A DNA stretch of 64,000 nucleotides, taken from positions 1 to 64,000 of the forward strand of contig NZ_JAIVLK010000002.1 in the NCBI RefSeq assembly GCF_020524585.1, given 5' to 3'. A program made the position numbers and the translations under genes. Below, one piece after another: positions 1 through 64,000 of the stretch. This stretch comes from Celeribacter naphthalenivorans. GTDB taxonomy: Bacteria; Pseudomonadota; Alphaproteobacteria; Rhodobacterales; Rhodobacteraceae. Numbering within the stretch: position 1 is the first letter of the stretch; every line of letters begins with the position of its first letter. Under the pieces are notes generated by a model, which had not been told where the DNA came from, ran no database searches, and saw only the letters and a list, made by a program, of their open reading frames with translations.

Positions 1-115
1 GACTTTGGAGACGACGGAAGAAGAACTGATGAACACGGTCTTCCCGCATCCGACGATGTCGGAAATGATGCATGAAGCGGTGCTTGCAGCTTACGGACGG
101 GCGCTGCATATTTGA
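1..115 (+). CDS. lpdA: dihydrolipoyl dehydrogenase, C-terminal end (partial)
   Basis: The window opens inside this gene. Reading from base 2, the last 37 codons end at a TGA at 113-115. The visible peptide has the HPTMSE segment (His-Pro-Thr-x-Ser-Glu) and the GRALHI ending typical of the E3 subunit of 2-oxoacid dehydrogenase complexes, where the His of this segment helps catalysis at the dimer interface. E3 reoxidises lipoamide using FAD and NAD+. Only the interface-domain tail is present, so the identity rests on this short match and the rest of the gene cannot be described. Confidence 0.75.
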   Translation, partial: TLETTEEELMNTVFPHPTMSEMMHEAVLAAYGRALHI

Positions 116-142
116 GGGGTATTCTCTTAGAAAGTAACCCCT

Positions 143-502
143 TTGAAACATTGTTGTTTAATCGAGATTGGTCGCGCCTATGGTGCGGCTGATTTCGCGC
201 TTCTCGAGGCGGCATTTGGCGCGACGGATATTCCGCTGTTCCTGCATGGGGCGCAGACCCACATGATCCGTTCAGAGATGGCGCTCGCTTTCGGTGGTAT
301 GCCGATCACTGTACCTGCCAGCCGGTGGAAAGAGGCCACTGCACTCTTGGCGGAGATCGCGCCGAAGCACGAATTTCGCCTCCGTTGGCCTCTGGCCGTT
401 CCTCTTGTGGTGATCTCATTCCTGTTCGGCGTGGTGCCGGTGCATTTCAATGCGACTTTTCCACGGTTCCGTGTGGTCGATGAAAGCATGCCAATGGCGT
501 GA
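143..502 (+). CDS. small DUF2007-like protein with one membrane segment
   Basis: 119 residues from a TTG start, which is uncertain because no strong ribosome site is visible. Residues about 8-75 resemble the DUF2007-type 'signal transducing' fold: an ageing-type helix (AADFALLEAAFGA), a IPLFLHG strand and a LAFGGMPITVP segment followed by WKEATALLAEI. A hydrophobic stretch at about 82-100 could be one membrane helix near the C-terminus. It follows the lpdA end by 27 bases and could be its last operon member. Function unknown; the family link is by eye. Confidence 0.55.
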   Translation: MKHCCLIEIGRAYGAADFALLEAAFGATDIPLFLHGAQTHMIRSEMALAFGGMPITVPASRWKEATALLAEIAPKHEFRLRWPLAVPLVVISFLFGVVPVHFNATFPRFRVVDESMPMA

Positions 503-578
503 TGTATCAATATCTGTGATGGGTGATATTATATGCGCCCCTCTTGTGCATAAATGTAGGTCATGTAATCTGACGCTT

Positions 579-1544
579 ATGACTGATTGGGATTCTCTTC
601 GTTACATTCTCGCCGTGGCGCGCGAGGGCGGGCTTTCGGGCGCGGCGCGTGTGCTTGGCGTGAACCATGCGACCGTGTCGCGGCAATTGGCCAAGGCCGA
701 AGATGCCGCAGGGGTTCGTTTCTTCACCCGTTTGGCCTCTGGTCTTCAGCCGACCGAAGCCGGGCAGGTCGCCATTGCACATGCCGAGGAAGTCGAGGCG
801 CGGATGGTCGCGCTCGATATGGCCTTGGCGGCGCGGGACGAGACCGAAGAAGGCGAGCTAAAAGTGACCATTCCGCCCTTGATGGCGGAAGACAATTTTG
901 CCGAAGACATCAAGGAATTCAAGGCGCTGCATCCGGGGATCGACGTGCATCTTCTGGGGGCGACCGAGGTGTTGAACCTGCACCGGCGCGAGGCGGATGT
1001 GGCCATTCGTGTAACTCAGGCGCCGGAAGAAAGTCTTTGGGGCCGGATGGTGACGCCGCAACGCGCGGGTTGGTTTGCCTCGCCCGCGTTTATCGAGCAG
1101 TACAAGGATGTGCTGGAGCGCCGCGATATGGAAACGGCGTTGCCCTATATCGGATTTTCCTCGTGGTTTGCCTCGACACCTGCCGGGTTGTTCACCGATT
1201 TGCCGCCGGTGCGGGTGGCGATCAAGACGGACGATATGGTCTCGGCCATGTCTCTGGCGCGTCAGGGCATGGGGATGGTGCGCACCTCGCATCTTTTGGG
1301 GTCGAGCGATCCGAAACTGGTGCGGGTGCCGGGCGTGCCGCTGTCCGATCATATCCCGATCTGGGTGCTGACCCATCCCGACCTGCGCCATGTGCCGCGG
1401 GTGACGGAATTCATGCGCTTTATCGCCAATAGAATCACGGCCCGCCGCGCGCTCTACATGGGGCCGGACGAAAGCTCGGCCAATGCGGCGACGCGGTCGG
1501 ATGGAGCGAAGCTCGAAGGCATCGCCAGCGAGATTGCGGAATAA
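579..1544 (+). CDS. LysR-family transcriptional regulator
   Basis: 321 residues from ATG 579 (MTDWDSLRYIL). An upstream in-frame extension to 450 exists but does not look like family sequence. Residues 1-60 hold the winged helix-turn-helix (GLSGAARVLGVNHATVSRQ, then FFTRLASGLQPTEAG), a typical LysR DNA-binding end. Residues about 90-300 form the periplasmic-binding-protein-like effector domain. It is a single-gene unit closed by a strong terminator. Target genes and ligand cannot be read from the context, since neither neighbour is divergent from it. Confidence 0.85.
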   Translation: MTDWDSLRYILAVAREGGLSGAARVLGVNHATVSRQLAKAEDAAGVRFFTRLASGLQPTEAGQVAIAHAEEVEARMVALDMALAARDETEEGELKVTIPPLMAEDNFAEDIKEFKALHPGIDVHLLGATEVLNLHRREADVAIRVTQAPEESLWGRMVTPQRAGWFASPAFIEQYKDVLERRDMETALPYIGFSSWFASTPAGLFTDLPPVRVAIKTDDMVSAMSLARQGMGMVRTSHLLGSSDPKLVRVPGVPLSDHIPIWVLTHPDLRHVPRVTEFMRFIANRITARRALYMGPDESSANAATRSDGAKLEGIASEIAE

Positions 1545-1548
1545 GAAA

Positions 1549-1571
1549 GCGGCCTCTCAGGGCCGCTTTTT
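1549..1571 (+). terminator. intrinsic terminator after the LysR gene
   Basis: GCGGCC stem (1549-1554), six-base loop, GGCCGC (1561-1566), followed by TTTTT. It lies 5 bases after the LysR stop codon. Confidence 0.85.
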
Positions 1572-1595
1572 CATATCTGTGACGTGATTGTTGTC

Positions 1596-1958
1596 TCAAA
1601 CGTTGTGCAACTCGCCGCCACCCGAGACCCAATCGTGCAGCCCGCCAAGGTTTTGCACGTCTTCGTGGCCCAGAGATTTCAACAGGCGCACTCCGCCCGA
1701 CGACCGCGCACCCGAGGCGCAATAGAGCACTTTCGTCGTCTTGGTGTCCTTCATTTCCGGCAGGCAGCCGGGCGAGGCGGGATCGCATTTCGCCTGAAGC
1801 CCTTGCAACGGAATATGCAGCGCGCCTGTCGCGGTGCCGGACATATGCAGCTCCATCCCGTCGCGCACGTCGACCAGCACCAAAGTGCCCTGTGCCATCC
1901 CGGCTTTGACATCGTCCACAGAGATTTTCGGAGCGCTGCCGCCAAACAATCCAAACAT
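1596..1958 (-). CDS. rhodanese-domain protein
   Basis: 120 residues, starting MFGLFGG at ATG 1956-1958 with AAAGGTG just upstream; a longer frame to 2036 lacks family sequence. It is a single rhodanese domain: VLVDVRDGMEL and GALHIPLQGL early, then the active loop CASGARS with the persulfide-forming cysteine. Rhodaneses move sulfane sulfur; the acceptor is not known here. It is divergent from uvrA, whose SOS box and promoter lie in the shared 226-base gap. Confidence 0.85.
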   Translation of the reverse strand: MFGLFGGSAPKISVDDVKAGMAQGTLVLVDVRDGMELHMSGTATGALHIPLQGLQAKCDPASPGCLPEMKDTKTTKVLYCASGARSSGGVRLLKSLGHEDVQNLGGLHDWVSGGGELHNV

Positions 1959-2101
1959 CGTTTCACCTTTGCAGTCAGTGTTCTTGTTTGACGCTTTGTA
2001 ACGCGGCGACGAGGGGGGCGTCTGTGACCAAATCACTCAGATGGGGCAGGTGGGTTGTCCTAAATGTGGGATCGGTGAAAAAAGGGGCGATCTGTGCGAT
2101 A

Positions 2102-2116
2102 GTTCTTGTTATGTTC
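2102..2116 (+). promoter_or_regulatory. LexA (SOS) box upstream of uvrA
   Basis: GTTC (2102-2105), seven bases, GTTC (2113-2116): an exact match to the direct-repeat LexA operator known in alphaproteobacteria. It ends 11 bases before the likely -35 element and 68 bases before the uvrA ATG, a sensible place for repression. Confidence 0.75.
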
Positions 2117-2127
2117 TCAATTTCCTG

Positions 2128-2156
2128 TTGGAACGGCGCAAGCTCTCCACTAGATA
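2128..2156 (+). promoter_or_regulatory. likely uvrA promoter
   Basis: TTGGAA (2128-2133), a 17-base spacer, TAGATA (2151-2156), close to sigma-70 consensus with ideal spacing. Transcription would begin about 20 bases before the uvrA ATG at 2185. Confidence 0.6.
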
Positions 2157-2184
2157 TGAGGGCAGAAACCGAGTGGGGTGCCCG

Positions 2185-5049
2185 ATGGCCGAGTTGAAAT
2201 CGATCGAAGTGCGCGGAGCGCGCGAACACAACCTCAAAGGCGTGGATGTGGACATCCCGCGCGACGAGTTGGTGGTGATCACCGGGCTGTCCGGCTCGGG
2301 TAAATCCTCGCTGGCCTTTGATACGATCTATGCAGAGGGGCAGCGGCGCTATGTCGAAAGTCTCTCGGCCTATGCGCGGCAGTTCCTCGACATGATGGGC
2401 AAGCCGGATGTGGATCACATTTCCGGTCTCAGCCCGGCGATTTCCATCGAGCAAAAGACCACGTCGAAGAACCCGCGCTCGACCGTCGGCACGGTGACGG
2501 AGATTTACGACTACCTGCGTTTGCTGTTTGCCCGCGCGGGCACGCCCTATAGCCCCACGACCGGCGAGCCGATTGAGGCGCAGCAGGTGCAAGACATGGT
2601 GGACATCACCATGCGGATGGAGGAGGGCACGCGCGGATACCTCTTGGCGCCCATCGTACGTGACCGAAAAGGCGAATATCGCAAGGAATTTCTGGAGCTT
2701 AGGAAGCAGGGATTTCAGCGCGTAAAGGTCGACGGCGAGTTCTACGACCTCGACGAGCCGCCCACGTTGGACAAGAAATTCCGCCACAATATCGACGTGG
2801 TGGTGGACCGGATCGTGGTGCGTGAGGGCTTGGAGACGCGTCTGGCGGACAGTCTTCGCACGGCTCTGGACCTGGCTGACGGGATCGCCATTTTGGAAAC
2901 TGCGCCGAAAGAGGGCGAGCCGGAGCGCATCACATTTTCCGAGAATTTCGCCTGTCCGGTGTCTGGGTTCACGATCCCTGAAATTGAACCGCGGCTGTTT
3001 TCCTTTAATGCGCCCTTCGGGGCCTGTCCGCATTGTGACGGGCTTGGTGTCGAGCTGTTCTTTGACGAACGCCTCGTGGTGCCGGATGCGGCGCTGAAAG
3101 TGGCGGATGGGGCGATTGCGCCCTGGCGCAAGGGCAAGACGCCCTATTTCCTGCAAACCATTGAGGCGCTTGCGAAACATTACGGGTTCAAACCCTCGAC
3201 GCCGTGGAAAAACTTGCCCGCCAAGGTGCAGAACATGTTCCTCTACGGCTCCGGTGAGGAAGAGATCAAATTCCGCTATGACGACGGCGGGCGGGTCTAT
3301 GAGATCGAGCGCAGCTTTGAGGGTGTGATCCCCAATATGGAGCGGCGCTATCGCGAGACCGACAGCAATTGGGTGCGCGAAGAATTCGAGCGTTACCAGA
3401 ACAACCGGCCCTGTGGCCATTGCGGCGGCTACCGCCTGCGTGAGGAGGCTCTGGCCGTTAAGATCGACCAGCATCACGTCGGGCAGGTGGTGGAGAAATC
3501 CATCAAAGAGGCGTTTCTCTGGATCGACGGGGTGATGGAGACGCTCAGCCCGCAGAAACAGGAGATCGCGCGGGCCATCGTCAAGGAAATCCGCGAGCGC
3601 TTGGGCTTTCTCAACAACGTCGGTCTCGAATACCTCACGATGAGCCGCAACGCGGGCACACTTTCGGGCGGCGAGAGCCAGCGGATTCGTCTGGCGTCGC
3701 AGATCGGCTCGGGGCTTCAGGGTGTGCTTTATGTCCTCGATGAGCCATCCATCGGCTTGCACCAGCGGGACAACGACCGGCTGATCGGCACGCTCAAGAA
3801 CCTGCGCGATCAGGGCAACACGGTGATCGTGGTCGAGCATGACGAGGACATGATCCGCGAGGCGGATTACGTCTTTGACATGGGGCCGGGCGCGGGGGTG
3901 CATGGCGGTCAGGTGGTCGCCAAAGGCACGCCGCAGGAGATCGAAGGGGACGCCGCTTCGCTCACCGGGCAATACCTGTCGGGCACGCGCGAGATCGCCG
4001 TGCCGACAGAGCGCCGCAAGGGCAATGGCAAGAAATTGACCGTGGTGAAAGCGACCGGCAACAACCTCAAAGAGGTCACCGCCGACTTCCCGCTGGGCAA
4101 ATTCGTCTGCGTTTCCGGCGTGTCGGGCGGGGGCAAATCGACGCTCACCATCGAGACACTGTATAAGACCGCTGCGACCCGTCTGAACGGCGCGCGGGAG
4201 ACGCCTGCGCCCTGCGAAACCATCAAAGGGTTTGAGCATCTCGACAAGGTGATCGACATCGACCAACGTCCCATCGGCCGCACCCCGCGGTCGAACCCGG
4301 CGACCTACACCGGCGCCTTCACCCCGATCCGCGACTGGTTTGCCGGTCTGCCGGAATCGAAAGCGCGGGGCTATAAACCGGGCCGGTTTAGTTTCAATGT
4401 CAAAGGTGGGCGTTGCGAGGCCTGTCAGGGCGACGGTGTGATCAAGATCGAGATGCATTTTCTGCCTGACGTTTACGTCGAATGCGAGACCTGTAAGGGC
4501 AAGCGCTACAATCGCGAAACTCTGGAAATTCAGTTTAAAGGCAAAAGCATAGCCGACGTTCTTGATATGACGGTCGAGGATGCGCAGGAGTTCTTTAAAG
4601 CCGTGCCGTCGATCCGCGAAAAGATGGATGCGCTGATGCGCGTGGGGCTAGGCTACATCAAAGTCGGGCAACAGGCGACGACGCTCTCGGGCGGTGAGGC
4701 GCAGCGGGTGAAGCTGTCGAAAGAGCTGGCGAAACGCTCCACCGGGCGGACGCTTTATATCCTCGACGAGCCGACCACGGGGCTGCATTTCGAGGATGTG
4801 AAAAAGCTTTTGGAAGTGCTGCACGAGCTGGTCGATCAGGGCAATTCGATGATCGTGATCGAGCACAATCTCGACGTGATCAAAACCGCAGATCATATCA
4901 TCGACATCGGTCCCGAAGGCGGTGACGGCGGCGGGCAAATTGTGGCCTCCGGCACGCCCGAAAAGGTGGCCGAGGTCGCGGCGTCCCACACCGGGCGCTA
5001 CCTCAAGCCAATGCTGGACAAAGCCGCCAGTCGGAAGGCGGCGGAATGA
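2185..5049 (+). CDS. uvrA: excinuclease ABC subunit UvrA
   Basis: 954 residues from ATG 2185 ([20 protein letters not shown]), the usual length; an open frame back to 2041 is leader sequence holding the promoter. UvrA is the damage-sensing ATPase of nucleotide excision repair, loading UvrB on distorted DNA. It has two ABC modules. Walker A motifs are GLSGSGKSS (about residue 32) and GVSGGGKST (about 645). Signatures are LSGGESQR and LSGGEAQR, and Walker B segments are YVLDEPS and YILDEPT. Zinc-finger cysteine pairs (CPHCDG, CGHCGG, CEACQG, CETCKG) are present. Its SOS box implies induction by DNA damage. The Nudix gene overlaps its stop codon. Confidence 0.97.
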
Positions 5050-5465
5050 CGGCCCCGACGATAGGAACGCCAAAACTCGCGGTGCTTGCGGTCTGTGAAC
5101 GCGACGGAAAATTCCTCATGGTCCAGCGCGGCAAAGCGCCCGCGCGCGGCTCTTGGGGCTTTCCCGGCGGGCATGTGGAATTCGGCGAGCCTCTGGCCGA
5201 GGCAGCGGTGCGCGAGCTTCATGAGGAGACCGGTGTGGTGGCGACTGCGGGTGCTGTCATCGACCATGTCGAGTTGATCGAAGCGGGGGCCTACCACTTT
5301 CTGCTCATGGCGGTGCGCTGCGACTACGTGTCTGGCGAAGCGGTCGCCGCCGACGATGCGGCGGATGTGGATTGGATGAGCCTCGACGAGCTTTTGACGA
5401 CCACGCGGGAGCTGTCACAGGACGTGACACGTGTGGCGCGGAGGGCTTTGAACTCTCAGTTATGA
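5046..5465 (+). CDS. Nudix hydrolase
   Basis: 139 residues; the ATG overlaps the uvrA stop (ATGA at 5046-5049), so the two are co-translated. The Nudix box is complete: [20 protein letters not shown] then ETGV, with the metal-binding REL-HEE glutamates. Such enzymes hydrolyse nucleoside diphosphates linked to another group; a nucleotide-pool or NDP-sugar role is possible but the substrate cannot be read. Coupling to uvrA suggests SOS co-expression. Its 3' end overlaps the convergent membrane gene by six bases. Confidence 0.85.
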
Positions 5466-6233
5466 CTTTCGGTCATTTCGGGGAATATCTAGCGCCGGGT
5501 CTATAATCCATTGGCAGCCCGATGGGATATGCGTCGCGTTCGGCCTCAGCAGGGCTGCGAGCTTTTCGCGTGGTGTGTCGGCAAGAAGGCCGCTGTACAG
5601 AAAGCCACTATTTGCCGTACATGTGATGTTATTTGGAGCAAGAAAAACAATCAGAGCGAGCGCGCGTGTAGAGAGCTGAGGCTTGATGTCATCACCATTT
5701 GTAAAATGGATGCGAGCGGATTGAATGCTTGATCGTGTGCCTCTTTGATACTCAAATGCTACCTCTGTTATGTCCGACATTTGGTATATGCTGCGCTGCC
5801 CGAATGCTCCGACCTGTGTGATGCTTGTTATTGAAATGCGCGTTGCAGGGATAAGGCACCAGAGGGACAGCATGAGGAGAAAAACGCCAAAGGATGCACT
5901 CGTGATCAGTCCTCGCCTGACCTCCGAGATTTTTGTTTTTACATATTTGGTACGTTTTTTTTTGAGAAGGGGGGAGAGGTCGCGCAGGAGCGAGGCGAAC
6001 CAGATGATAAAGATGGCCGCCAACAAAGTTAAGATCCAGGTCAGCGCAAAGAAATGGCCTGGCGTTGTGTAGCTGGTCGCCGTGTTAGGGTGCAAAAGTT
6101 TGAAAACGCCATATGCCAAAGAATGCATGGCGAAGAACAAGAGTAGAAGAACCGGTATGACGACCAACACGATCACAACCCCGGTGAGGCATGATTTTAA
6201 TTTATTAAGAATTTCAGTGAGTGATTTGGGCAT
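5460..6233 (-). CDS. hypothetical membrane protein
   Basis: 257 residues from ATG 6231-6233. Three hydrophobic segments are visible: about residues 17-45 (VVIVLVVIPVLLLLFFAM), 62-82 and 110-130. A soluble C-terminal part follows, with a QMSDITEVAFEYQRG strand pattern reminiscent of bacterial PH-like domains. Codon use is clearly more AT-rich than its neighbours, which suggests acquisition. The family is not recognised. Confidence 0.65.
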   Translation of the reverse strand: MPKSLTEILNKLKSCLTGVVIVLVVIPVLLLLFFAMHSLAYGVFKLLHPNTATSYTTPGHFFALTWILTLLAAIFIIWFASLLRDLSPLLKKKRTKYVKTKISEVRRGLITSASFGVFLLMLSLWCLIPATRISITSITQVGAFGQRSIYQMSDITEVAFEYQRGTRSSIQSARIHFTNGDDIKPQLSTRALALIVFLAPNNITCTANSGFLYSGLLADTPREKLAALLRPNATHIPSGCQWIIDPALDIPRNDRKS

Positions 6234-6331
6234 GTTGAATAAGATGACTTAAAGGAAATCGCTAAGATTTTATGCCGAAATCTTCAATTTTCAAAAGTCA
6301 TTTTAAGCACATCGGTTGTTCGAGACGTAAA

Positions 6332-7057
6332 TTAAGTGAGGTGATGCTTTCGTCTGAAGGCATTGAAACTTAAACACAAAAGTAGGATTGCACCGAGTGC
6401 GGCCAGCCCTGCAATGCCCCATTCCGAGCCCCAGTTTTTCACCACGATGGCGATCAAAGCCCAAGCCGTGCCCAGAGCATAAAGCGGCGCGTCGGGGCGC
6501 AGGCGCGTGCCCGCATAGGCCACCGCAAGCGCGCCAATGAGGCAGATGTAGGCCCAGCCGACCGCGCCGAAAATAATGCCATAGCCCGCGCCGACATAGC
6601 CCAAAGATGCAAAGGACGCCGCCGTCAGCCAGCCCGCAAACAGAGCATTCGGTGCGCGGGCGAGCCACGGGTCGAGCACGGGCGCGCGGCTCATGGCTTT
6701 GAGCGCAAAGGCCAGCATGGCAAAGATCATCACTGTGGCGAGGATCGGGCTGGCGACCGCGACGCTCAGCCAAGGTGTGCCTATGAGGAGCGCGATGATC
6801 AAAGGTCCCCGCATCGGAGCCCAGTCGGGGGCGTCGTGGCGTTTTAGGCCCACGGCGGCGGAAATGATGAGCCAAAGATAAATCACACCCCAGATCGAGA
6901 ACGCATATCCCGCAGGGCCCACGGGCGCATTGTCTTGCGGGATTGGAAAGTCGGCCGGGTCGTAGCCGCGGAAATCGGGCGCCAGAAGCGGTCCGGCGAT
7001 GGCAAAGGCCAATGCGGCTGCGAGGTGGAGAAGGGCGATCAGGCGTGTGTTCCTCAT
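6332..7057 (-). CDS. TspO/MBR-like tryptophan-rich membrane protein
   Basis: 241 residues, about seven hydrophobic segments. The FSIWGVIYLWL stretch (about residues 53-63) and Trp-containing repeats (WAPMRG, WLSVAV, WLTAASF, WAYICL) resemble the tryptophan-rich sensory protein / TspO superfamily, although it is longer than classical TspO (about 160). TspO proteins bind tetrapyrroles and affect pigment or stress regulation in related bacteria. Assignment to the wider family is moderate; function is open. It lies downstream of the serS terminator. Confidence 0.55.
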   Translation of the reverse strand: MRNTRLIALLHLAAALAFAIAGPLLAPDFRGYDPADFPIPQDNAPVGPAGYAFSIWGVIYLWLIISAAVGLKRHDAPDWAPMRGPLIIALLIGTPWLSVAVASPILATVMIFAMLAFALKAMSRAPVLDPWLARAPNALFAGWLTAASFASLGYVGAGYGIIFGAVGWAYICLIGALAVAYAGTRLRPDAPLYALGTAWALIAIVVKNWGSEWGIAGLAALGAILLLCLSFNAFRRKHHLT

Positions 7058-7074
7058 AGGCTTGATCTAGAACG

Positions 7075-7104
7075 AAAAACGGCGCCGTAAAGGACGCCGT
7101 TTTT
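7075..7104 (-). terminator. terminator after serS (bidirectional)
   Basis: AAAAACGGCG (7075-7084) pairs with CGCCGTTTTT (7095-7104) around a ten-base loop, giving U-runs on both strands. It closes serS on the minus strand. Confidence 0.8.
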
Positions 7105-7107
7105 GAT

Positions 7108-7130
7108 GAGTATTTGTCGCAGCAAAGGAG
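7108..7130 (+). repeat. GAGTATTT-type intergenic motif, copy 1
   Basis: Reads GAGTATTT, four bases, GCAG then CAAAGGAGG. It lies between the serS stop and its terminator. It matches four other copies in the window (13298, 22632, 43836, 59487). Confidence 0.5.
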
Positions 7131-7132
7131 GT

Positions 7133-8425
7133 TCAGACGAGTTGGCCTTCGGCTGTCAGCGTCAGCTTGCCGCGCAGGTAGGGCGAGAGCGCCTCGGGCA
7201 GGGTGACGGAGCCGTCGGCGTTCTGACCGTTTTCCAGCACGGCGATGAGTGTGCGACCGACCGCGAGGCCCGAGCCGTTCAGCGTGTGGAGGAATTCCGG
7301 TTTGCCGCCGTCTTTGGGCTTGAACCGCGCGTTCATGCGGCGCGCCTGGAAATCGCCACAGGTCGAGACCGAGGAGATTTCGCGGTATTTGTCCTGACCG
7401 GGCAGCCAGACCTCGATGTCATGGGTGCGCACGGCGCCAAAACCGATGTCACCAGAGCAGAGTTTGACGGTGCGGTAGGGCAGGCCGAGGGCCTCGAGGA
7501 TATTCTGCGCTTGCGTGGTCATGCGGATGTGTTCCGCCTCAGACTCGTCGGGGCGGGTGATGGAGACCATCTCGACCTTTTCGAACTGGTGCTGGCGCAG
7601 CATACCGGAGGTATCACGACCCGCAGAACCGGCCTCAGAGCGGAAACACTGCGTGTCGGCGACATAGCGGCGCGGCAGGTAATCTTCGTCGACGGTCACG
7701 TTGTTGACGATGTTGGTCAGTGTCACCTCGGCGGTCGGGATCAGCCACCAGCCATCGGTGGTTTGATAGCTGTCCTCGCCGAATTTCGGCAATTGCCCTG
7801 TGCCGTAGAGCATCTCTTCGCGCACCAGAACGGGGGTCATGGTTTCGGTCAGCCCGTGGTTGTCGACATGGGTGTCGATCATGAACTGCGCCAGCGCGCG
7901 GTGGATGCGGGCCACGGCGCCGGAGAGCAGGACAAAGCGCGCGCCGGAGAGTTTCGCCGCCGTTTCAAAATCCATCCCGGCTTTGACGCCGTCGATCTCG
8001 TAATGCTCTTTCGGCGCGAAATCGAAGGTCGCAGGCGTGCCCCAGCGGTGAATCTCGACGTTGTCGTCCTCATCCGCGCCATCCGGCACGTCGGCGGCCA
8101 TGATGTTGGGTAGGCCCATGAGAATGTCACGCAGGCGCTCGTCCTCGGCCTTGGCTTCGTCATTGAGCCGGGCAATTTCGGCCTTTTTCTCGGCCACAAG
8201 CGCGCGAAGACGTTCGAACTCGGCCTCGTCGCCTTTCGCTTTGGCGGCACCAACCTCTTTGGAGGCTTTGTTCTGCTCGGCCTTGGCCTCTTCCGCGGCG
8301 GCAATCTTGGCCCGGCGGTCGGCGTCGAGCGCGAGGACCTCGGAAGACACGCCAGACAACCCTCTGCGCGCCATGGCGGCGTCGAAAGCTTCGGGGTTTT
8401 CGCGAATGGCCTTGATGTCATGCAT
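7133..8425 (-). CDS. serS: seryl-tRNA synthetase
   Basis: 430 residues from ATG at 8423-8425 ([14 protein letters not shown]), the conserved start; a 16-residue upstream extension is not family-like. This class II synthetase charges tRNA-Ser and tRNA-Sec. The N-terminal coiled-coil arm (about 30-105, rich in Ala/Glu/Lys) grips the tRNA long arm. Motif 2 ([17 protein letters not shown]) and motif 3 ([16 protein letters not shown]) carry the ATP-binding arginines. It is a single-gene unit with its own terminator. Confidence 0.96.
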
Positions 8426-8497
8426 CGGTTGGGTCCTCGGGGTCGTTGGTTGGGTTTGCGAAGGCTTATGCAACAGGGGGCGAAAGGAGGGAAGGGG

Positions 8498-9637
8498 TTA
8501 GACGTCTCGCTCAAGCCATTTTTCATAGGCTTTTATAAATTGTCCGTCATGCCATTGTTTTTCCCAGACATGTGATAGGTCTGGCCGGGTTTTCAGGTTC
8601 TCCAAAATACGATCTGACCAAACTGTTTCGCGATCTGTGAAAATGAATTTCCGTTGAGATGCTGTTAGTTGGAGGTTTGAGCTGTCACATTTTCTGAAGG
8701 CAGCATAGTCAAAGCAAGTGTTAACGCGATCTGTCCCTTCCGAGAATTCGCATTCTAAAAATAGGCAAAGGTCCACATTGGCGTCGCGAAAATTTGTGTT
8801 TTTGAAGCGGAAGTTGTGGAACTGTGCACCTTCGAGACGAGCATTTCTGAAATTAATAGTTACCGCCTCAATTGTTTCGGAAAAGACTGCGCCTTGGAGG
8901 TTGGTTTCTGAAAGGTTGAAGCCATATCCTTCTGGAATTGGGCCATTGCAGAGAATTTCAATGGCGGTCTGAATGTCCGGACGAGGACGAATGAATCTTC
9001 TCCAGTTGGCGTTTAGTTCACCTAATGGAGCTTGGCCTAAACCTGCTGCTGATAAAGCATCATATTCCGATGCGCCACGGCCAAGTTCGGTATGATAAAT
9101 TTGTGTATTGTAAGAAGCTGCTGTTTCTACCGGAGCATTTGTGCGGATATATGCACAGATCAAATCAATTGCCTGAATGGCATCTTGTTCGCGACCAAGC
9201 ATTAGTCTTTCCAGAGCGTAGAGGCCGCCGATACGAGCTTCCATGACAGGTAAGGTTTTGTCGCTCTCTGGTGCCGTAGGCTGAACTTTGGATAAGTTTT
9301 CTGTGGCTTTATTGATCAAATCTGCAAAATGACTTTGCTCCGCAATATCCGTCTGCTTCTGACGCACAATCGCTTGCCATGCTACGAATGGCGCACCGAA
9401 GGCGGCGGCGAGCAAGAGGCCGATATTGCGTGCCGCAGCGGACGGGTCTCCGCTTTCATCGCCGTTTATGACGTAGAGTGTCAGTGCCTTAATCAGTCCG
9501 GCAAGGCCAGCAATGCCAATAACAAGTGCCACTAAGAACAACGCAAAGCCCAAGAAACCACCAAGTCCACGTGCTTTCCCCCAATCTGGAGTACGTGTGT
9601 AACCGAGCCATTCCCAAAAACTGTTCTTTTCTGACAT
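8498..9637 (-). CDS. membrane-anchored pentapeptide-repeat protein
   Basis: 379 residues. Two N-terminal membrane helices (about residues 26-54 and 72-90) are followed by a soluble region. Residues about 240-310 show A(D/N)LxX-type pentapeptide repeats (NLSETNLQGAVFSE, NARLEGAQFHNFRF, NTNFRDANVDLCLF), which form a right-handed quadrilateral helix. Base composition is less GC-rich than the flanks, pointing to transfer. Pentapeptide proteins of this layout are common but mostly uncharacterised; no function is assigned. The ATG is 90 bases from the divergent glyoxalase gene. Confidence 0.7.
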   Translation of the reverse strand: MSEKNSFWEWLGYTRTPDWGKARGLGGFLGFALFLVALVIGIAGLAGLIKALTLYVINGDESGDPSAAARNIGLLLAAAFGAPFVAWQAIVRQKQTDIAEQSHFADLINKATENLSKVQPTAPESDKTLPVMEARIGGLYALERLMLGREQDAIQAIDLICAYIRTNAPVETAASYNTQIYHTELGRGASEYDALSAAGLGQAPLGELNANWRRFIRPRPDIQTAIEILCNGPIPEGYGFNLSETNLQGAVFSETIEAVTINFRNARLEGAQFHNFRFKNTNFRDANVDLCLFLECEFSEGTDRVNTCFDYAAFRKCDSSNLQLTASQRKFIFTDRETVWSDRILENLKTRPDLSHVWEKQWHDGQFIKAYEKWLERDV

Positions 9638-9726
9638 CTCGCAATTCCATTCGTCAAATCTATCCCTATATCCCCCACAACCCCGCGTTCCGCCAAGCCC
9701 AAACCACCAACCCCAAAGGACCCACC

Positions 9727-10125
9727 ATGCCAGCCAAAGCCATTCACTCCTGTATCCGCGTTCTCGATGAGGCGCGGTCTGTTGCGTTTTATGAGGCGGC
9801 GTTTGGGCTGACGATCGCGGAAAAGCTCGACTTTCCGGAGTTTGCGCTGATCTACATGTCGAACCCGCTCTCCGAGTTTGAGCTGGAGTTGACCGTCAAC
9901 AAAGGCACCTCAGAGCCCTATGATCTCGGCAATGGCTACGGGCATTTTGCGGTGTCGGTCGAGGACTTGGAGGCGGAGCACGCGCGGATGGACAAGGCTG
10001 GTCTCACTCCCGGCAAGATCGTCGATTTCGCGCCTGCTGGCACCCGCGTTGCGAAGTTCTTTTTCATCACCGACCCGGACGGCTACAAGATCGAAGTGAT
10101 CCAGCGCGGCGGGCGGTTTTTGTAA
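9727..10125 (+). CDS. glyoxalase I-like (VOC family) protein
   Basis: 132 residues from ATG 9727 with AAAGGA eight bases upstream. The paired beta-alpha-beta modules of the vicinal oxygen chelate fold are clear: HSCIRVLDEARSVAFYEAAF in the first half and GHFAVSVEDLEAEHARM plus FFITDPDGYKIEVIQ in the second. Metal ligands consistent with lactoylglutathione lyase are His7, Glu (ELEL), His (GHFAV) and Glu (KIEVI). The likely role is methylglyoxal detoxification with glutathione, although other VOC activities cannot be excluded. Confidence 0.8.
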   Translation: MPAKAIHSCIRVLDEARSVAFYEAAFGLTIAEKLDFPEFALIYMSNPLSEFELELTVNKGTSEPYDLGNGYGHFAVSVEDLEAEHARMDKAGLTPGKIVDFAPAGTRVAKFFFITDPDGYKIEVIQRGGRFL

Positions 10126-10252
10126 TCCGCTAACAGGGTCGTGAAACCCTACGCCCCTTGCTGGACAAGGGGAAAGCCCCGCTATAGGGTGCGCGGCGAC
10201 TTTCATGGGTGAAAAGCCCGCTCAGAGATACCTAGAGACAAAGGACCAACAG

Positions 10253-10582
10253 ATGCTCGTGACCCCCGCTTATGCGCAGGCCGCAGGTGGCGCCGCCGCC
10301 AACCCGATCATGCAGTTCGCGCCGCTGATCCTGATCTTCGCGATCATGTATTTCCTCATGATCCGCCCGCAGCAAAAGAAGATGAAGGAACATAAGGCGA
10401 TGATCGAAGCCGTGCGTCGCGGCGACGAGGTCGTGACCGCCGGTGGCATCATGGGCAAGGTCGTCAAGGTGCGCGAAGACGGTTTCGTCGAGGTCGAGAT
10501 CGCCGATGGCGTCAAGGTCAAGGTCCAGAAGGCGACGCTCGCCAATGTGGTGTCGAAAACCGAACCGGCCGCTGGCGCCTAA
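10253..10582 (+). CDS. yajC: preprotein translocase subunit YajC
   Basis: 109 residues from ATG 10253, preceded by AAAGGA; an in-frame upstream ATG at 10205 lacks this. One membrane helix (about 20-40: PLILIFAIMYFLMIRPQ) is followed by QQKKMKEHKAMIEAVRRGD and the EVVTAGGIMGKV motif, all diagnostic of YajC. It associates with SecDF and YidC at the Sec translocon. It is first in the run yajC-secDF. Confidence 0.95.
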   Translation: MLVTPAYAQAAGGAAANPIMQFAPLILIFAIMYFLMIRPQQKKMKEHKAMIEAVRRGDEVVTAGGIMGKVVKVREDGFVEVEIADGVKVKVQKATLANVVSKTEPAAGA

Positions 10583-10606
10583 GCCCCAGTTTTAAAACGC
10601 TTCCAA

Positions 10607-10629
10607 GGCCCGCGCATCAGCGGGCCTTT
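10607..10629 (+). terminator. weak terminator or attenuator between yajC and secDF
   Basis: GGCCCGC (10607-10613) pairs with GCGGGCC (10620-10626), followed by only three T. The short U-run suggests partial termination and allows read-through into secDF. Confidence 0.5.
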
Positions 10630-10658
10630 CCCATTCAAAGACGTCTCAGGACCTTCCC

Positions 10659-13286
10659 ATGTTGCAAATGCCTCTCTGGAAACGGATCGTGATTTGGGGC
10701 CTCGTGGCCCTAGGCCTTTTGGCCGCGCTCCCCAACGCCTTCTACCCGCGGGTCGAAGGCCATAACGATGCGGTTATCGCCATCGAGAGAGCCGGTGAGA
10801 CGCCCGAGCGCGCCGCCGCGCGGGATGCCTGGCCGTCGGTTTTGCCGTCGAATTTGGTCAATCTGGGCCTCGATTTGCGCGGAGGCGCGCATCTTTTGGG
10901 CGAGGTCGAGGTGTCTGAGGTCTATGCCGCGCGTATGGATGCCTATTGGCCGGAGGTGCGTGACGCGCTGCGTGACGAACGCGACGTGGTCGGCACGATC
11001 CGCCGTCTCGATGCCCCTGCAGGCCAGCTTCGCGTGCGGATTTCCGAATCCTCCGGTATGGAAACGGCGCTTGCGACCGTGCGCGCTCTGGGCACGCCGG
11101 TGGTGTCGCTGACCGCTGCAGGCGAACGCGACATCGCGGTGTCCGCCACAGGGGACATCATCACGGTGCAGCTCTCGGAGGCTGAAAAAGCCGCCACGGA
11201 CGACCGCACCATGCAGCAATCTCTTGAGATCATTCGCCGCCGCGTCGACGAGGTCGGCACCCGCGAGCCGACGATCCAGCGTCAGGGCGAGGACCGCATT
11301 CTCATTCAGGTGCCGGGCATCGGCTCCGCTGCTGAGTTGAAAGACCTGATCGGCACCACCGCAAAGCTGACGTTCAACCCGGTCGTGGGACGTACCACGA
11401 ACCCGGACGAAGCGCCGGGCGCACGCAATTTCCTCGCGCCCTCGATCAACGAGCCGGGCATCTATTATATTCTCGAACAGAGCTTTGTGGTTTCGGGCGA
11501 CGAGTTGACCGACAGCCAACCGGCCTTTGACCAGAACGGGCGGCCTTCGGTGACCTTCCGGTTCAACCCGACGGGGGCGCGCAAGTTTGGCGATTATACC
11601 GCCGCGAATAAAGGCGCTTTGTTCGCCATCGTGCTCGACAACGAAGTGATCTCCGCACCGCGCATTGAGGAACCGATCCGGGGCGGCTCCGGCCAGATCA
11701 CCGGCTCTTTCACGGTTGAGGAATCGACCGAATTGTCGGTGCTTTTGCGTGCAGGGGCACTGCCCGCCAAGATCAACTTCCTCGAAGAACGCACCATCGG
11801 GCCGGAGCTTGGCGCCGACAGCATCGAGGCCGGTCGCATCGCCACCATGGTGGCCTTTGCCGCCGTGCTGATCTTTATGGGCGCGTGTTACGGGCTCTTC
11901 GGGATGTTTGCGAATATCGCGCTCATCATCAACGTCGGGCTGTTGTTCGGGCTGTTGTCCTCCATCGGTGCGACGCTGACCCTGCCGGGGATCGCCGGGA
12001 TCGTGCTGACCGTCGGGATGGCGGTCGATGCCAACGTGCTGATTTTCGAGCGCATCCGCGAAGAGTTGAAGAACTCGAAATCGACGGGCCGTGCCATCGA
12101 ACTTGGCTATGAAAAGGCGCTGTCGGCCATCATCGATGCCAACATCACCACCTTCATCACCGCTGCGATCCTCTTTGTCATGGGCTCCGGCCCGGTCAAA
12201 GGCTTTGCCGTGACGCTGGTGCTGGGTCTGATCACCTCCGTGTTCACCGCGATCTATGTGACCCGCGCCATGGTGGTTGCGTGGTACGGCCGCAAGAACC
12301 GCAAGGGGTGGAAACTCAACGGTATCAATCTGGTGCCCGCTGAGACTGCGATCGATTTCTTCAAACGGGCGAAGCTGACCTTTGGCTTCTCCGCGACGAT
12401 GGTCGCGGTCGCTTTGGCGGCGTTCATCTCCATCGGCCTCAATTTCGGCATCGACTTCAAAGGCGGCACGACCATTCGGACGCAATCCGAATCCGCCGTG
12501 GATGTGGGCGATTACCGTGCGGCGATGACCGATCTGGGCTTGGGCGACATTTCGATCACCGAAGTCTTCGATCCGAATTTCGATGAGAACCAACACGTCG
12601 CCATGGTCCGCATTCAGGCCCAGGACGATGTTGAAGCGATCACGCCGGAGACCATCCAAATGGTTGAAGACGCGCTCAAAACCGTCGATCCCTCGATCAC
12701 CTTTCCTTCGGTCGAATCCGTCGGGCCGAAGGTGTCGGGCGAGTTAATCTGGACCGCGGTCGAGGCCGTGGCCGCCGCCATCGCCGCTGTGTTGTTCTAC
12801 ATCTGGCTGCGGTTCGAATGGCAATTCGCCGTGGGCGCCGTGGTGGCGTTGGTGCATGACGTGGCGATCACCATCGGCATCTTCGCGCTCTTTGGCATCC
12901 AGTTCGACCTCACGATCATTGCGGCTTTGCTGACCATCGTCGGCTATTCGCTCAACGACACCGTGGTCGTGTTCGACCGGGTGCGTGAGAACTTGCGCCG
13001 TTACAAAAAGATGGACCTCGCGGGCGTGTTGAACATGTCGATCAACGAGACCCTGTCGCGGACGGTGATGACCTCCGGCACCACTTTGATCGCGCTGATC
13101 GCATTGTTGGTGCTGGGCGGCGACGTGATCCGGGGCTTTGTCTTCGCGATGACCCTGGGCGTCGTGGTCGGCACCTGGTCGTCGGTCTTTGTCGCCTCCA
13201 ACATCCTGTTGTGGCTGGGCGTCAAGCGCGACTGGGACAAGAAAGAACCGGCCAAAGGCATCCAAACCGACGGCAGTGCGGTTTGA
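10659..13286 (+). CDS. secDF: fused protein translocase subunit SecDF
   Basis: 875 residues in one frame. The SecD part (1 to about 555) has an N-terminal helix, NLGLDLRGGAHL near residue 70, a periplasmic domain (about 80-390) and helices ending at MVVAWYGRKNRK. A short linker (GINLVPAE) leads to the SecF part starting at about TAIDFFKRAKLTFG, with GIDFKGGTTIRT and six helices ending near IRGFVFAMTLGVVVG. SecDF uses the proton gradient to pull secreted proteins out of SecYEG. In many bacteria secD and secF are separate; here no stop codon divides them. ATG 10659 is chosen; 10668 is an alternative. Confidence 0.94.
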   Translation: MLQMPLWKRIVIWGLVALGLLAALPNAFYPRVEGHNDAVIAIERAGETPERAAARDAWPSVLPSNLVNLGLDLRGGAHLLGEVEVSEVYAARMDAYWPEVRDALRDERDVVGTIRRLDAPAGQLRVRISESSGMETALATVRALGTPVVSLTAAGERDIAVSATGDIITVQLSEAEKAATDDRTMQQSLEIIRRRVDEVGTREPTIQRQGEDRILIQVPGIGSAAELKDLIGTTAKLTFNPVVGRTTNPDEAPGARNFLAPSINEPGIYYILEQSFVVSGDELTDSQPAFDQNGRPSVTFRFNPTGARKFGDYTAANKGALFAIVLDNEVISAPRIEEPIRGGSGQITGSFTVEESTELSVLLRAGALPAKINFLEERTIGPELGADSIEAGRIATMVAFAAVLIFMGACYGLFGMFANIALIINVGLLFGLLSSIGATLTLPGIAGIVLTVGMAVDANVLIFERIREELKNSKSTGRAIELGYEKALSAIIDANITTFITAAILFVMGSGPVKGFAVTLVLGLITSVFTAIYVTRAMVVAWYGRKNRKGWKLNGINLVPAETAIDFFKRAKLTFGFSATMVAVALAAFISIGLNFGIDFKGGTTIRTQSESAVDVGDYRAAMTDLGLGDISITEVFDPNFDENQHVAMVRIQAQDDVEAITPETIQMVEDALKTVDPSITFPSVESVGPKVSGELIWTAVEAVAAAIAAVLFYIWLRFEWQFAVGAVVALVHDVAITIGIFALFGIQFDLTIIAALLTIVGYSLNDTVVVFDRVRENLRRYKKMDLAGVLNMSINETLSRTVMTSGTTLIALIALLVLGGDVIRGFVFAMTLGVVVGTWSSVFVASNILLWLGVKRDWDKKEPAKGIQTDGSAV

Positions 13287-13297
13287 CGCGCGGGGTC

Positions 13298-13320
13298 GAG
13301 TATTTTAAGCACAAAGGAAA
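13298..13320 (+). repeat. GAGTATTT-type intergenic motif, copy 2
   Basis: GAGTATTT, three bases, GCA then CAAAGGAAAGG. It lies just before the secDF terminator hairpin. Confidence 0.5.
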
Positions 13321-13346
13321 GGCTCGCGCGCGTCGCGGGCCTTTTT
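13321..13346 (+). terminator. terminator after secDF
   Basis: GGCTCGCG (13321-13328) pairs with CGCGGGCC (13334-13341) with one G-U pair, followed by TTTTT. It separates secDF from the Mth938-like gene. Confidence 0.8.
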
Positions 13347-13361
13347 ATCAAGGAGACAGCC

Positions 13362-13715
13362 ATGCAATTCAATGAAATGCCGTTCGAGGATGCCGTGCCG
13401 GTCGATGGTTATGGCCCGAACATGTTTCGCATCGACGGCAAGGCCTATCAGGGTGCGATGCTGGTCTGTGGCAACATGGTGGTGCCTTGGGGCGGCTATG
13501 CCGACACGGCCTCTCTGATTGAGCTGCGCGGGCGGATCGATTTCATCGTGGTGGGCACGGGACCGGAGATGACCCATCTGCCGCAAAGTTTCCGCGAGGC
13601 ACTGGACGCCGCCGAGATCGGTTTGGAGCCGATGGCGACGCCCACGGCGGCGCGCACCTATAATGTGCTGGCTTCAGAGGGGCGGCGGGTGGCCGTCGCA
13701 TTGCTGCCTGTTTGA
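13362..13715 (+). CDS. Mth938-like domain protein (NDUFAF3/DUF498 family)
   Basis: 117 residues covering the whole single-domain family. Characteristic pieces are GYGPNMFRIDGKAYQGAMLV, VVPWGG and IDFIVVGTGPE. Mitochondrial homologue NDUFAF3 helps assemble respiratory complex I; bacterial members are uncharacterised but often follow secF, as here. The start is ATG 13362, with AAGGAGA upstream. Confidence 0.85.
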   Translation: MQFNEMPFEDAVPVDGYGPNMFRIDGKAYQGAMLVCGNMVVPWGGYADTASLIELRGRIDFIVVGTGPEMTHLPQSFREALDAAEIGLEPMATPTAARTYNVLASEGRRVAVALLPV

Positions 13716-13782
13716 GCCACGTTTTGTCTGGGGCTTGATACAAGTCAGATGAAAATCTTAGAATCGCTGTAAACAAGGCCGC

Positions 13783-14403
13783 ATGAGTTTGATTTCTGTA
13801 AAAGATTTGACCGTCTCGCGTGGCGGCATGCCGGTGCTCGAAGGGCTGAGCTTTGCCGTCTCCGCAGGCGAGGTGTTGGTGCTGCGTGGCCCGAATGGCT
13901 CTGGCAAGACCACGCTGTTGCGCACGCTCGCGGGGTTGCAGCCGCCCTATGCCGGGGAGGTGATGGCCGAGCCCGAGAGCGTGGCCTATGCGGCCCATGC
14001 GGACGGGTTGAAAGCGACCTTGAGCGTGGCGGAGAACCTTGGCTTTTGGGCCGGGGTCTACGGTGGGCATGACATTGAGCCTGCGCTCCTGCATTTCAAT
14101 CTCGACGCGTTGCGCGAGCGTCCGGCGGGGAACCTGTCGGCGGGGCAAAAGCGGCGTTTGGGTCTTGCGCGGCTCATGGTGACAGGACGCCCGATCTGGG
14201 TGTTGGACGAGCCGACGGTGTCGTTGGATGCGGCCTCCGTGGCGCTCTTTGCCTCAGCGGTCAAAGCCCATGTTGCGGCAGGCGGCGCCGCCGTGATCGC
14301 GACCCATATCGATTTGGGTTTTGAGGAAACCGTTTTTGACGTGACGCCGTTCAAAGCCCGCATGGATGTGGTCCGCGACGATTTTGACGAGGCTTTCCTA
14401 TGA
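13783..14403 (+). CDS. ccmA: heme exporter ATP-binding protein CcmA
   Basis: 206 residues. This ABC ATPase has Walker [10 protein letters not shown] (about residue 38), signature LSAGQKRR (about 120) and Walker B IWVLDEPT (about 140). With CcmB it powers release of holo-CcmE from CcmC during system I cytochrome c maturation. It opens the ccmA-B-C-D-G run and overlaps ccmB by four bases. Confidence 0.93.
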
Positions 14404-15056
14404 TCCGGTTGTTGTGGCGCGACATCACTCTGGCGTTCCGCTCTGGCGGTGGTTTCGGGCTGGGCCTCGGGTTCTTTCTGATCCTCGTGACGCTGGTGCC
14501 CTTTGGCGTGGGCCCCGATGGTGAGATGCTGAGCGCGATTGCGCCGGGCATCCTCTGGGTCGGCGCTTTGCTGGCCTGCCTTCTGTCGCTGGACCGGATT
14601 TTCGCGCTGGATTTCGAGGATGGCTCGCTCGACCTTTTGGCCACTGCGCCGATCCCTCTGGAAGGCGTGGTCGCGATGAAGGCGCTGGCGCATTGGATCA
14701 CCACCGGTCTGCCTCTGGTGCTCGCGGCACCTGCGCTTGGGTTCCTTTTGCATCTCGACAGTGCGGCCTATCGTTGGCTGATCGTGACGCTGCTCATTGG
14801 CACGCCTGCGCTGTCCTTCATCGGCTCTTTCGGGGCGGCGCTGACCGTGGGGCTGAAACGCGGCGGGCTGTTGATGAGCCTTCTGGTGCTGCCGCTTTAC
14901 ATTCCGACGCTGATTTTCGGCGCCGAAGTCGTGCGGCGTGGGGCAGGCGGCTTTCTGGTCGCCACGCCTTTGGCGATGCAGGCGGGGATCACATTGGGGG
15001 CCATCGCCTTGCTGCCCTTTGCCGCAGCGGCGGCCATCCGAGTCGCTTTAAGGTGA
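14400..15056 (+). CDS. ccmB: heme exporter membrane protein CcmB
   Basis: 218 residues, six membrane helices. Start [14 protein letters not shown] and central [17 protein letters not shown] match CcmB, the permease partner of CcmA. ATG overlaps the ccmA stop (ATGA). The helix with [20 protein letters not shown] is also typical of the family. It acts in the cytoplasmic membrane during heme delivery to apocytochromes c. Confidence 0.93.
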
Positions 15057-15125
15057 GTTGAGATCATCCGCGCTTATGCCTAATCTGGCACAAAATTTGG
15101 CGTGGGCATTGGGGAGAGAGCAAGA

Positions 15126-15875
15126 ATGGCCATCAACTGGAATGCCTTTTGGGAATGGGCAAACCCGCGCAAATTCATGCGCTGGACCGACCGGGCCTTG
15201 CCCCTGATTTCGGTTCTGGCCGCCGTGATTTTCGTGAGTGGACTCGTTTGGGGGTTTTTCTTCACGCCCGATGACTATCGCCAAGGCTCCACGGTTAAGA
15301 TTTTCTACATCCACGTGCCAAGTGCGATGATGGCGATCAACATCTGGGCGATGATGTTGGTGGCCTCTCTCATCTGGATCGTGCGGCGGCATCATGTCTC
15401 GGCCTTGGCGGCGAAATCCGCCGCCGCGATTGGCATGACGATGACGCTGATTGCGCTGATCACCGGTGCCGTCTGGGGCAAGCCGATGTGGGGCACTTAT
15501 TGGGAATGGGACCCGCGGCTGACCTCGTTTTTGATCCTTTTGCTGTTCTACATCGGCTATATGGCGCTTTGGGAGGCGATTGATAACCCGGACACGGCGG
15601 CCGATTTGACCTCTGTGCTCTGCCTTGTCGGTTCGGTCTTTGCGATCCTCTCGCGCTATGCTGTTCTCTTTTGGAATCAAGGGCTTCATCAAGGTGCCTC
15701 CCTGTCGCTCGACGCCGCGGAAAATGTCGATGACGTCTATTGGTATCCTGCGCTCGTGGCGATTGCGGGGTTCATTTTGCTGTTTGTCTCGCTGGTGCTT
15801 CTGCGCACCCGGACGGAAATCCGCGCGCGCCGGTTGCACGCGCTTGAGATGCGCGAAAGGGTGAAAGATGCCTGA
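15126..15875 (+). CDS. ccmC: heme transporter CcmC
   Basis: 249 residues from ATG 15126, with GGGGAGAG placed well upstream; a GTG at 15102 would add eight unlikely residues. Six membrane helices are present. The heme-binding WWD segment reads WGKPMWGTYWEWDPRLTS (about residues 118-135). CcmC presents heme to CcmE in the periplasm. Its last codons overlap ccmD by eight bases. Confidence 0.94.
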   Translation: MAINWNAFWEWANPRKFMRWTDRALPLISVLAAVIFVSGLVWGFFFTPDDYRQGSTVKIFYIHVPSAMMAINIWAMMLVASLIWIVRRHHVSALAAKSAAAIGMTMTLIALITGAVWGKPMWGTYWEWDPRLTSFLILLLFYIGYMALWEAIDNPDTAADLTSVLCLVGSVFAILSRYAVLFWNQGLHQGASLSLDAAENVDDVYWYPALVAIAGFILLFVSLVLLRTRTEIRARRLHALEMRERVKDA

Positions 15876-16020
15876 TCTCGGGAAATACGCGGGCGACGTT
15901 TTGTTGGCCTATGGGGCGACATTTTTGCTTTTGGCCGGGCTGATTGCGGGATCTCTGATCCGGTCGGCCAAGGTGAAACGACTATTGAAAGCGGCTGAGG
16001 AGCGCAAAAATCATGGCTAA
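15868..16020 (+). CDS. ccmD: heme exporter protein CcmD
   Basis: 50 residues, starting MPDLGKYAGDVLLAYG at ATG 15868 inside the ccmC end and stopping at TAA 16018-16020 inside the ccmG start. One membrane helix (about 8-30) is followed by a positively charged tail (KVKRLLKAAEERKN), the standard CcmD layout. It binds the CcmABC complex and aids holo-CcmE release. Position between ccmC and ccmG confirms the call. Confidence 0.9.
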   Translation: MPDLGKYAGDVLLAYGATFLLLAGLIAGSLIRSAKVKRLLKAAEERKNHG

Positions 16021-16552
16021 ATTCAATCCGATGATCGCTTTGCCGCCCTTGGTGTTTGCGGGTCTCGCCGGGCTTTTCATGTTCGGCATGGGGCGCGAGG
16101 ATGCAGAGCAATTGCCCAGCTCTCAGATCGGGCGCGCGGCGCCGTCGATTGCGGCCGTCACGCCCTTGGGGGAATTGGCGCCGCTTTCGGATGAGATGTT
16201 GCGCACGGGCGGCGTCAAATTGGTGAACTACTGGGCCTCCTGGTGTGCGCCCTGTCGCGCAGAGCATCCGCAACTCGAAACCTTGGCCGAGGAGGGCGTC
16301 ACCATCTATGGCGTCAACTATAAGGACGGGGCGGGGAATGCTTTGAAATTCCTGGATGAACTTGGAGATCCTTTCACCGCAGTCGCTCAGGATGAACCCG
16401 GGCGCACAGCGCTTGAATGGGGCCTTTACGGTGTGCCAGAGACCTATGTTCTCGATGCCGAAGGTCATATCGCCTATCGGTTTGCTGGCCCCATCACGGT
16501 TGAAATCATGGAAAAATACATCAAACCCGAGATTGAGAAAGCGGCGCAATGA
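16013..16552 (+). CDS. ccmG: thiol:disulfide interchange protein CcmG/DsbE
   Basis: 179 residues. An N-terminal membrane anchor (about 8-26) is followed by a periplasmic thioredoxin fold with active site WCAPC (about residue 79) and cis-proline GVPETYV. It reduces the CxxCH cysteines of apocytochrome c before heme attachment. It overlaps ccmD by eight bases and the next small gene by four. Confidence 0.94.
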   Translation: MAKFNPMIALPPLVFAGLAGLFMFGMGREDAEQLPSSQIGRAAPSIAAVTPLGELAPLSDEMLRTGGVKLVNYWASWCAPCRAEHPQLETLAEEGVTIYGVNYKDGAGNALKFLDELGDPFTAVAQDEPGRTALEWGLYGVPETYVLDAEGHIAYRFAGPITVEIMEKYIKPEIEKAAQ

Positions 16553-16794
16553 GGCGGGGTTTTGGTCGTGTCCTAATGGTGTTTGGCGTGGTGCTGATCC
16601 CGCTCGGCAGCTATGCCAATTTCTGGCTTATCGCCATGGGCTGTGGCATGAGTACGACGGGCTGTTCGAAAAGCTCTGCGGAGTTGTTCAGGACGATGAT
16701 CTTTGGCTTTTGGCCGTTTTGGATCACCTTGCTCATCGCTTTTGGCCTTATCTGGCTGGGGCGGCGGCTTACAGGTTCTGCACAGAGCTCATAA
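16549..16794 (+). CDS. small two-helix membrane protein linked to ccmG
   Basis: 81 residues, ATG overlapping the ccmG stop. Two hydrophobic helices (about 8-28 and 50-70) flank a short loop with two cysteines (MGCGMSTTGCSKSS), likely periplasmic. No family is recognised. Translational coupling to ccmG and the paired cysteines make a role in cytochrome c maturation or thiol exchange possible, but this is inference. Confidence 0.65.
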   Translation: MRRGFGRVLMVFGVVLIPLGSYANFWLIAMGCGMSTTGCSKSSAELFRTMIFGFWPFWITLLIAFGLIWLGRRLTGSAQSS

Positions 16795-16797
16795 AAG

Positions 16798-16823
16798 AAA
16801 ACCCGCCGAACACGGCGGGTTTT
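16798..16823 (+). terminator. bidirectional terminator between the ccm operon and metY
   Basis: AAAACCCGCCG-type arm pairs with CGGCGGGTTTT around an AACA loop. It serves the ccm operon and the convergent metY. Confidence 0.85.
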
Positions 16824-16845
16824 GCGTTTTTGTCGTTGCGAAGGA

Positions 16846-18123
16846 TCAGCTCAGTGCCTGATCCAGATCGCCGATCAGGTCGTTGGCATCTTCGATCCCG
16901 ATGGACAAGCGCAGGATGTTCGGGCCAGCGCCCGCCTTGATCTGTTCTTCCGGCGTCAACTGGCTATGGGTCGTGGAGGCCGGGTGGATGACCAGCGAGC
17001 GGGTGTCGCCCAGGTTCGCCACATGCGAGAACAGCTTGAGCTTGGCAACGGTGTCGACACAGGCGTCATAGCCGCCCTTGAGCGCCACGGTAAAGAGCGC
17101 ACCGGCGCCGCGCGGGCAGATGCGGGTCATGCGGTCGTAATAGCTCGACGAGGGCAGGCCGCTGTAGGTCACGGCCTCGATCCGATCATCGCCTTCGAGC
17201 CAATTCGCGACCTCGCGGGCGTTCTGAACATGTTTCTGCATCCGCAGCGACAGGGTTTCGATCCCCATCAAAGTGTAATGCGCCGCCTGCGGGTTCAGCG
17301 TCATGCCGAGATCACGCAGCCCCACGGCGATGCCGTGGAAGGTAAAGGCGAGCGGGCCGAAAGTCTCATGGAAATCAAGGCCATGATAGGCGGGTTCGGG
17401 TTCGGAGAGCGACGGGAATTTGCCCGAGGCGGACCAATCGAAGGTGCCGCTGTCAACGATGCAGCCGCCGGTCACGGTGCCATTGCCGGTCAGATATTTC
17501 GTCGTGGAATGCACCACCAGAGTGGCGCCATGGTTGATCGGGTTACACAGGTAAGGCGTCGCCGAGGTGTTGTCGACGATCAGCGGAATGCCCGCCTTGT
17601 TGGCGATCTCGCCCAACGCGTCGAGGTCCATGATCGCACCTGTCGGGTTGGCGAGGCTTTCGCAGAAAATCGCCTGGGTGTTCTCGTCGATCGCGGCACG
17701 GACGGCGTCGAAATCGTCGAAATCCACGAATTTGGCCGACCAGCCAAAGCGTTTGAAGGTCTGGGTGAATTGCGTCAGCGTGCCGCCATATAGACGGGTC
17801 GAGGCGACGATGTTCTTGCCCGGCGCCATGAGCGGGAAGAGCGCCATTATTTGGGCGGCATGTCCGGAGGAGCAGCACACGGCACCAGCCCCACCTTCGA
17901 GGGCGGCCATGCGATTTTGCAAAGCGGCCACGGTCGGGTTCGTCAGGCGCGAATAGATGTAGCCGACCTCTTCGAGGCCGAACAGCCGCGCAGCGTGGGC
18001 CGCGTCTTTGAAGACATAGGCCGTGGTCTGGTAAATCGGCACCTGACGCGCGCCGGTCGCCGGGTCCGGTTCCGTGCCCGCATGCACTTGGATCGTGTCA
18101 AAGCCTTGTTTTTTATCGGACAT
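16846..18123 (-). CDS. metY: O-acetylhomoserine sulfhydrylase (aminocarboxypropyltransferase)
   Basis: 425 residues. This Cys/Met-metabolism PLP enzyme makes homocysteine from O-acetylhomoserine and sulfide. IYSRLTNPTVAALQNRMAALEGG near residue 55 and the PLP lysine in HSTTKYLTG (about residue 208) are diagnostic; the 425-residue length and ESLANPTGAIMD favour MetY over shorter MetB/MetZ. GGAGG precedes ATG 18123. I looked for a SAM-II-type leader upstream and could not find one. Confidence 0.93.
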   Translation of the reverse strand: MSDKKQGFDTIQVHAGTEPDPATGARQVPIYQTTAYVFKDAAHAARLFGLEEVGYIYSRLTNPTVAALQNRMAALEGGAGAVCCSSGHAAQIMALFPLMAPGKNIVASTRLYGGTLTQFTQTFKRFGWSAKFVDFDDFDAVRAAIDENTQAIFCESLANPTGAIMDLDALGEIANKAGIPLIVDNTSATPYLCNPINHGATLVVHSTTKYLTGNGTVTGGCIVDSGTFDWSASGKFPSLSEPEPAYHGLDFHETFGPLAFTFHGIAVGLRDLGMTLNPQAAHYTLMGIETLSLRMQKHVQNAREVANWLEGDDRIEAVTYSGLPSSSYYDRMTRICPRGAGALFTVALKGGYDACVDTVAKLKLFSHVANLGDTRSLVIHPASTTHSQLTPEEQIKAGAGPNILRLSIGIEDANDLIGDLDQALS

Positions 18124-18501
18124 TTTGTCCTCCCTAATCGCAAAATCCCTGCGACATTACGCGCGGGGGGATGTCCTTTCAACAGGGAGTCTGCGCAACA
18201 AGATCATGAGCGTGATTCAACGGCTCTACGTGTCTGCGACGTGTCCGCAATTTTGCCATCACCCGGCAAGGATCATGAGCGCGAAAAAGGGCAGAAGAAG
18301 CATCAGCTCCGTGAGGGGGAGCGGGCTTTGCGGCAACGGGATATGGGACATGATCTGTTTCATGCTCCTAGGCTTACAGGGCAATGGTTAACCAAAACTC
18401 ACCTTAAGCAACGTGAGAGGGAAACAATAAGTTTCTCTTTTGTTCTTGTTGTCTGTACGCCGCCCAAGGCGCAGGTTAGGCGCAACGAAGAGGTGCCTGA
18501 G
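18124..18501. other. intergenic region metY-arsC
   Basis: 378 bases between divergent metY and the ArsC-like gene. It holds a possible 34-codon peptide (18259-18363) and two direct repeats GATCATGAGCG (18202-18212 and 18271-18281). ATGGTTAA at 18384-18391 is the reverse complement of a CtrA-like TTAACCAT half-site. No riboswitch is recognised. Confidence 0.4.
18259..18363 (-). CDS. possible 34-residue membrane peptide
   Basis: An ATG at 18361-18363 follows TAGGAGC and opens 34 codons to a TGA. The peptide starts MKQIMSHIPLPQSPL and ends in a hydrophobic stretch (ELMLLLPFFALMILAG), so it could be a tiny membrane protein. The Shine-Dalgarno spacing to the first ATG is very short. It is upstream of metY on the same strand. 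Existence is uncertain. Confidence 0.3.
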   Translation of the reverse strand: MKQIMSHIPLPQSPLPLTELMLLLPFFALMILAG

Positions 18502-18843
18502 ATGACAACGATTTACCACAATCCCCGCTGCTCCAAATCGCGCGAGACGCTCAAGCTGATCGAGGCGGAAGGCATCACGCCCGAGGTCGTGCTCTATCTT
18601 GAAACGCCCGTGTCGCGCGAGAAACTGGCGGAGTTCGTGACGCGTTCCGGTCTGCCTGCGAGCGCGTTTCTGCGGGCGAAAGAAGATGAGGCCAAGGCGC
18701 TCGACGTGACGGCAAATTCCGACCCGGAGGCGATTCTGGACGCCATCGCTGCGCATCCGCGTTTGATGGAACGGCCGATTGTGGAGAGCGACAGGGGCGT
18801 CGCTTTGGGCCGGCCGCCCGAAGCGGTCAGGTCCGTGTTGTAA
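18502..18843 (+). CDS. arsC: ArsC-family arsenate reductase-like protein
   Basis: 113 residues from ATG 18502, with AAGAGG upstream. The glutaredoxin-coupled ArsC signature HNPRCSKSRETLKL carries the catalytic cysteine (residue 11), followed by RSGLPASAFLR and ERPIVESD-RGVALGRPPE. It would reduce arsenate using glutathione/glutaredoxin, but no arsenite pump or ArsR gene lies nearby, so a general ArsC/YfgD-type role is equally possible. Its 3' end overlaps the convergent WYL gene by 17 bases. Confidence 0.85.
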   Translation: MTTIYHNPRCSKSRETLKLIEAEGITPEVVLYLETPVSREKLAEFVTRSGLPASAFLRAKEDEAKALDVTANSDPEAILDAIAAHPRLMERPIVESDRGVALGRPPEAVRSVL

Positions 18844-19579
18844 GCCCTTCTTCCGCCATGATCCGACGCCCGTCGTCGCAGGCGGGGGAGATCTGGTAGC
18901 GTGCGCGCAGCTCAGACATATAGTCGCGCAGCATCGGCACGCGGCGCGGGCGGAAGAATTCGTCGCCCAAGGTGAGCGACTGGATTGATCCCACGAGAAA
19001 CTGCCGAAACGCGCCGCGCAAACGACAATGGGCGAGCAGCATCAGCTCTTGATCGAGATAGACAATCGCCAGAGGCCAAATTGTGCGCGTGCTCTCTCGT
19101 CCCTCCCGGTCGCGGTAACGCAGGTGCAGGGCGCGTTCCTCCCAACAGGCTTGGCGAATGAGGGAAAGGTCGGCTTCGTACTGTTTTTGTGGCTGATACC
19201 GATGCACCAACCCCACAGAATGTTCGATATGTGCGCGTTTCGTCTCAGGCAGACTGGCGGTGATCTTACTCAGCGCATCGCTTGCGGCCTGGGATAGCGC
19301 CGGATCTCCGCGCAGGCGCACCTCGGCCAGGCCCAAGACCAGAGCCTCGATTTCCAGCTGTGACAGGCTTTGCGGCGGCAGGGCGTAATCCTCGGTCAGG
19401 GTATAGCCAAATCCCGCCTCTCCCTCGATCCGCGCACCGGCACAGCGCAATGCTTCAATGTCGCGATAGAGCGTGCGTTGTGACACGCCCAGCTCCTTTG
19501 CCAAGAGCGTCGCCGTCACCGGCGGGCGCAGGCTTCGCATGAGATGCATGAGGCGAAACAGGCGATCCGATTTGGCCAT
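18827..19579 (-). CDS. HTH and WYL-domain transcriptional regulator
   Basis: 250 residues. Residues 1-55 form an HTH_11/DeoR-like winged helix (VTATLLAKELGVSQRTLYRD). Residues about 130-200 resemble the WYL ligand-sensing domain, with RYRDREGRESTRTIWPLAIVYLDQELMLLAHC in place of the plain W-Y-L. It is divergent from the GST gene with 116 bases between starts, a usual arrangement for regulator and target. Confidence 0.82.
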   Translation of the reverse strand: MAKSDRLFRLMHLMRSLRPPVTATLLAKELGVSQRTLYRDIEALRCAGARIEGEAGFGYTLTEDYALPPQSLSQLEIEALVLGLAEVRLRGDPALSQAASDALSKITASLPETKRAHIEHSVGLVHRYQPQKQYEADLSLIRQACWEERALHLRYRDREGRESTRTIWPLAIVYLDQELMLLAHCRLRGAFRQFLVGSIQSLTLGDEFFRPRRVPMLRDYMSELRARYQISPACDDGRRIMAEEGLTTRT

Positions 19580-19695
19580 GGGGCCTCCTTTTCGATCCGG
19601 CTTTGATCCGAAGGTGCCAAAGCTCTGCTGACGGTTTCTGACAGCAGGAACCTGCCATGGTCCGCCTCAATTGCAAAGTCCTGAGAGGAAAGATC

Positions 19696-20325
19696 ATGCT
19701 CACCCTTTACCACGCCCCCAAATCGCGCAGCTCGCGGATCGTCACGTTGTTGATGGCGCTCGACGCGATGTCGGAGGTGGACATCCGCCTCACCGATATT
19801 CCGCGTCAGGACGGCTCTGGCGCGCGCGATCCGAACAACCCGCATCCCGAGGGCAAAGTGCCGCTTCTGGTCACGGAAGACGGCGAGATGATCCGCGAAA
19901 GCAATGCGATCATGCTCTATCTGACCGACCGTTTCCCCTCCGATCTGGCGCCCGCTGTCGGGGCGCCGGGGCGGGGCGCCTATTTGAGCTGGCTGTTCTG
20001 GTACGGCAATGTGTTGGAACCCGCCTATGTCCATCAGGTCGCGGGCCTTTCGCACCCGGTGCTGACGGCCACGTTCCGGGGCATGCCAGAGGCGGTGGCC
20101 TATCTGGTGGCCGGGCTTGGTGAGGGGCGTGAGTTTCTCATGGGCGATCACTTTAGCGCCGCCGATCTGTTGATCGCCTCGCCGTTTTTGTGGTTCCCGG
20201 AGGCGACGCCGGACGTTCCCGTGATCCGCGATTGGGTGGCGCGCTGTGGGGCAGAGCCTGTGATGAAAGAAACGGCGAGTTTTGATGCCAAGGCGCTTCA
20301 AGACATGGGGCGTGTCCCCGTTTGA
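19696..20325 (+). CDS. glutathione S-transferase family protein
   Basis: 209 residues from ATG 19696, with GAGAGGAAAG upstream. The N-terminal thioredoxin-like domain (MLTLYHAPKSRSSRIVTLL) has the cis-Pro region GKVPLLVTEDG and the ESNAIMLYL helix. The C-terminal helical domain holds FSAADLLIASP. It conjugates or reduces small electrophiles with glutathione; the substrate is unknown. The divergent WYL regulator probably controls it. Confidence 0.85.
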   Translation: MLTLYHAPKSRSSRIVTLLMALDAMSEVDIRLTDIPRQDGSGARDPNNPHPEGKVPLLVTEDGEMIRESNAIMLYLTDRFPSDLAPAVGAPGRGAYLSWLFWYGNVLEPAYVHQVAGLSHPVLTATFRGMPEAVAYLVAGLGEGREFLMGDHFSAADLLIASPFLWFPEATPDVPVIRDWVARCGAEPVMKETASFDAKALQDMGRVPV

Positions 20326-20382
20326 TGGACTTTCCAGTCGTCCTGTGTCTCTCTGGCGGCATCCACGCCAGAGAGACATGAA

Positions 20383-21000
20383 ATGCAGTTCGATTTCACC
20401 ACGCTTCCCGCCCGCGACCGCTATCGTTTGCTGACGAATTTCGTCGGCCCGCGTCCCATCGCGCTTGTGACGACGGTGAACCCGGACGGCAGCGCGAACG
20501 CCGCGCCTATGAGCTTTTTCAATGTGATGTCGTCCGAGCCGCCGCTTTTGGTTCTGGGCATCGCCTCCAAGCCGGAGCAGGAAAAAGACACCGCCGCCAA
20601 CATCCGCCGCACCGGCGAGTTTGCCATTCACATGGTCGATAAGGCGCTCTCAGAGGCCATGTTGATCGCCGGTCTTGCGGTGCCGACGGGGGTCGATGAA
20701 TTGGCTTTGGCGGGGGTGGAGACGGAGGCCTGTACGATGATCTCCGCGCCGCGCATCACCGGCGCGTCCTGTGTGTTCGAGTGCAAGACCGAGCGGTTGC
20801 TCGACTGGCCGAACCGCGTTCTGGTGATTGGCGAGGTGGTGCAGATGCATGTGCGGCGCGACTGTCTCGATGCCGAAGGGCGTTATGTGAACCCGGCAGT
20901 GTATCAGCCCATCGCGCGGCTGCATGGCGACAATTACGTGGGCTCAGACGCGCAATTCGTGCTCACCGCGCCGCCGATTGAGACGGTCTTCAAAGGCTAG
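20383..21000 (+). CDS. flavin reductase-like (DIM6/NTAB) domain protein
   Basis: 205 residues. The split-barrel FMN-binding fold shows in VGPRPIALVTTVNPDG, ANAAPMSFFNVMSSEPPLL and KDTAANIRRTGEF. Relatives reduce FMN with NAD(P)H or serve as flavin-dependent oxidoreductase partners. It follows the GST gene by 57 bases and may be co-transcribed. The exact activity cannot be read. Confidence 0.83.
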   Translation: MQFDFTTLPARDRYRLLTNFVGPRPIALVTTVNPDGSANAAPMSFFNVMSSEPPLLVLGIASKPEQEKDTAANIRRTGEFAIHMVDKALSEAMLIAGLAVPTGVDELALAGVETEACTMISAPRITGASCVFECKTERLLDWPNRVLVIGEVVQMHVRRDCLDAEGRYVNPAVYQPIARLHGDNYVGSDAQFVLTAPPIETVFKG

Positions 21001-21069
21001 GGGGCTGGTCTCAAGGTTGCGCGGATCTGGTCCCTTCCGGTGCCGGGAAATCCGGTGCAGCATGTCGTC

Positions 21070-21867
21070 ATGGAGCCGATTCTACAGACAAAACTGAGCT
21101 TTGCCCCCTGGGCCGATCCCCGCACGGCGCGGCTGCCGGGGGTGATCCCCTTTGAGCTGGACGACTGGCTTGAGGTGGACACGGCTTACGGGGCGCAAAT
21201 GGCCTTGCGCGATCATTTGATTGCCACGATGCCGGAAGAGGTCATCGCGCTGGATGACAGTGCGCGGCCGGCGGCTCTGGAATTGCTCGACATGATTTTA
21301 GGGCTTTTGCCGCGGCTAGGGTTTGTCGTCACACAGACCGAAGTTACGCGCCCCGGTGGTATACCCGTGCCGCTTGATCGCGACCGGCCAATGCACAGCT
21401 TGGGGCGGCTTTTGCAATGCGACATTTGCCTGATGCAGCCCGACCCGAGCGGCGCGACGGAAGAGAGCGTACTCACAGGCGGCGTGCTCTGTTTTCCCTC
21501 CGGTTGGCGGCTGCCCGAGAAATTCATGAAACCGATGCTGCGCATTCACCAACCGATCGAAGTCTACACCGCCGATCTCGCCGCGCGGGTGCAGCGGATG
21601 ATGAATGGCGTGCAGGTGGGCCGGGGGCTGATGCGGGGCACGGCCTCGCGGTCAGACGCGCATCTCTGCGATCCGCGCTCCGAGGGCGAATACCGTCACG
21701 GCACGAACACGTCAAAATACATCCGGGTGGAGCGTCAAAGCCTTGTGCGTTTGCCTGAGACCCGCGCGGTGGTGTTTACGATCCACACGCAGGTCGTGTT
21801 GCCAGAGGCACTGACCCCGGACCAAGCCGCCGCGTTGGACGCGCGCCCGATCCGCCTCGCGGATTGA
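21070..21867 (+). CDS. heme-dependent oxidative N-demethylase-like protein (DUF3445)
   Basis: 265 residues from ATG 21070; a GTG at 21040 would add ten residues and neither has a clear ribosome site. The DUF3445 features are PGVIPFELDDWLEVD, the central LQCDICLMQ, and FPSGWRLPEKFMKPMLRIHQPIEVY, whose His may ligate heme. The late segment SKYIRVERQSLVRLPETRAVVFTIHT also fits. Characterised members demethylate dimethylamine using heme and O2. The substrate is unproven here. Confidence 0.78.
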   Translation: MEPILQTKLSFAPWADPRTARLPGVIPFELDDWLEVDTAYGAQMALRDHLIATMPEEVIALDDSARPAALELLDMILGLLPRLGFVVTQTEVTRPGGIPVPLDRDRPMHSLGRLLQCDICLMQPDPSGATEESVLTGGVLCFPSGWRLPEKFMKPMLRIHQPIEVYTADLAARVQRMMNGVQVGRGLMRGTASRSDAHLCDPRSEGEYRHGTNTSKYIRVERQSLVRLPETRAVVFTIHTQVVLPEALTPDQAAALDARPIRLAD

Positions 21868-22578
21868 TCACCACTCCTTTGAGAGCGTCAGAAACTTGGC
21901 GAGGCTGTCATCTTCGGGAAAGCGTTTTTGCGCGGCCTCAGCCGTGGCCATAGCCTCATCGATCCGGCGCAGTCCAACCAGCGCGATCGCCTTTTGTGTA
22001 TAAAGCCGCGCGCTGGTTTTGGCGTGAAATTCCAGTCCGCGTTCCGCCACGACAAGCGCGTCTTGCGGGCGCTCCACGATGTTCAAAGCGCGGGCGTAGA
22101 AAGAGGTCACATCCTCGCTTTCACTGTCGAGATCCATCGCCGCGCCACAGTCCTCCACGGCCAATTCATCCTTGCCAAGCTCTTGGCGTACCACGCAGCG
22201 CGACAGATAACCCTGCATCGTCGGCGCCTGATTCAGCACCCGCGTGTATAGCCATTCCGCGGTCTTGTCATAGCCCAGCTCATGCCAGGTCCAGGCCAGC
22301 ATGCGCTGGGTGTTGTGCGAGGGTTCCAGATGTTTCGCGCGGCGCAAGTCTCGGAGAGATTTTCCATTTTCCCCCAACTGCCGCCACGCCACCCCGCGCG
22401 CGGCCAGCGCTTCGGCCAGCTCATAGTCCGACAGATCGGTCTCAAGTGCGGCGGTGCAGGCCTCCACTGTCTCGGCCGGCTGCCGATTGGCGTTCAAACT
22501 GATACAGGTTTCATACTCCGCAGACGCCCCCTGTGCCCAGAGCATCATCCCACCTGTCAGAACCAATCCAAACCGCAT
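21868..22578 (-). CDS. secreted TPR-repeat protein
   Basis: 236 residues with a signal peptide (MRFGLVLTGGMMLWAQGASA). Residues 30-220 form tetratricopeptide-like helical pairs (EALAARGVAWRQLGENGKS, LAWTWHELGYDKTAEWLYTR, LYTQKAIALVGLRRIDEAMA). Likely a periplasmic protein-protein scaffold; no partner is evident. Its stop codon abuts the convergent DUF3445 gene. Confidence 0.75.
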   Translation of the reverse strand: MRFGLVLTGGMMLWAQGASAEYETCISLNANRQPAETVEACTAALETDLSDYELAEALAARGVAWRQLGENGKSLRDLRRAKHLEPSHNTQRMLAWTWHELGYDKTAEWLYTRVLNQAPTMQGYLSRCVVRQELGKDELAVEDCGAAMDLDSESEDVTSFYARALNIVERPQDALVVAERGLEFHAKTSARLYTQKAIALVGLRRIDEAMATAEAAQKRFPEDDSLAKFLTLSKEW

Positions 22579-22608
22579 GCCGTTCTCCTTTTGGAGAAAC
22601 CTAACCCG

Positions 22609-22632
22609 TTTCCTTTGTTGCCGGAAATACTC
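22609..22632 (-). repeat. GAGTATTT-type intergenic motif, copy 3
   Basis: On the minus strand: GAGTATTT, then CCGGCAA and CAAAGGAAA, directly after the U-run of the acnA terminator. Confidence 0.5.
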
Positions 22633-22663
22633 AAAACAAAAGCCCCGCCGGTCTGGCGGGGCT
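22633..22663 (-). terminator. terminator after acnA
   Basis: AGCCCCGCC (22641-22649) pairs with GGCGGGGCT (22655-22663) around a five-base loop. The minus strand continues TTTTGTTTTGAG. Confidence 0.85.
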
Positions 22664-22698
22664 TTCTCATTTCACAACAGGTGCGATTGGGCTTTCGC

Positions 22699-25446
22699 TT
22701 ACGCTTTCGCCAGGTTCCGCAGCACGTAGTGCAGCACGCCGCCGTTTTCGATGTATTCGATCTCCGGCGCTGTATCGATGCGGCATTTGACCTTGATGGT
22801 CTTGGTCGTGCCGTCCGCGTAGGTGATCGCACAGTCGAGCGTCGCAAGCGGTTTCACCGTGTCGAGACCCAGAATGGTGACGGTCTCGTCGCCCGTCAGG
22901 CCCAGCGTTTTGCGCGTATCGCCGCCGGTGAACTCAAAGGGCACAACGCCCATGCCCACCAAGTTCGACCGGTGGATGCGTTCAAAGCTTTCCGCGATCA
23001 CGGCTTTGACGCCCAAAAGCGCGGTGCCTTTCGCGGCCCAGTCACGCGAAGAGCCCGCGCCGTATTGTTCGCCGCCAAAGACCACCAAAGGCGTGCCTGC
23101 CGCCTGATAGGCCATCGACGCTTCGAACACGGAGGTCTGTGCGCCATCCGGGCCTTTGGTGTAGCCGCCTTCGACGCCGTCCAGCATCTCGTTCTTGATG
23201 CGGATGTTGGCGAATGTGCCGCGCATCATCACCTCGTGGTTGCCACGACGCGAGCCGTAGGAGTTGAACTCCCGCACCGGCACACCGCGCTCGGTGAGGT
23301 ATTTGCCGGCAGGGGTGCTTTCCTTGAACGAGCCAGCAGGCGAGATGTGGTCGGTGGTGACCATATCGCCCAGAATGAGCATGACTTTCGCGCCTTCGAT
23401 ATTCTGGATCGTGCCTTTCTCGGCGCCCATGCCTTGGAAGTAGGGCGGGTTCTGGATGTAGGTCGATTCCGGCGGCCAGTCGTAGGTTTCGCCACCCGAA
23501 ACCTCAACGCCCTGCCATTTCTCATCGCCTTTGAACACATCGGCATATTTTGCCTGAAACGCTGCGCGGGTCACGGTTTTCTCAACGAGTTCCGCGATTT
23601 CGGCGTTCGACGGCCAGATGTCTTTGAGGAAGACGTCATTGCCGTCCTTGTCTTGCCCCAAAGGTTCAGAGGTCAGGTCGATGTTCATATCGCCCGCCAG
23701 CGCATAGGCCACCACGAGCGGCGGGGAGGCGAGGTAGTTGGCGCGCACATCCGGCGAAATCCGCCCTTCGAAGTTGCGGTTGCCCGACAGCACGGAGGTG
23801 GCGATCAGGTCGCCTTCCGCGATGGCCTCGGAGAGTTCCGGCGCGATGGGGCCGGAGTTGCCGATACAGGTCGTACAGCCATAGCCCACGAGGTTGAAGC
23901 CCACGGCGTCGAGGTCTTCTTGCAGGCCAGCGGCCTCCAGATATTCGGTCACCACCTGAGAGCCGGGCGCGAGCGAGGTTTTCACCCAAGGCTTGCGGTT
24001 AAGGCCCAAAGCGCGGGCTTTGCGGGCCACGAGGCCAGCGCCGATCATCACATAGGGGTTCGAGGTGTTGGTGCAGGACGTGATCGAGGCGATCACGACG
24101 GAGCCGTCATGCAGCTCGTAATCCTGACCTTTGACGGCCTGAGATTTGTTGATGTCGACGGATTTGGTCGCGGCGGGGCCTTCGCCCACCATGTCCTTGG
24201 CGGCGTCGGAGACGTCGATGCCACGGTAATCGGCGACCACTTTTGCGAAAGACGAGGCAGCAGAGGTCAGCGCCACATAGTCCTGCGGGCGTTTCGGGCC
24301 GGAGATCGCCGGAACGATGGTGCCCATGTCCAATACGAGCGTCGAGGAATAGATCGGATCGTAATCCGTCCCACGCCAGAAGCCGTTTTCTTTCGCATAG
24401 GCCTCGACCAGAGCGATGCGGTCCTTGTCACGGCCGGTTTGCTCCAGATAGCGCAGCGTCTCGGCGTCAATCGGGAAGAAACCACAGGTCGCGCCATATT
24501 CCGGCGCCATATTGGCAATCGTCGCCCGTTGCGAAAGCGGCAGGTTGTCGAGACCGTCGCCGTAGAATTCGACGAATTTGCCGACAACACCGTGTTCGCG
24601 CAGCATTTCGACGACTTTGAGGACGAGGTCGGTGCCAGTGGTGCCTTCGACCATCTCGCCGGTGAGTTTGAAACCCACAACTTCGGGGATCAGCATGGAG
24701 ATCGGCTGGCCGAGCATGGCCGCTTCGGCCTCGATCCCTCCGACGCCCCAGCCCAGAACGGCGGCGCCGTTCACCATGGTGGTGTGGCTGTCTGTGCCCA
24801 CGAGCGTGTCGGGGTAGGCAACTTCCACGCCATCCGGGTCCGTGTCGGTCCAGACGGTCTGGGCGAGGTATTCGAGGTTCACCTGATGGCAAATCCCGGT
24901 GCCCGGCGGCACAACGCGGAAGTTCTCGAAGGCGGTCTGGCCCCATTTGAGGAACTGGTAGCGTTCCATATTGCGCTCATATTCGCGGTCCACGTTCATC
25001 TGGAAAGCGCGCGGGTTGCCGAATTCGTCGATCATCACAGAGTGGTCGATGACGAGATCGACGGGGACGAGCGGGTTGATCTTTTTCGCATCGCCACCCA
25101 GCGCTTTGATGCCATCGCGCATGGCGGCCAGATCGACCACGGCGGGGACGCCGGTGAAATCCTGCATCAACACGCGGGCGGGGCGGTAGGCGATCTCGCG
25201 CGGGTTCTGACCACCTTTGTCGGCCCATTCGCCGAACGCCTTGATGTCATCGGTGGAGACGGAAAAGCCGCCATCCTCGAACCGCAGCATGTTCTCCAAC
25301 ACAACCTTGAGCGCGGCGGGGAGTTTCGAGAAGGCCCCAAATCCGGCCTCTTCGGCGGCGGGGATGGAATAATAGGCGAGGGTTTTGCCGTTCACCTCTA
25401 ATGTGCGGCGGGTTTTTGCGGTGTCTTGACCGACAACAACAGTCAT
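22699..25446 (-). CDS. acnA: aconitate hydratase A
   Basis: 915 residues from ATG 25444-25446 (MTVVVGQDTAKTRRTLEVNGK). AcnA/IRP-type aconitase interconverts citrate and isocitrate through a [4Fe-4S] cluster; the ligand cysteines lie in ITSCTNTSNP and GCTTCIGNSGP. The C-terminal swivel domain has EQYGAGSSRDWAAKG with the substrate serine/arginine. Signatures DGVEVAYPDTLVGTDSHTTM and GWGVGGIEAEAAMLGQ are intact. It lies head to head with acnB, an unusual pairing. Confidence 0.96.
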   Translation of the reverse strand: MTVVVGQDTAKTRRTLEVNGKTLAYYSIPAAEEAGFGAFSKLPAALKVVLENMLRFEDGGFSVSTDDIKAFGEWADKGGQNPREIAYRPARVLMQDFTGVPAVVDLAAMRDGIKALGGDAKKINPLVPVDLVIDHSVMIDEFGNPRAFQMNVDREYERNMERYQFLKWGQTAFENFRVVPPGTGICHQVNLEYLAQTVWTDTDPDGVEVAYPDTLVGTDSHTTMVNGAAVLGWGVGGIEAEAAMLGQPISMLIPEVVGFKLTGEMVEGTTGTDLVLKVVEMLREHGVVGKFVEFYGDGLDNLPLSQRATIANMAPEYGATCGFFPIDAETLRYLEQTGRDKDRIALVEAYAKENGFWRGTDYDPIYSSTLVLDMGTIVPAISGPKRPQDYVALTSAASSFAKVVADYRGIDVSDAAKDMVGEGPAATKSVDINKSQAVKGQDYELHDGSVVIASITSCTNTSNPYVMIGAGLVARKARALGLNRKPWVKTSLAPGSQVVTEYLEAAGLQEDLDAVGFNLVGYGCTTCIGNSGPIAPELSEAIAEGDLIATSVLSGNRNFEGRISPDVRANYLASPPLVVAYALAGDMNIDLTSEPLGQDKDGNDVFLKDIWPSNAEIAELVEKTVTRAAFQAKYADVFKGDEKWQGVEVSGGETYDWPPESTYIQNPPYFQGMGAEKGTIQNIEGAKVMLILGDMVTTDHISPAGSFKESTPAGKYLTERGVPVREFNSYGSRRGNHEVMMRGTFANIRIKNEMLDGVEGGYTKGPDGAQTSVFEASMAYQAAGTPLVVFGGEQYGAGSSRDWAAKGTALLGVKAVIAESFERIHRSNLVGMGVVPFEFTGGDTRKTLGLTGDETVTILGLDTVKPLATLDCAITYADGTTKTIKVKCRIDTAPEIEYIENGGVLHYVLRNLAKA

Positions 25447-25782
25447 GGGATGCCTCCGGGTCTTACTAAAACTGCGTGGCGCAACGGTCTGTTGCGCCTG
25501 ACGTGGCTCTCTCAAGTCTTAGCGCATTCTGACGTCATGTCCATGACACGGCACGCAACAGGGGCGTGCAACAGGTTTGTTTCGATGGACAGGGCCGATG
25601 GCAGGGCGCTACAAGAGATTTGATCTGAGAGCGCTCGCATATCTTGCATCTGCGAAACGCTTCGTATACTTTTGCATACAAATAATTCGAGAGTCGGGAA
25701 ATGCAAGTCTGCGCCGCCCGGATTTCGAGTTTTTCGTCACCAACTCGCATCTCAAATCGCATACCAAATCGCAGGGACCGTC
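25447..25782. promoter_or_regulatory. shared regulatory region of acnA and acnB
   Basis: 336 bases between divergent starts. A possible acnB promoter is TTGCAT (25644-25649), 15 bases, TATACT (25665-25670). AGGGA precedes the acnB ATG. The stretch 25640-25690 is AT-rich compared with the genes, as expected for a promoter. No operator is recognised. Confidence 0.4.
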
Positions 25783-28572
<2,790 letters not shown>

Positions 28573-28597
28573 TCCGTCAGAGGTGAGAATTCAAAGG

Positions 28598-28624
28598 GGG
28601 CGGCACCTGAGGTGTCGCCCTTTT
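28598..28624 (+). terminator. terminator after acnB
   Basis: GGGCGGCACC pairs with GGTGTCGCCC around a TGA loop (ten pairs including one G-U), followed by TTTT. Confidence 0.85.
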
Positions 28625-28755
28625 GCGTTCAAAATGGGGCGTGCGCCTGTGGCCCTCACGGCACGTTCAACGCCCTGTAACAGCATCTCGCAATTCCTTG
28701 ATTGGCCTGAAACGCGCAATCGGCTTACATCTGTTGCGCAACCGACGGAGCCGAC

Positions 28756-29559
28756 ATGCGACAGATTTTTGCAGCGATGAGACCTTTTTCCCCCGCCCGC
28801 CTTCTGCGAGGCGGTGCTTTGGCCTTGGCTGTCGCGCTTCCCTTCGCCGCTCCGGGCGCTGCGCAAGACGCCCAGAGGCCGGGCAGCAAACCCCTCATCG
28901 TGGTCGAATTGTTCACCTCTCAGGGCTGTTCCTCCTGTCCGCCCGCAGATGCGATGATGTCCGAACTGGCCACGCGCGACGGCGTTTTGCCGCTCTCCTT
29001 GCATGTCGATTACTGGGATTACATCGGCTGGCGCGATCATTTCGCCAAGCCCGAATTCACCAAGCGCCAAAAGGCCTATGCCCATGCCGCGGGCAAACGC
29101 ACGATCTATACGCCGCAGCTCATCGTGCAGGGCGCGGATCATCTCGTGGGCGCCAAGCCCATGCGCTTGGCCGATCTGATCATGCGCCATCACGACCAAA
29201 CAGCAGCACCTGTGGCGCTTTCCGCGGCGCAATCGGGCAAAACGCTCAGGATCACCGCCGTGCCGATGGGGCCTTTGCCGCCCAATATGCGTTTGCAAAT
29301 CGTGCGTTTCGATCCGCATGAACGTGTTTCGATCACCCGTGGTGAGAACGCAGGCCGTGAGGTGGATTACACCAATATCGTCACGGAATGGCGACCGCTG
29401 GCCGATTGGAGCGGGCAGGAGCCTCTGGCCGTTTCTCTGGATCTCGAAGGGCCTGAAAGTGCCGCCGTGCTGTTGCAAACGATCAGCCCCGCAGGCCCCG
29501 GTCCGATCCTTGCCGCTGTGCGCACAGATGCGCCCATGGGCCAAATCGCCTCGCAGTAA
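28756..29559 (+). CDS. DUF1223 thioredoxin-like secreted protein
   Basis: 267 residues. A signal peptide (LLRGGALALAVALPFAAPGAAQ reaches about residue 37) precedes VELFTSQGCSSCPPADA, the DUF1223 CSSC motif of a thioredoxin-like fold. HVDYWDYIGWRDHFAKPEFT and IYTPQLIVQG are also typical. A periplasmic thiol role is likely from the motif; no activity is established. It is commonly close to aconitase genes in relatives, to my recollection. Confidence 0.85.
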   Translation: MRQIFAAMRPFSPARLLRGGALALAVALPFAAPGAAQDAQRPGSKPLIVVELFTSQGCSSCPPADAMMSELATRDGVLPLSLHVDYWDYIGWRDHFAKPEFTKRQKAYAHAAGKRTIYTPQLIVQGADHLVGAKPMRLADLIMRHHDQTAAPVALSAAQSGKTLRITAVPMGPLPPNMRLQIVRFDPHERVSITRGENAGREVDYTNIVTEWRPLADWSGQEPLAVSLDLEGPESAAVLLQTISPAGPGPILAAVRTDAPMGQIASQ

Positions 29560-29654
29560 CGTTTGCATTTTGGCGAATTGATTTAATTCAACGTAAAGGC
29601 TTAGCCGCTAACAAGGTCCCGATGTTGCACGCCGCAACCCTGCTGGAGACCAAT

Positions 29655-30302
29655 ATGCGCCTGATGCCCCCCCGTTTCTTTTCCTCTGCTCTCTCTGTGT
29701 TGCGGGCCTTCTGCGCCTCATTGGGTGTGCTCGGAGCCGCGAGCCTGTCGGCGGTCGCCGCTGAGCCGGAAGGTCTGGCGATCAGCCAAGAGGAGATCGC
29801 GCAGGTGCTTCGGACATATTACGAAGAGGAAATCGCCGAATTGGTGCAGGAGCCCGCTATTCTGGGGGCCATTCGCGCGCAAAATGAACGCATGCAGGGG
29901 CTGACAGAGGCCGAAATCATCGATCTCGATCAACAGTGGCGCGCGCAGGTGGGCGAGACGGATCGTCCCATGGTCAATGCTGTGGTCGAAGGCGCGGTGG
30001 CGGAGCGTTTGCTGCATAAAATCGCCCGCGCCGGTGGTGTGATTGCGGAAATATTTGTCATGGATGCGCAGGGGCTGAACGTCGTTGCTGCGGCGGCGAC
30101 CTCGGATTACTGGCAGGGCGATGAGGCCAAGTTCCAGAATTCCTTTGGCGCTGGCAAGGATGGCATGGAGATTGGCGAGATTGAATTCGATGCCTCGATC
30201 GGCATTTCACAGGCACAGGTCTCGGCCACCATCGTGGATCCGGCCACGGGCGAGCCGATCGGTGCTGTGACGGTGGGGGTTGTGGCGGATTTGCTGCTTT
30301 AA
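29655..30302 (+). CDS. secreted protein of unknown function
   Basis: 215 residues from ATG 29655, with GGAG upstream; an ATG at 29622 would add 11 residues. A signal peptide spans about 1-37 (cleavage near SAVAAEP). The mature part has a long helix, EVLRTYYEEEIAELVQE-like, and then a strand-rich PAS/PDC-like end (IAEIFVMDAQGLNVVAAA...DYWQGDEAKFQ). That end resembles extracytoplasmic sensor (Cache) domains without a membrane anchor. Its stop overlaps the convergent acyltransferase stop. Confidence 0.65.
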   Translation: MRLMPPRFFSSALSVLRAFCASLGVLGAASLSAVAAEPEGLAISQEEIAQVLRTYYEEEIAELVQEPAILGAIRAQNERMQGLTEAEIIDLDQQWRAQVGETDRPMVNAVVEGAVAERLLHKIARAGGVIAEIFVMDAQGLNVVAAAATSDYWQGDEAKFQNSFGAGKDGMEIGEIEFDASIGISQAQVSATIVDPATGEPIGAVTVGVVADLLL

Positions 30303-31231
30303 GAGGCGCGATCTTGCGCGGCTTCTTTGGCCAGAGCTTTCGCCAAGCGCTCTGGCTTCCAGCGGCGGTGAATCCAGAACCATTGTTCCATATGCTGGCG
30401 CGTGATGGCCTCAAGGCTGTCGTTCAGCGCCTGCGCCATATCTTCCGGCGTGCCATGTGGGATGGGGGCTTCGACTTGCACCCGGAAATTCAGCCCATCC
30501 TCTTCGCGCACGCCATAGATCGGCACCAGAAGCGCGTCGTATTTCAACGCCAGCTCCGCCGCTGACAAGGCGGTGCGGGCCGGTTTGCCGAAAAACGTCA
30601 ACATCGCGCCTTGGTGGACATAGACGTCGGAGAGAAAGCCGATCATCCCGCCGGATTTCAGATGTTTCAACAGTTGCGCATAGCCTCTGCGCCCACGCGG
30701 AAACAGAGGCTGGCCGATGGTCCCGATGGCTTTCACGTAATGCACGTTGAAGAATTTGTTCTTCATCGGATTGTAGAGCGAGCCGACGTCATATCCATGG
30801 GCGATGAGCGCGGCGCGCGGCACGTCGTAATTGCCGAAATGCCCGGTGTGCAAAATGACCGGGCGGCGCGTGTCCCGCGCTTCACGCAGAATCTCGGCGC
30901 CGGGGCCATCAAAGCGGATGTCTTTCATCTTGGCGATGAATTCCGGGCCGGAATAAATCTCGATCAGGGTGCGACCCGCATTGTCCGGCACGGCGCGCAT
31001 CAGGCGTTTGACCTCGGCCTCGGGCAGATCGGGCAGGACGTGATGCAGGTTCTCGCGCACGCGGTTGGTATAACCCGCCAGCGGGGCAAAAATGCGCGCC
31101 ATGAACCAGCCCATGAAGCGCACGCGCGTCCGATAGGGCAAAGACAGTGCCAGTGCCAAAAGCCCACGCGTGGCGAGATTGCCAAGGTACTGCCCCAGCG
31201 TCCCTTCGATCTCTCCGCGTGTGATTTTCAT
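30299..31231 (-). CDS. lipid A biosynthesis lauroyl acyltransferase-like protein
   Basis: 310 residues from ATG 31229-31231 (MKITRGEIEGTLGQYLGN). This LpxL/HtrB-family acyltransferase has the catalytic HFGNYD (H-x4-D) at about residue 130 and GGMIGFLSDVYVHQGAMLTFFGKPA near 200. The C-terminal MEQWFWIHRRWKPE is the family's usual ending. It adds a secondary acyl chain to lipid A at the inner membrane. The start overlaps the EamA gene stop by four bases, so both form an operon. Confidence 0.88.
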   Translation of the reverse strand: MKITRGEIEGTLGQYLGNLATRGLLALALSLPYRTRVRFMGWFMARIFAPLAGYTNRVRENLHHVLPDLPEAEVKRLMRAVPDNAGRTLIEIYSGPEFIAKMKDIRFDGPGAEILREARDTRRPVILHTGHFGNYDVPRAALIAHGYDVGSLYNPMKNKFFNVHYVKAIGTIGQPLFPRGRRGYAQLLKHLKSGGMIGFLSDVYVHQGAMLTFFGKPARTALSAAELALKYDALLVPIYGVREEDGLNFRVQVEAPIPHGTPEDMAQALNDSLEAITRQHMEQWFWIHRRWKPERLAKALAKEAAQDRAS

Positions 31232-32133
31232 GGCTGACCCATTTCTTCGGGCACGGGCGTCGCCGTGCCAGCCTTGCGTTCTCGGTGCCAGACATAGAGT
31301 GCGGCGGCCACGATCACAAGACCACCCAGAGCCGTCCAGAGATCCGGAAAACTGCCGAAGACGACATAGCCCAGACCGGCGGCGGCCAGAAGACCGAGGT
31401 GAGACGTGGGCGCGATGGCGGAGGCTTCGGTCACGGAATAGGCGCGGATCATCGTCAGTTGACCGAGGGTGCCCAAGGCGCCGATGGCGCACATCAGAGC
31501 CACAGCGGTCGCATCGGGGCGCACCCAATGGAACGGGACGATGAGGGTCAGAACACCCGCGCAAAACAGCGCGGAATAGAGCAGGGCGGTGATCGGGCCT
31601 TCCTTGAGGCCGATGTGCCGCGTCGCGAGGACGTAAGTCGCAAGGCAGGCCGCAGTGGCCAAGGGCCATAAAGACGCCGGGGTGAAAATCTCCGAGCCGG
31701 GGCGGATGATCATGAGCGCGCCGATCAGGCCAAAGGCAACGCCAAGCCCTCGGCGCACACCGACCTTTTCTTTCAGGAAAAGCGCCGCGCCCAGAGTGAT
31801 CAGCATGGGCGACAATTCGGCGATGGCGGTCGCTTCGGCGAGGCCGAGATGTTGGAGCGCTGCAAAGAAAAACGCGGTGGCGCCAAGCTGCATCACGGCG
31901 CGCAACAGTTGCAGCCAGGGATGATCCGTCTTCAGGGCAGGGATCAACCGCGGCGCAAAGATCAGGATCAGCACCAAAAGCTGCCCGCCATAGCGCGCCC
32001 AAAGCACTTGGGGCAGGCTGACGCGCTCCCCCAAAAGCTTGGCGGTCATATCCATCGTGGCGAAAACCGTAACGGAAATCAGCATGTAAAGAATGCCGCG
32101 CGTCTGCGCCGGCAGGCGGGAAAACCAGATCAT
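31228..32133 (-). CDS. EamA-family (DMT) permease
   Basis: 301 residues from ATG 32131-32133. A longer frame starts at a TTG (32184) with no ribosome site; the ATG is the conservative choice. Ten hydrophobic helices in two EamA repeats (GILYMLISVTVFATMDMTAKLL; WPLATAACLATYVLATRHIG). LFLKEKVGVRRGLGVAFGLIGALMI is the conserved repeat end. It probably exports small metabolites. It is translationally coupled to the acyltransferase gene. Confidence 0.85.
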   Translation of the reverse strand: MIWFSRLPAQTRGILYMLISVTVFATMDMTAKLLGERVSLPQVLWARYGGQLLVLILIFAPRLIPALKTDHPWLQLLRAVMQLGATAFFFAALQHLGLAEATAIAELSPMLITLGAALFLKEKVGVRRGLGVAFGLIGALMIIRPGSEIFTPASLWPLATAACLATYVLATRHIGLKEGPITALLYSALFCAGVLTLIVPFHWVRPDATAVALMCAIGALGTLGQLTMIRAYSVTEASAIAPTSHLGLLAAAGLGYVVFGSFPDLWTALGGLVIVAAALYVWHRERKAGTATPVPEEMGQP

Positions 32134-32219
32134 CCGGGCGACGCTAAGAGCGGCGCTGCCTTTTGTCCATATGAGGCGCCGCAAAGGCGGTCCGCATCAC
32201 AGCCGTGCCCGTGTCTAAA

Positions 32220-32261
32220 GCGTTTCTCAAAAACTTGAGGCACTCAATTTTTGAGAAACGC
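32220..32261. repeat. long palindromic repeat, copy 1
   Basis: GCGTTTCTCAAAAA (32220-32233) is perfectly complementary to TTTTTGAGAAACGC (32248-32261). The interior TTGAG-GCA-CTCAA also pairs, leaving one bulged C. A near-identical copy lies at 36225-36273. Confidence 0.75.
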
Positions 32262-32326
32262 AGCACTATCAATTCGGTGTGGCAATGTTTTTCGCTCAAT
32301 CCGATTCAGATGAAACGAAAAACGCG

Positions 32327-33439
32327 TTAATCGTCGCCAGTCAAAAGGAAAATCTCGCCCGTGGCCTCAAGATCGCGGATTGCGGCGACGACGGCGTTCA
32401 TTGCCTCTTCGGCATCCGTGTCCTTGACCTTACCGAGGTTCTCCATTTCTTCGCGCAAACCGTCGGCCATGCGTTTGGACATGTTGGACAGGATAAAGTC
32501 GGTGGAGGCGGCGGCCTCGCCGGTGGCGCCCGCGAGCGCCTTGATCAGCAGATCCTGCTCGACACCACGCACGACTTTGGCGACATCGCGCGCATCGATG
32601 CGGGTGGCGATATTGGCATAGGTGAAGATATTCTTGCGGACCTGTTCGGCGAAGTCTTTGTCGGTTTCATCCAGCCCCTCAAGCACCCCGTCACGGGTGC
32701 TCGACGAGGAGAAGTTGAGGATGGCGCCGACGCGTTCGGGCGGCTCGTCGGAGAAGGCCTGAGACGGTTGTGCGTCAAGCTGGGCCGCAAGTGAAATACC
32801 GATGCGCTGCACCACCTCCGGCGAGACCGAGGAGGTCAGAGAAATTGCATAGGCCACACGCCGGGCGCGCTCTCCGGGAAGCATGGACATAAGCTGCGCG
32901 GCTTTCGAGACCTTGAGTTTGGACAACAGCACGGCGCCCACTTCGACGCTTTCCTCCTGCAAAATGGGCAGGAGGCGGGCAATTTCGACATCCGAGATGC
33001 GTTGCCACGGGTCGCCGGTAAGCGAAAACCCAGCGTTCGAGCGCAGTTTCGAGGCGGTGGTGGCCGAGATCGTGCCATCGAGCACATGAAGCGCGCCCTC
33101 GAGACCGCCGGGGAAACTGAGCCCGATGGCTTCAAGCTCTTCGAGGAATTCCTCGACGACCGAGGTCAGCGTGGTTTTGTCGATATAGCGCAGATCGGTG
33201 AGCTGATGCGCCAGCTCAACCTGCATCTCCTCGGGGAAGGTCGCGAGCGGCAGTTTGACCTCTTGTGAGGCAAGAAGTTTGACGATGATCGCGGCCTTGG
33301 CCTTTTTCGAGAGCCGGGCGGGCATGCGCGACACGGGCGGTGGCAGGTCAAAGCCCCCACCAAAACCCCCCATGTTTCCCATGCCTCCCAAATCGGGCAG
33401 GGATCCCATATCGTCAGAGATTTGCGGCAATCCGTCCAC
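32327..33439 (-). CDS. fliG: flagellar motor switch protein FliG
   Basis: 370 residues. After a Gly/Met-rich extension (about 1-40), residues 41-370 match FliG: LSKKAKAAIIVKLL, then middle-domain ISDVEIARLLPILQEESVEVGAVLLSKL and MLPGERARRVAYAI. The C-terminal domain has charged pieces (ARDVAKVVRGVEQDLLIKAL; ILSNMSKRMADGLREEME) that contact MotA. It forms the C-ring that couples ion flow to rotation. No other flagellar gene is near. Confidence 0.9.
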   Translation of the reverse strand: MDGLPQISDDMGSLPDLGGMGNMGGFGGGFDLPPPVSRMPARLSKKAKAAIIVKLLASQEVKLPLATFPEEMQVELAHQLTDLRYIDKTTLTSVVEEFLEELEAIGLSFPGGLEGALHVLDGTISATTASKLRSNAGFSLTGDPWQRISDVEIARLLPILQEESVEVGAVLLSKLKVSKAAQLMSMLPGERARRVAYAISLTSSVSPEVVQRIGISLAAQLDAQPSQAFSDEPPERVGAILNFSSSSTRDGVLEGLDETDKDFAEQVRKNIFTYANIATRIDARDVAKVVRGVEQDLLIKALAGATGEAAASTDFILSNMSKRMADGLREEMENLGKVKDTDAEEAMNAVVAAIRDLEATGEIFLLTGDD

Positions 33440-33544
33440 GCGCGCCTCACAGCCATTTTAGCGATTCACTTTTGTTGGGATCACCATGGAGGATGAGCCT
33501 TAACGCAAAGTGACCAGCAGCGCGAAATTTACCGAAAAATGCGT

Positions 33545-33703
33545 TTATCCAACAACCTGTTCGACGCAGGTGCCGGTTTCCTTGTCCCATGTATAGCCGT
33601 CCGCGCAGGAGGCGAGTTTTTGTTCATGGGGGCAGGTATAGTCCTGCGCGAAGAGGGCGGAGGGGGCGAGCAGGACAGTGACGAGAAGTGTGCGTTTCAA
33701 CAT
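33545..33703 (-). CDS. small secreted cysteine-rich protein
   Basis: 52 residues from ATG 33701-33703 to TAA at 33545-33547. A signal peptide (MLKRTLLVTVLLAPSALFA) leaves a mature peptide of about 33 residues with three cysteines (DYTCPHEQKLASCADGYTWD, then ETGTCVEQ). The CADGYTWD-ETGTCV spacing resembles small Cys-rich modules of the peritrophin/carbohydrate-binding type. GGGAGAT is its ribosome site, inside a hairpin. It lies downstream of purB on the same strand. Confidence 0.7.
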   Translation of the reverse strand: MLKRTLLVTVLLAPSALFAQDYTCPHEQKLASCADGYTWDKETGTCVEQVVG

Positions 33704-33707
33704 GAAA

Positions 33708-33740
33708 ATCTCCCGAAAACGAAATGCGCTTTCGGGAGAT
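33708..33740 (-). terminator. hairpin between purB and the small secreted gene
   Basis: TTTCGGGAGAT and ATCTCCCGAAA arms pair perfectly (11 bp, 11-base loop). On the minus strand the stem is followed by TTTTC, so it may terminate purB. It also contains the ribosome site of the next gene, so it may control that gene's translation. Confidence 0.65.
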
Positions 33741-33796
33741 CATATCATAGAATCGGTGATTTTCGCAGAGGTTTGCGCCTGAACCCCCTGTCGGGC

Positions 33797-35101
33797 TTAT
33801 TCGCCAAAGACCCTTTTGAAGATCGTGTCGACATGTTTGGTGTGATACTCCATGTCGAATTTCGCGTTGATGCCATCGACGCCCAAGGCTTTGACCACGT
33901 CTTCGTCGGCCAAAAGCTGTTCGCGGAAATCGACGCGATCTTCCCAGACTTTCAAGGCGTTACGCTGCACCATGGAATAGGCGTCTTCGCGCGACACACC
34001 GGCTTGGGTGAGCGCCAAAAGCACGCGCTGGGACATCACGAGGCCCGGGAATTTGTTCATGTTGGCCAACATGTTTTCCGGGTAGATGATCATTTTATCG
34101 ACCACGCCCGCCAGACGGTTGAGCGCAAAATCCAAGGTCACAGTGGCGTCCGGGCCGATGCCGCGCTCGACGGAAGAGTGCGAAATATCGCGCTCGTGCC
34201 ACAGCGCCACGTTTTCCATCGCGGGCACCACGGTCATGCGCACGAGACGCGCCAGACCGGTGAGGTTCTCGGTCAGAACCGGGTTCTTTTTGTGCGGCAT
34301 CGCCGAGGAGCCTTTTTGGCCCATGGAGAAAAACTCAGCGCCTTCAAGCACTTCGGTGCGCTGCATGTGGCGGATTTCAATCGCGATGTTCTCGATCGAG
34401 GAGGCAATCACACCCAAAGTGGCAAAGAACATGGCGTGACGGTCGCGCGGGATGACTTGGGTCGAGATCGGCTCTGCGCGCAGGCCCATCTGTTCGCAGA
34501 CATGCTCTTCGACGGCCGGGTCGATGTTGGCAAAGGTGCCGACCGCGCCGGAAATCGCGCCGGTGGCGATCTCCCATTTGGCTTTCTCGAGACGGTTCTT
34601 GTTGCGGTCCATCTCGGCGTAGAAACGCGCAAAGGTGAGCCCCATGGTGGTCGGCTCGGCGTGGATGCCGTGGGAGCGGCCAACGCGGACGGTCATCTTA
34701 TGCTCCATCGCGCGTTTTTTCAGCGCGGCCAACACTTTATCGACACCTTCGAGGAGGATGTCGGCGGCACGCACGAGCTGAACGTTGAGGCAGGTGTCCA
34801 AGACGTCAGAGGAGGTCATGCCCTGGTGCACGAAACGGGCCTCTTCCGAGCCGACATGCTCGGCGAGGTGGGTCAGAAAGGCGATGACGTCATGTTTGGT
34901 GACGGCTTCGATCTCGTCGATGCGGGCGACGTCGAATTCGACGTCCTTGGCTTTCCACACCGCATCCGCGTTTTCCTGCGGGATCACGCCGAGTTTGGCC
35001 TGAGCGTCACAGGCGTGGGCCTCGATCTCATACCAGATTTTGAACTTGGTGGCGGGTTCCCAGATGTCGACCATCTCTTTGCGGGCATAACGGGGGATCA
35101 T
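33797..35101 (-). CDS. purB: adenylosuccinate lyase
   Basis: 434 residues from ATG 35099-35101 ([16 protein letters not shown]), the conserved start. It catalyses two fumarate-releasing steps in purine synthesis (SAICAR to AICAR, adenylosuccinate to AMP). The superfamily signature is [11 protein letters not shown] (about residue 265), with the catalytic loop serine. [15 protein letters not shown] supplies the substrate histidine. Length is normal for the short PurB type. Confidence 0.96.
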
Positions 35102-35178
35102 CGGCAGGCCTTTCAGGTTATACAAACGCGTCGCGGCTCTCTTACGGGGATGGGGCGCGGCGTGCAAGTCTGACGCAT

Positions 35179-35778
35179 GTGGTGCGGTTCAAAAGCCAGT
35201 GTCAAAAGGCTTTGGCGCAATGGCGTCGCGTGGTAAAGCCGGTTGGACGACAGCATTTTGCGGTGGGATGGCGATTGTTTGAGTATGGGGATCCGAAGCT
35301 GACGACCTTGGCGTTTCAGCTTCATGACATGATCAGGCCCTCGGGGGTCGTTTTTTATCGTGCGCGACAGGACGGCGGCAAGACGCTGCTCGAAGTGCTG
35401 GCCAACACCAGCACGCCGGTGAACCAGCCGCTGGAGCGGATTCTCATGCCGGACAATACCATCGGTCATCTGGTGGTCGAGATGGGGCAGGAGATTGTGA
35501 TCGACGACACGCTGACGCATCCTTTGGTGCAAGGCAGCGGGGCGGTGCAGACCATGGGGATCATGGCCTATATCGGGGTGCCCTGTCGGTTGGGCGGTGA
35601 GGTGATTGGCGGCATCTCGGCGGTGCATCAACATCGCAGACATTGGTCGGCCTCCGACATTGATGCGGCGCGTTGGGCGGCGCGTGCCTATGAGGTGATC
35701 GCTGAGGGACGGTTGGCTCGGCAGGCGAAAAAGGGCTGGCCTGAGCGCGATGATCCTGAGACAAACGGTTCCGAATAA
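35179..35778 (+). CDS. GAF-domain protein
   Basis: 199 residues from a GTG 35179. Residues about 40-180 look like a GAF domain: VVFYRARQDGGKTLLEVL, EMGQEIVIDDTLTHPLVQG, GIMAYIGVPCRLGGEVIGGI and WSASDIDAARWAARAYEVI. It may bind a small ligand or act as a redox sensor; no output domain is attached. It precedes the DUF6314-like gene by 28 bases. Confidence 0.7.
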   Translation: MVRFKSQCQKALAQWRRVVKPVGRQHFAVGWRLFEYGDPKLTTLAFQLHDMIRPSGVVFYRARQDGGKTLLEVLANTSTPVNQPLERILMPDNTIGHLVVEMGQEIVIDDTLTHPLVQGSGAVQTMGIMAYIGVPCRLGGEVIGGISAVHQHRRHWSASDIDAARWAARAYEVIAEGRLARQAKKGWPERDDPETNGSE

Positions 35779-35806
35779 GGACCTGGAGAGGGGCGTCGAG
35801 AGGGGC

Positions 35807-36226
35807 ATGATGATCCGATTGCAAGACTTTGCCGGGCGCTGGTCCATGGCGCGCGAGATCGAGGATTTTCGTGTCGATGCGCGGTCAGAGCTGACGGGCA
35901 CCTGCGATTTTGTACCCGACGCAGAGGGCGGGTTTCGGCAGGAAGAGCGCGGATTTTTGCATCTGCCGGGGCGCGACAAGCCGTTGCAGGCGGAGCGGCG
36001 CTATCTTTGGCGCGCGGTGGCGCAAGAGATTACGGTGTTCTTCGACGACGGGCGGTTTTTTCATAGCTTCGACCCGAATGCCTCCGCGCCCGAGGCCGAT
36101 CACGCCTGCGATCCCGATAGCTATCAGGTGCGCTATGAATTTGCCGATTGGCCCAATTGGACAGCGAATTGGCGCGTCACCGGTCCGCGCAAGGATTACC
36201 GGTTTCAGACCCGCTATTGGCGCTAA
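35807..36226 (+). CDS. DUF6314-like protein
   Basis: 139 residues from ATG 35807 with GAGAGGGG just before; a second ATG follows at once. It starts with LQDFAGRWSMAREIEDF, has QEERGFLHLPGRD and ERRYLWR, then a FFDDGRFFHSFDPN turn, and ends with WRVTGPRKDYRFQTRYWR. This beta-rich layout matches the DUF6314 / lipocalin-like family; function unknown. Its TAA runs directly into palindromic repeat copy 2. Confidence 0.72.
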   Translation: MMIRLQDFAGRWSMAREIEDFRVDARSELTGTCDFVPDAEGGFRQEERGFLHLPGRDKPLQAERRYLWRAVAQEITVFFDDGRFFHSFDPNASAPEADHACDPDSYQVRYEFADWPNWTANWRVTGPRKDYRFQTRYWR

Positions 36227-36273
36227 AGCGTTTCTCAAAAAACTTGCGGCACTCAATTTTTGAGAGACGCTTT
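36225..36273. repeat. long palindromic repeat, copy 2
   Basis: AAAGCGTTTCTCAAAAA (36225-36241) pairs with TTTTTGAGAGACGCTTT (36257-36273), with one G-U-type mismatch. The centre has CGGCACTCAA as in copy 1. It sits between two convergent gene ends and overlaps the last base of one stop codon at each side, so it also resembles a bidirectional terminator. Confidence 0.75.
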
Positions 36274-36454
36274 AAGGCCCCATCAGGTTGACGATGCCAT
36301 CCCGCAGCAGACCGAAAATGGCGTGACGCAACTCGTCCTGAACCACCAGCAGGCCCAGAAAGATGAAGAACCCGCTGAAGCGAAACCAGAAGCCCATGCT
36401 GTAGACGCCATCGATGAAACGGGCAAAGCGGCTGGGGCTCGGGTGATCCTTCAT
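36272..36454 (-). CDS. small single-helix membrane protein
   Basis: 60 residues from ATG at 36452-36454, overlapping the upstream gene's stop by four bases. It contains RFARFIDGVYSMGFWFRFSG and a hydrophobic FFIFLGLLVVQ segment (about residues 27-40), then RHAIFGLLRDGIVNLMG. No family is recognised. Coupling to the 36451 gene implies joint function. Confidence 0.6.
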   Translation of the reverse strand: MKDHPSPSRFARFIDGVYSMGFWFRFSGFFIFLGLLVVQDELRHAIFGLLRDGIVNLMGP

Positions 36455-36999
36455 GGTTTGGTGATCAGCGAGGTGCTGCCGATCCTCAGCCCGTCGAGCA
36501 ACGCCTCTATCGCCGGGACAAGGCCGCCCTCCCTGATGATCATCGGGATGAGAACCGCACCGATCGCCAGCACATGCCAGATCGTCCAGCGGTCCCGCTG
36601 TTTGCGCCCGCGTACCGACCATTGCCCGCGCAGCATCGCATAGGCGCGGATTGGGGCTCCAAACATCAAACGCAGGGGCAGGGGCACGCTTTTGAGCGTG
36701 TCTTTTTCGACCTGATCCCGGTCCAGCGCGTAGAGCCGGGCCTCGAGACTTGTGACCTCGCGCTCTTGGCTGTGGGTGAGATGCGGTTTGGCGCGCAACT
36801 CCGCCAGACGGCTGCGGGCGGTGTCGGCCTTGGGCGGCAGGAAAAAATGACGCGTCGCATGGCCTTTTTCCGCCGTGCGAAAGCCCTCGCGCCGCGCTTT
36901 GAGGGCGCGGTCGATTTTACGGTTGTCCGGGTGGCGGCTGTCGAGCGGGTGCAGCTCTCGCGACAGTCCAAATATGGGACCAAATTTGGAGCCAAACAT
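36451..36999 (-). CDS. hypothetical membrane protein
   Basis: 182 residues. The first 110 are soluble and charged (HPLDSRHPDNRKIDRALKAR; LAELRAKPHLTHSQEREVTS). One membrane helix lies at about 140-165 (WTIWHVLAIGAVLIPMIIREGG). No known family is recognised. It forms a two-gene unit with the 60-residue protein downstream. Confidence 0.6.
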   Translation of the reverse strand: MFGSKFGPIFGLSRELHPLDSRHPDNRKIDRALKARREGFRTAEKGHATRHFFLPPKADTARSRLAELRAKPHLTHSQEREVTSLEARLYALDRDQVEKDTLKSVPLPLRLMFGAPIRAYAMLRGQWSVRGRKQRDRWTIWHVLAIGAVLIPMIIREGGLVPAIEALLDGLRIGSTSLITKP

Positions 37000-37082
37000 T
37001 AGAGCCTCATTTCCTAAACACTTCGCAAGCAGGTTAACGCCGCGCCATGGCAGGATTTGGGCAGGATCGGGGAAAAGCGCGC

Positions 37083-37886
37083 TCAGCCCTTTGTCATGTC
37101 GAAGAGCATCGTGAGTGCGCAGTCGGCCATCCCCATGTTCTGAAACACGGCGAGCGTCTCCGGGTCGCCCTGCAACATCATCGCGAGGTTCAGCACCGAG
37201 GAGGTTTCGATCAGGGTCGGCGTTTTGACCTCAAAACCGACATCGGCGGAAATATCCATATTCTCGCCCGCATTGGCCAGCACTTCGCCCTCATAGCTGT
37301 TCGGGCCGGTCTGGGTCCAACTCAGGCTCTGTCCCTGCGGATTGAGGAAATTGAGCGCGTCGGGGTGGTTCGAGCCGTGCCACGCGATCTCATGGCTTTG
37401 CGGCGGTTGCTCTGCCATGCCTTGCAGCATGTTCATCATCATCGCGCTGCAATTTTTCTGGCTCATCTCGCGAAAGGTGACGGTCCAAAGCCCGTCTTCG
37501 GGGACAATCTCGCCATCCGCGCCCGCGTCCCCTTCAAAGACCTCGATGGGGCCCTGTTCTGCGCCGTCCTGCATCACCGGGATGATATGGGGGATCTCAA
37601 GCACGCCGCCGTTGTCTTCGTGCAATTGCTGCGGATCGGCGGCAATGATCGTGCCGCCCATCCCGTCGGGCGCGCGCAAGATCACATGGCTGTCCTGCGC
37701 CACGGTGGACGGATCGATGCCATAGACGATGGCGGCGTCTTGGATCGAGATTGTGGCCTCTTCCAAGGTACAGCCATGCCCGGCCTCGCAACTGACAATG
37801 CGGGCATTTTCCGCGACGCCTGCCTGCGCCAACACAACCAACAGACCGGTCGACCCGGCCAAACCAACACTCTTTACACGGCTCAT
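37083..37886 (-). CDS. secreted protein of unknown function
   Basis: 267 residues from ATG 37884-37886 (MSRVKSVGLAG). A signal peptide covers about 1-23 (VVLAQAGVA). The mature part begins with CEAGHGCTLEEA and ends NLAMMLQGDPETLAVFQNMGMADCALTM; four cysteines could form two disulfides. Composition (acidic, Met-rich) suits a periplasmic protein. No family is recognised. Confidence 0.6.
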   Translation of the reverse strand: MSRVKSVGLAGSTGLLVVLAQAGVAENARIVSCEAGHGCTLEEATISIQDAAIVYGIDPSTVAQDSHVILRAPDGMGGTIIAADPQQLHEDNGGVLEIPHIIPVMQDGAEQGPIEVFEGDAGADGEIVPEDGLWTVTFREMSQKNCSAMMMNMLQGMAEQPPQSHEIAWHGSNHPDALNFLNPQGQSLSWTQTGPNSYEGEVLANAGENMDISADVGFEVKTPTLIETSSVLNLAMMLQGDPETLAVFQNMGMADCALTMLFDMTKG

Positions 37887-38005
37887 ATGAGGCTCCCCCT
37901 GACTTGATGGGGCAAGTGTGCGTCTGCGCGCCCGTGCTGTCAGGGGGAAAATATCGAGAGACGTGGCAGGGGACTTTCCGGTCTCCCCCGTGCAAATGTG
38001 GGGGC

Positions 38006-38581
38006 TTAGGGGCAAACCGCCTTGACGATATAGCGCGCCTCCGGCACGCCGCCGACAAAGGACAAGACATCGCCGCTGGAGGCCATGGCCGGTTCTGTCA
38101 CCTGACACAGGCTCATGCCGCGCACGACATCTGCGGCGATTCCGGGCTGTTGAACAGGTGCGATCGCCGTCGGTTGACCGGATTTGCCCATGAACATCAC
38201 CACATAGGTGACATTGCCCGAGGTGGCCTTGCCCGCGCGGCGCACTTCGACCGTCTCGCCATTGACGCGAGCGGTGCCGCCCATGCGGTTGGTTTCATAG
38301 GTCATTTTGAACGCGACCCGGCTGCCTGTCGTGGCCGGTGTGCGGGATGCTGCGCCCGATGATGCGACCGGTGTCGGGGCCGCGACGGCGGGAGCGGGCG
38401 TAGCAGAGACATAGGGTGCGGCACTTGTGGCGACGGGGGCCGGGGCCGGTGTGACCTGTCGTGCGCCGGACCCATAGGGGTTGGCGGTTTTGTAGCTCTC
38501 GTAATCCGGGGTGACATCGCCGCCACAGGCAGCGAGCGCGATCAGGGCAGAGGCGGCGAGGGGCAGGCGGAAGCAAGTCAT
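38006..38581 (-). CDS. putative lipoprotein
   Basis: 191 residues from ATG 38579-38581 with GGAA upstream; a start at 38593 adds four residues. The signal ends in a lipobox (ALIALAACGG), so Cys near residue 18 would be lipidated. A long Pro/Ala/Thr/Ser linker (about 40-90) precedes a small domain (RVAFKMTYETNRMGGTARVN ... YVVMFMGKSG) with a disulfide-capable C-terminus (VKAVCP). Function unknown. Confidence 0.65.
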   Translation of the reverse strand: MTCFRLPLAASALIALAACGGDVTPDYESYKTANPYGSGARQVTPAPAPVATSAAPYVSATPAPAVAAPTPVASSGAASRTPATTGSRVAFKMTYETNRMGGTARVNGETVEVRRAGKATSGNVTYVVMFMGKSGQPTAIAPVQQPGIAADVVRGMSLCQVTEPAMASSGDVLSFVGGVPEARYIVKAVCP

Positions 38582-38638
38582 GAGAAATTCCATTAATTTA
38601 TTGGTTTGGAAGCAGAATAGGTCCGACGATCTTTGGGA

Positions 38639-39070
38639 TCAAGCGACCGTGGGCCTGAACCGCACATTGGGATAGCCGCCCTTGGCCACAGTCGTGCACA
38701 GGCTTTCCCATTCGCAGCCCGGGCAGGCGCTTCGGATGTCGCCTGTGGCAAAGGCGGTGCGCAAGGCGGCGGTGATCTCTGGCGTCAGGGTCAGACGTGC
38801 GCCGGGGGCAATGTCCGTACAGAGCAGGCGGCCCACGTCTTGCGCGGCGCGGGTGTCCCGCGAGATCACCGAGGTGCCGTGGCAATGTTCCTTGAGATCG
38901 CAGGCAATCGGCGCGCAGATGTCATCCGGGCTTGCCGTCATCTCGATCTCTTCGCCCGCATTCAAACGCGCAACGATCCGGTCATAGCCCGCGACGAAGG
39001 CAGGGGAATAGCCTTTGCCGACATAGGTCAGGAGGCACAAAAGGTGATGCGGGCGCAGTGAAATGGTCAT
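38639..39070 (-). CDS. DUF1284 protein, cysteine-rich
   Basis: 143 residues. The family start ISLRPHHLLCLLTYVGKGYS is clear. Two cysteine groups follow: CAPIACDLKEHCHG and ACPGCEWESLC, a layout that could hold a metal centre. DUF1284 proteins have no established activity; a metal- or iron-sulfur-binding role is inference. Confidence 0.8.
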   Translation of the reverse strand: MTISLRPHHLLCLLTYVGKGYSPAFVAGYDRIVARLNAGEEIEMTASPDDICAPIACDLKEHCHGTSVISRDTRAAQDVGRLLCTDIAPGARLTLTPEITAALRTAFATGDIRSACPGCEWESLCTTVAKGGYPNVRFRPTVA

Positions 39071-39177
39071 GGCGAAGGCTTACCGCAGCGCCGCGCGGAT
39101 GAAAACAGATGGGAACAGGGGCGACCGCTGCGGCGTTGACCCTGATGGGAGTGAACTCTCGAAAGACGGGGCGGAAC

Positions 39178-40047
39178 ATGTCGCAGAAAACATCAACACA
39201 TCAATCCGAAGCGCATCAGGAAGAGGTGCTCGAAGAGGCGTCGAGCATGGCCGCGCCTCTGGTCTTTGAGGTGATCCGCCGGGAAGGCGCCGAGGAATTG
39301 CAGCGACCAAACTCGTCTCTGGCGATGTCCGCGATGATCGCGGGGCTGGCGCTTGGGTTTTCGGTTCTGGGCAAGGCATTGTTTCATGCGCATTTGCCGG
39401 ATGCGCAGTGGCGTCCTCTGGTGGAAAACCTCGGCTATGCCATCGGCTTTGTCATTGTGATCATGGGGAAAATGCAGCTTTTCACCGAGAACACCATCAC
39501 CGCCGTCGTGCCGTTTCTGACCCGTCCGACGCATCATGTGTTCGTGCGGATCATGCAGCTTTGGGGCATTGTTTTGGTGTTCAACCTCGCCGGATCGGCG
39601 CTTTTTGCCGCGGCGGTCTATCACATCCGTTTCACAGAGCCGGAGGTGTTTGAGGCGCTGGTGACGATCTCGGAACATGCGGTCGAGGGCGGTGTCTGGC
39701 AGACGTTGTTTTTGGGGGTGGGGGCTGGCTGGCTCATCGCCTGTCTGGTCTGGATGATGCCCAACGCCGGGTCGTCCAAGCTGTTTCTGATCATCCTGAT
39801 CACCTGGCTCATTTCTCTGGCCGGGTTCTCCCATGTGATCGCCGGGACTTGTGAGGCGGTTTTGCTGATGCTGACCGATCATCTTACGGTTGGAGAGGGC
39901 CTCTTTGGTTTCATCCTGCCTGCACTGGTTGGCAATATCCTCGGCGGGACGGTGATTTTCACAGGGCTGATCTGGGCGCAAATCCGGGCGGAACGTTGCG
40001 AAGTGGACCCGGCGTTTGCCCTTCAGAAACTGCGCAAAAGACGCTGA
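39178..40047 (+). CDS. formate/nitrite transporter (FNT) family protein
   Basis: 289 residues from ATG 39178; an upstream in-frame extension to 39109 is not family-like. After a hydrophilic N-terminus (about 1-45), six membrane helices form an aquaporin-like FNT channel: GLALGFSVLGKALFH, GYAIGFVIVIMGKMQLFTEN, HVIAGTCEAVLLML. The pore histidine/threonine pair lies in HVIAGT. The YfdC-like subgroup (long N-terminus) fits better than FocA/NirC; the transported anion is not certain. Confidence 0.82.
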   Translation: MSQKTSTHQSEAHQEEVLEEASSMAAPLVFEVIRREGAEELQRPNSSLAMSAMIAGLALGFSVLGKALFHAHLPDAQWRPLVENLGYAIGFVIVIMGKMQLFTENTITAVVPFLTRPTHHVFVRIMQLWGIVLVFNLAGSALFAAAVYHIRFTEPEVFEALVTISEHAVEGGVWQTLFLGVGAGWLIACLVWMMPNAGSSKLFLIILITWLISLAGFSHVIAGTCEAVLLMLTDHLTVGEGLFGFILPALVGNILGGTVIFTGLIWAQIRAERCEVDPAFALQKLRKRR

Positions 40048-40072
40048 TTCATAAAGGTGTGATCCATAAAGA

Positions 40073-40098
40073 AAAGGGCCCCCGAGAGGGAGCCCTTT
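40073..40098 (-). terminator. terminator after glnA
   Basis: AAAGGGC and CCC arms pair with GGG and GCCCTTT around GAGA, with one internal mismatch; a T-run follows on the minus strand. It also lies behind the convergent FNT gene. Confidence 0.7.
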
Positions 40099-40122
40099 CC
40101 AAATCTGTACGTCGCGTCCCGC

Positions 40123-41529
40123 TTAGCAGGAGTAGTACATTTCGTATTCGACCGGGTGCGGGGTGTGCTCGTAGGAGTACACTTCTTCCCATTTGAGGTC
40201 GATGTAACCTTCGATCTGGCTCTTGGTGAACACGTCGCCTGCGGTGAGGAAGTCCATGTCTTTTTCGAGCTCTTCGAGCGCTTCACGGAGCGAGCCGCAA
40301 ACGGTCGGGATTTCGGCCAGTTCTTCCGGCGGCAGATCGTAGAGGTCTTTGTCGGACGCGGGGCCCGGATCGATCTTGTTCTTGATGCCGTCGAGGCCGG
40401 CCATCAGGAGCGCTGCGAAGCAGAGATACGGGTTTGCGGACGGGTCGGGGAAGCGAGCTTCCACACGTTTCGCTTTCGGGGATTCCGACCACGGAATACG
40501 CACGCAGCCAGAGCGGTTACGGGCGGAATACGCACGCAGAACCGGAGCTTCAAAGCCCGGGATCAGACGCTTGTAGGAGTTGGTGGACGGGTTGGTGAAG
40601 GCGTTCAGCGCTTTCGCGTGCTTCAGGATGCCGCCGATGAACCACAGGGCTTCGTCGGAGAGATCAGCGTATTTGTCGCCAGCGAAGAGCGGCTTGCCGT
40701 CTTTCCAGATCGACATGTTCACGTGCATACCCGAGCCGTTGTCGCCTTTGATCGGCTTCGGCATGAAGGTCGCGGAACGGCCATAGGCCAGAGCCACGTT
40801 GTGGATCACGTATTTGTATTTCTGCAGGTTGTCGGCTTGCTCGGTGAGCTGACCGAAGATCATGCCGAGCTCGTGCTGCGACGTGGCCACCTCGTGGTGG
40901 TGCTTGTCGACCTTCATGCCCATGTTGGCCATGGTGGTCAGCATTTCGCCACGGATGTCCTGGCCGTCGTCGGACGGGTTCACCGGGAAGTAGCCGCCTT
41001 TGTACCCCGGACGGTGCGCAAGGTTGCCCATTTCGAACTCAGCGTCGGTGTTCCAGGCAGCGCCGTCGGCGTCGATCTGGTAGCCCACTTTGTTCGGGGT
41101 GACGGAGTAACGTACGTCGTCGAAGAGGAAGAATTCCGCTTCCGGACCGCAGTAGAAGGTGTCGCCGATGCCGGAGGATTTCAGGTAGGCTTCGGCGCGT
41201 TGCGCACAGCCGCGCGGGTCGCGGTCATAGGATTCGCCGGTGTCCGGCTCAACCACGGTGCAGTGCACGCAGAGGGTTTTTTCGGCGTAGAACGGGTCGA
41301 TGTAGACCGAGTCCGGATCCGGGATCAGTTTCATGTCGGATTCTTCGATGGATTTCCAACCAGCGATGGAGGAACCGTCGAACATGAAGCCTTCTTCAAA
41401 GAAGTCTTCGTCCACTTCCGTGTGGCGCAGCGTCACGTGCTGAAGCTTGCCGCGCGGATCGGTGAAGCGCACGTCTACATATTGGACGTCTTCGTCCTTC
41501 ATGGTCTTGAGAACGTCTTGGATGCTCAT
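40123..41529 (-). CDS. glnA: type I glutamine synthetase
   Basis: 468 residues from ATG 41527-41529 ([20 protein letters not shown]). It condenses glutamate and ammonia with ATP. Family signatures are [12 protein letters not shown], the metal/ATP segment [15 protein letters not shown] and [14 protein letters not shown]. The adenylylation-site tyrosine sits in [10 protein letters not shown] (about residue 397), so GlnE control is expected. It follows glnB, as is usual in alphaproteobacteria, so nitrogen-regulated co-transcription is likely. Confidence 0.97.
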
Positions 41530-41616
41530 TTTTGACCTTGTCCTTTGGTTAAGTATTGCGTTTTGGCGAAAGGCGCGACCCCGGATTACCCCACGGCTCC
41601 GCGCCATGCGCCTCCC

Positions 41617-41976
<360 letters not shown>

Positions 41977-42127
41977 TCATTTGGTGACTGTGAGACCATT
42001 TCTCTTATCCGGCCACAATCGACTAACCTGACGCCAGCGAAAACGCCCACAGGATTCGCGACCTTGTGCATATTATTTGTGCGAAGTGGATTCAAAAAGG
42101 GCAATTTGAAAACTTATGAGGTTTTTT

Positions 42128-42208
42128 ATGGCAGAATTGCTGACCGGTGCACAAATGCGCGCCATTGATTTTGTGACTTTGGGCACTGTCGCGACGATGG
42201 GGCAGTGA
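42128..42208 (+). pseudogene. partial duplicate of the nnr N-terminus
   Basis: A 26-codon frame, MAELLTGAQMRAIDFVTLG..., ends at TGA 42206-42208, eight bases before the nnr start. Its first 13 residues match the nnr start MTEILTAAQMRAIE at nine positions, then diverge. It looks like a remnant of a tandem duplication or an old gene start. It could still be translated as an upstream peptide. Confidence 0.5.
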
Positions 42209-42216
42209 GGCCGGCC

Positions 42217-43800
42217 ATGACCGAGATTCTCACAGCCGCGCAAATGCGTGCCATCGAGAAGGCGGCCATCGACAGCGGAGAGGTCACCGGCCTCGACTTG
42301 ATGGAGCGCGCCGGTGCGGGTGTGGTGGAGGCCGTCATGGAAGAATGGCCAGACCTCGCGCAGTCCTCCTATAAAGCCGTCGTCCTCTGTGGCCCCGGCA
42401 ACAACGGCGGTGACGGCTTCGTCATCGCGCGCCTGTTGAAGCAACGCGGCTGGGAGGTGGAAGTCTTTCTTTATGGCGACCCCGAAAAGCTGCCGCCGGA
42501 TGCGAAGGTGAATTATGAACGATGGGGGCAGATGGGGGAGGTCCTGCCTTTTACGTCTTACTCGGAGCGTAAGACTTGGGCCTGTAGCCTTATGGTGGAC
42601 GCACTGTTCGGCACTGGGCTCACGCGCGCTGCGCCCGAGCTTGGTGAGCTGTTCTGGAATATGGAGGACATGGTCGATTGTTTTGCCATCGAGCCGAACC
42701 ATCCCCTCGGGAGGCCAGCCATCGTGGCGGTCGACATCCCCAGTGGCCTCTGCGCGGACAGTGGTCGGGACTTCGAGATCGAGGAGCATTGGTGGCGCGC
42801 TTCGGCAACAGCGCATCTGACGGTGAGTTTTCACCGCGCAAAACGTGGGCATTACCTTTTTGATGGTCCTCAAAAGTGTGGAAAGCTTGCCGTGGTGGAC
42901 ATCGGCCTGTCAAAAGGCAGGCCAGCGAAGCTCGATGCCCCGGTTAAAGCCGTAGGGCCTATCCATAAAGCCTGGCTTGATAAGGGCGGTGACTCCCACA
43001 AATACACCTTCGGTCACGCCCTGATCCTCTCCGGTCTCTCTGGCAAAACCGGGGCCGCCCGTCTCGCCGCCCGCGCGGCGCTGCGTGTCGGCGCTGGCCT
43101 CGTCACCCTCGGCACCCCGCATGAGGCCGTCACAGAAGTCGCCGCCCAGATCACCGCCATCATGCTGACCGAGATCGACACGCCGGAAATCCTGTCTCGT
43201 GTGCTGACCGACAAACGCTTCAATGCGCTCTGCATCGGTCCCGGTTTCGGCGTCGAACGCGCTGTGGAATTCCTGCCTCATGCACTCGCCGCCAAACGCG
43301 CCACGGTGATTGATGCCGACGCACTCACGGCGCTCTCGGAAAGCGAAACTGGCTTTGCCAATCTGCATGAAAATTGCGTCCTCACGCCCCACGCGGGCGA
43401 GTTCAAGCGCCTCTTTCCCGACCTTGCCGCCAAGCTCGCCGAACCGCCCATCCAAGGCCCGGCCTATAGCAAGGTCGACGCCACGGTTGAGGCCGCCAAA
43501 CGCGCCGGCTGTACGGTGTTGTTCAAAGGCCCGGACACGGTCATCGCGTCTCCAAACGGGCGCTGTTCGATCAACGCGGCGGTCTATGAACGCGCCGCGC
43601 CTTGGCTCGCCACCGCAGGCTCCGGCGATGTGCTCGCAGGGCTGATCACTGGCCTCCTGGCGCGTGGCTTCCCCCCGCATCAGGCGTGTGAAAGCGCCGC
43701 CTGGCTGCATGTCGAGGCCGCCCGCAGCTTTGGTCCCGGACTGATTGCGGAAGACCTGCCGGACGAACTGCCAAAGGTTTTCCGTGCGCTCAAAATTTAA
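42217..43800 (+). CDS. nnr: bifunctional NAD(P)H-hydrate epimerase / ADP-dependent dehydratase
   Basis: 527 residues from ATG 42217 (MTEILTAAQMRAIE). The N-terminal YjeF epimerase domain (about 1-225) has LCGPGNNGGDGFVIARLL and VDIPSGLCADSG. The C-terminal ribokinase-like dehydratase (about 245-525) has LTPHAGEFKRLFPDL and the nucleotide loop ATAGSGDVLAGLITGLLARG. The enzyme repairs damaged NAD(P)HX. A loop around residues 108-165 looks longer than usual. A duplicated N-terminal fragment precedes it. Confidence 0.94.
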   Translation: MTEILTAAQMRAIEKAAIDSGEVTGLDLMERAGAGVVEAVMEEWPDLAQSSYKAVVLCGPGNNGGDGFVIARLLKQRGWEVEVFLYGDPEKLPPDAKVNYERWGQMGEVLPFTSYSERKTWACSLMVDALFGTGLTRAAPELGELFWNMEDMVDCFAIEPNHPLGRPAIVAVDIPSGLCADSGRDFEIEEHWWRASATAHLTVSFHRAKRGHYLFDGPQKCGKLAVVDIGLSKGRPAKLDAPVKAVGPIHKAWLDKGGDSHKYTFGHALILSGLSGKTGAARLAARAALRVGAGLVTLGTPHEAVTEVAAQITAIMLTEIDTPEILSRVLTDKRFNALCIGPGFGVERAVEFLPHALAAKRATVIDADALTALSESETGFANLHENCVLTPHAGEFKRLFPDLAAKLAEPPIQGPAYSKVDATVEAAKRAGCTVLFKGPDTVIASPNGRCSINAAVYERAAPWLATAGSGDVLAGLITGLLARGFPPHQACESAAWLHVEAARSFGPGLIAEDLPDELPKVFRALKI

Positions 43801-43812
43801 AAGTGCATCAGG

Positions 43813-43836
43813 TTTCTTCTGCTGCACCAAATACTC
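43813..43836 (-). repeat. GAGTATTT-type intergenic motif, copy 4
   Basis: On the minus strand: GAGTATTT, GGTGCAG, then CAGAAGAAA, directly after the terminator U-run. 33 bases here align with 22609-22641 with few differences. Confidence 0.5.
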
Positions 43837-43846
43837 AAAACAAAAA

Positions 43847-43869
43847 CCGCCTCAAAAGGGGCGGCTTTT
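43847..43869. terminator. bidirectional terminator between nnr and the Hint gene
   Basis: CCGCCTC (43847-43853) pairs with GGGGCGG (43858-43864) around AAAA. TTTT follows on the plus strand and TTTTTG on the minus strand. Confidence 0.75.
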
Positions 43870-43891
43870 CTCGTTCCGGAACGCGTAAAAT

Positions 43892-44212
43892 TCAGGCGGC
43901 GAAGGGCATGCCCGTTTCGCTCATCACCATGAGCCCGTCGGCATAGATCACTTCCTCGCGCTCAAAACTCAGCTTGAATCGTTTCGGGGCAGGTGTGTCG
44001 ATTCCCAAAAGCGTCCGCATGCCCGCTCGCGTGATTACCCGGTCGCCGGGTTCGAGAAATTCGACAGGAAGGATGCCGTCGGCGGTCATCACCTTGGTGC
44101 CAAGGGGCAAGCCCTTGTCATGATTGGGTAAAATGTCACGCACGTGGAGCGATTTCGACGGATTTCTCCCGTCGTTGTGCTCATGATCGTGCCCGCTGCC
44201 TTTATAGGTCAT
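43892..44212 (-). CDS. short Hint-domain (Hedgehog/intein-like) protein
   Basis: 106 residues. After a charged His-rich N-terminus, residues about 33-100 match the start of a Hint_2 domain: LPLGTKVMTADGILPVEFLE, PGDRVITRAGMRTLLGID, then FEREEVIYADGLMVMSETG. The usual catalytic Cys/Ser at the Hint start is absent or shifted, and the domain is shorter than in secreted Rhodobacteraceae Hint proteins, so self-splicing is unlikely. Function unknown. Confidence 0.65.
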   Translation of the reverse strand: MTYKGSGHDHEHNDGRNPSKSLHVRDILPNHDKGLPLGTKVMTADGILPVEFLEPGDRVITRAGMRTLLGIDTPAPKRFKLSFEREEVIYADGLMVMSETGMPFAA

Positions 44213-44370
44213 GTCAGGGCCTCTATATGTCTCTGCCTCATATGCTCCATAGAATATGTTAATTTTGTGTTACCGAACAGGACTTTCTTGGGCAGTGCGA
44301 TGGCTCTCAGTGAGTTGGCGTGGAATTGTCTCTTTCCCTCCCGAATGCCTTTTGCTATCAGACGCGCCAC

Positions 44371-44455
44371 GCGGGTGTGGCGAAATTGGTAGACGCACCA
44401 GATTTAGGTTCTGGCGCCGCAAGGCGTGGGGGTTCAAGTCCCTCCACCCGCACCA
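44371..44455 (+). tRNA. tRNA-Leu (anticodon UAG)
   Basis: 85 bases including an encoded CCA. Acceptor arms GCGGGTG and CACCCGC pair. The anticodon stem CCAGA/TCTGG holds loop TTTAGGT with anticodon TAG. A long variable arm (GCGCCGCAAGGCGT) marks a class II tRNA, and GGTTCAAGTCC is the T-arm. Its 3' end is shared with the recombinase gene running on the opposite strand, which marks this tRNA as the island's insertion site. Confidence 0.96.
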
Positions 44456-45981
44456 CTCTTCTTTCGAAGGGTATAAACATCCCCCAACGCCTTGAATGGC
44501 AAGGCTATTTCCGGGGTTCTAGCACCCAGTTTTCGATCATAGACAACGCGCTCTGCAAAGGCCAGTTTGGCGACCAGTCTGCGGGCATGGATGTGACCTA
44601 TTTCCCAGAGTTTCCAATGGGTTGCGGGGAAGGTCAGGACTGGTTCTAGCTTGTCTTCGAAGCTGTCTGGTTTTTGCGGTTGGTGATGCAGCGTTTCGGC
44701 CATCAACGCTTTTTGCTGTTCCAGCTCACCGATCTTCGTTTCATAGCTCTGAATCACGATGTGATTGCTGGCCGCCATGATGCGGCCCAGCAGCGTGGCG
44801 ATCTCTTTATCAATTGTCGTAATCCGCCGTTTGGCGGCATTGATGATATCCTGCGCCTGATCACGCCGCGCATTCCATGCATCGCGGAACATAGCCGTGG
44901 CCAATATCATAAGCGTGTCGGTCGGTTGCAGCGTTTTGATCAGGTCCCCAACATCCCCTTCCAGCTTGTCACGCGGGATCGACTTACCATAAGCCTCACA
45001 GCCTTTGGTCTGACAGAGATAATACGGGTAATGGCCACCTTTACCGCGTGTGATGGAGGAGCGCAAAGACGCGCCACAATAGGCACAGGTCACCATACCG
45101 CGCATAACGAAGGTCTCGCCGATGTCGGGGCGCTTCGGAGCCTTGGCAACCCCTTGGCGGCGCTCTTGCACCTTGTTGAACAGAGCCAGCGTGATCAGCG
45201 GTTCATGCTGGGCTTTGAGCTAGTTGATGCCATAGACCTCGGAGCAGTTATGCCCGGTATAGGCCGGATGGGTCAGAATGTCGGTGACACGTTGCTGTCT
45301 GATCTCGCCATTCTTGGCGCGCGGGAAGTCTGGGAATGTCTCGAAGAACCGCTTCATCTCGGCTTGTGATTGGAACCGCCCCGAGGCGTAACCTTCGAAG
45401 GCCTCCACAATGATCGAGGCCAGAGGTTCATCTCGGATCAACAGCTTGCCATGGCCTTTGACGGTTTTATAGCGATAACCGATGGGAGCATTATGGACCC
45501 AATAGCAATTGCGCATCCGGGCCGCCATTTTCTGCGAGACCTGCCGTCCATTTTGTTTGCGCTCCAACGCACCTTGTGCCGCCATGATGGTTTCGATGAA
45601 CTCGCCCTCGGGCGTGTCTTCGAACTTGAAGTTCAGGCATTCGATGGTGGCTCCTCGTGATCGAAAGGCTTCACGCAGATCGAGGTGGAAACGCGTATCA
45701 CGGGCGAAGCGTTTGAGATCATCGAAGATCACGATGAATTTTTGATCTGGCTGGGCGTCCAAGAAAGACAGCAACGCCACCATGCCGGGGCGTTTCATAA
45801 AGTCGCCGCCGCCTGTGAAGGTGTCAGGAAACACCGCCGCAACTTCATAACCTTTGGCGGCGGCAAACTCGCGACAACGGGTTTCTTGCGATTGGAGACC
45901 GTGGCCCTCGGCCTCTTGGGCACTGGAGGACACACGACAGTAAATGACGGCGGTGGGTGGCGTAGAATTCTTATTGCTCAT
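44434..45981 (-). pseudogene. large serine recombinase with in-frame amber stop
   Basis: One frame of 516 codons carries a TAG at 45220-45222 (AAC TAG CTC), splitting 253 N-terminal codons from the rest. The N-terminus is a resolvase catalytic domain (AVIYCRVSSSAQEAEGHG, with the nucleophile serine). FDDLKRFARDTRFHLDLR and GALERKQNGRQV follow, then the Recombinase domain. After the stop, homology continues without a shift: zinc ribbon (CAYCGASLRSS...CQTKGCE), a coiled coil (about 370-420) and a basic end. The last six residues (GAGGGT) and stop lie in tRNA-Leu. It is either inactive or read through. Confidence 0.85.
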
Positions 45982-46297
45982 GGTGACTCCCTTCTTCGGC
46001 CTGTGGGAGGTCTCCCAAAGACGGACTTTGTTCTTGCTGTTGCTGTGTATGCTCTGAGTTTACCACATCAGGCGAGAGCGCAGGAGATAAAGACACCTCT
46101 TGTCCACAGGCTTGCGCCAATGTGCCGCCCAGCTCGAAATCCAGATCGACAAAGCTGATCACAATAGACCAGAGCGCTTCGATCAAGGCGCGCTTTTGCT
46201 CTTCGAGAATATCACTGTCTTCGAAGAACGGCAAATAGGCGTCCCAGTCGATGGTGAGGCGGGGTTTTGTGTTGGGCGGGGAAGATGATGCGGACAT
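45971..46297 (-). CDS. small acidic protein coupled to the recombinase
   Basis: 108 residues from ATG 46295-46297, with AAGGAG seven bases upstream. It contains KPRLTIDWDAYLPFFEDSDI and KRALIEALWSIVISFVDLDFELGG, then a Gln/Ser-rich tail (HTQQQQEQSPSLG). Its stop overlaps the recombinase start by 11 bases, so they are co-translated. It may be a recombination accessory factor (inference). No family is recognised. Confidence 0.65.
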   Translation of the reverse strand: MSASSSPPNTKPRLTIDWDAYLPFFEDSDILEEQKRALIEALWSIVISFVDLDFELGGTLAQACGQEVSLSPALSPDVVNSEHTQQQQEQSPSLGDLPQAEEGSHHEQ

Positions 46298-46536
46298 GGC
46301 TGGGCTCCTTTGGCGGTTCGTGTCTCCTTTGGGTTGGGGGAAGGGCTTTGTTTCTGTGCGCGTCAATCATCGTGCCGCATGAGAACAAATATAGAACACA
46401 ATAAGATAGAAATCCTATTTCTCAAAGCGTTATTTTGACTTTTCCCAAGCAGACAGGGGTAGGATACTGGTCAAAGTCCCGCTCCTCTTGGGTCAGGGGC
46501 GGGTCAATTGGGGTAATTTATTTGAGGGGTATGTTG

Positions 46537-47166
46537 ATGACAGAAACAGAGAATGACGCTCAGGCGTTTGATTGGTCCAAGGCGAGCAACGCGGAGCGGA
46601 AGAAGCTGTTTTCCGTGACTAAAGCGATTGCTTCGGCAACCGGCACAGCGCTTGAGGTGTTGCTGAATACGGCGTTGGGACAGCCTTCCGATCATGACTG
46701 GGGCGATATGGCCAATCTGCGCAATGGCAAGCTTGCACGAGAGAAAAGCCAAAAGCTCTACGACTATCTGGCTGAACATCATTACGAGCTGGCGCAAAAG
46801 ACCAATGAGACTCTATTCCCGTTTCGGGTGGTGCGCGATGTAGAGGCCTATATTACAGAGGCAGCGCATCAAGGCCGATTACATGTCGTGCCGACGACAG
46901 ACGAACTGGGTTTGGTCAAACGCAAACGCCAGCACTTGCCACCAGATGCGGTGTTGGAACTGGGCGAAAGCTTCTGCTTAGAGTTGGATGCGATCAACCC
47001 GGGCTTTGCCGTGGCGTTCCAAGGCTACAAAGGAGAATGGCACCCTCTTCCACTTGGCGCAGACGGCGAAGAACAAGCCTGCCGGATCAAAGAAGGTATG
47101 CAGCTTCTGCCGCAAACGGCAGAGGGACAGCCCGAATCCTTGAGCGAAGACGAAGACACTGGATAG
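46537..47166 (+). CDS. hypothetical island protein, possibly truncated by an amber codon
   Basis: 209 residues from ATG 46537, with GAGGGG seven bases upstream (ATG 46531 is too close). The N-terminal half is helical (ASNAERKKLFSVTKAIASA; KLYDYLAEHHYELAQKTNE), and the second half has strands (LGESFCLELDAINPGFAVAF). It ends at TAG 47164-47166. The same frame stays open for 39 more codons (HHFLILTARNRYHLMNQGKL ... VEVKAT) to TAA 47284-47286. That extension has coding-like codon use and nearly meets the convergent peptidase. No family is recognised. Confidence 0.6.
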   Translation: MTETENDAQAFDWSKASNAERKKLFSVTKAIASATGTALEVLLNTALGQPSDHDWGDMANLRNGKLAREKSQKLYDYLAEHHYELAQKTNETLFPFRVVRDVEAYITEAAHQGRLHVVPTTDELGLVKRKRQHLPPDAVLELGESFCLELDAINPGFAVAFQGYKGEWHPLPLGADGEEQACRIKEGMQLLPQTAEGQPESLSEDEDTG

Positions 47167-47272
47167 CACCACTTCCTGATCCTGACCGCGCGCAACCGCT
47201 ATCATTTGATGAACCAAGGCAAGCTCCCAGAGCGGCTGGACAGATGCGATCTCTATGCCGTTCGGGTGGAGG

Positions 47273-48271
47273 TTAAGGCGACGTAATCGACAATAGTGGT
47301 AGGATTTTGACGTTGGTCGCCACCAAGCGCGCCCATTCTCGCGCGCCATTGGTTTGCAGATCAGGAAAACGCGCCACATCCCCGCGCCTGGCGATGCCAA
47401 TATCTTCGAAAAATGGCGTGGGATCGCCCAGATCATTGCGAATGGTCGGGACATCGGCAACACGGGCCAAGGTGACCGCATCAAGAAAAGTCGGAATGAC
47501 CACCTGAGTGCGAAACGCCGCTTTTTCTTCCTCAGAGGGCAGGTCTTCGGCGCGGACGGTCTCACCTCGCTCTGCGGCCAACATCCGCGCCGGGATCGAC
47601 CACATCTCGGAGAGATGCCCCAGAAGCTGGTATATCCGTGTTGCGGCCAGAGGATGCGTGGTGTGATGTGTTCCACTCGCCAAATCCTGCCGTTCGATCA
47701 ACACCATCACCGCCGAAATACAGGCAGCCCGGACGCGCAACTCATCCCAGTGATCGGGAGAATAAGCATCCAGCAGGTATTCGATGGCTTCATGATCGGC
47801 TTGCAGCTCAAGACAGGGCTGCACCTTGAGACGGTTTTGTTCGGGGAGTTTATGCCACCAGTCAGGCTTGCGAGACGAAGTGCGCTGCACGAGATCGAAT
47901 TGTGCAGGCACGGCCCCTTCGGTCAGGGCTTGGGTCCGGCCCAAGTCGAAATGGCCGAGCGTGTAATGCTCTAGCTCATGCATGATCAGCCATGACATGG
48001 AGATCGAGGTCAGCCAGTCGATATCATCGACAATGGCGCTGCCGTCTGGACCGCGAAACAGACCGTCATCCAACCCGCCTTTCCACAATGCGCGGAGCTG
48101 TGCTTCGCAGCCGGTGCTTACGGTGATGGAGGGAATGCCGTTTGGTCGTGAGACGACAGCCCAGAACCCATCGTCTGGTTGGGCCTTGATTTCGGGCTCT
48201 GGCTCATAGGGTGTGCCCATGACTTCGGCGATTTGGGTAAGGGCAATTTGGAGCGGTGCAAAATTATGCAT
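47273..48271 (-). CDS. zinc-metallopeptidase-like protein (HExxH)
   Basis: 332 residues. SWLIMHELEHYTLGHFDLG (about residue 95) holds an HExxH zinc motif. ELQADHEAIEYLLDA, about 60 residues later, supplies a plausible third ligand Glu. The pair HExxH...ELxAD is seen in M48-type and Lit/U49-like peptidases; Lit is a phage-exclusion protease, so a defence role is an attractive guess. No membrane helix is visible, so the protein is probably cytoplasmic. The convergent 46537 gene, including its read-through extension, ends against it. Confidence 0.7.
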   Translation of the reverse strand: MHNFAPLQIALTQIAEVMGTPYEPEPEIKAQPDDGFWAVVSRPNGIPSITVSTGCEAQLRALWKGGLDDGLFRGPDGSAIVDDIDWLTSISMSWLIMHELEHYTLGHFDLGRTQALTEGAVPAQFDLVQRTSSRKPDWWHKLPEQNRLKVQPCLELQADHEAIEYLLDAYSPDHWDELRVRAACISAVMVLIERQDLASGTHHTTHPLAATRIYQLLGHLSEMWSIPARMLAAERGETVRAEDLPSEEEKAAFRTQVVIPTFLDAVTLARVADVPTIRNDLGDPTPFFEDIGIARRGDVARFPDLQTNGAREWARLVATNVKILPLLSITSP

Positions 48272-48336
48272 TCGTCAATCTTACAGCTCATAGCCCCCAA
48301 AAAAACTAGCTTAGAAAAACAAGGTGTGAAATCATC

Positions 48337-48516
48337 TCATGGTGTGGGTTTAAATGGGGCAGAGCTCACACTGGGTGAGTTGATTTCGACCGTAGTAGTT
48401 TGTTGTTGCTTGCTTGACAGATAGAGGCCGCCCAAAAATATTGGAATTGTTAGCGCTGTAATGCCTATGTGAATTAAATCAATGCGTTCATTTTCTAATC
48501 GCTGTTCGTGCTCCAT
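48337..48516 (-). CDS. small single-helix membrane protein
   Basis: 59 residues from ATG at 48514-48516 to TGA at 48337-48339. Charged start (MEHEQRLENERIDLIHIG), one membrane helix (IGITALTIPIFLGGLYLSS), then a Gln/Thr-rich tail. Codons are AT-rich like the neighbouring island genes. It is divergent from the frameshifted membrane protein. Function unknown. Confidence 0.55.
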   Translation of the reverse strand: MEHEQRLENERIDLIHIGITALTIPIFLGGLYLSSKQQQTTTVEINSPSVSSAPFKPTP

Positions 48517-48635
48517 AGTATAAATCCCTTCAAAGTGTAAAATATGGAAATGAGAAAAATATCCTTAAAATATCAATAGCATACACGAAAATTTCTGCTG
48601 TTGCAAATTCTGCAATCTCCTTAGCCGTCTTTCTA

Positions 48636-49127
48636 GTGTTCAAGCCTTTATATGAGGCTTTTAAAGCTGAAGGTGCGCCAAACATTGATAATGTCGTCTG
48701 GGTGACTGTTTCAGCAGGTTTTACGATGTTTGGTTTATTGCTGACATTTCGTTCCAACCACATAGAGCTTCTTGAAGCACTAGATAAGAACGACGGTCTT
48801 CTAAAAGTTACACGATTTCAGACAAGTGAAGATGTAAACGCTGCGCTTTTGGCGCGTATCGGCTCTGCGAAACAAGTTAAGAATACCTATTTTCCAAACT
48901 TAACGAATGCTCGTGTTGATGGGCGTGAGGCGATGGACATTCGGAAGCTTTACGAGAAATGGTTGTCCGGTAACGCCGAGGTTGACTGGTTTGATGTTGT
49001 GACTCCAGAAGAGGTTTTTGACAAACGTTTTGTAAATCTCGGCCAAGGCATTGATGTAAAAATCATAAAGAACACACCATTCATGTCTTCCGTAATAAGA
49101 ACACTTGCCCCAATTTTATTCTGTTAG
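48636..49127 (+). pseudogene. membrane protein, 5' part (frameshifted)
   Basis: 163 codons from GTG 48636 to TAG 49125-49127. The open frame extends upstream to 48519 without an ATG, GTG or TTG, adding a likely helix (ISAVANSAISLAVFLVFKPL). A second helix follows (VTVSAGFTMFGLLLTF), then a soluble part with FQTSEDVNAALLARIG and NTYFPNLTNARVDG. The last 13 residues (from about 49083) look out of frame; sense continues in the +2 frame as HVFRNKNTCPNFILLEYASG into the next segment. GC is clearly low. The family is unknown. Confidence 0.55.
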
Positions 49128-49150
49128 AATATGCGAGTGGTGCTCAGGAA

Positions 49151-49780
49151 GTGTTTTGGGGCTGGCTTTCGTCAAAGCATGACACACGTTCTAATGAAGA
49201 GGTCGCATATGTGTATCGCTCTTCCAGTGTCGAACTCGTGCGTTTTTATGAGGAGCTGTTCGATATATTGTGGAAACGAAAAACGTGGGGTGAACCCATT
49301 TTTACTAGTTTTTCGAAAGGTAAAGAAAATTTACTCAACGCACATAATAATTTAGTCGATAAAATTGGAGTTTGGATCAATACCAGCCTGCAAAATGATC
49401 AAATCCATACCTACGGGCTATACCAAATCTCTATCGTGGATACGGCTGAGGGGCAGCGTGCCTTTGAAATTTCAGGATATACATTTGATCAAGAGTTAGA
49501 AGTCATTGAGATTGCACACCACGAACAACATCAAATCGCACACTATGAAAATAAGATGCTTATCGAGTATGGTTTAGGAGAGCCAGAAGGGCGAGGCGGT
49601 TTCTGTTTCTATGAATTTAGGGAGTCCCACTCTGAAATTCGGCTTACCGGCTTTTTCTCAAATGAGCGTAGTGGGATCGCACATATTTTGAATGGCAGGA
49701 AAATTTCGTCCCCAAAAGAAGGTTTCCCAGTATTATACAATGGGACAAACTTATACAATGGGACAAAAAGCTCCGGATAA
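49151..49780 (+). pseudogene. membrane protein, 3' part (frameshifted)
   Basis: The 209-codon frame continues the 48636 gene; without the frameshift near 49083-49092 the protein would be about 380 residues. It includes EVFWGWLSSKHDTRSNEEVA, VYRSSSVELVRFYEELFDIL and HHEQHQIAHYENKML. YASGAQEVFWGW followed by a RSSSVELVRFYEELF helix resembles PLD-fold-like sensor domains, by eye only. A 17/18-base tandem repeat makes LYNGTN-LYNGTK at its end. Confidence 0.5.
49733..49767 (+). repeat. tandem repeat in the 3' end of the frameshifted gene
   Basis: TTATACAATGGGACAAA occurs twice, at 49733-49749 and 49751-49767, one base apart (18-base period), encoding LYNGT twice. It probably arose by slippage. 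Confidence 0.7.
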
Positions 49781-50552
49781 TTATGGAGTTCTTTTTAAGG
49801 AGTTGGGTAAACAGCACGCTAAATCGAAAACTTTTGCGGCCAAAGGTGTCACCTGACATCCTCGACAGGAGCAGCTTTGCAATAACTGGTCCATTAAGTA
49901 TCTTGGCGAGATGTGGGGCAAACTGACCCGCTTCCGCTGCGCCCCTTCGGGCCGTTTCCGGTATTAAGAGATACCGCAAGATGTGTGTGGTAGTGCCACA
50001 CCTCTTGGCAAGGGGACCCGCTGCGCGCCCCCGTTGCATCCCCTCGGCTGTGGCTGGATCAGGACATTGAGCCCAGAGCCAGCCAGCAAACATATCGCTG
50101 TTTGATCGCTCGTCAGGGAGAAGTCATCTCTCCCCAACACCCCATAGACCATTCCATGGAGGCCAAAGACAGGAGCATGTCATAGCTCCCTTCCTTGGAA
50201 CCTTCCCATCGACTTAGGGGCGTTCCTGCCCCCAAGACCCCAGACCAATGGTGAGTTCTCGGAGAAACACAGCAATGAAGAACATTATTTGTCTCTTCAT
50301 TATCGGTTGGTCAGCATCCTGAAACTGATGCTGGTAGATGTCTAACAAGGGTACGCAGAGCATCTCCTGAAAAAACGCAGTGAGATCAAATGGAAGCCAG
50401 TCAACAAGCGACGCTTGCACCACCAAATTGAAGCGCATAGGCTCATCAGGGGATGTGTCAGAGCCCCATACGGGAAATACTTATTTGTCCTGAGTTATTT
50501 GTTGATGGACAGCCGGGGGGGGATATTTGTTGTTTGCTGAAAGGAAGTTTCC
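49781..50552. other. 772-base region without a convincing gene
   Basis: Short open frames exist (minus strand 49964-50152 and 50214-50438) but none has a ribosome site or family match. The 50214-50438 frame (MRFNLVVQASLVDWLPFDLT...) has protein-like composition and could be a gene remnant. GC varies sharply within the region, as in mosaic island DNA. Confidence 0.4.
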
Positions 50553-51278
50553 GTGTTGAACGATGAAATTTTTATCGACGATTTCCAAAACGATGATCTG
50601 GTTTTCTTTCATGAAGGTGCTGGCATTTCCATCAACATGAAGAAGCAACGGATGATTCTTTTTCAAAAGGTCGGTGGAGATTGGTTCGATCATGCTGAAC
50701 CTCTTTCAGCGCTCCGTGGTGTTGCAGAGTGTGATCCCGAAACTGCTCAATATGGCTATGAGGGGGCACAACATGGCAGTGCGCGTGGTACAGGCTTGGC
50801 CGTTGGGCTTGCTGTTCGTAATGCAGTTGAAAAAGCGAAGGCTAGAAATGCGACTGGCGTTGAACTTCGTTTTAAGTCTGTTGAACGGCCATCATTTCTT
50901 TTCAACATTCTTGATGAAAAAGAACGGGAGCGCTTGCTTGAAGCATTTAGGCAAGTGTTGAGTGATGGGGCGGTTGCTACACCTTATCGAAAAATTCCTG
51001 ATGATATTGTCGATATTTACACTCCCCTAACGGATGAGGATTTGCTTAAGGCTGAAAATCTGGACCGTGCTGAGCGGGAAAAAAGAGATAAAATTTCGCT
51101 GAATGGGAGGGACTATTTTACAATTTTAACTTCTAGCGTGGTTGTTAGTCTGATTTTTTACCTATCTGCGTCTCGCATGTTTTTGGGCGAGTTGATGATC
51201 CTATTCCTTTTGTGCGCTTTCGTGGTGTGGTTTGTCGTTATTGTTTTGAAATACTTGAAATACACGTTGGGTTTCTGA
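50553..51278 (+). CDS. hypothetical protein with C-terminal membrane helices
   Basis: 241 residues from GTG 50553, with AAAGGAAG upstream. The soluble N-terminal part has FFHEGAGISINMKKQRMILF and ATGVELRFKSVERPSFLFNI, reminiscent of DUF4755/PH-like small domains; RERLLEAFRQVLSDG follows. Two membrane helices lie at about 180-200 and 208-235. AT-rich codons match the island. A perfect inverted repeat follows the stop codon. Function unknown. Confidence 0.65.
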   Translation: MLNDEIFIDDFQNDDLVFFHEGAGISINMKKQRMILFQKVGGDWFDHAEPLSALRGVAECDPETAQYGYEGAQHGSARGTGLAVGLAVRNAVEKAKARNATGVELRFKSVERPSFLFNILDEKERERLLEAFRQVLSDGAVATPYRKIPDDIVDIYTPLTDEDLLKAENLDRAEREKRDKISLNGRDYFTILTSSVVVSLIFYLSASRMFLGELMILFLLCAFVVWFVVIVLKYLKYTLGF

Positions 51279-51302
51279 AAGCTGAAGCATGAGGTGTTCT
51301 GT

Positions 51303-51340
51303 TGCGATATTTTTAATTTGATGAATTTAAAAATATCGCA
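51303..51340 (+). terminator. perfect inverted repeat after the 50553 gene
   Basis: TGCGATATTTTTAA (51303-51316) and TTAAAAATATCGCA (51327-51340) match perfectly (14 bp, ten-base loop). The outer CTGTT...AACAG also pairs. The AT-rich stem has no clean U-run, so it may be a terminator or another island element. Confidence 0.5.
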
Positions 51341-51503
51341 GAGGAACAGGAACTGCTCAGAGTGACAATTGGTTACAATGCCGCAAAACTGAGATCCAGT
51401 AAAAGACTGTGAAAATCAGTTCAGAAATTGTGATGACAGCAAGGAACTTTTCGCCTCGGCTGAGTGACTTCCATTTAATTTGTTTCTCCGGGACGACTAG
51501 AAG

Positions 51504-51680
51504 CTATTGCCCCTCCACCTTGCCCCGTCTATTTCGGGCGGCATTGTAAAGCCTGAGTTGGTCTTTAAGGCCCATTGCATATGACGGATATGGCAAAGTA
51601 TCCCCTTCTTGCAAACCAATCTGATCCAAGTCGCGATCTGTGAGTTCTTTTTTAGTTGGCAGATCCAGCCAGCCAGGCAT
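51504..51680 (-). pseudogene. 3' remnant of a gene cut by the IS element
   Basis: From ATG 51678-51680 a 58-residue frame reads MPGWLDLPTKKELTDRDLDQ ... LYNAARNRRGKVEG and ends at TAG 51504-51506. The frame stays open upstream until the IS edge (51689), so the gene probably once began further right. LTDRDLDQIGLQEGD resembles DUF1127-like tails. A complete small gene from this ATG is the alternative. I did not find the missing 5' part beyond the IS. Confidence 0.5.
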
Positions 51681-51802
51681 TTCGTTTTTGAGCTACCCCC
51701 AGAAAATCGGACACTGACGTAAGCTACGCTTTGTTGTCTGCTGATCTTCGACGAGAAGGAGAATGAGACCTTGTCCGCCATTGGTCCGAGGACAATGGTC
51801 GA

Positions 51803-52099
51803 ATGATGTCGAAACGGAAGCAGCATTCGCCTGAGTTTAAGGCGAAGGTGGCGCTTGAAGCGCTGAAGGGGGAACGGACGGTGGCTGAGCTGGCGAACCT
51901 GTTCGGGATTCACCTGACGATGATCCACATCTGGAAGTGGGCGTTGCTTGAAGGCGCATCCGGCGTGTTCGAACGTGGTAGCAAGAAAGTCCCCGAGATT
52001 GACGAGGAGCAAGTTAAAGAGCTGCACGCCAAGATCGGGGAGCTGGCTGTGGCCAACGATTTGTTGTCACGAAAGCTCAAACCGTGGACCGGCAAGTGA
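51803..52099 (+). CDS. IS3-family transposase OrfA
   Basis: 98 residues. HTH_Tnp_1/IS3 OrfA: KRKQHSPEFKAKVALEALKG, then GERTVAELANLFGIHLTMIH as the helix-turn-helix, and a C-terminal leucine-zipper-like helix (EEQVKELHAKIGELAVANDL). It binds the IS ends. It overlaps orfB by 16 bases; a programmed frameshift could fuse the two into OrfAB. Confidence 0.9.
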   Translation: MMSKRKQHSPEFKAKVALEALKGERTVAELANLFGIHLTMIHIWKWALLEGASGVFERGSKKVPEIDEEQVKELHAKIGELAVANDLLSRKLKPWTGK

Positions 52100-52968
52100 G
52101 GCGGAAGATGGTTGAACCCGCCAATCCTGACCTGTCCATCGGCAAGCAGTGCAAGCTGCTGTCGCTCTCGCGGTCGTCGTTCTACTACACGCCCAAAGGC
52201 GAGACCGAGCAGAGCCTTGGCCTGATGAGGCGGATCAATGAGCAGTTTCTGGAAACGCCGTTCTTCGGTGTCCGCCAGATGACGTGGCACCTGCGCAACG
52301 ACGGCCATTTGGTGAACGAGAAACGGATACGACGGCTGATGCGCCTGATGGGGCTGATGCCGATCTACCAAAAGCCCAACACCAGCAAGGCGGCGAAGGG
52401 GCACAAGACGTATCCCTATCTGCTGAGAGGTCTGCGGGTGGAGCGTCCGAACCAAGTTTGGTGCTCGGATATTACCTATCTGCCCATGCGCCGAGGGTTT
52501 CTGTATCTGGTCGCCATTATGGATTGGCACACCCGTAAGGTGCTGGCTTGGCGCATCTCGAACACGCTGGAGGCGGACTTCTGCGTTGAGGCACTGAACG
52601 AGGCCATCCACAAGTTTGGTCCGCCGGAGATCATGAATACTGACCAAGGATCTCAGTTCACATCTTTTGCCTGGACGGATCGGCTGCGCCGGACCGGCGT
52701 CCGCATCTCGATGGATGGCAAGGGCGTTCGCAAGCTCACCCTCGACAATATCTTCATTGAGCGGCTGTGGCGAACCCTGAAATACGAGTGCGTCTACCTG
52801 CATGCCTGGGAGACCGGATCAGAAGCGAAGGCAGGCATCCGGAAATGGATGACCTTCTACAACAACCAACGCCCACACTCAGCCCTTGGCGGTAGGCCTC
52901 CAGCCGTGGTCTATTGGCTGAGAAATGACAAAACCCAACCCGATCAGCAGGAGCAGAGAGTAGCTTAA
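52084..52968 (+). CDS. IS3-family transposase OrfB (DDE)
   Basis: 294 residues. The N-terminal HTH_21 region (SLGLMRRINEQFLETPFFG, then NEKRIRRLMRLMGL) precedes an rve integrase core with D in WCSDITYLPM, D in MNTDQGSQFTS and E in LDNIFIERLWRTLKYE-type context. All three catalytic acids are present, so it should be active. The end NNQRPHSALGGRPPA is typical of the family. Confidence 0.92.
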   Translation: MDRQVRRKMVEPANPDLSIGKQCKLLSLSRSSFYYTPKGETEQSLGLMRRINEQFLETPFFGVRQMTWHLRNDGHLVNEKRIRRLMRLMGLMPIYQKPNTSKAAKGHKTYPYLLRGLRVERPNQVWCSDITYLPMRRGFLYLVAIMDWHTRKVLAWRISNTLEADFCVEALNEAIHKFGPPEIMNTDQGSQFTSFAWTDRLRRTGVRISMDGKGVRKLTLDNIFIERLWRTLKYECVYLHAWETGSEAKAGIRKWMTFYNNQRPHSALGGRPPAVVYWLRNDKTQPDQQEQRVA

Positions 52969-53007
52969 TTTACGCCAAATTCTGTCCAAGGGATGGGGAG
53001 TAGCTCA

Positions 53008-53440
53008 CTGATTGGGGATGCCCACCGAAAAGGCCGACGCCCTGATGCCCGAGAGGACCTCTGTGTGCTCACTGTGACAGTTTTCTTTTTTAAATCCATG
53101 CTCTGAGGGACGTCCACCAAAGATGTAAGTGTTGCACACTGACATTTAAAGAAGCGGAACTTAACCTTCGCGCTTCGAAGGCCTGCGTTCGGAGACCGAC
53201 TGCCTGCCCAATTATGTGCGTTTTCTGTGCCTCGGTTATCGGGTGTGACGTCTTGGCTGTCCATTTTGCATAGCCCGTTCCCCGGAACGGGGCGTCGCAG
53301 GGGGAATTGCGAGCCGACAGGCGCAAATGCAGGCGGAATAGCCTTGCGCGATAGGGATTCTGCCCCTAGAAGAGCGTCTGATTTATCAGGTCGCGGTCCA
53401 GCGGCCGGAAGAGACGTAAGAACGTAAAAAGGACGCCAAG
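53008..53440. other. 433-base region between the IS element and tig
   Basis: No convincing gene. GCCCCGTTCC-type bases around 53275-53295 form a hairpin (CCCGTTCC with GGAACGGG). The last 100 bases presumably carry the tig promoter and leader; AAAAAGGA precedes the tig ATG. It should contain the right island border, but no tRNA-Leu repeat was seen. Confidence 0.4.
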
Positions 53441-54769
53441 ATGCAGGTCACCGAGACCCTGAACGAAGGTCTGAAGCGCGGCTATCAGATCACCATCACC
53501 GCCGCTGAGCTTGACACCAAAGTCAACGAGAAGCTCAAGGAAGCCCAGCCCGAAGTCGAGATGAAGGGTTTCCGCAAAGGCAAAGTGCCGATGGCGCTCC
53601 TGAAAAAACAATTCGGCCAGCGTGTTCTTGGCGAAGCCATGCAGGAAGCTGTCGATGGCGCGATGAACGATCACTTCGAAGCCTCTGGCGACAAACCGGC
53701 GATGCAGCCGAATGTCACCATGGAAGGCGGCGAAGAGTGGAAAGAGGGCGACGATGTCGTCGTCACCATGTCCTACGAAGCCCTGCCGCAGATCCCGGAA
53801 GCCGATCTGTCGGGCGTGAAGCTTGAAAAGCTCGTTGTCAAAGCGGGCGAAGACGAGATCGCTGACGCTCTGAAAAACCTCGCGGCCACCGCGCAGAACT
53901 TTGAAGACAAAGACGGCGAAGCCGCCGATGGCGACCAAGTCGTGATCGACTTCCTCGGCAAAGTTGACGGCGAAGCTTTCGACGGCGGCGCCGCAGAAGA
54001 CTACCCGCTGGTGCTGGGCTCCGGCTCCTTCATCCCGGGCTTCGAAGAGCAGCTTGTGGGCCTGAAAGCGGGCGACGAGAAGAACGTTGAAGTGAAATTC
54101 CCTGAGCAATACGGCGCAGAGAACCTGGCCGGCAAAGACGCCGTGTTCGAATGCAAAGTCAAAGCGGTCAAAGCCCCGGCTGACTCCGCCATCGACGACG
54201 AACTGGCGAAAAAATTCGGTGCCGAAGATCTCGCCTCCCTGAAAGGTCAGATCGCTGAGCGCCTCGAAGCCGAATACGCCGGTGCCGCCCGCGCTGTGAT
54301 GAAGCGTGGCCTGCTTGACCAGCTCGACGCTGTTGTGTCCTTCGACCTGCCGCCGTCCTTGGTGGAAGCCGAAGCCAACCAGATCGCGCACCAGCTGTGG
54401 CACGAGGAAAACCCGGACGTGCACGGTCACGATCACCCGGAAATCGAGACCACCGAAGAGCACACCAAACTGGCCGAACGCCGCGTGCGCCTTGGCCTCC
54501 TGCTCGCCGACATCGGTCAGAAGCAAGAGATTCAAGTGACCGACGCCGAGTTCACCCAAGCGGTCATGATGCAAGCGCGTCAGTACCCGGGCCAGGAGCG
54601 CCAGTTCTTTGAATTCGTTCAGCAAAACCCGCAGATGCGTCAGCAGATTCAGGCCCCGCTGTTCGAAGACAAAGTGGTCGACTACATCGCCGAAAACGCT
54701 CAACTGACCGAGAAAGAAGTCTCGAAAGAAGAGCTGGAAAAAGCCGTCGAGAGCCTCGACGACGAATAA
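53441..54769 (+). CDS. tig: trigger factor
   Basis: 442 residues. Ribosome-associated chaperone and peptidyl-prolyl isomerase. The N-terminal ribosome-binding domain has [16 protein letters not shown] (the family motif is G-F-R-x-G-K-x-P). The FKBP domain (about 160-245) reads [20 protein letters not shown] and [16 protein letters not shown]. The helical C-terminal domain (about 265-440) makes the arms. In relatives tRNA-Leu often sits just upstream of tig; here the island separates them. Confidence 0.97.
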
Positions 54770-54812
54770 GACAAGCCCGATAGGGCATCTCGCCAAAGAG
54801 CGAGGGACAGAG

Positions 54813-54842
54813 GGTCGCTTCGGAAACGAGGCGGCCTTTTTT
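54813..54842 (+). terminator. terminator after tig
   Basis: GGTCGCTTCG pairs with CGAGGCGGCC (G-U pairs included) around GAAA, followed by TTTTTT. Confidence 0.85.
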
Positions 54843-54858
54843 ATGTGGTTCAGGCAAA

Positions 54859-54881
54859 GAAAAAGGGGGCTCTGCCCCCTT
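54859..54881 (-). terminator. terminator after the lytic transglycosylase gene
   Basis: AAGGGGGC pairs with GCCCCCTT around TCT; on the minus strand TTTTTC follows. Confidence 0.75.
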
Positions 54882-54918
54882 GTTGTGCGCACCCGATATG
54901 TCCGGACAAAAGAAAGGG

Positions 54919-55389
54919 TTAGCTGCGCAACCCCGTCTCATACAAAAGCCCCTGTTTCTTGGCCTCGTAATAATAGCCGCGTGCGTACCAGCCCATGGCG
55001 CTGTCGATGTCGCCGCCGGAGACCATATAGGCGCCGCGCAGGTATTTTCCCGCGTATTCGAGGTTCACATTCGGGTCCAAAAGCTCTTCGGCCGGACCTC
55101 GGTGGCCCATGGTGCGGGCGGTTTGTGGCAGGATTTGCAGGAGGCCCCAATAGGGTCCATTGCGCGCCCAGGGGCGGTGGGTGCTTTCGCGCACCGCCTG
55201 ACGGTGGATCAGTTCGCGCGGAATCTCGTAATGGTCGGCCCATTTGTTGATCAGCGTCCGCAGTTCCGGCGTCTCATTGGGGTAGAGCGGCGGATCGAAG
55301 GGGCGGTTGCGGGAAACTTCGGTTTTGTTGCCACAGGCGGCAAGGGCGAGGGCAGACAGAAGGAAGGTCCGGCGGGCGACTGCGGTCAT
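54919..55389 (-). CDS. lytic transglycosylase lipoprotein
   Basis: 156 residues. A signal peptide with Arg pair and lipobox (RRTFLLSALALAACGN) makes it a lipoprotein. The SLT domain has the catalytic Glu in AVRESTHRP (about residue 68), GLLQILPQTARTMGHRG and NVNLEYAGKYLR. It cleaves peptidoglycan glycan strands, giving 1,6-anhydro ends. The short length resembles membrane-bound transglycosylase C-terminal domains. Confidence 0.88.
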   Translation of the reverse strand: MTAVARRTFLLSALALAACGNKTEVSRNRPFDPPLYPNETPELRTLINKWADHYEIPRELIHRQAVRESTHRPWARNGPYWGLLQILPQTARTMGHRGPAEELLDPNVNLEYAGKYLRGAYMVSGGDIDSAMGWYARGYYYEAKKQGLLYETGLRS

Positions 55390-55582
55390 GAGGAGCTCTT
55401 TGAAAATTCAACTGCGTTTATTGATCATGTTCACAGGTCTCTGCCAAGTTGTTGTGAGTCCACTCGGCAAAACCCCGCTGAGCACCTGCTGAAACGGCCA
55501 ACTTGTGGCGACTCGCTGAGCCGCGCAGCATGGGGAAGGGCGGGGGCCTCGGCCTCTCGCCGTCTTTGGGAGGAGAAAAGTC

Positions 55583-56173
55583 ATGACAATATGCACAAAA
55601 CTTGCCGCCGGTTTCGTCGCTCTATGCGGTGTCGCGGGGATGGCCGCGGCAGAGACCTACGACCTCGACACGCTGCGCCGTGCGGTGGAAAAATATAAGG
55701 ACGTCGATGTCGCGCTCGCTGAGGGCTATATCCCCGATCCATCAGGGCAATGTGTTCATGCAGCGACGGAAGGTCTGCCGGCAGAGTGGGGCGGAATGGG
55801 GGTGCATTACCTTCATCCGGCGATGCTTGAGCTGGCCCCGCCGGGCGGCCGCGTCGACGGGATGGGGACGCATACGGATTTTATGAAACCGGCGATTTTG
55901 CTCTATGAGCCCCAAGCGGATGGTACGATGGAACTGGTAGGGATTGAAAATCTGGTGTTTGAGGCAGCATGGAAAGCGGCCGGTCATGAGGAGGCGCCGA
56001 TGATGAACGGGCGTCTGTGGGACCATATGGCCGACAACCCGGAGACATCGGCGGATGAGGCGCATGGCTTCATGCCGCATTATGATCAGCACATTTGGCT
56101 GTTTCGTGAAAATCCGATGGGCGAGGCGATGCCTTTTAATCCGAATGTCACCTGCGATCATCATCAGATGTAG
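55583..56173 (+). CDS. secreted protein of unknown function
   Basis: 196 residues with a signal peptide (ICTKLAAGFVALCGVAGMAAA). The mature domain is rich in His, Met and Trp: WGGMGVHYLHPAMLELAPPG, HEEAPMMNGRLWDHMADNP, HGFMPHYDQHIWLFRENP, ending VTCDHHQM. The His/Met pattern could bind metal, possibly copper, which is inference. No family is recognised by eye. Confidence 0.65.
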   Translation: MTICTKLAAGFVALCGVAGMAAAETYDLDTLRRAVEKYKDVDVALAEGYIPDPSGQCVHAATEGLPAEWGGMGVHYLHPAMLELAPPGGRVDGMGTHTDFMKPAILLYEPQADGTMELVGIENLVFEAAWKAAGHEEAPMMNGRLWDHMADNPETSADEAHGFMPHYDQHIWLFRENPMGEAMPFNPNVTCDHHQM

Positions 56174-56188
56174 GTGAAGCCAAAAAAA

Positions 56189-56211
56189 AGCCCCGCTGAG
56201 CGGGGCTTTTT
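56189..56211. terminator. bidirectional terminator before rplI
   Basis: AGCCCCGC (56189-56196) pairs with GCGGGGCT (56200-56207) around TGA, with T-runs on both strands. It closes the secreted-protein gene and the ribosomal operon. Confidence 0.85.
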
Positions 56212-56233
56212 GAATTTTGCGACGGAAAGAAGA

Positions 56234-56839
56234 TTACTCTTCTTCGGTCTCGGCAACTTCGGCCAAATCGTCGTCGTCGGACGCGGCGGAGCCGATGTCG
56301 TCGAACAGTTCTGCGATCTCGAATTCGGCCTGGGCTTCGGCTTCGGCGGCGAGTTCCTGAATGGATTTGCCTTCGGCCTGAAGTTCGGCTTCTTCGACGG
56401 AGCGAGCGACGTTCAGGATGATCGTGGCTTCAACTTCCGGGTGCAGGATGACGTGCAGCTCGTGCAGGCCAAGCTCCTTGATCGGGGCTTTCAGAGCGAC
56501 CTGTTTGCGGTCGACGGAGAAGCCATTCTCGGTGGCGGCGTCTGCGGCGTCACGGGGCGTGACGGAACCGTAGAGAGCGCCAGCGTCGGAGGCGGAGCGA
56601 ATCACGACGAATTTCTGACCGTCGAGTTTCGCGGCCAGAGCTTCGGCCTCTTTCTTGGTCTCGAGGTTACGGGCCTCGAGTTGAGCTTTCTGAGCTTCGA
56701 AAGCTTTGATGTTCGCTTCAGAGGCGCGCATTGCTTTTTCCTGCGGCAGCAGGAAGTTGCGGGCGTAGCCGTCTTTGACGGACACGACGTCGCCCATTTG
56801 GCCGAGTTTGGCCACGCGTTCGAGAAGGATAACTTCCAT
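56234..56839 (-). CDS. rplI: 50S ribosomal protein L9
   Basis: 201 residues. [30 protein letters not shown]-type start (split by its conserved Gly/Lys) and the linking helix match L9. The C-terminal domain (about 65-148) binds 23S rRNA. A further acidic tail of about 50 residues ([18 protein letters not shown] ... [16 protein letters not shown]) extends it beyond the usual 150. It is last in rpsF-rpsR-rplI. Confidence 0.96.
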
Positions 56840-56851
56840 GGGATCTACTCC

Positions 56852-57079
56852 TTACTTCACAGCGTAGGGCAGCAGGGCGAGGAAGCGAGCGCGTTTGATG
56901 GCACGGGCCAGCTCACGCTGTTTCTTCGCAGAGACTGCGGTGATGCGGGACGGAACGATTTTGCCGCGCTCAGAGATGTAGCGCTGCAGAAGACGGGTGT
57001 CTTTGTAATCGATCGCGGGAGCATTGTCGCCAGAGAACGGGCAGACTTTGCGGCGGCGGAAAAACGGTTTAGCGGCCAT
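56852..57079 (-). CDS. rpsR: 30S ribosomal protein S18
   Basis: 75 residues, the full length. [20 protein letters not shown] and [20 protein letters not shown] are the S18 signature. It binds the 30S platform with S6. It lies 24 bases after rpsF and 12 before rplI. Confidence 0.97.
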
Positions 57080-57103
57080 AGGTTAGGTCCTTTCCAAACA
57101 AGA

Positions 57104-57460
57104 TTACTGGCGACGCGGACGACGCTCTTCGCGGTCGTCACGTTTCTGCATTTGTACGGAAGGGCCTTCCTCGTGAGCGTCGACCTTGATGGTCAGGACG
57201 CGCATCACGTCGTCATGCAGACGCATCAGGCGTTCCATTTCCTGCACGGCTTCCGACGGGGCGTCGGTGCGCAGGTAGGCGTAGTGGCCCTTGCGGTTCT
57301 TGTTGATCTTGTAGGCCATCGTTTTGACGCCCCAGTACTCGTGCTCGACGAGTTTCCCGCCGTTGTCGGCGAGGACGGTGCCAAAATGTTCGATGAGACC
57401 TTCGGCCTGCGCGTTGGAAAGGTCCTGACGCGCAATGAAGACATGCTCGTAAAGCGGCAT
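57104..57460 (-). CDS. rpsF: 30S ribosomal protein S6
   Basis: 118 residues from ATG 57458-57460 (MPLYEHVFIARQDLS), with TTGGAG upstream; a longer frame to 57526 is not family-like. EYWGVKTMAYKINKNRKGHY is the S6 core. The tail RDDREERRPRRQ is charged. It is first in the rpsF-rpsR-rplI operon and pairs with S18 in the 30S subunit. Confidence 0.96.
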   Translation of the reverse strand: MPLYEHVFIARQDLSNAQAEGLIEHFGTVLADNGGKLVEHEYWGVKTMAYKINKNRKGHYAYLRTDAPSEAVQEMERLMRLHDDVMRVLTIKVDAHEEGPSVQMQKRDDREERRPRRQ

Positions 57461-57569
57461 GGGTGCTCCAATCATGTTCAAGCGCATTTCATAGGACGGG
57501 CATTTGACCTTCCGCGGCCCGACCACGAGAGACTGCGCGGTTCATACGTGTCTTGCGAAAGGATGCGTC

Positions 57570-57597
57570 CTTATACGCATTTCGGGCTTTGGTTCAA
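57570..57597 (-). promoter_or_regulatory. likely rpsF operon promoter
   Basis: On the minus strand TTGAAC (57597-57592), a 16-base spacer, TATAAG (57575-57570), about 110 bases before the rpsF ATG. It is the clearest sigma-70 match in this area. The long leader could host ribosomal-protein feedback control. Confidence 0.6.
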
Positions 57598-57735
57598 GGA
57601 TAAACTCTGGCTTTCCCGAGGGGGCGGGAACGGAGCTTTGATGCGCCGCAAAAAATCACCGTAAGCCGGTCACATTCCTGCCCACATTAACCAACATTAC
57701 AACCTATGGATGAGAAGAATATAAGGATGAAGGCA

Positions 57736-58416
57736 ATGAAGCTGTCTTCGAAACTGCACCATGACACGGACGCGCACGCTCCGAAATTGCAGGACAAAGG
57801 TACGATTTTTCGGCGTGAGACAGCCTGGGGTTACAGCCTCTCGCAGCAGGACGGGCTTTGCGCGATGCGGCCGCGCGCGGAGCTTGGCTTGCGTGTTTTG
57901 TCATTTCTGGCCTTTCTGGTGATGGCGGCTCTCTGGCTTTGGCCCGGGGCGAGTTTTGCGTTTGGGCTTTTGGGCATCAAGCTGGGGCTGACGGTGTTCC
58001 TTGGGGTCATGGGGCTGACACTTGGTTATATGGCGGAGCGGGGCCTCCGTCGGGAGGTTCAGGTTGATCTGCAACGCAATCAGCTTCGGGTCGTTTGGCT
58101 GAATCGGCGTGACGAGACGCGGTTGCATACGGTGATCGGCTTTGACGAGATCGGATCGGTGTTCGTGCGCCGAGGCCCTGTACCGGGGCGGACGACACAT
58201 CTGGATGTGCGGTTTGGCACGCAGGGCGAGGTCGAGACGTTGTTTGAGGGCCGGGAAGAGGTGCTGCGCGAACTTTGGTATGATCTGAACTCGGATTTGC
58301 GGGACGAGGCTTCGGTGTCTGAGGTGCCTGTGATGGCAGCCAAGGCCATCGAGGGGCGTCGCCGCTCTTTGTCGCGCAAGGCGGCCATCAAAGCGCTTCC
58401 TCGCGCGCTGCGCTGA
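57736..58416 (+). CDS. hypothetical membrane protein
   Basis: 226 residues from ATG 57736, with AAGGA nine bases upstream; ATG 57706 and 57727 are in-frame alternatives. A soluble N-terminus (LQDKGTIFRRETAWGYSLSQ) is followed by two helices (about 55-95: VLSFLAFLVMAALWLWPG; LGLTVFLGVMGLTLGYM). A PH-like cytoplasmic domain then reads RREVQVDLQRNQLRVVWLNR and SVFVRRGPVPGRTTHLDVRF. The family is not recognised. Divergent from rpsF. Confidence 0.65.
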   Translation: MKLSSKLHHDTDAHAPKLQDKGTIFRRETAWGYSLSQQDGLCAMRPRAELGLRVLSFLAFLVMAALWLWPGASFAFGLLGIKLGLTVFLGVMGLTLGYMAERGLRREVQVDLQRNQLRVVWLNRRDETRLHTVIGFDEIGSVFVRRGPVPGRTTHLDVRFGTQGEVETLFEGREEVLRELWYDLNSDLRDEASVSEVPVMAAKAIEGRRRSLSRKAAIKALPRALR

Positions 58417-58513
58417 TCTCCCGATCGATGCTTGTTGCGCTTTGTCGGGCTTGCCGCCTGCGCGCGAGACCGTTAGACCCGTCTGCAACATTGAGACAGC
58501 TGGAGGGGCGAGC

Positions 58514-59443
58514 ATGACGCGCGCATTCGTTTTCCCGGGGCAGGGCGCCCAAACCATCGGTATGGGCAAGGCTTTGGCCGAGGCATATCCTGCGGCGAAA
58601 GCCGTATTCGACGAGGTCGATGAGGCTTTGGGCGAAAGCCTTTCCTCGCTGATCTGGGAGGGTGAGATCGAGACGCTGACGCTGACGCAAAACGCACAGC
58701 CTGCATTGATGGCGACCTCCTTGGCGGCCATGCGGGCGTTGGAGGCCGAAGGCTTTGCGGTGACCGACGCGGCTTTCGTGGCCGGGCACTCCTTGGGTGA
58801 ATATTCTGCGCTCGCCGCAGCTGGCGCGATCTCCGTCGCTGATACAGCACGGTTGTTGCGCACGCGCGGCGAAGCCATGCAAAAGGCTGTGCCTGTGGGC
58901 GTGGGCGCCATGGCGGCTCTTCTGGGGTTGGATTTCGCGACCGTGAAAGACGTGGCGGAAGAGGCGGCCCAAGGTGAGGTGTGTCAGGCGGCGAATGACA
59001 ACGATCCGGGACAGGTTGTGGTCTCTGGTCATAAAGACGCCGTGGAGCGTGCCGTTGAGATCGCCAAGGAAAAAGGCGCGAAACGTGCGGTGCTTTTGCC
59101 GGTCTCCGCACCGTTCCACTGCGCGCTGATGGGGCCTGCGGCGGATGTGATGGCCGAGGCTTTGGATGATGTGGAGATTAACGTGCCTGCCGTGCCCTTG
59201 GTGGCCAATGTGCGGGCCTCTGCCGTGACCGACCCGGCACTGATCCGGGCGCTTTTGGTCGAGCAGGTGACGGGGTCCGTGCGCTGGCGCGAATCTGTGG
59301 CCTATATGGCGGCCGAGGGTGTCACCGAGATGTGGGAAATCGGCGCGGGCAAGGCGCTTTCGGGTATGGTGCGGCGGATTGAGAAATCCATCGCTTGCAG
59401 TGCCGTGGGCACGCCGGAAGACATCGCGAAGCTGAAAGGGTAA
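58514..59443 (+). CDS. fabD: malonyl-CoA:ACP transacylase
   Basis: 309 residues from ATG 58514, with TGGAGGGG upstream. FVFPGQGAQTIGMG opens the fold; the nucleophile serine lies in GHSLGEYSALAAAG (about residue 93), and His in SAPFHCALM-context completes the dyad. It transfers malonyl to ACP for fatty-acid synthesis. It starts the fabD-fabG-acpP run. Confidence 0.96.
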   Translation: MTRAFVFPGQGAQTIGMGKALAEAYPAAKAVFDEVDEALGESLSSLIWEGEIETLTLTQNAQPALMATSLAAMRALEAEGFAVTDAAFVAGHSLGEYSALAAAGAISVADTARLLRTRGEAMQKAVPVGVGAMAALLGLDFATVKDVAEEAAQGEVCQAANDNDPGQVVVSGHKDAVERAVEIAKEKGAKRAVLLPVSAPFHCALMGPAADVMAEALDDVEINVPAVPLVANVRASAVTDPALIRALLVEQVTGSVRWRESVAYMAAEGVTEMWEIGAGKALSGMVRRIEKSIACSAVGTPEDIAKLKG

Positions 59444-59479
59444 GGGGCGCTGCCCCTCACCGCGCTTTGTTGCGCGGTT
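59444..59479 (+). terminator. paired hairpins after fabD
   Basis: GGGGC-GCT-GCCCC (59444-59456), then CCGCGC-TTTGTT-GCGCGG (59460-59477). The U-run is poor, so partial attenuation before fabG is more likely than full termination. Confidence 0.4.
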
Positions 59480-59486
59480 CACCCCG

Positions 59487-59508
59487 GGATATTTATGGAC
59501 AAAAGAAG
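59487..59508 (+). repeat. GAGTATTT-type intergenic motif, copy 5
   Basis: Diverged form GGATATTT, ATGGA, CAAAAGAAG, in the fabD-fabG gap after the hairpins. Confidence 0.45.
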
Positions 59509-59532
59509 CGACAAGCTTCGGAGGAATTGGAA

Positions 59533-60270
59533 ATGTTTGATCTGACTGGGAAAAATGCGCTGATCACCGGCGCGTCCGGTGGCATTGGTGGTGCGATTGC
59601 CAAGGCGCTTTATGACGCGGGCGCAACCGTGGCGCTGTCCGGCACGCGAGTGGAGCCTTTGGAGGCGCTGGCCGCTGAGCTTGGCGAGCGTGCGCATGTG
59701 CTGCCGTGCAACCTGTCCGACAAGGAATCCGTCGAGGCGCTGCCGAAGCAGGCGGCTGAGGTGATGGGCTCGGTTGATATTCTGGTGAACAACGCGGGCA
59801 TCACGCGCGACAACCTGTTCATGCGGATGTCGGATGACGAGTGGGAGAGCGTGTTGAACGTGAACCTGACCTCGACGATGCGGCTCTGCAAAGGCGTGCT
59901 GCGCGGCATGATGAAGGCGCGTTGGGGCCGGATCGTTAATATTTCCTCGATCGTCGGTGCGACCGGCAATCCGGGGCAGGGCAACTATGCCGCCTCGAAA
60001 GCGGGCATGGTCGGCATGTCGAAATCGCTGGCCTATGAGGTGGCGACGCGCGGCATCACGGTGAACTGCGTGGCGCCGGGGTTCATTGCGACGGCGATGA
60101 CCGACAAGCTGACCGACGATCAGAAAGACAAGATCAACGCCCAGATCCCGAGTGCGCGCATGGGCACGCCGGAAGAGATCGCGGCGGCGGTGTTGTATCT
60201 GGCCTCGCAAGAGGCGGGCTATACCACCGGCACGACGCTGCATGTGAATGGCGGGATGGCTATGCTCTAA
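59533..60270 (+). CDS. fabG: 3-oxoacyl-ACP reductase
   Basis: 245 residues from ATG 59533, with GGAGGAATTGG upstream. Rossmann NADPH site GASGGIGGAIA, NNAGITRDN, and the Ser-Tyr-Lys triad (NISSIV, YAASKAG). It reduces 3-oxoacyl-ACP in the elongation cycle. The end GTTLHVNGGMAML is typical of FabG. Confidence 0.96.
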   Translation: MFDLTGKNALITGASGGIGGAIAKALYDAGATVALSGTRVEPLEALAAELGERAHVLPCNLSDKESVEALPKQAAEVMGSVDILVNNAGITRDNLFMRMSDDEWESVLNVNLTSTMRLCKGVLRGMMKARWGRIVNISSIVGATGNPGQGNYAASKAGMVGMSKSLAYEVATRGITVNCVAPGFIATAMTDKLTDDQKDKINAQIPSARMGTPEEIAAAVLYLASQEAGYTTGTTLHVNGGMAML

Positions 60271-60485
60271 GGGCATAAGACCTTTCTGGACGTGGCGTCA
60301 CAAAACATTTGCCACCGGAGAGGATTGTGCTATGAGCAGCGCAGATTGAGCACGGGCGATTTCACGCCGGTGGGCATGTGGGCGTTCAGGGTTGAAACCA
60401 ACTCGTGGCGCATGCATGTAGAAAGAGTGGTCCGAGCGGCCAAAGCTGAAAGCGGGCAACGGGCCCCAAACTGTGAGGAAAGAAC

Positions 60486-60719
60486 ATGAGCGACATCGCA
60501 GATCGCGTGAAAAAGATCGTTGTCGAGCACCTCGACGTTGAAGAAGACAAAGTGACGGAAACCGCGTCCTTCATCGACGATCTGGGCGCAGACAGCCTCG
60601 ACACCGTTGAGCTGGTCATGGCATTCGAAGAAGAGTTCGGCATCGAGATCCCGGACGACGCAGCCGAGACCATCCAGACCTTCGGCGACGCGGTGAAGTT
60701 CATCACCGAAGCTTCCTGA
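60486..60719 (+). CDS. acpP: acyl carrier protein
   Basis: 77 residues. The phosphopantetheine serine sits in [20 protein letters not shown]. Very acidic helical bundle, full family length, GAGGAAAGA upstream of ATG. It carries growing acyl chains for FabD, FabG and FabF. The 215-base gap from fabG probably holds its own promoter. Confidence 0.97.
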
Positions 60720-60773
60720 TCCGAGCCTTTCGGGGTTAGGTGCCCAAGCGGCGCCGATCAGAGACAGAATTTG

Positions 60774-60809
60774 AAACGGCGCGGTCCTTTGGGCGGCGCC
60801 GTTTTCTTT
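60774..60809 (+). terminator. terminator after acpP
   Basis: AAACGGCGC (60774-60782) pairs with GCGCCGTTT (60796-60804), followed by TCTTTT. Confidence 0.75.
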
Positions 60810-60826
60810 TGGCCGTTATTTGCCTG

Positions 60827-62023
60827 TCAGGCGGCGGCTTCGGGCGGTTCTTGTTTGGCCGTTTCACTGTGTTCTCGATCCGAATTTTTCGGCTCCAATG
60901 CCTCTTCGTCGGAGGATTCAGGGTCTTGGTGCGAGGCGGGTTTGATGCCGTCGGGGGCATAGGATGAAAGCGGGATGTCGAGGCCCATTTGACGTGCTTC
61001 TTCGCGTTCGGCGGCAATTTGCGCCGCATAGGGGCCCAGGAGCGAACGCATTTCCAACTCGGACAGGCTGCGGTCGAATTTCACGCCGACGAAGTGATTG
61101 TTGCGCCAGATCACTCTGGCTTTGCGCTCGACCGGGCCGCAGGTGAGTTTGACTTTTTGGCGCAGGGGTAGGTTGAGATTGGTTTCTATTTTTGCGCCGA
61201 TCTGGCTGATGTCGAGATACTCGCCGATCACCGGCACGATTCCGTCGAAAATGATCACGGGCAAACTGCAGGGGTAGCGAATGGCACGGCGTTGCACGAT
61301 GCCGTAGCGCATCCAGACCCAAGAGGTGATGGCAGTGATAAAGGTGAAAATCCCCAAGACGAAGGCGACGTTGCCCGAGGGGCTGAGCGCGACGGTGGGT
61401 TTATCCTGAGCCGGGGTGGGATGAGGGCGGAATTCGTCGAATTTCGTTGGATCGACGGGTTCGGGCGTGTGTTCTGCCTCCTCCTCCGGGGTGAGCAGGG
61501 AAATCATTTCTTCGACGCCTCCGGCCAGACGCGCCATGAAGCTTTGTTCGTCTTCTTCCGCAGCGTTGAGGTGGTCGGGGGCATTGGGGTCGCAGGGCAC
61601 GGCGGTGAGGTAGCGTTCGAGATTGCTGGCCTGGGTGCCAAAACGCGGATCCGAACCATAGCGTTCGGCCATTTCCGGCCAATTTCCGTTATGCAAATCA
61701 AGGAGATGGCGGCGCGATGAGATATAGTCCATCAGCGCTCTTTCATTTTGGCCCAAATCGGCCTCGCGGATTTGTTTCAAAAGTCGGTCACGGTCGTAAC
61801 GCTCCATTTCGGTGCGAAATTGTCGGGCGGCCTCGTGTTCGGAGGCACTGCCAAGGGCGGCGACATAGGAATTGGCGCTGTCATTGAGCGAGGTGAGCCA
61901 ATCTTCGAGCCCGCAGGACGGATCGGCCCGCGCCAAGGTCGGAAAGGTCACGCAGAGAACACCGACAAGTGCGGCGAGGCAGAGGCGCAGGATGCCGAAC
62001 AGGGGGAGGTGACGCGGTGGCAT
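60827..62023 (-). CDS. membrane-anchored PilZ-domain protein
   Basis: 398 residues. A signal-like helix (about 10-32) precedes an extracytoplasmic helical region (about 35-190). A membrane helix at about 220-240 (VAFVLGIFTFITAITSW) leads to a cytoplasmic PilZ domain (about 248-345). The PilZ c-di-GMP motifs are present: RRAIR and DISQIGAKI (D-x-S-x-x-G). A charged tail rich in Glu/Ser ends the protein. It may pass c-di-GMP levels across the membrane; the partner is unknown. It lies opposite the fab genes. Confidence 0.78.
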   Translation of the reverse strand: MPPRHLPLFGILRLCLAALVGVLCVTFPTLARADPSCGLEDWLTSLNDSANSYVAALGSASEHEAARQFRTEMERYDRDRLLKQIREADLGQNERALMDYISSRRHLLDLHNGNWPEMAERYGSDPRFGTQASNLERYLTAVPCDPNAPDHLNAAEEDEQSFMARLAGGVEEMISLLTPEEEAEHTPEPVDPTKFDEFRPHPTPAQDKPTVALSPSGNVAFVLGIFTFITAITSWVWMRYGIVQRRAIRYPCSLPVIIFDGIVPVIGEYLDISQIGAKIETNLNLPLRQKVKLTCGPVERKARVIWRNNHFVGVKFDRSLSELEMRSLLGPYAAQIAAEREEARQMGLDIPLSSYAPDGIKPASHQDPESSDEEALEPKNSDREHSETAKQEPPEAAA

Positions 62024-62176
62024 TGGTATTTCAATCGGTTGCAGGTCCCCCTTGATACGCCGCCAAGCCTCAATATCTGGTTACCATCCGCCGAATTGGT
62101 GGCAAAGCTCGTCTCGGACTTCCATCGCCGGGCGGAGCCGTGTAAGAAAACGCAGACGAAAAATGAGGGGGCACGG

Positions 62177-63439
62177 ATGCGCCGAGTAGTTGTCACTGGA
62201 CTTGGAATGGTTTCGCCGCTGGCTTGCGGTGTGGAGGAAACATGGGCGCGTCTTCTGGACGGCCAATCGGCGGCTGGGACGATCCAGCGGTTCGACGCGA
62301 GCCATCTTGCGACCGATTACGCCTGTGAGGTGAAATTCGGCGACGGGACCGACGGGACGTTCAATCCCGAGGACTGGATGTCGAACAAAGAGCGCAAGAA
62401 GGTGGATGATTTCATCCTCTTCGGTGTCGCGGCTGCGGAACAGGCGCTGACGGACGCGGATTGGAAACCCGAGGGCGAGGAAGATCGCCTGCGCACGGGT
62501 GTGCTGATTGGCTCCGGCATCGGTGGCCTGTCTTCGATTGCGGATGCGGCTGTCCTTTTGAAAGAAAAAGGCCCGCGCCGGATTTCTCCGTTCTTTATTC
62601 CGGGGTCGCTGATCAACCTGATTTCTGGTCAGGTGTCGATCCGCTACGGCTTTAAAGGTCCGAACCACGCGGTTGTGACGGCCTGTTCCACCGGCGCGCA
62701 TGCGATTGGCGACGCCTCGCGTCTTATCGGTTATGGCGATGCCGACGTGATGGTTGCGGGCGGTGCGGAAGCGGCGATTTGCGAGCTGGGCATTGCGGGC
62801 TTTAACGCCTGTAAAGCCTTGTCCACAAAGCGCAAAGACGATCCGAGCCACGCCTCGCGCCCCTATGATGACGACCGTGATGGGTTTGTCATGGGCGAGG
62901 GCGCTGGTGTTGTGGTGCTCGAAGAATACGAACACGCCAAAGCGCGAGGCGCGAAGATTTATGCCGAGGTCGTGGGCTACGGCCTGTCGGGTGACGCCTA
63001 TCACATCACCGCGCCGTCTGAGGATGGCGATGGCGGTTTCCGCGCGATGCAGGCCGCTTTGGCGCGCGCCGGGATTGAGCCGTCCGACATCGACTATATC
63101 AACGCGCATGGCACCTCGACCATGGCCGACACGATCGAACTGGCCGCCGTTGAGCGCCTGTTGGGCGATGCGGCGTCGAAGGCCACGATGTCGTCGACGA
63201 AATCCTCCATCGGCCACCTTTTAGGGGCCGCGGGTGCGGTTGAGGCGATCTTCTGCGTGCTGGCGATCCGCGATCAAGTGGCGCCGCCAACGATCAACCT
63301 CGACAACCCGGCCGTGGAGCCCAAACTCGATCTGGCGCCCAACGCCAAACGCGAGCGCGAGATCAATGTGGCGCTGTCGAACTCCTTCGGCTTTGGCGGC
63401 ACCAACGCCTCTCTGGTTCTGAAAAAGGTGGACGGCTGA
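62177..63439 (+). CDS. fabF: 3-oxoacyl-ACP synthase II
   Basis: 420 residues from ATG 62177, with GAGGGG upstream; the open frame back to 61748 is antisense to the PilZ gene. Condensing enzyme with nucleophile Cys in TACSTGAHAIGD, and two His in NAHGTSTMADT and SSIGHLLGAAG. It elongates acyl-ACP with malonyl-ACP. mltG follows with one base between stop and start. Confidence 0.97.
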   Translation: MRRVVVTGLGMVSPLACGVEETWARLLDGQSAAGTIQRFDASHLATDYACEVKFGDGTDGTFNPEDWMSNKERKKVDDFILFGVAAAEQALTDADWKPEGEEDRLRTGVLIGSGIGGLSSIADAAVLLKEKGPRRISPFFIPGSLINLISGQVSIRYGFKGPNHAVVTACSTGAHAIGDASRLIGYGDADVMVAGGAEAAICELGIAGFNACKALSTKRKDDPSHASRPYDDDRDGFVMGEGAGVVVLEEYEHAKARGAKIYAEVVGYGLSGDAYHITAPSEDGDGGFRAMQAALARAGIEPSDIDYINAHGTSTMADTIELAAVERLLGDAASKATMSSTKSSIGHLLGAAGAVEAIFCVLAIRDQVAPPTINLDNPAVEPKLDLAPNAKREREINVALSNSFGFGGTNASLVLKKVDG

Positions 63440-63440
63440 T

Positions 63441-64000
63441 ATGTGGCGATCCATCGCCTCCAACGCGCTGACCCTCTTCATCGTCGCCCTCGTCGCATTG
63501 GCGGGGGCGGTGGCTTGGGGCAAGCGCGAATTTGTTGCACAAGGCCCGCTCGATCAGGCGATCTGTCTGCGCGTGCCGTCGGGGTCTACCATGCGTCGCG
63601 TGTCGGAAAATCTGGCCGATCAAGGCGCGATTTCCAGCCCGCATATTTTCCGCATCGGTGCGGAATATAGTGAGAAGTCTCAAGATCTTAAGGCTGGGTC
63701 TTTCCTCGTTGAGGAAGGCGCCTCCATGGTGGAGATCATCGATCAGATCACCCGTGGCGGGGCCTCGACTTGTGGCACCGAGGTGGTCTACCGCATCGGT
63801 GTGAACCGTGCTGAGATTCAGGTGCGCGAGCTGGACCCGCAGACCGGCAGCTATGTCGAGACGGCTGAATTCGAACCCATCGCGGAGAGTGACGAGGTTC
63901 AGGAAGTGCCGGCGGAATACACCAAGGTGCGCGCGGAAACGGACACTCGCTACCGCGTGTTGGTGGCCGAGGGCACGACCGTGTGGCGCGTCGTCGAAAG
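63441..64000 (+). CDS. mltG: endolytic transglycosylase MltG (5' part)
   Basis: 186 codons are visible from ATG 63441, and the gene runs out of the window. One N-terminal helix (about 7-26: NALTLFIVALVALAGAVAW), then the LysM-like YceG domain: LRVPSGSTMRRVSENLADQG, RIGAEYSEKSQDLKAGSFLV, EEGASMVEIIDQITRGG. MltG cuts nascent peptidoglycan strands and may set their length. The catalytic end is not in view, but fabF-mltG adjacency is typical. Confidence 0.92.
   Translation, partial: MWRSIASNALTLFIVALVALAGAVAWGKREFVAQGPLDQAICLRVPSGSTMRRVSENLADQGAISSPHIFRIGAEYSEKSQDLKAGSFLVEEGASMVEIIDQITRGGASTCGTEVVYRIGVNRAEIQVRELDPQTGSYVETAEFEPIAESDEVQEVPAEYTKVRAETDTRYRVLVAEGTTVWRVVE

Follow-up and report, generated by a model that had tools for sequence, protein, structure and literature searches.

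A decayed integrative element at a tRNA-Leu gene of Celeribacter naphthalenivorans and a tRNA-associated family of large serine recombinases with a probable attachment site inside the recombinase gene

A serine recombinase gene of Celeribacter naphthalenivorans ends inside a tRNA-Leu gene, and its last codons are antisense to the 3' end of the tRNA. This raises the question whether two genes happen to lie too close together, or whether the recombinase integrates at the tRNA, and, if so, which parts of the tRNA and of the recombinase belong to the host and which to the element. The analyzed window is the whole stretch of 64,000 nucleotides (positions 1 to 64,000 of contig NZ_JAIVLK010000002.1). 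The junction of tRNA and recombinase comprises the following features:

44371..44455, plus strand: tRNA-Leu (anticodon UAG), the host attB gene; its antisense encodes the last codons of the recombinase (ARAGORN; Rfam tRNA, 57.4 bits)
44450..44455, plus strand: GCACCA, the tRNA 3' end; core of about 6 bp that is repeated at the far end in relatives (comparison with relatives, window sequence)
44456..44479, minus strand: part of the element that adjoins the tRNA, presumably an attP half-site, encoding the last residues of the recombinase's own (element-conserved block ending at TGGTG in relatives)
44434..45219, minus strand: C-terminal part of the recombinase with zinc ribbon PF13408; TGA in the T-loop
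45220..45222, minus strand: in-frame TAG that breaks the recombinase; all 78 aligned relatives have a sense codon here
45223..45981, minus strand: N-terminal part of the recombinase, Resolvase PF00239; extends into the region of the Recombinase domain of the relatives

The recombinase end and the element in the window

The original prediction had placed the end of the minus-strand recombinase frame at the TGA 44434-44436 in the T-loop of the tRNA, and the tRNA position found with ARAGORN and Rfam is in agreement with this. The T-loop sequence TTCAAGT occupies 44433-44439, and, thus, the stop codon lies in the T-loop. Also as predicted, the final six codons of the recombinase (G-A-G-G-G-T) are the antisense of the acceptor and T arms, and the window sequence verified that the last codons as well as the stop are drawn from the tRNA gene. 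The end position of the frame was therefore correct, but the frame is not unbroken: the in-frame TAG at 45220-45222, which had been overlooked, divides it into an ORF of 253 aa with the Resolvase domain and an ORF of 245 aa with the zinc ribbon. Pfam revealed no match to the Recombinase domain in either piece of the split frame. A sister copy in genome G018 has a sense codon at the position of the TAG. Directly left of the tRNA, a short ORF with a Hint domain is present (window 43892-44212), and the match comprises only the first part of the domain.

To the right of the recombinase, the window contains these further features:

45971..46366, minus strand: candidate for a directionality factor, a conserved small ORF that overlaps with the start of the recombinase (single-linkage cluster, 48 of 77 loci)
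46435..47166, plus strand: conserved divergent element ORF, possible regulator (single-linkage cluster, 19 of 77 loci)
47273..48271, minus strand: cargo, putative Lit-like metallopeptidase of the phage exclusion type, weak profile match (PADLOC Lit, E 4.4e-8; NCBIfam, E 9e-4), no Pfam match
52084..52968, plus strand: IS3-family transposase near the right end (NF033516, E 8.9e-82)
53321..53340, no strand: place where the window begins to match the chromosome to the right of the G016 empty site; right-hand boundary of the insertion

The comparison with an empty tRNA-Leu locus in related genomes, proposed together with the prediction, was performed, and genome G016 supplied the empty site. On the left, G016 agrees with the window up to 44456, and on the right its flank restarts at window position 53321 after about 160 bp, which indicates an insertion of nearly 9 kb. 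Most congeners have kept the left flank as far as the tRNA end. Remnants of the same element were found at the same tRNA in G018 and G006. The former has retained the C-terminal half of the recombinase, and the latter is an end fragment that lies beyond another 16-kb insertion, which separates it from the tRNA.

The far end of the element was searched for with the two far-end markers of the relatives, a C-terminal recombinase tail and a relaxase (see below). The leading 164 kb of the contig contained no relaxase and no convincing tail, and the tail search in the whole genome yielded a best E value of 0.61, on another contig, which was not a tail. The recombinase carries a stop codon and the far end is lost, and therefore the window copy is a decayed, dead element that cannot move on its own. 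The IS3-family transposase may have caused the loss of the distal end.

The tRNA-Leu gene at 44371-44455 is a hot spot for insertions: a second piece of the tRNA 3' end is found at a distance of 16-35 kb in the congeners G006, G004, G019, G002, and G013, and G008 has a second, 55-nt piece of the tRNA-Leu on another contig.

tRNA genes as sites of the recombinase family

The first 253 aa of the window recombinase were used as query for a family search, which revealed matches in 41 of 101 genomes, C. naphthalenivorans included. The loci that were examined further numbered 92, i.e., 12 from the search of the 101 genomes (including the window) and the best 80 of 153 in the genome collection. A complete antisense tRNA was present at the recombinase end in 79 of the 92 loci, with 20 types of anticodons. 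The remaining 13 had only a 3' fragment of a tRNA (L017, L022, L026, L041, L042, L058, L084, and L088) or were cut by the contig end at or near this place (L012, L025, L028, L044, and L070); L028 and L070 were impossible to judge. The same recombinase at a site other than a tRNA, which would have spoken against the prediction, was looked for and was found in none of the 90 loci that could be judged. At one locus, L079, ARAGORN called three successive copies of a tRNA-Thr(GGT) at the recombinase end.

The way in which the recombinase frame meets the tRNA differs among the 79 loci. It stops inside the tRNA in 39 cases and reads through it in 29, eight frames are broken earlier, two stop less than 60 nt ahead of the tRNA, and one is open to the end of the locus. 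Among the 39 stops inside the tRNA, the end of the stop codon is the 22nd nucleotide from the tRNA 3' end in 14 cases, as in the window, the 38th in 11 cases, and the 65th in six cases. The codons made of antisense tRNA contained no conserved sequence beyond that which tRNAs have in common.

The overlap in the window might be a trivial coincidence, in which a dead recombinase reads into an adjacent tRNA gene and ends with a meaningless tail. The TAG and the lost far end of the window copy fit to this view, and so do the 29 frames that pass right through the tRNA, which indicate that no particular host tail is kept. Yet coincidence does not account for tRNA adjacency at so many loci and anticodon types, nor for the conservation of a real tail at the opposite element end (see below). 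Because the same overlap recurs across the family, it is no chance event, and the explanation by coincidence, which is already disfavoured by the family pattern, is hardly tenable.

The Resolvase, Recombinase, and Zn-ribbon domains were all above the cut-off in the five relatives that were scanned, and by this domain content the family can be assigned, on the sequence level, to the large serine recombinases. As a control, 20 of the weaker matches from the search of the 101 genomes were analyzed, which have 23-29% identity. The rule applied to the family found a tRNA at the end in three of the 20: L208 and L212 overlap with one, and in L226 it is 212 nt away. Outside the rule, the tRNA of L222 lies inside an over-long frame, and that of L211 follows 500 nt further on. 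The tRNAs at or near L208, L212, L222, and L226 are of the types Arg, Ser, Ser, and Gln, respectively, and, thus, the tRNA habit may extend beyond the family. The tRNA end is typical of the family, with some spread outside, and the edge of the family is not sharp. The homologues in phages and plasmids were all distant, with 86 and 44 records, respectively, and identities below 60% throughout; IMG/VR contributed one locus, and the records of the family are mostly alphaproteobacterial.

Pairs of closely related recombinases were used to locate the end of the element at the tRNA. L083 and L085 encode recombinases with 99.0% identity over 507 aa, and the adjoining stretch up to the tRNA agrees at 45 of 45 positions. 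TGGTGC is common to both, and the tRNA letters diverge from the seventh base on. Further pairs are L019 (tRNA-Thr) and L054 (tRNA-Leu) with 95.8% identity of the recombinases, L035 (Leu) and L038 (Arg) with 94.3%, L046 and L051 (two tRNA-Leu) with 94.8%, and L075 and L076 (two tRNA-Ala) with 97.8%. In the near-identical pairs the identity stops at TGGTG. A quick tree with 78 rows requires 21 changes of the tRNA isotype and 35 changes of the anticodon; it contains 78 of the 79 proteins (L078 was omitted for its stops), and 21 of its 75 inner branches have a support below 80%. As near-identical pairs diverge at the CCA end and as the tree needs 21 isotype changes, the element stops at the CCA end of the tRNA, the acceptor arm is that of the host, and the enzyme has moved between tRNA genes.

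These results also settle the origin of the tRNA. It had been proposed that integration supplied a working tRNA, and this could not be confirmed, the identity of the elements ending at the terminal CCA region of the tRNA. At the empty site of G016 the tRNA ends in the same 25 nt, and an identical 85-nt tRNA exists in G005 and G013, in both of which no recombinase of the family was found; the 3' end in G013 is weaker evidence because another insertion sits at this tRNA. The matches in G016 (25 nt) and in G005 and G013 (all 85 nt), together with near-identical recombinases that occupy different tRNAs up to the CCA end, show that the tRNA belongs to the host.

Classical tRNA islands are built differently. 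There, crossover in the T-loop or the anticodon loop lets the element bring the 3' part of the tRNA and rebuild the gene, as islands with tyrosine integrases do. Ten loci look like this at first sight, as they have a tRNA 3' fragment that reaches to the T-loop or the anticodon loop and no 5' half beside the recombinase (L017, L022, L026, L041, L042, L058, L084, L088, L044, and L195). L041 was counted as a fragment because Rfam found neither a tRNA nor an intron there at the gathering score; an intron-containing tRNA was, thus, rejected for this locus. The fragments are best read as later insertions between the tRNA and the element. A tyrosine integrase gene is present beside or near the fragment in L022, L088, and L017, and a second element can therefore explain such fragments. 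For L026, L042, L058, L084, and L195 the same explanation may apply; no integrase was found in the one or two nearby ORFs that were scanned, and these five count in favour of the classical island. An insertion between tRNA and element remnant is also seen in G006, as described above.

An element that brings the tRNA 3' part should be accompanied by a displaced tRNA end. With up to 3 mismatches allowed, the 25-nt tRNA end was not found anywhere else in the C. naphthalenivorans genome, and no tRNA 3' fragment was detected in ten Thr-type genomes at E 0.01, in a search that would let fragments below about 20 nt escape and that missed the element's own tRNA in three genomes (those of L029, L045, and L059). 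One observation points in the other direction: L062 contains a 26-nt direct repeat (5040-5065), located 4.5 kb away from its tRNA-Ala, of which 22 nt correspond to the end of this tRNA. It is longer than the proposed core and could be the trace of another element, which is an unproved reading; the ORF beside it is presumably TetR-like. Acceptor arms that are unrelated between 99%-identical elements argue against the classical scheme. Crossover in the T-loop or anticodon loop by the serine enzyme was rejected, because the identity of the pairs ends at the CCA and tyrosine integrases lie beside some of the fragments, and we consider a classical island improbable for this family.

The far end of the elements and the C-terminal tail

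The far ends of the elements in G101, G102, G103, and G104 were located by the break of homology before any motif was applied. The breaks are at 15,085, 25,256, 19,699, and 18,342 bp from the tRNA, respectively. All four far ends have the sequence GTGCACCA, followed by differing host DNA, and the attL/tRNA junction is GCACCA. From the core on, and on the strand of the recombinase, the phase of the recombinase is open for 59-62 codons, and both other phases run into a stop after at most 11 codons. The open phase encodes a shared peptide (...LLENLEDWERYLQSDPE...LRGPRP in G103), which is followed by a stop.

A far end was located in 14 relatives, and in each about 6 bp of the tRNA end are repeated and then a tail of 38-66 residues follows. 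In these relatives of the window copy the far-end tails carry on the recombinase frame beyond the core, a trait of the Mx8/rumA type. In 13 of the 14, only 6-8 nt of the tRNA recur at the far end, and G022b has one mismatch at position 4. Four of the core bases were fixed in the search pattern; of the two free ones, attL and attR have the same base at position 4 in 13 and at position 6 in all 14 of the elements. Two Ser-type elements share 8 nt of the tRNA at the far end.

A three-frame scan showed that 10 of 10 tails are in the phase of the recombinase. An earlier in-phase filter had skipped loci without a simple-motif frame match, and it was replaced by tblastn without any frame rule (79 sequences, i.e., 77 plus G007 and G018; E 0.05). 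In this analysis 14 of 15 tails were in phase and open, seven in each of two phases (G007, G018, G022a, G022b, G026, G044, G069, G087, G101, G102, G103, G104, G106, and L032). These are not 14 independent events, as G101-G104 are close relatives and likewise G007 and G044, and several of the tail queries had first been picked by the in-phase filter, with the exception of G026 and G087. Three weak matches on the opposite strand were dropped (G106, L064, and L075; E 0.022-0.030). The one out-of-phase tail, L059, lies beside the recombinase in a decayed tandem array and was counted against the main reading.

The number of tails has to be related to the length of the sequences: 62 of the 77 extend less than 10 kb past the tRNA, so most of the 79 could show no far end. 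Among the elements with at least 27 kb a tail was found in 12 of 13, and the other two of the 14 are G018 and L032. No tail was found in G025, G039, and G107 (14-19 kb of sequence), in G110 (less than 4 kb), and in G050, the thirteenth of the long elements, which has 38% identity, no tRNA found in its stretch, and was outside the tblastn set. A tail search in 295 genomes of the family produced 11 matches in 10 genomes at E 0.01. Nine of them are tail-like, with a TGGYG core at or just ahead of the match; L203 and L205 were rejected as unrelated on inspection. The L202 tail looks damaged, with a stop between core and tail, and that of L196 is identical to the query.

In L059 (6980-7300), a degenerate second recombinase end runs into the tail of the other phase, which represents the tandem remains. 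The first 14 nt of this tail are identical to the tRNA-Thr end, and mimicry of the tRNA by tail DNA may extend past the core.

The tail has no conserved start codon, and in five of the 14 there is no ATG, GTG, or TTG before the conserved tryptophan position; one of the five, G087, has neither the tryptophan nor any start codon throughout. The dN/dS values of the tails in seven pairs were 0.38, 0.46, 0.55, 0.21, 0.16, 0.24, and 0.05, which indicates that the peptide is under selection. In all 14 elements the tail is succeeded by a relaxase homologue of the same orientation, which is no more than 0.5 kb away in 13 and about 4 kb away in G069. In both elements that were scanned, Pfam identified a relaxase and a type IV coupling protein. 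Members in which both ends are present resemble integrative mobilizable elements and measure about 9 to 29 kb; the G018 element is decayed and has 4.0 kb. Concerning the cargo, a SIR2-STALD protein and an ArdA antirestriction protein are encoded in a 15-kb two-ended element (L173, 4143-7373), and Pfam gives this pair for G101.

The far-end ORF might be an independent small gene and not a recombinase tail; it would then lie close to attR either fortuitously or because it regulates the relaxase. Its position beside the relaxase gene in all 14 elements would suit such a gene, and in the integrated state it is indeed apart from the recombinase. However, an independent gene would not be expected to start at the core without a conserved start, and five of the 14 lack any of the three start codons where one would be needed. 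Nor would it track the phase of each recombinase, with seven elements of one kind and seven of the other. In addition, the DNA ahead of the core varies between the elements. Altogether there is little chance that the ORF is an independent gene.

A recombinase tail is the preferred reading. As the far end repeats the core and continues with an in-phase, selected tail without conserved start and then with the relaxase, attP appears to lie inside the recombinase gene. We regard it as very probable that the window contains a decayed integrative element of a family that integrates at the 3' (CCA) end of tRNA genes, carries attP inside the recombinase coding sequence, and swaps the tail of the enzyme on integration. 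In the circle, the recombinase would read across the 6-bp core (antisense TGGYGS) into the C-terminal tail of 38-66 residues, and recombinase and tail would be one gene, followed by the relaxase gene on the same strand. Integration would cut the recombinase gene at attP and part the tail from the enzyme. The chromosome would then encode a shortened recombinase that finishes in antisense-tRNA codons of the host, and the tail, which has no conserved start codon, would be stranded at the far end. Should translation of the tail depend on its being joined, selection on it must act in the circular state. A motif scan of the sequences examined found no joined recombinase-tail ORF, and no circular form was seen in them; the circular form, its full-length protein, and an influence of the tail change on activity or direction are predicted from the arrangement of the two ends. 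The original prediction that excision would change the tail of the protein holds as an expectation, and the relatives add the details. For the window copy it is moot, since a stop interrupts its recombinase gene and the att site of the far end has been lost.

Known systems and the meaning of the tail exchange

Integrases with an attachment site inside their own gene are known from several systems. Mx8 is a phage of Myxococcus that uses a tRNA gene, and its integrase is known as IntP/IntX; Tojo 1996 is said to be the paper on Mx8 IntP/IntX. According to PMC4701971, attP of Mx8 lies inside the integrase gene, and integration replaces a C-terminus of 112 residues by 13 residues, which yields a less active enzyme (Magrini 1999, cited therein). 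Mx8 has a tyrosine recombinase of a phage, whereas the family described here consists of large serine recombinases of mobilizable elements. The same source describes streptococcal ICEs at rumA with a single serine integrase and an att site inside its own gene, at which integration swaps the 3' parts and alters the C-terminus of the integrase, with short repeats of 2-21 bp (PMC4701971). The internal att site in a serine integrase gene and the change of the C-terminus on integration are alike in both. The rumA ICEs have a protein gene of Streptococcus as target, and the exchange changes the frame of both proteins (PMC4701971); in contrast, the present family uses the CCA end of many tRNAs, leaves the tRNA intact, and has a conserved tail that is in phase and would be added in the circle.

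The archaeal "suicidal" tyrosine integrases of the SSV type also have the target site in their own gene, which is split upon integration, as stated in PMC8371274. In contrast to that split, which separates the catalytic domain, the present family loses only the C-terminal tail, and the three domains of the large serine recombinase stay together. The Paracoccus phage vB_PamS_Pami6 has a serine recombinase with a predicted tRNA-Met(CAT) target (PMC6536676). Compared by description, it resembles the family in having a serine recombinase and a predicted tRNA target in an alphaproteobacterium; it is a single phage, and the available text of PMC6536676 does not mention an internal attP.

NCBIfam gave matches to CcrB/CcrC of SCCmec, far under the equivalog cut-offs (54.9 versus 900 bits). 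The SCCmec recombinases target rlmH, and their insertion is at the extreme 3' end of a conserved gene. The likeness lies in a large serine recombinase and a distant similarity of the catalytic domain, but target and arrangement differ. The tRNA/tmRNA islands of Islander have, by definition, the tRNA at one end, a displaced tRNA fragment at the other end, and a tyrosine integrase. The present elements differ from this definition, with a serine recombinase and a far end that repeats only 6-8 nt (13 of 14).

Internal att sites have already been published for serine integrases (rumA) and for a tyrosine case (Mx8). Among the titles and abstract openings that were searched, with subscription papers and preprints lying outside, none described serine recombinases that exchange their tail at the ends of a wide range of tRNAs. 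In PMC4383910 serine integrases are said not to specify tRNA genes, and the presence of a serine recombinase family at 20 anticodon types contrasts with this statement.

The tail swap might be a built-in state sensor, a proposal to which we give an even chance. Only the circle would make the long recombinase and a co-oriented transcript of recombinase, tail, and relaxase, and only the chromosome would make the short form with the host tail. The tail would set the direction: the long form would integrate, and the short form would be locked or would excise in dependence on an RDF. It would also couple excision to conjugative transfer. The CCA-end core, which is common to many tRNAs, would let one enzyme jump between tRNA genes.

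An enzyme that is apparently shortened and re-tailed at each integration offers a direct genetic test of the role of the tail in direction control. Serine integrases are tools of genome engineering, for which the contribution of the C-terminal tail to direction control is a question of interest. The CCA-end core is, in addition, of interest as a portable landing site.
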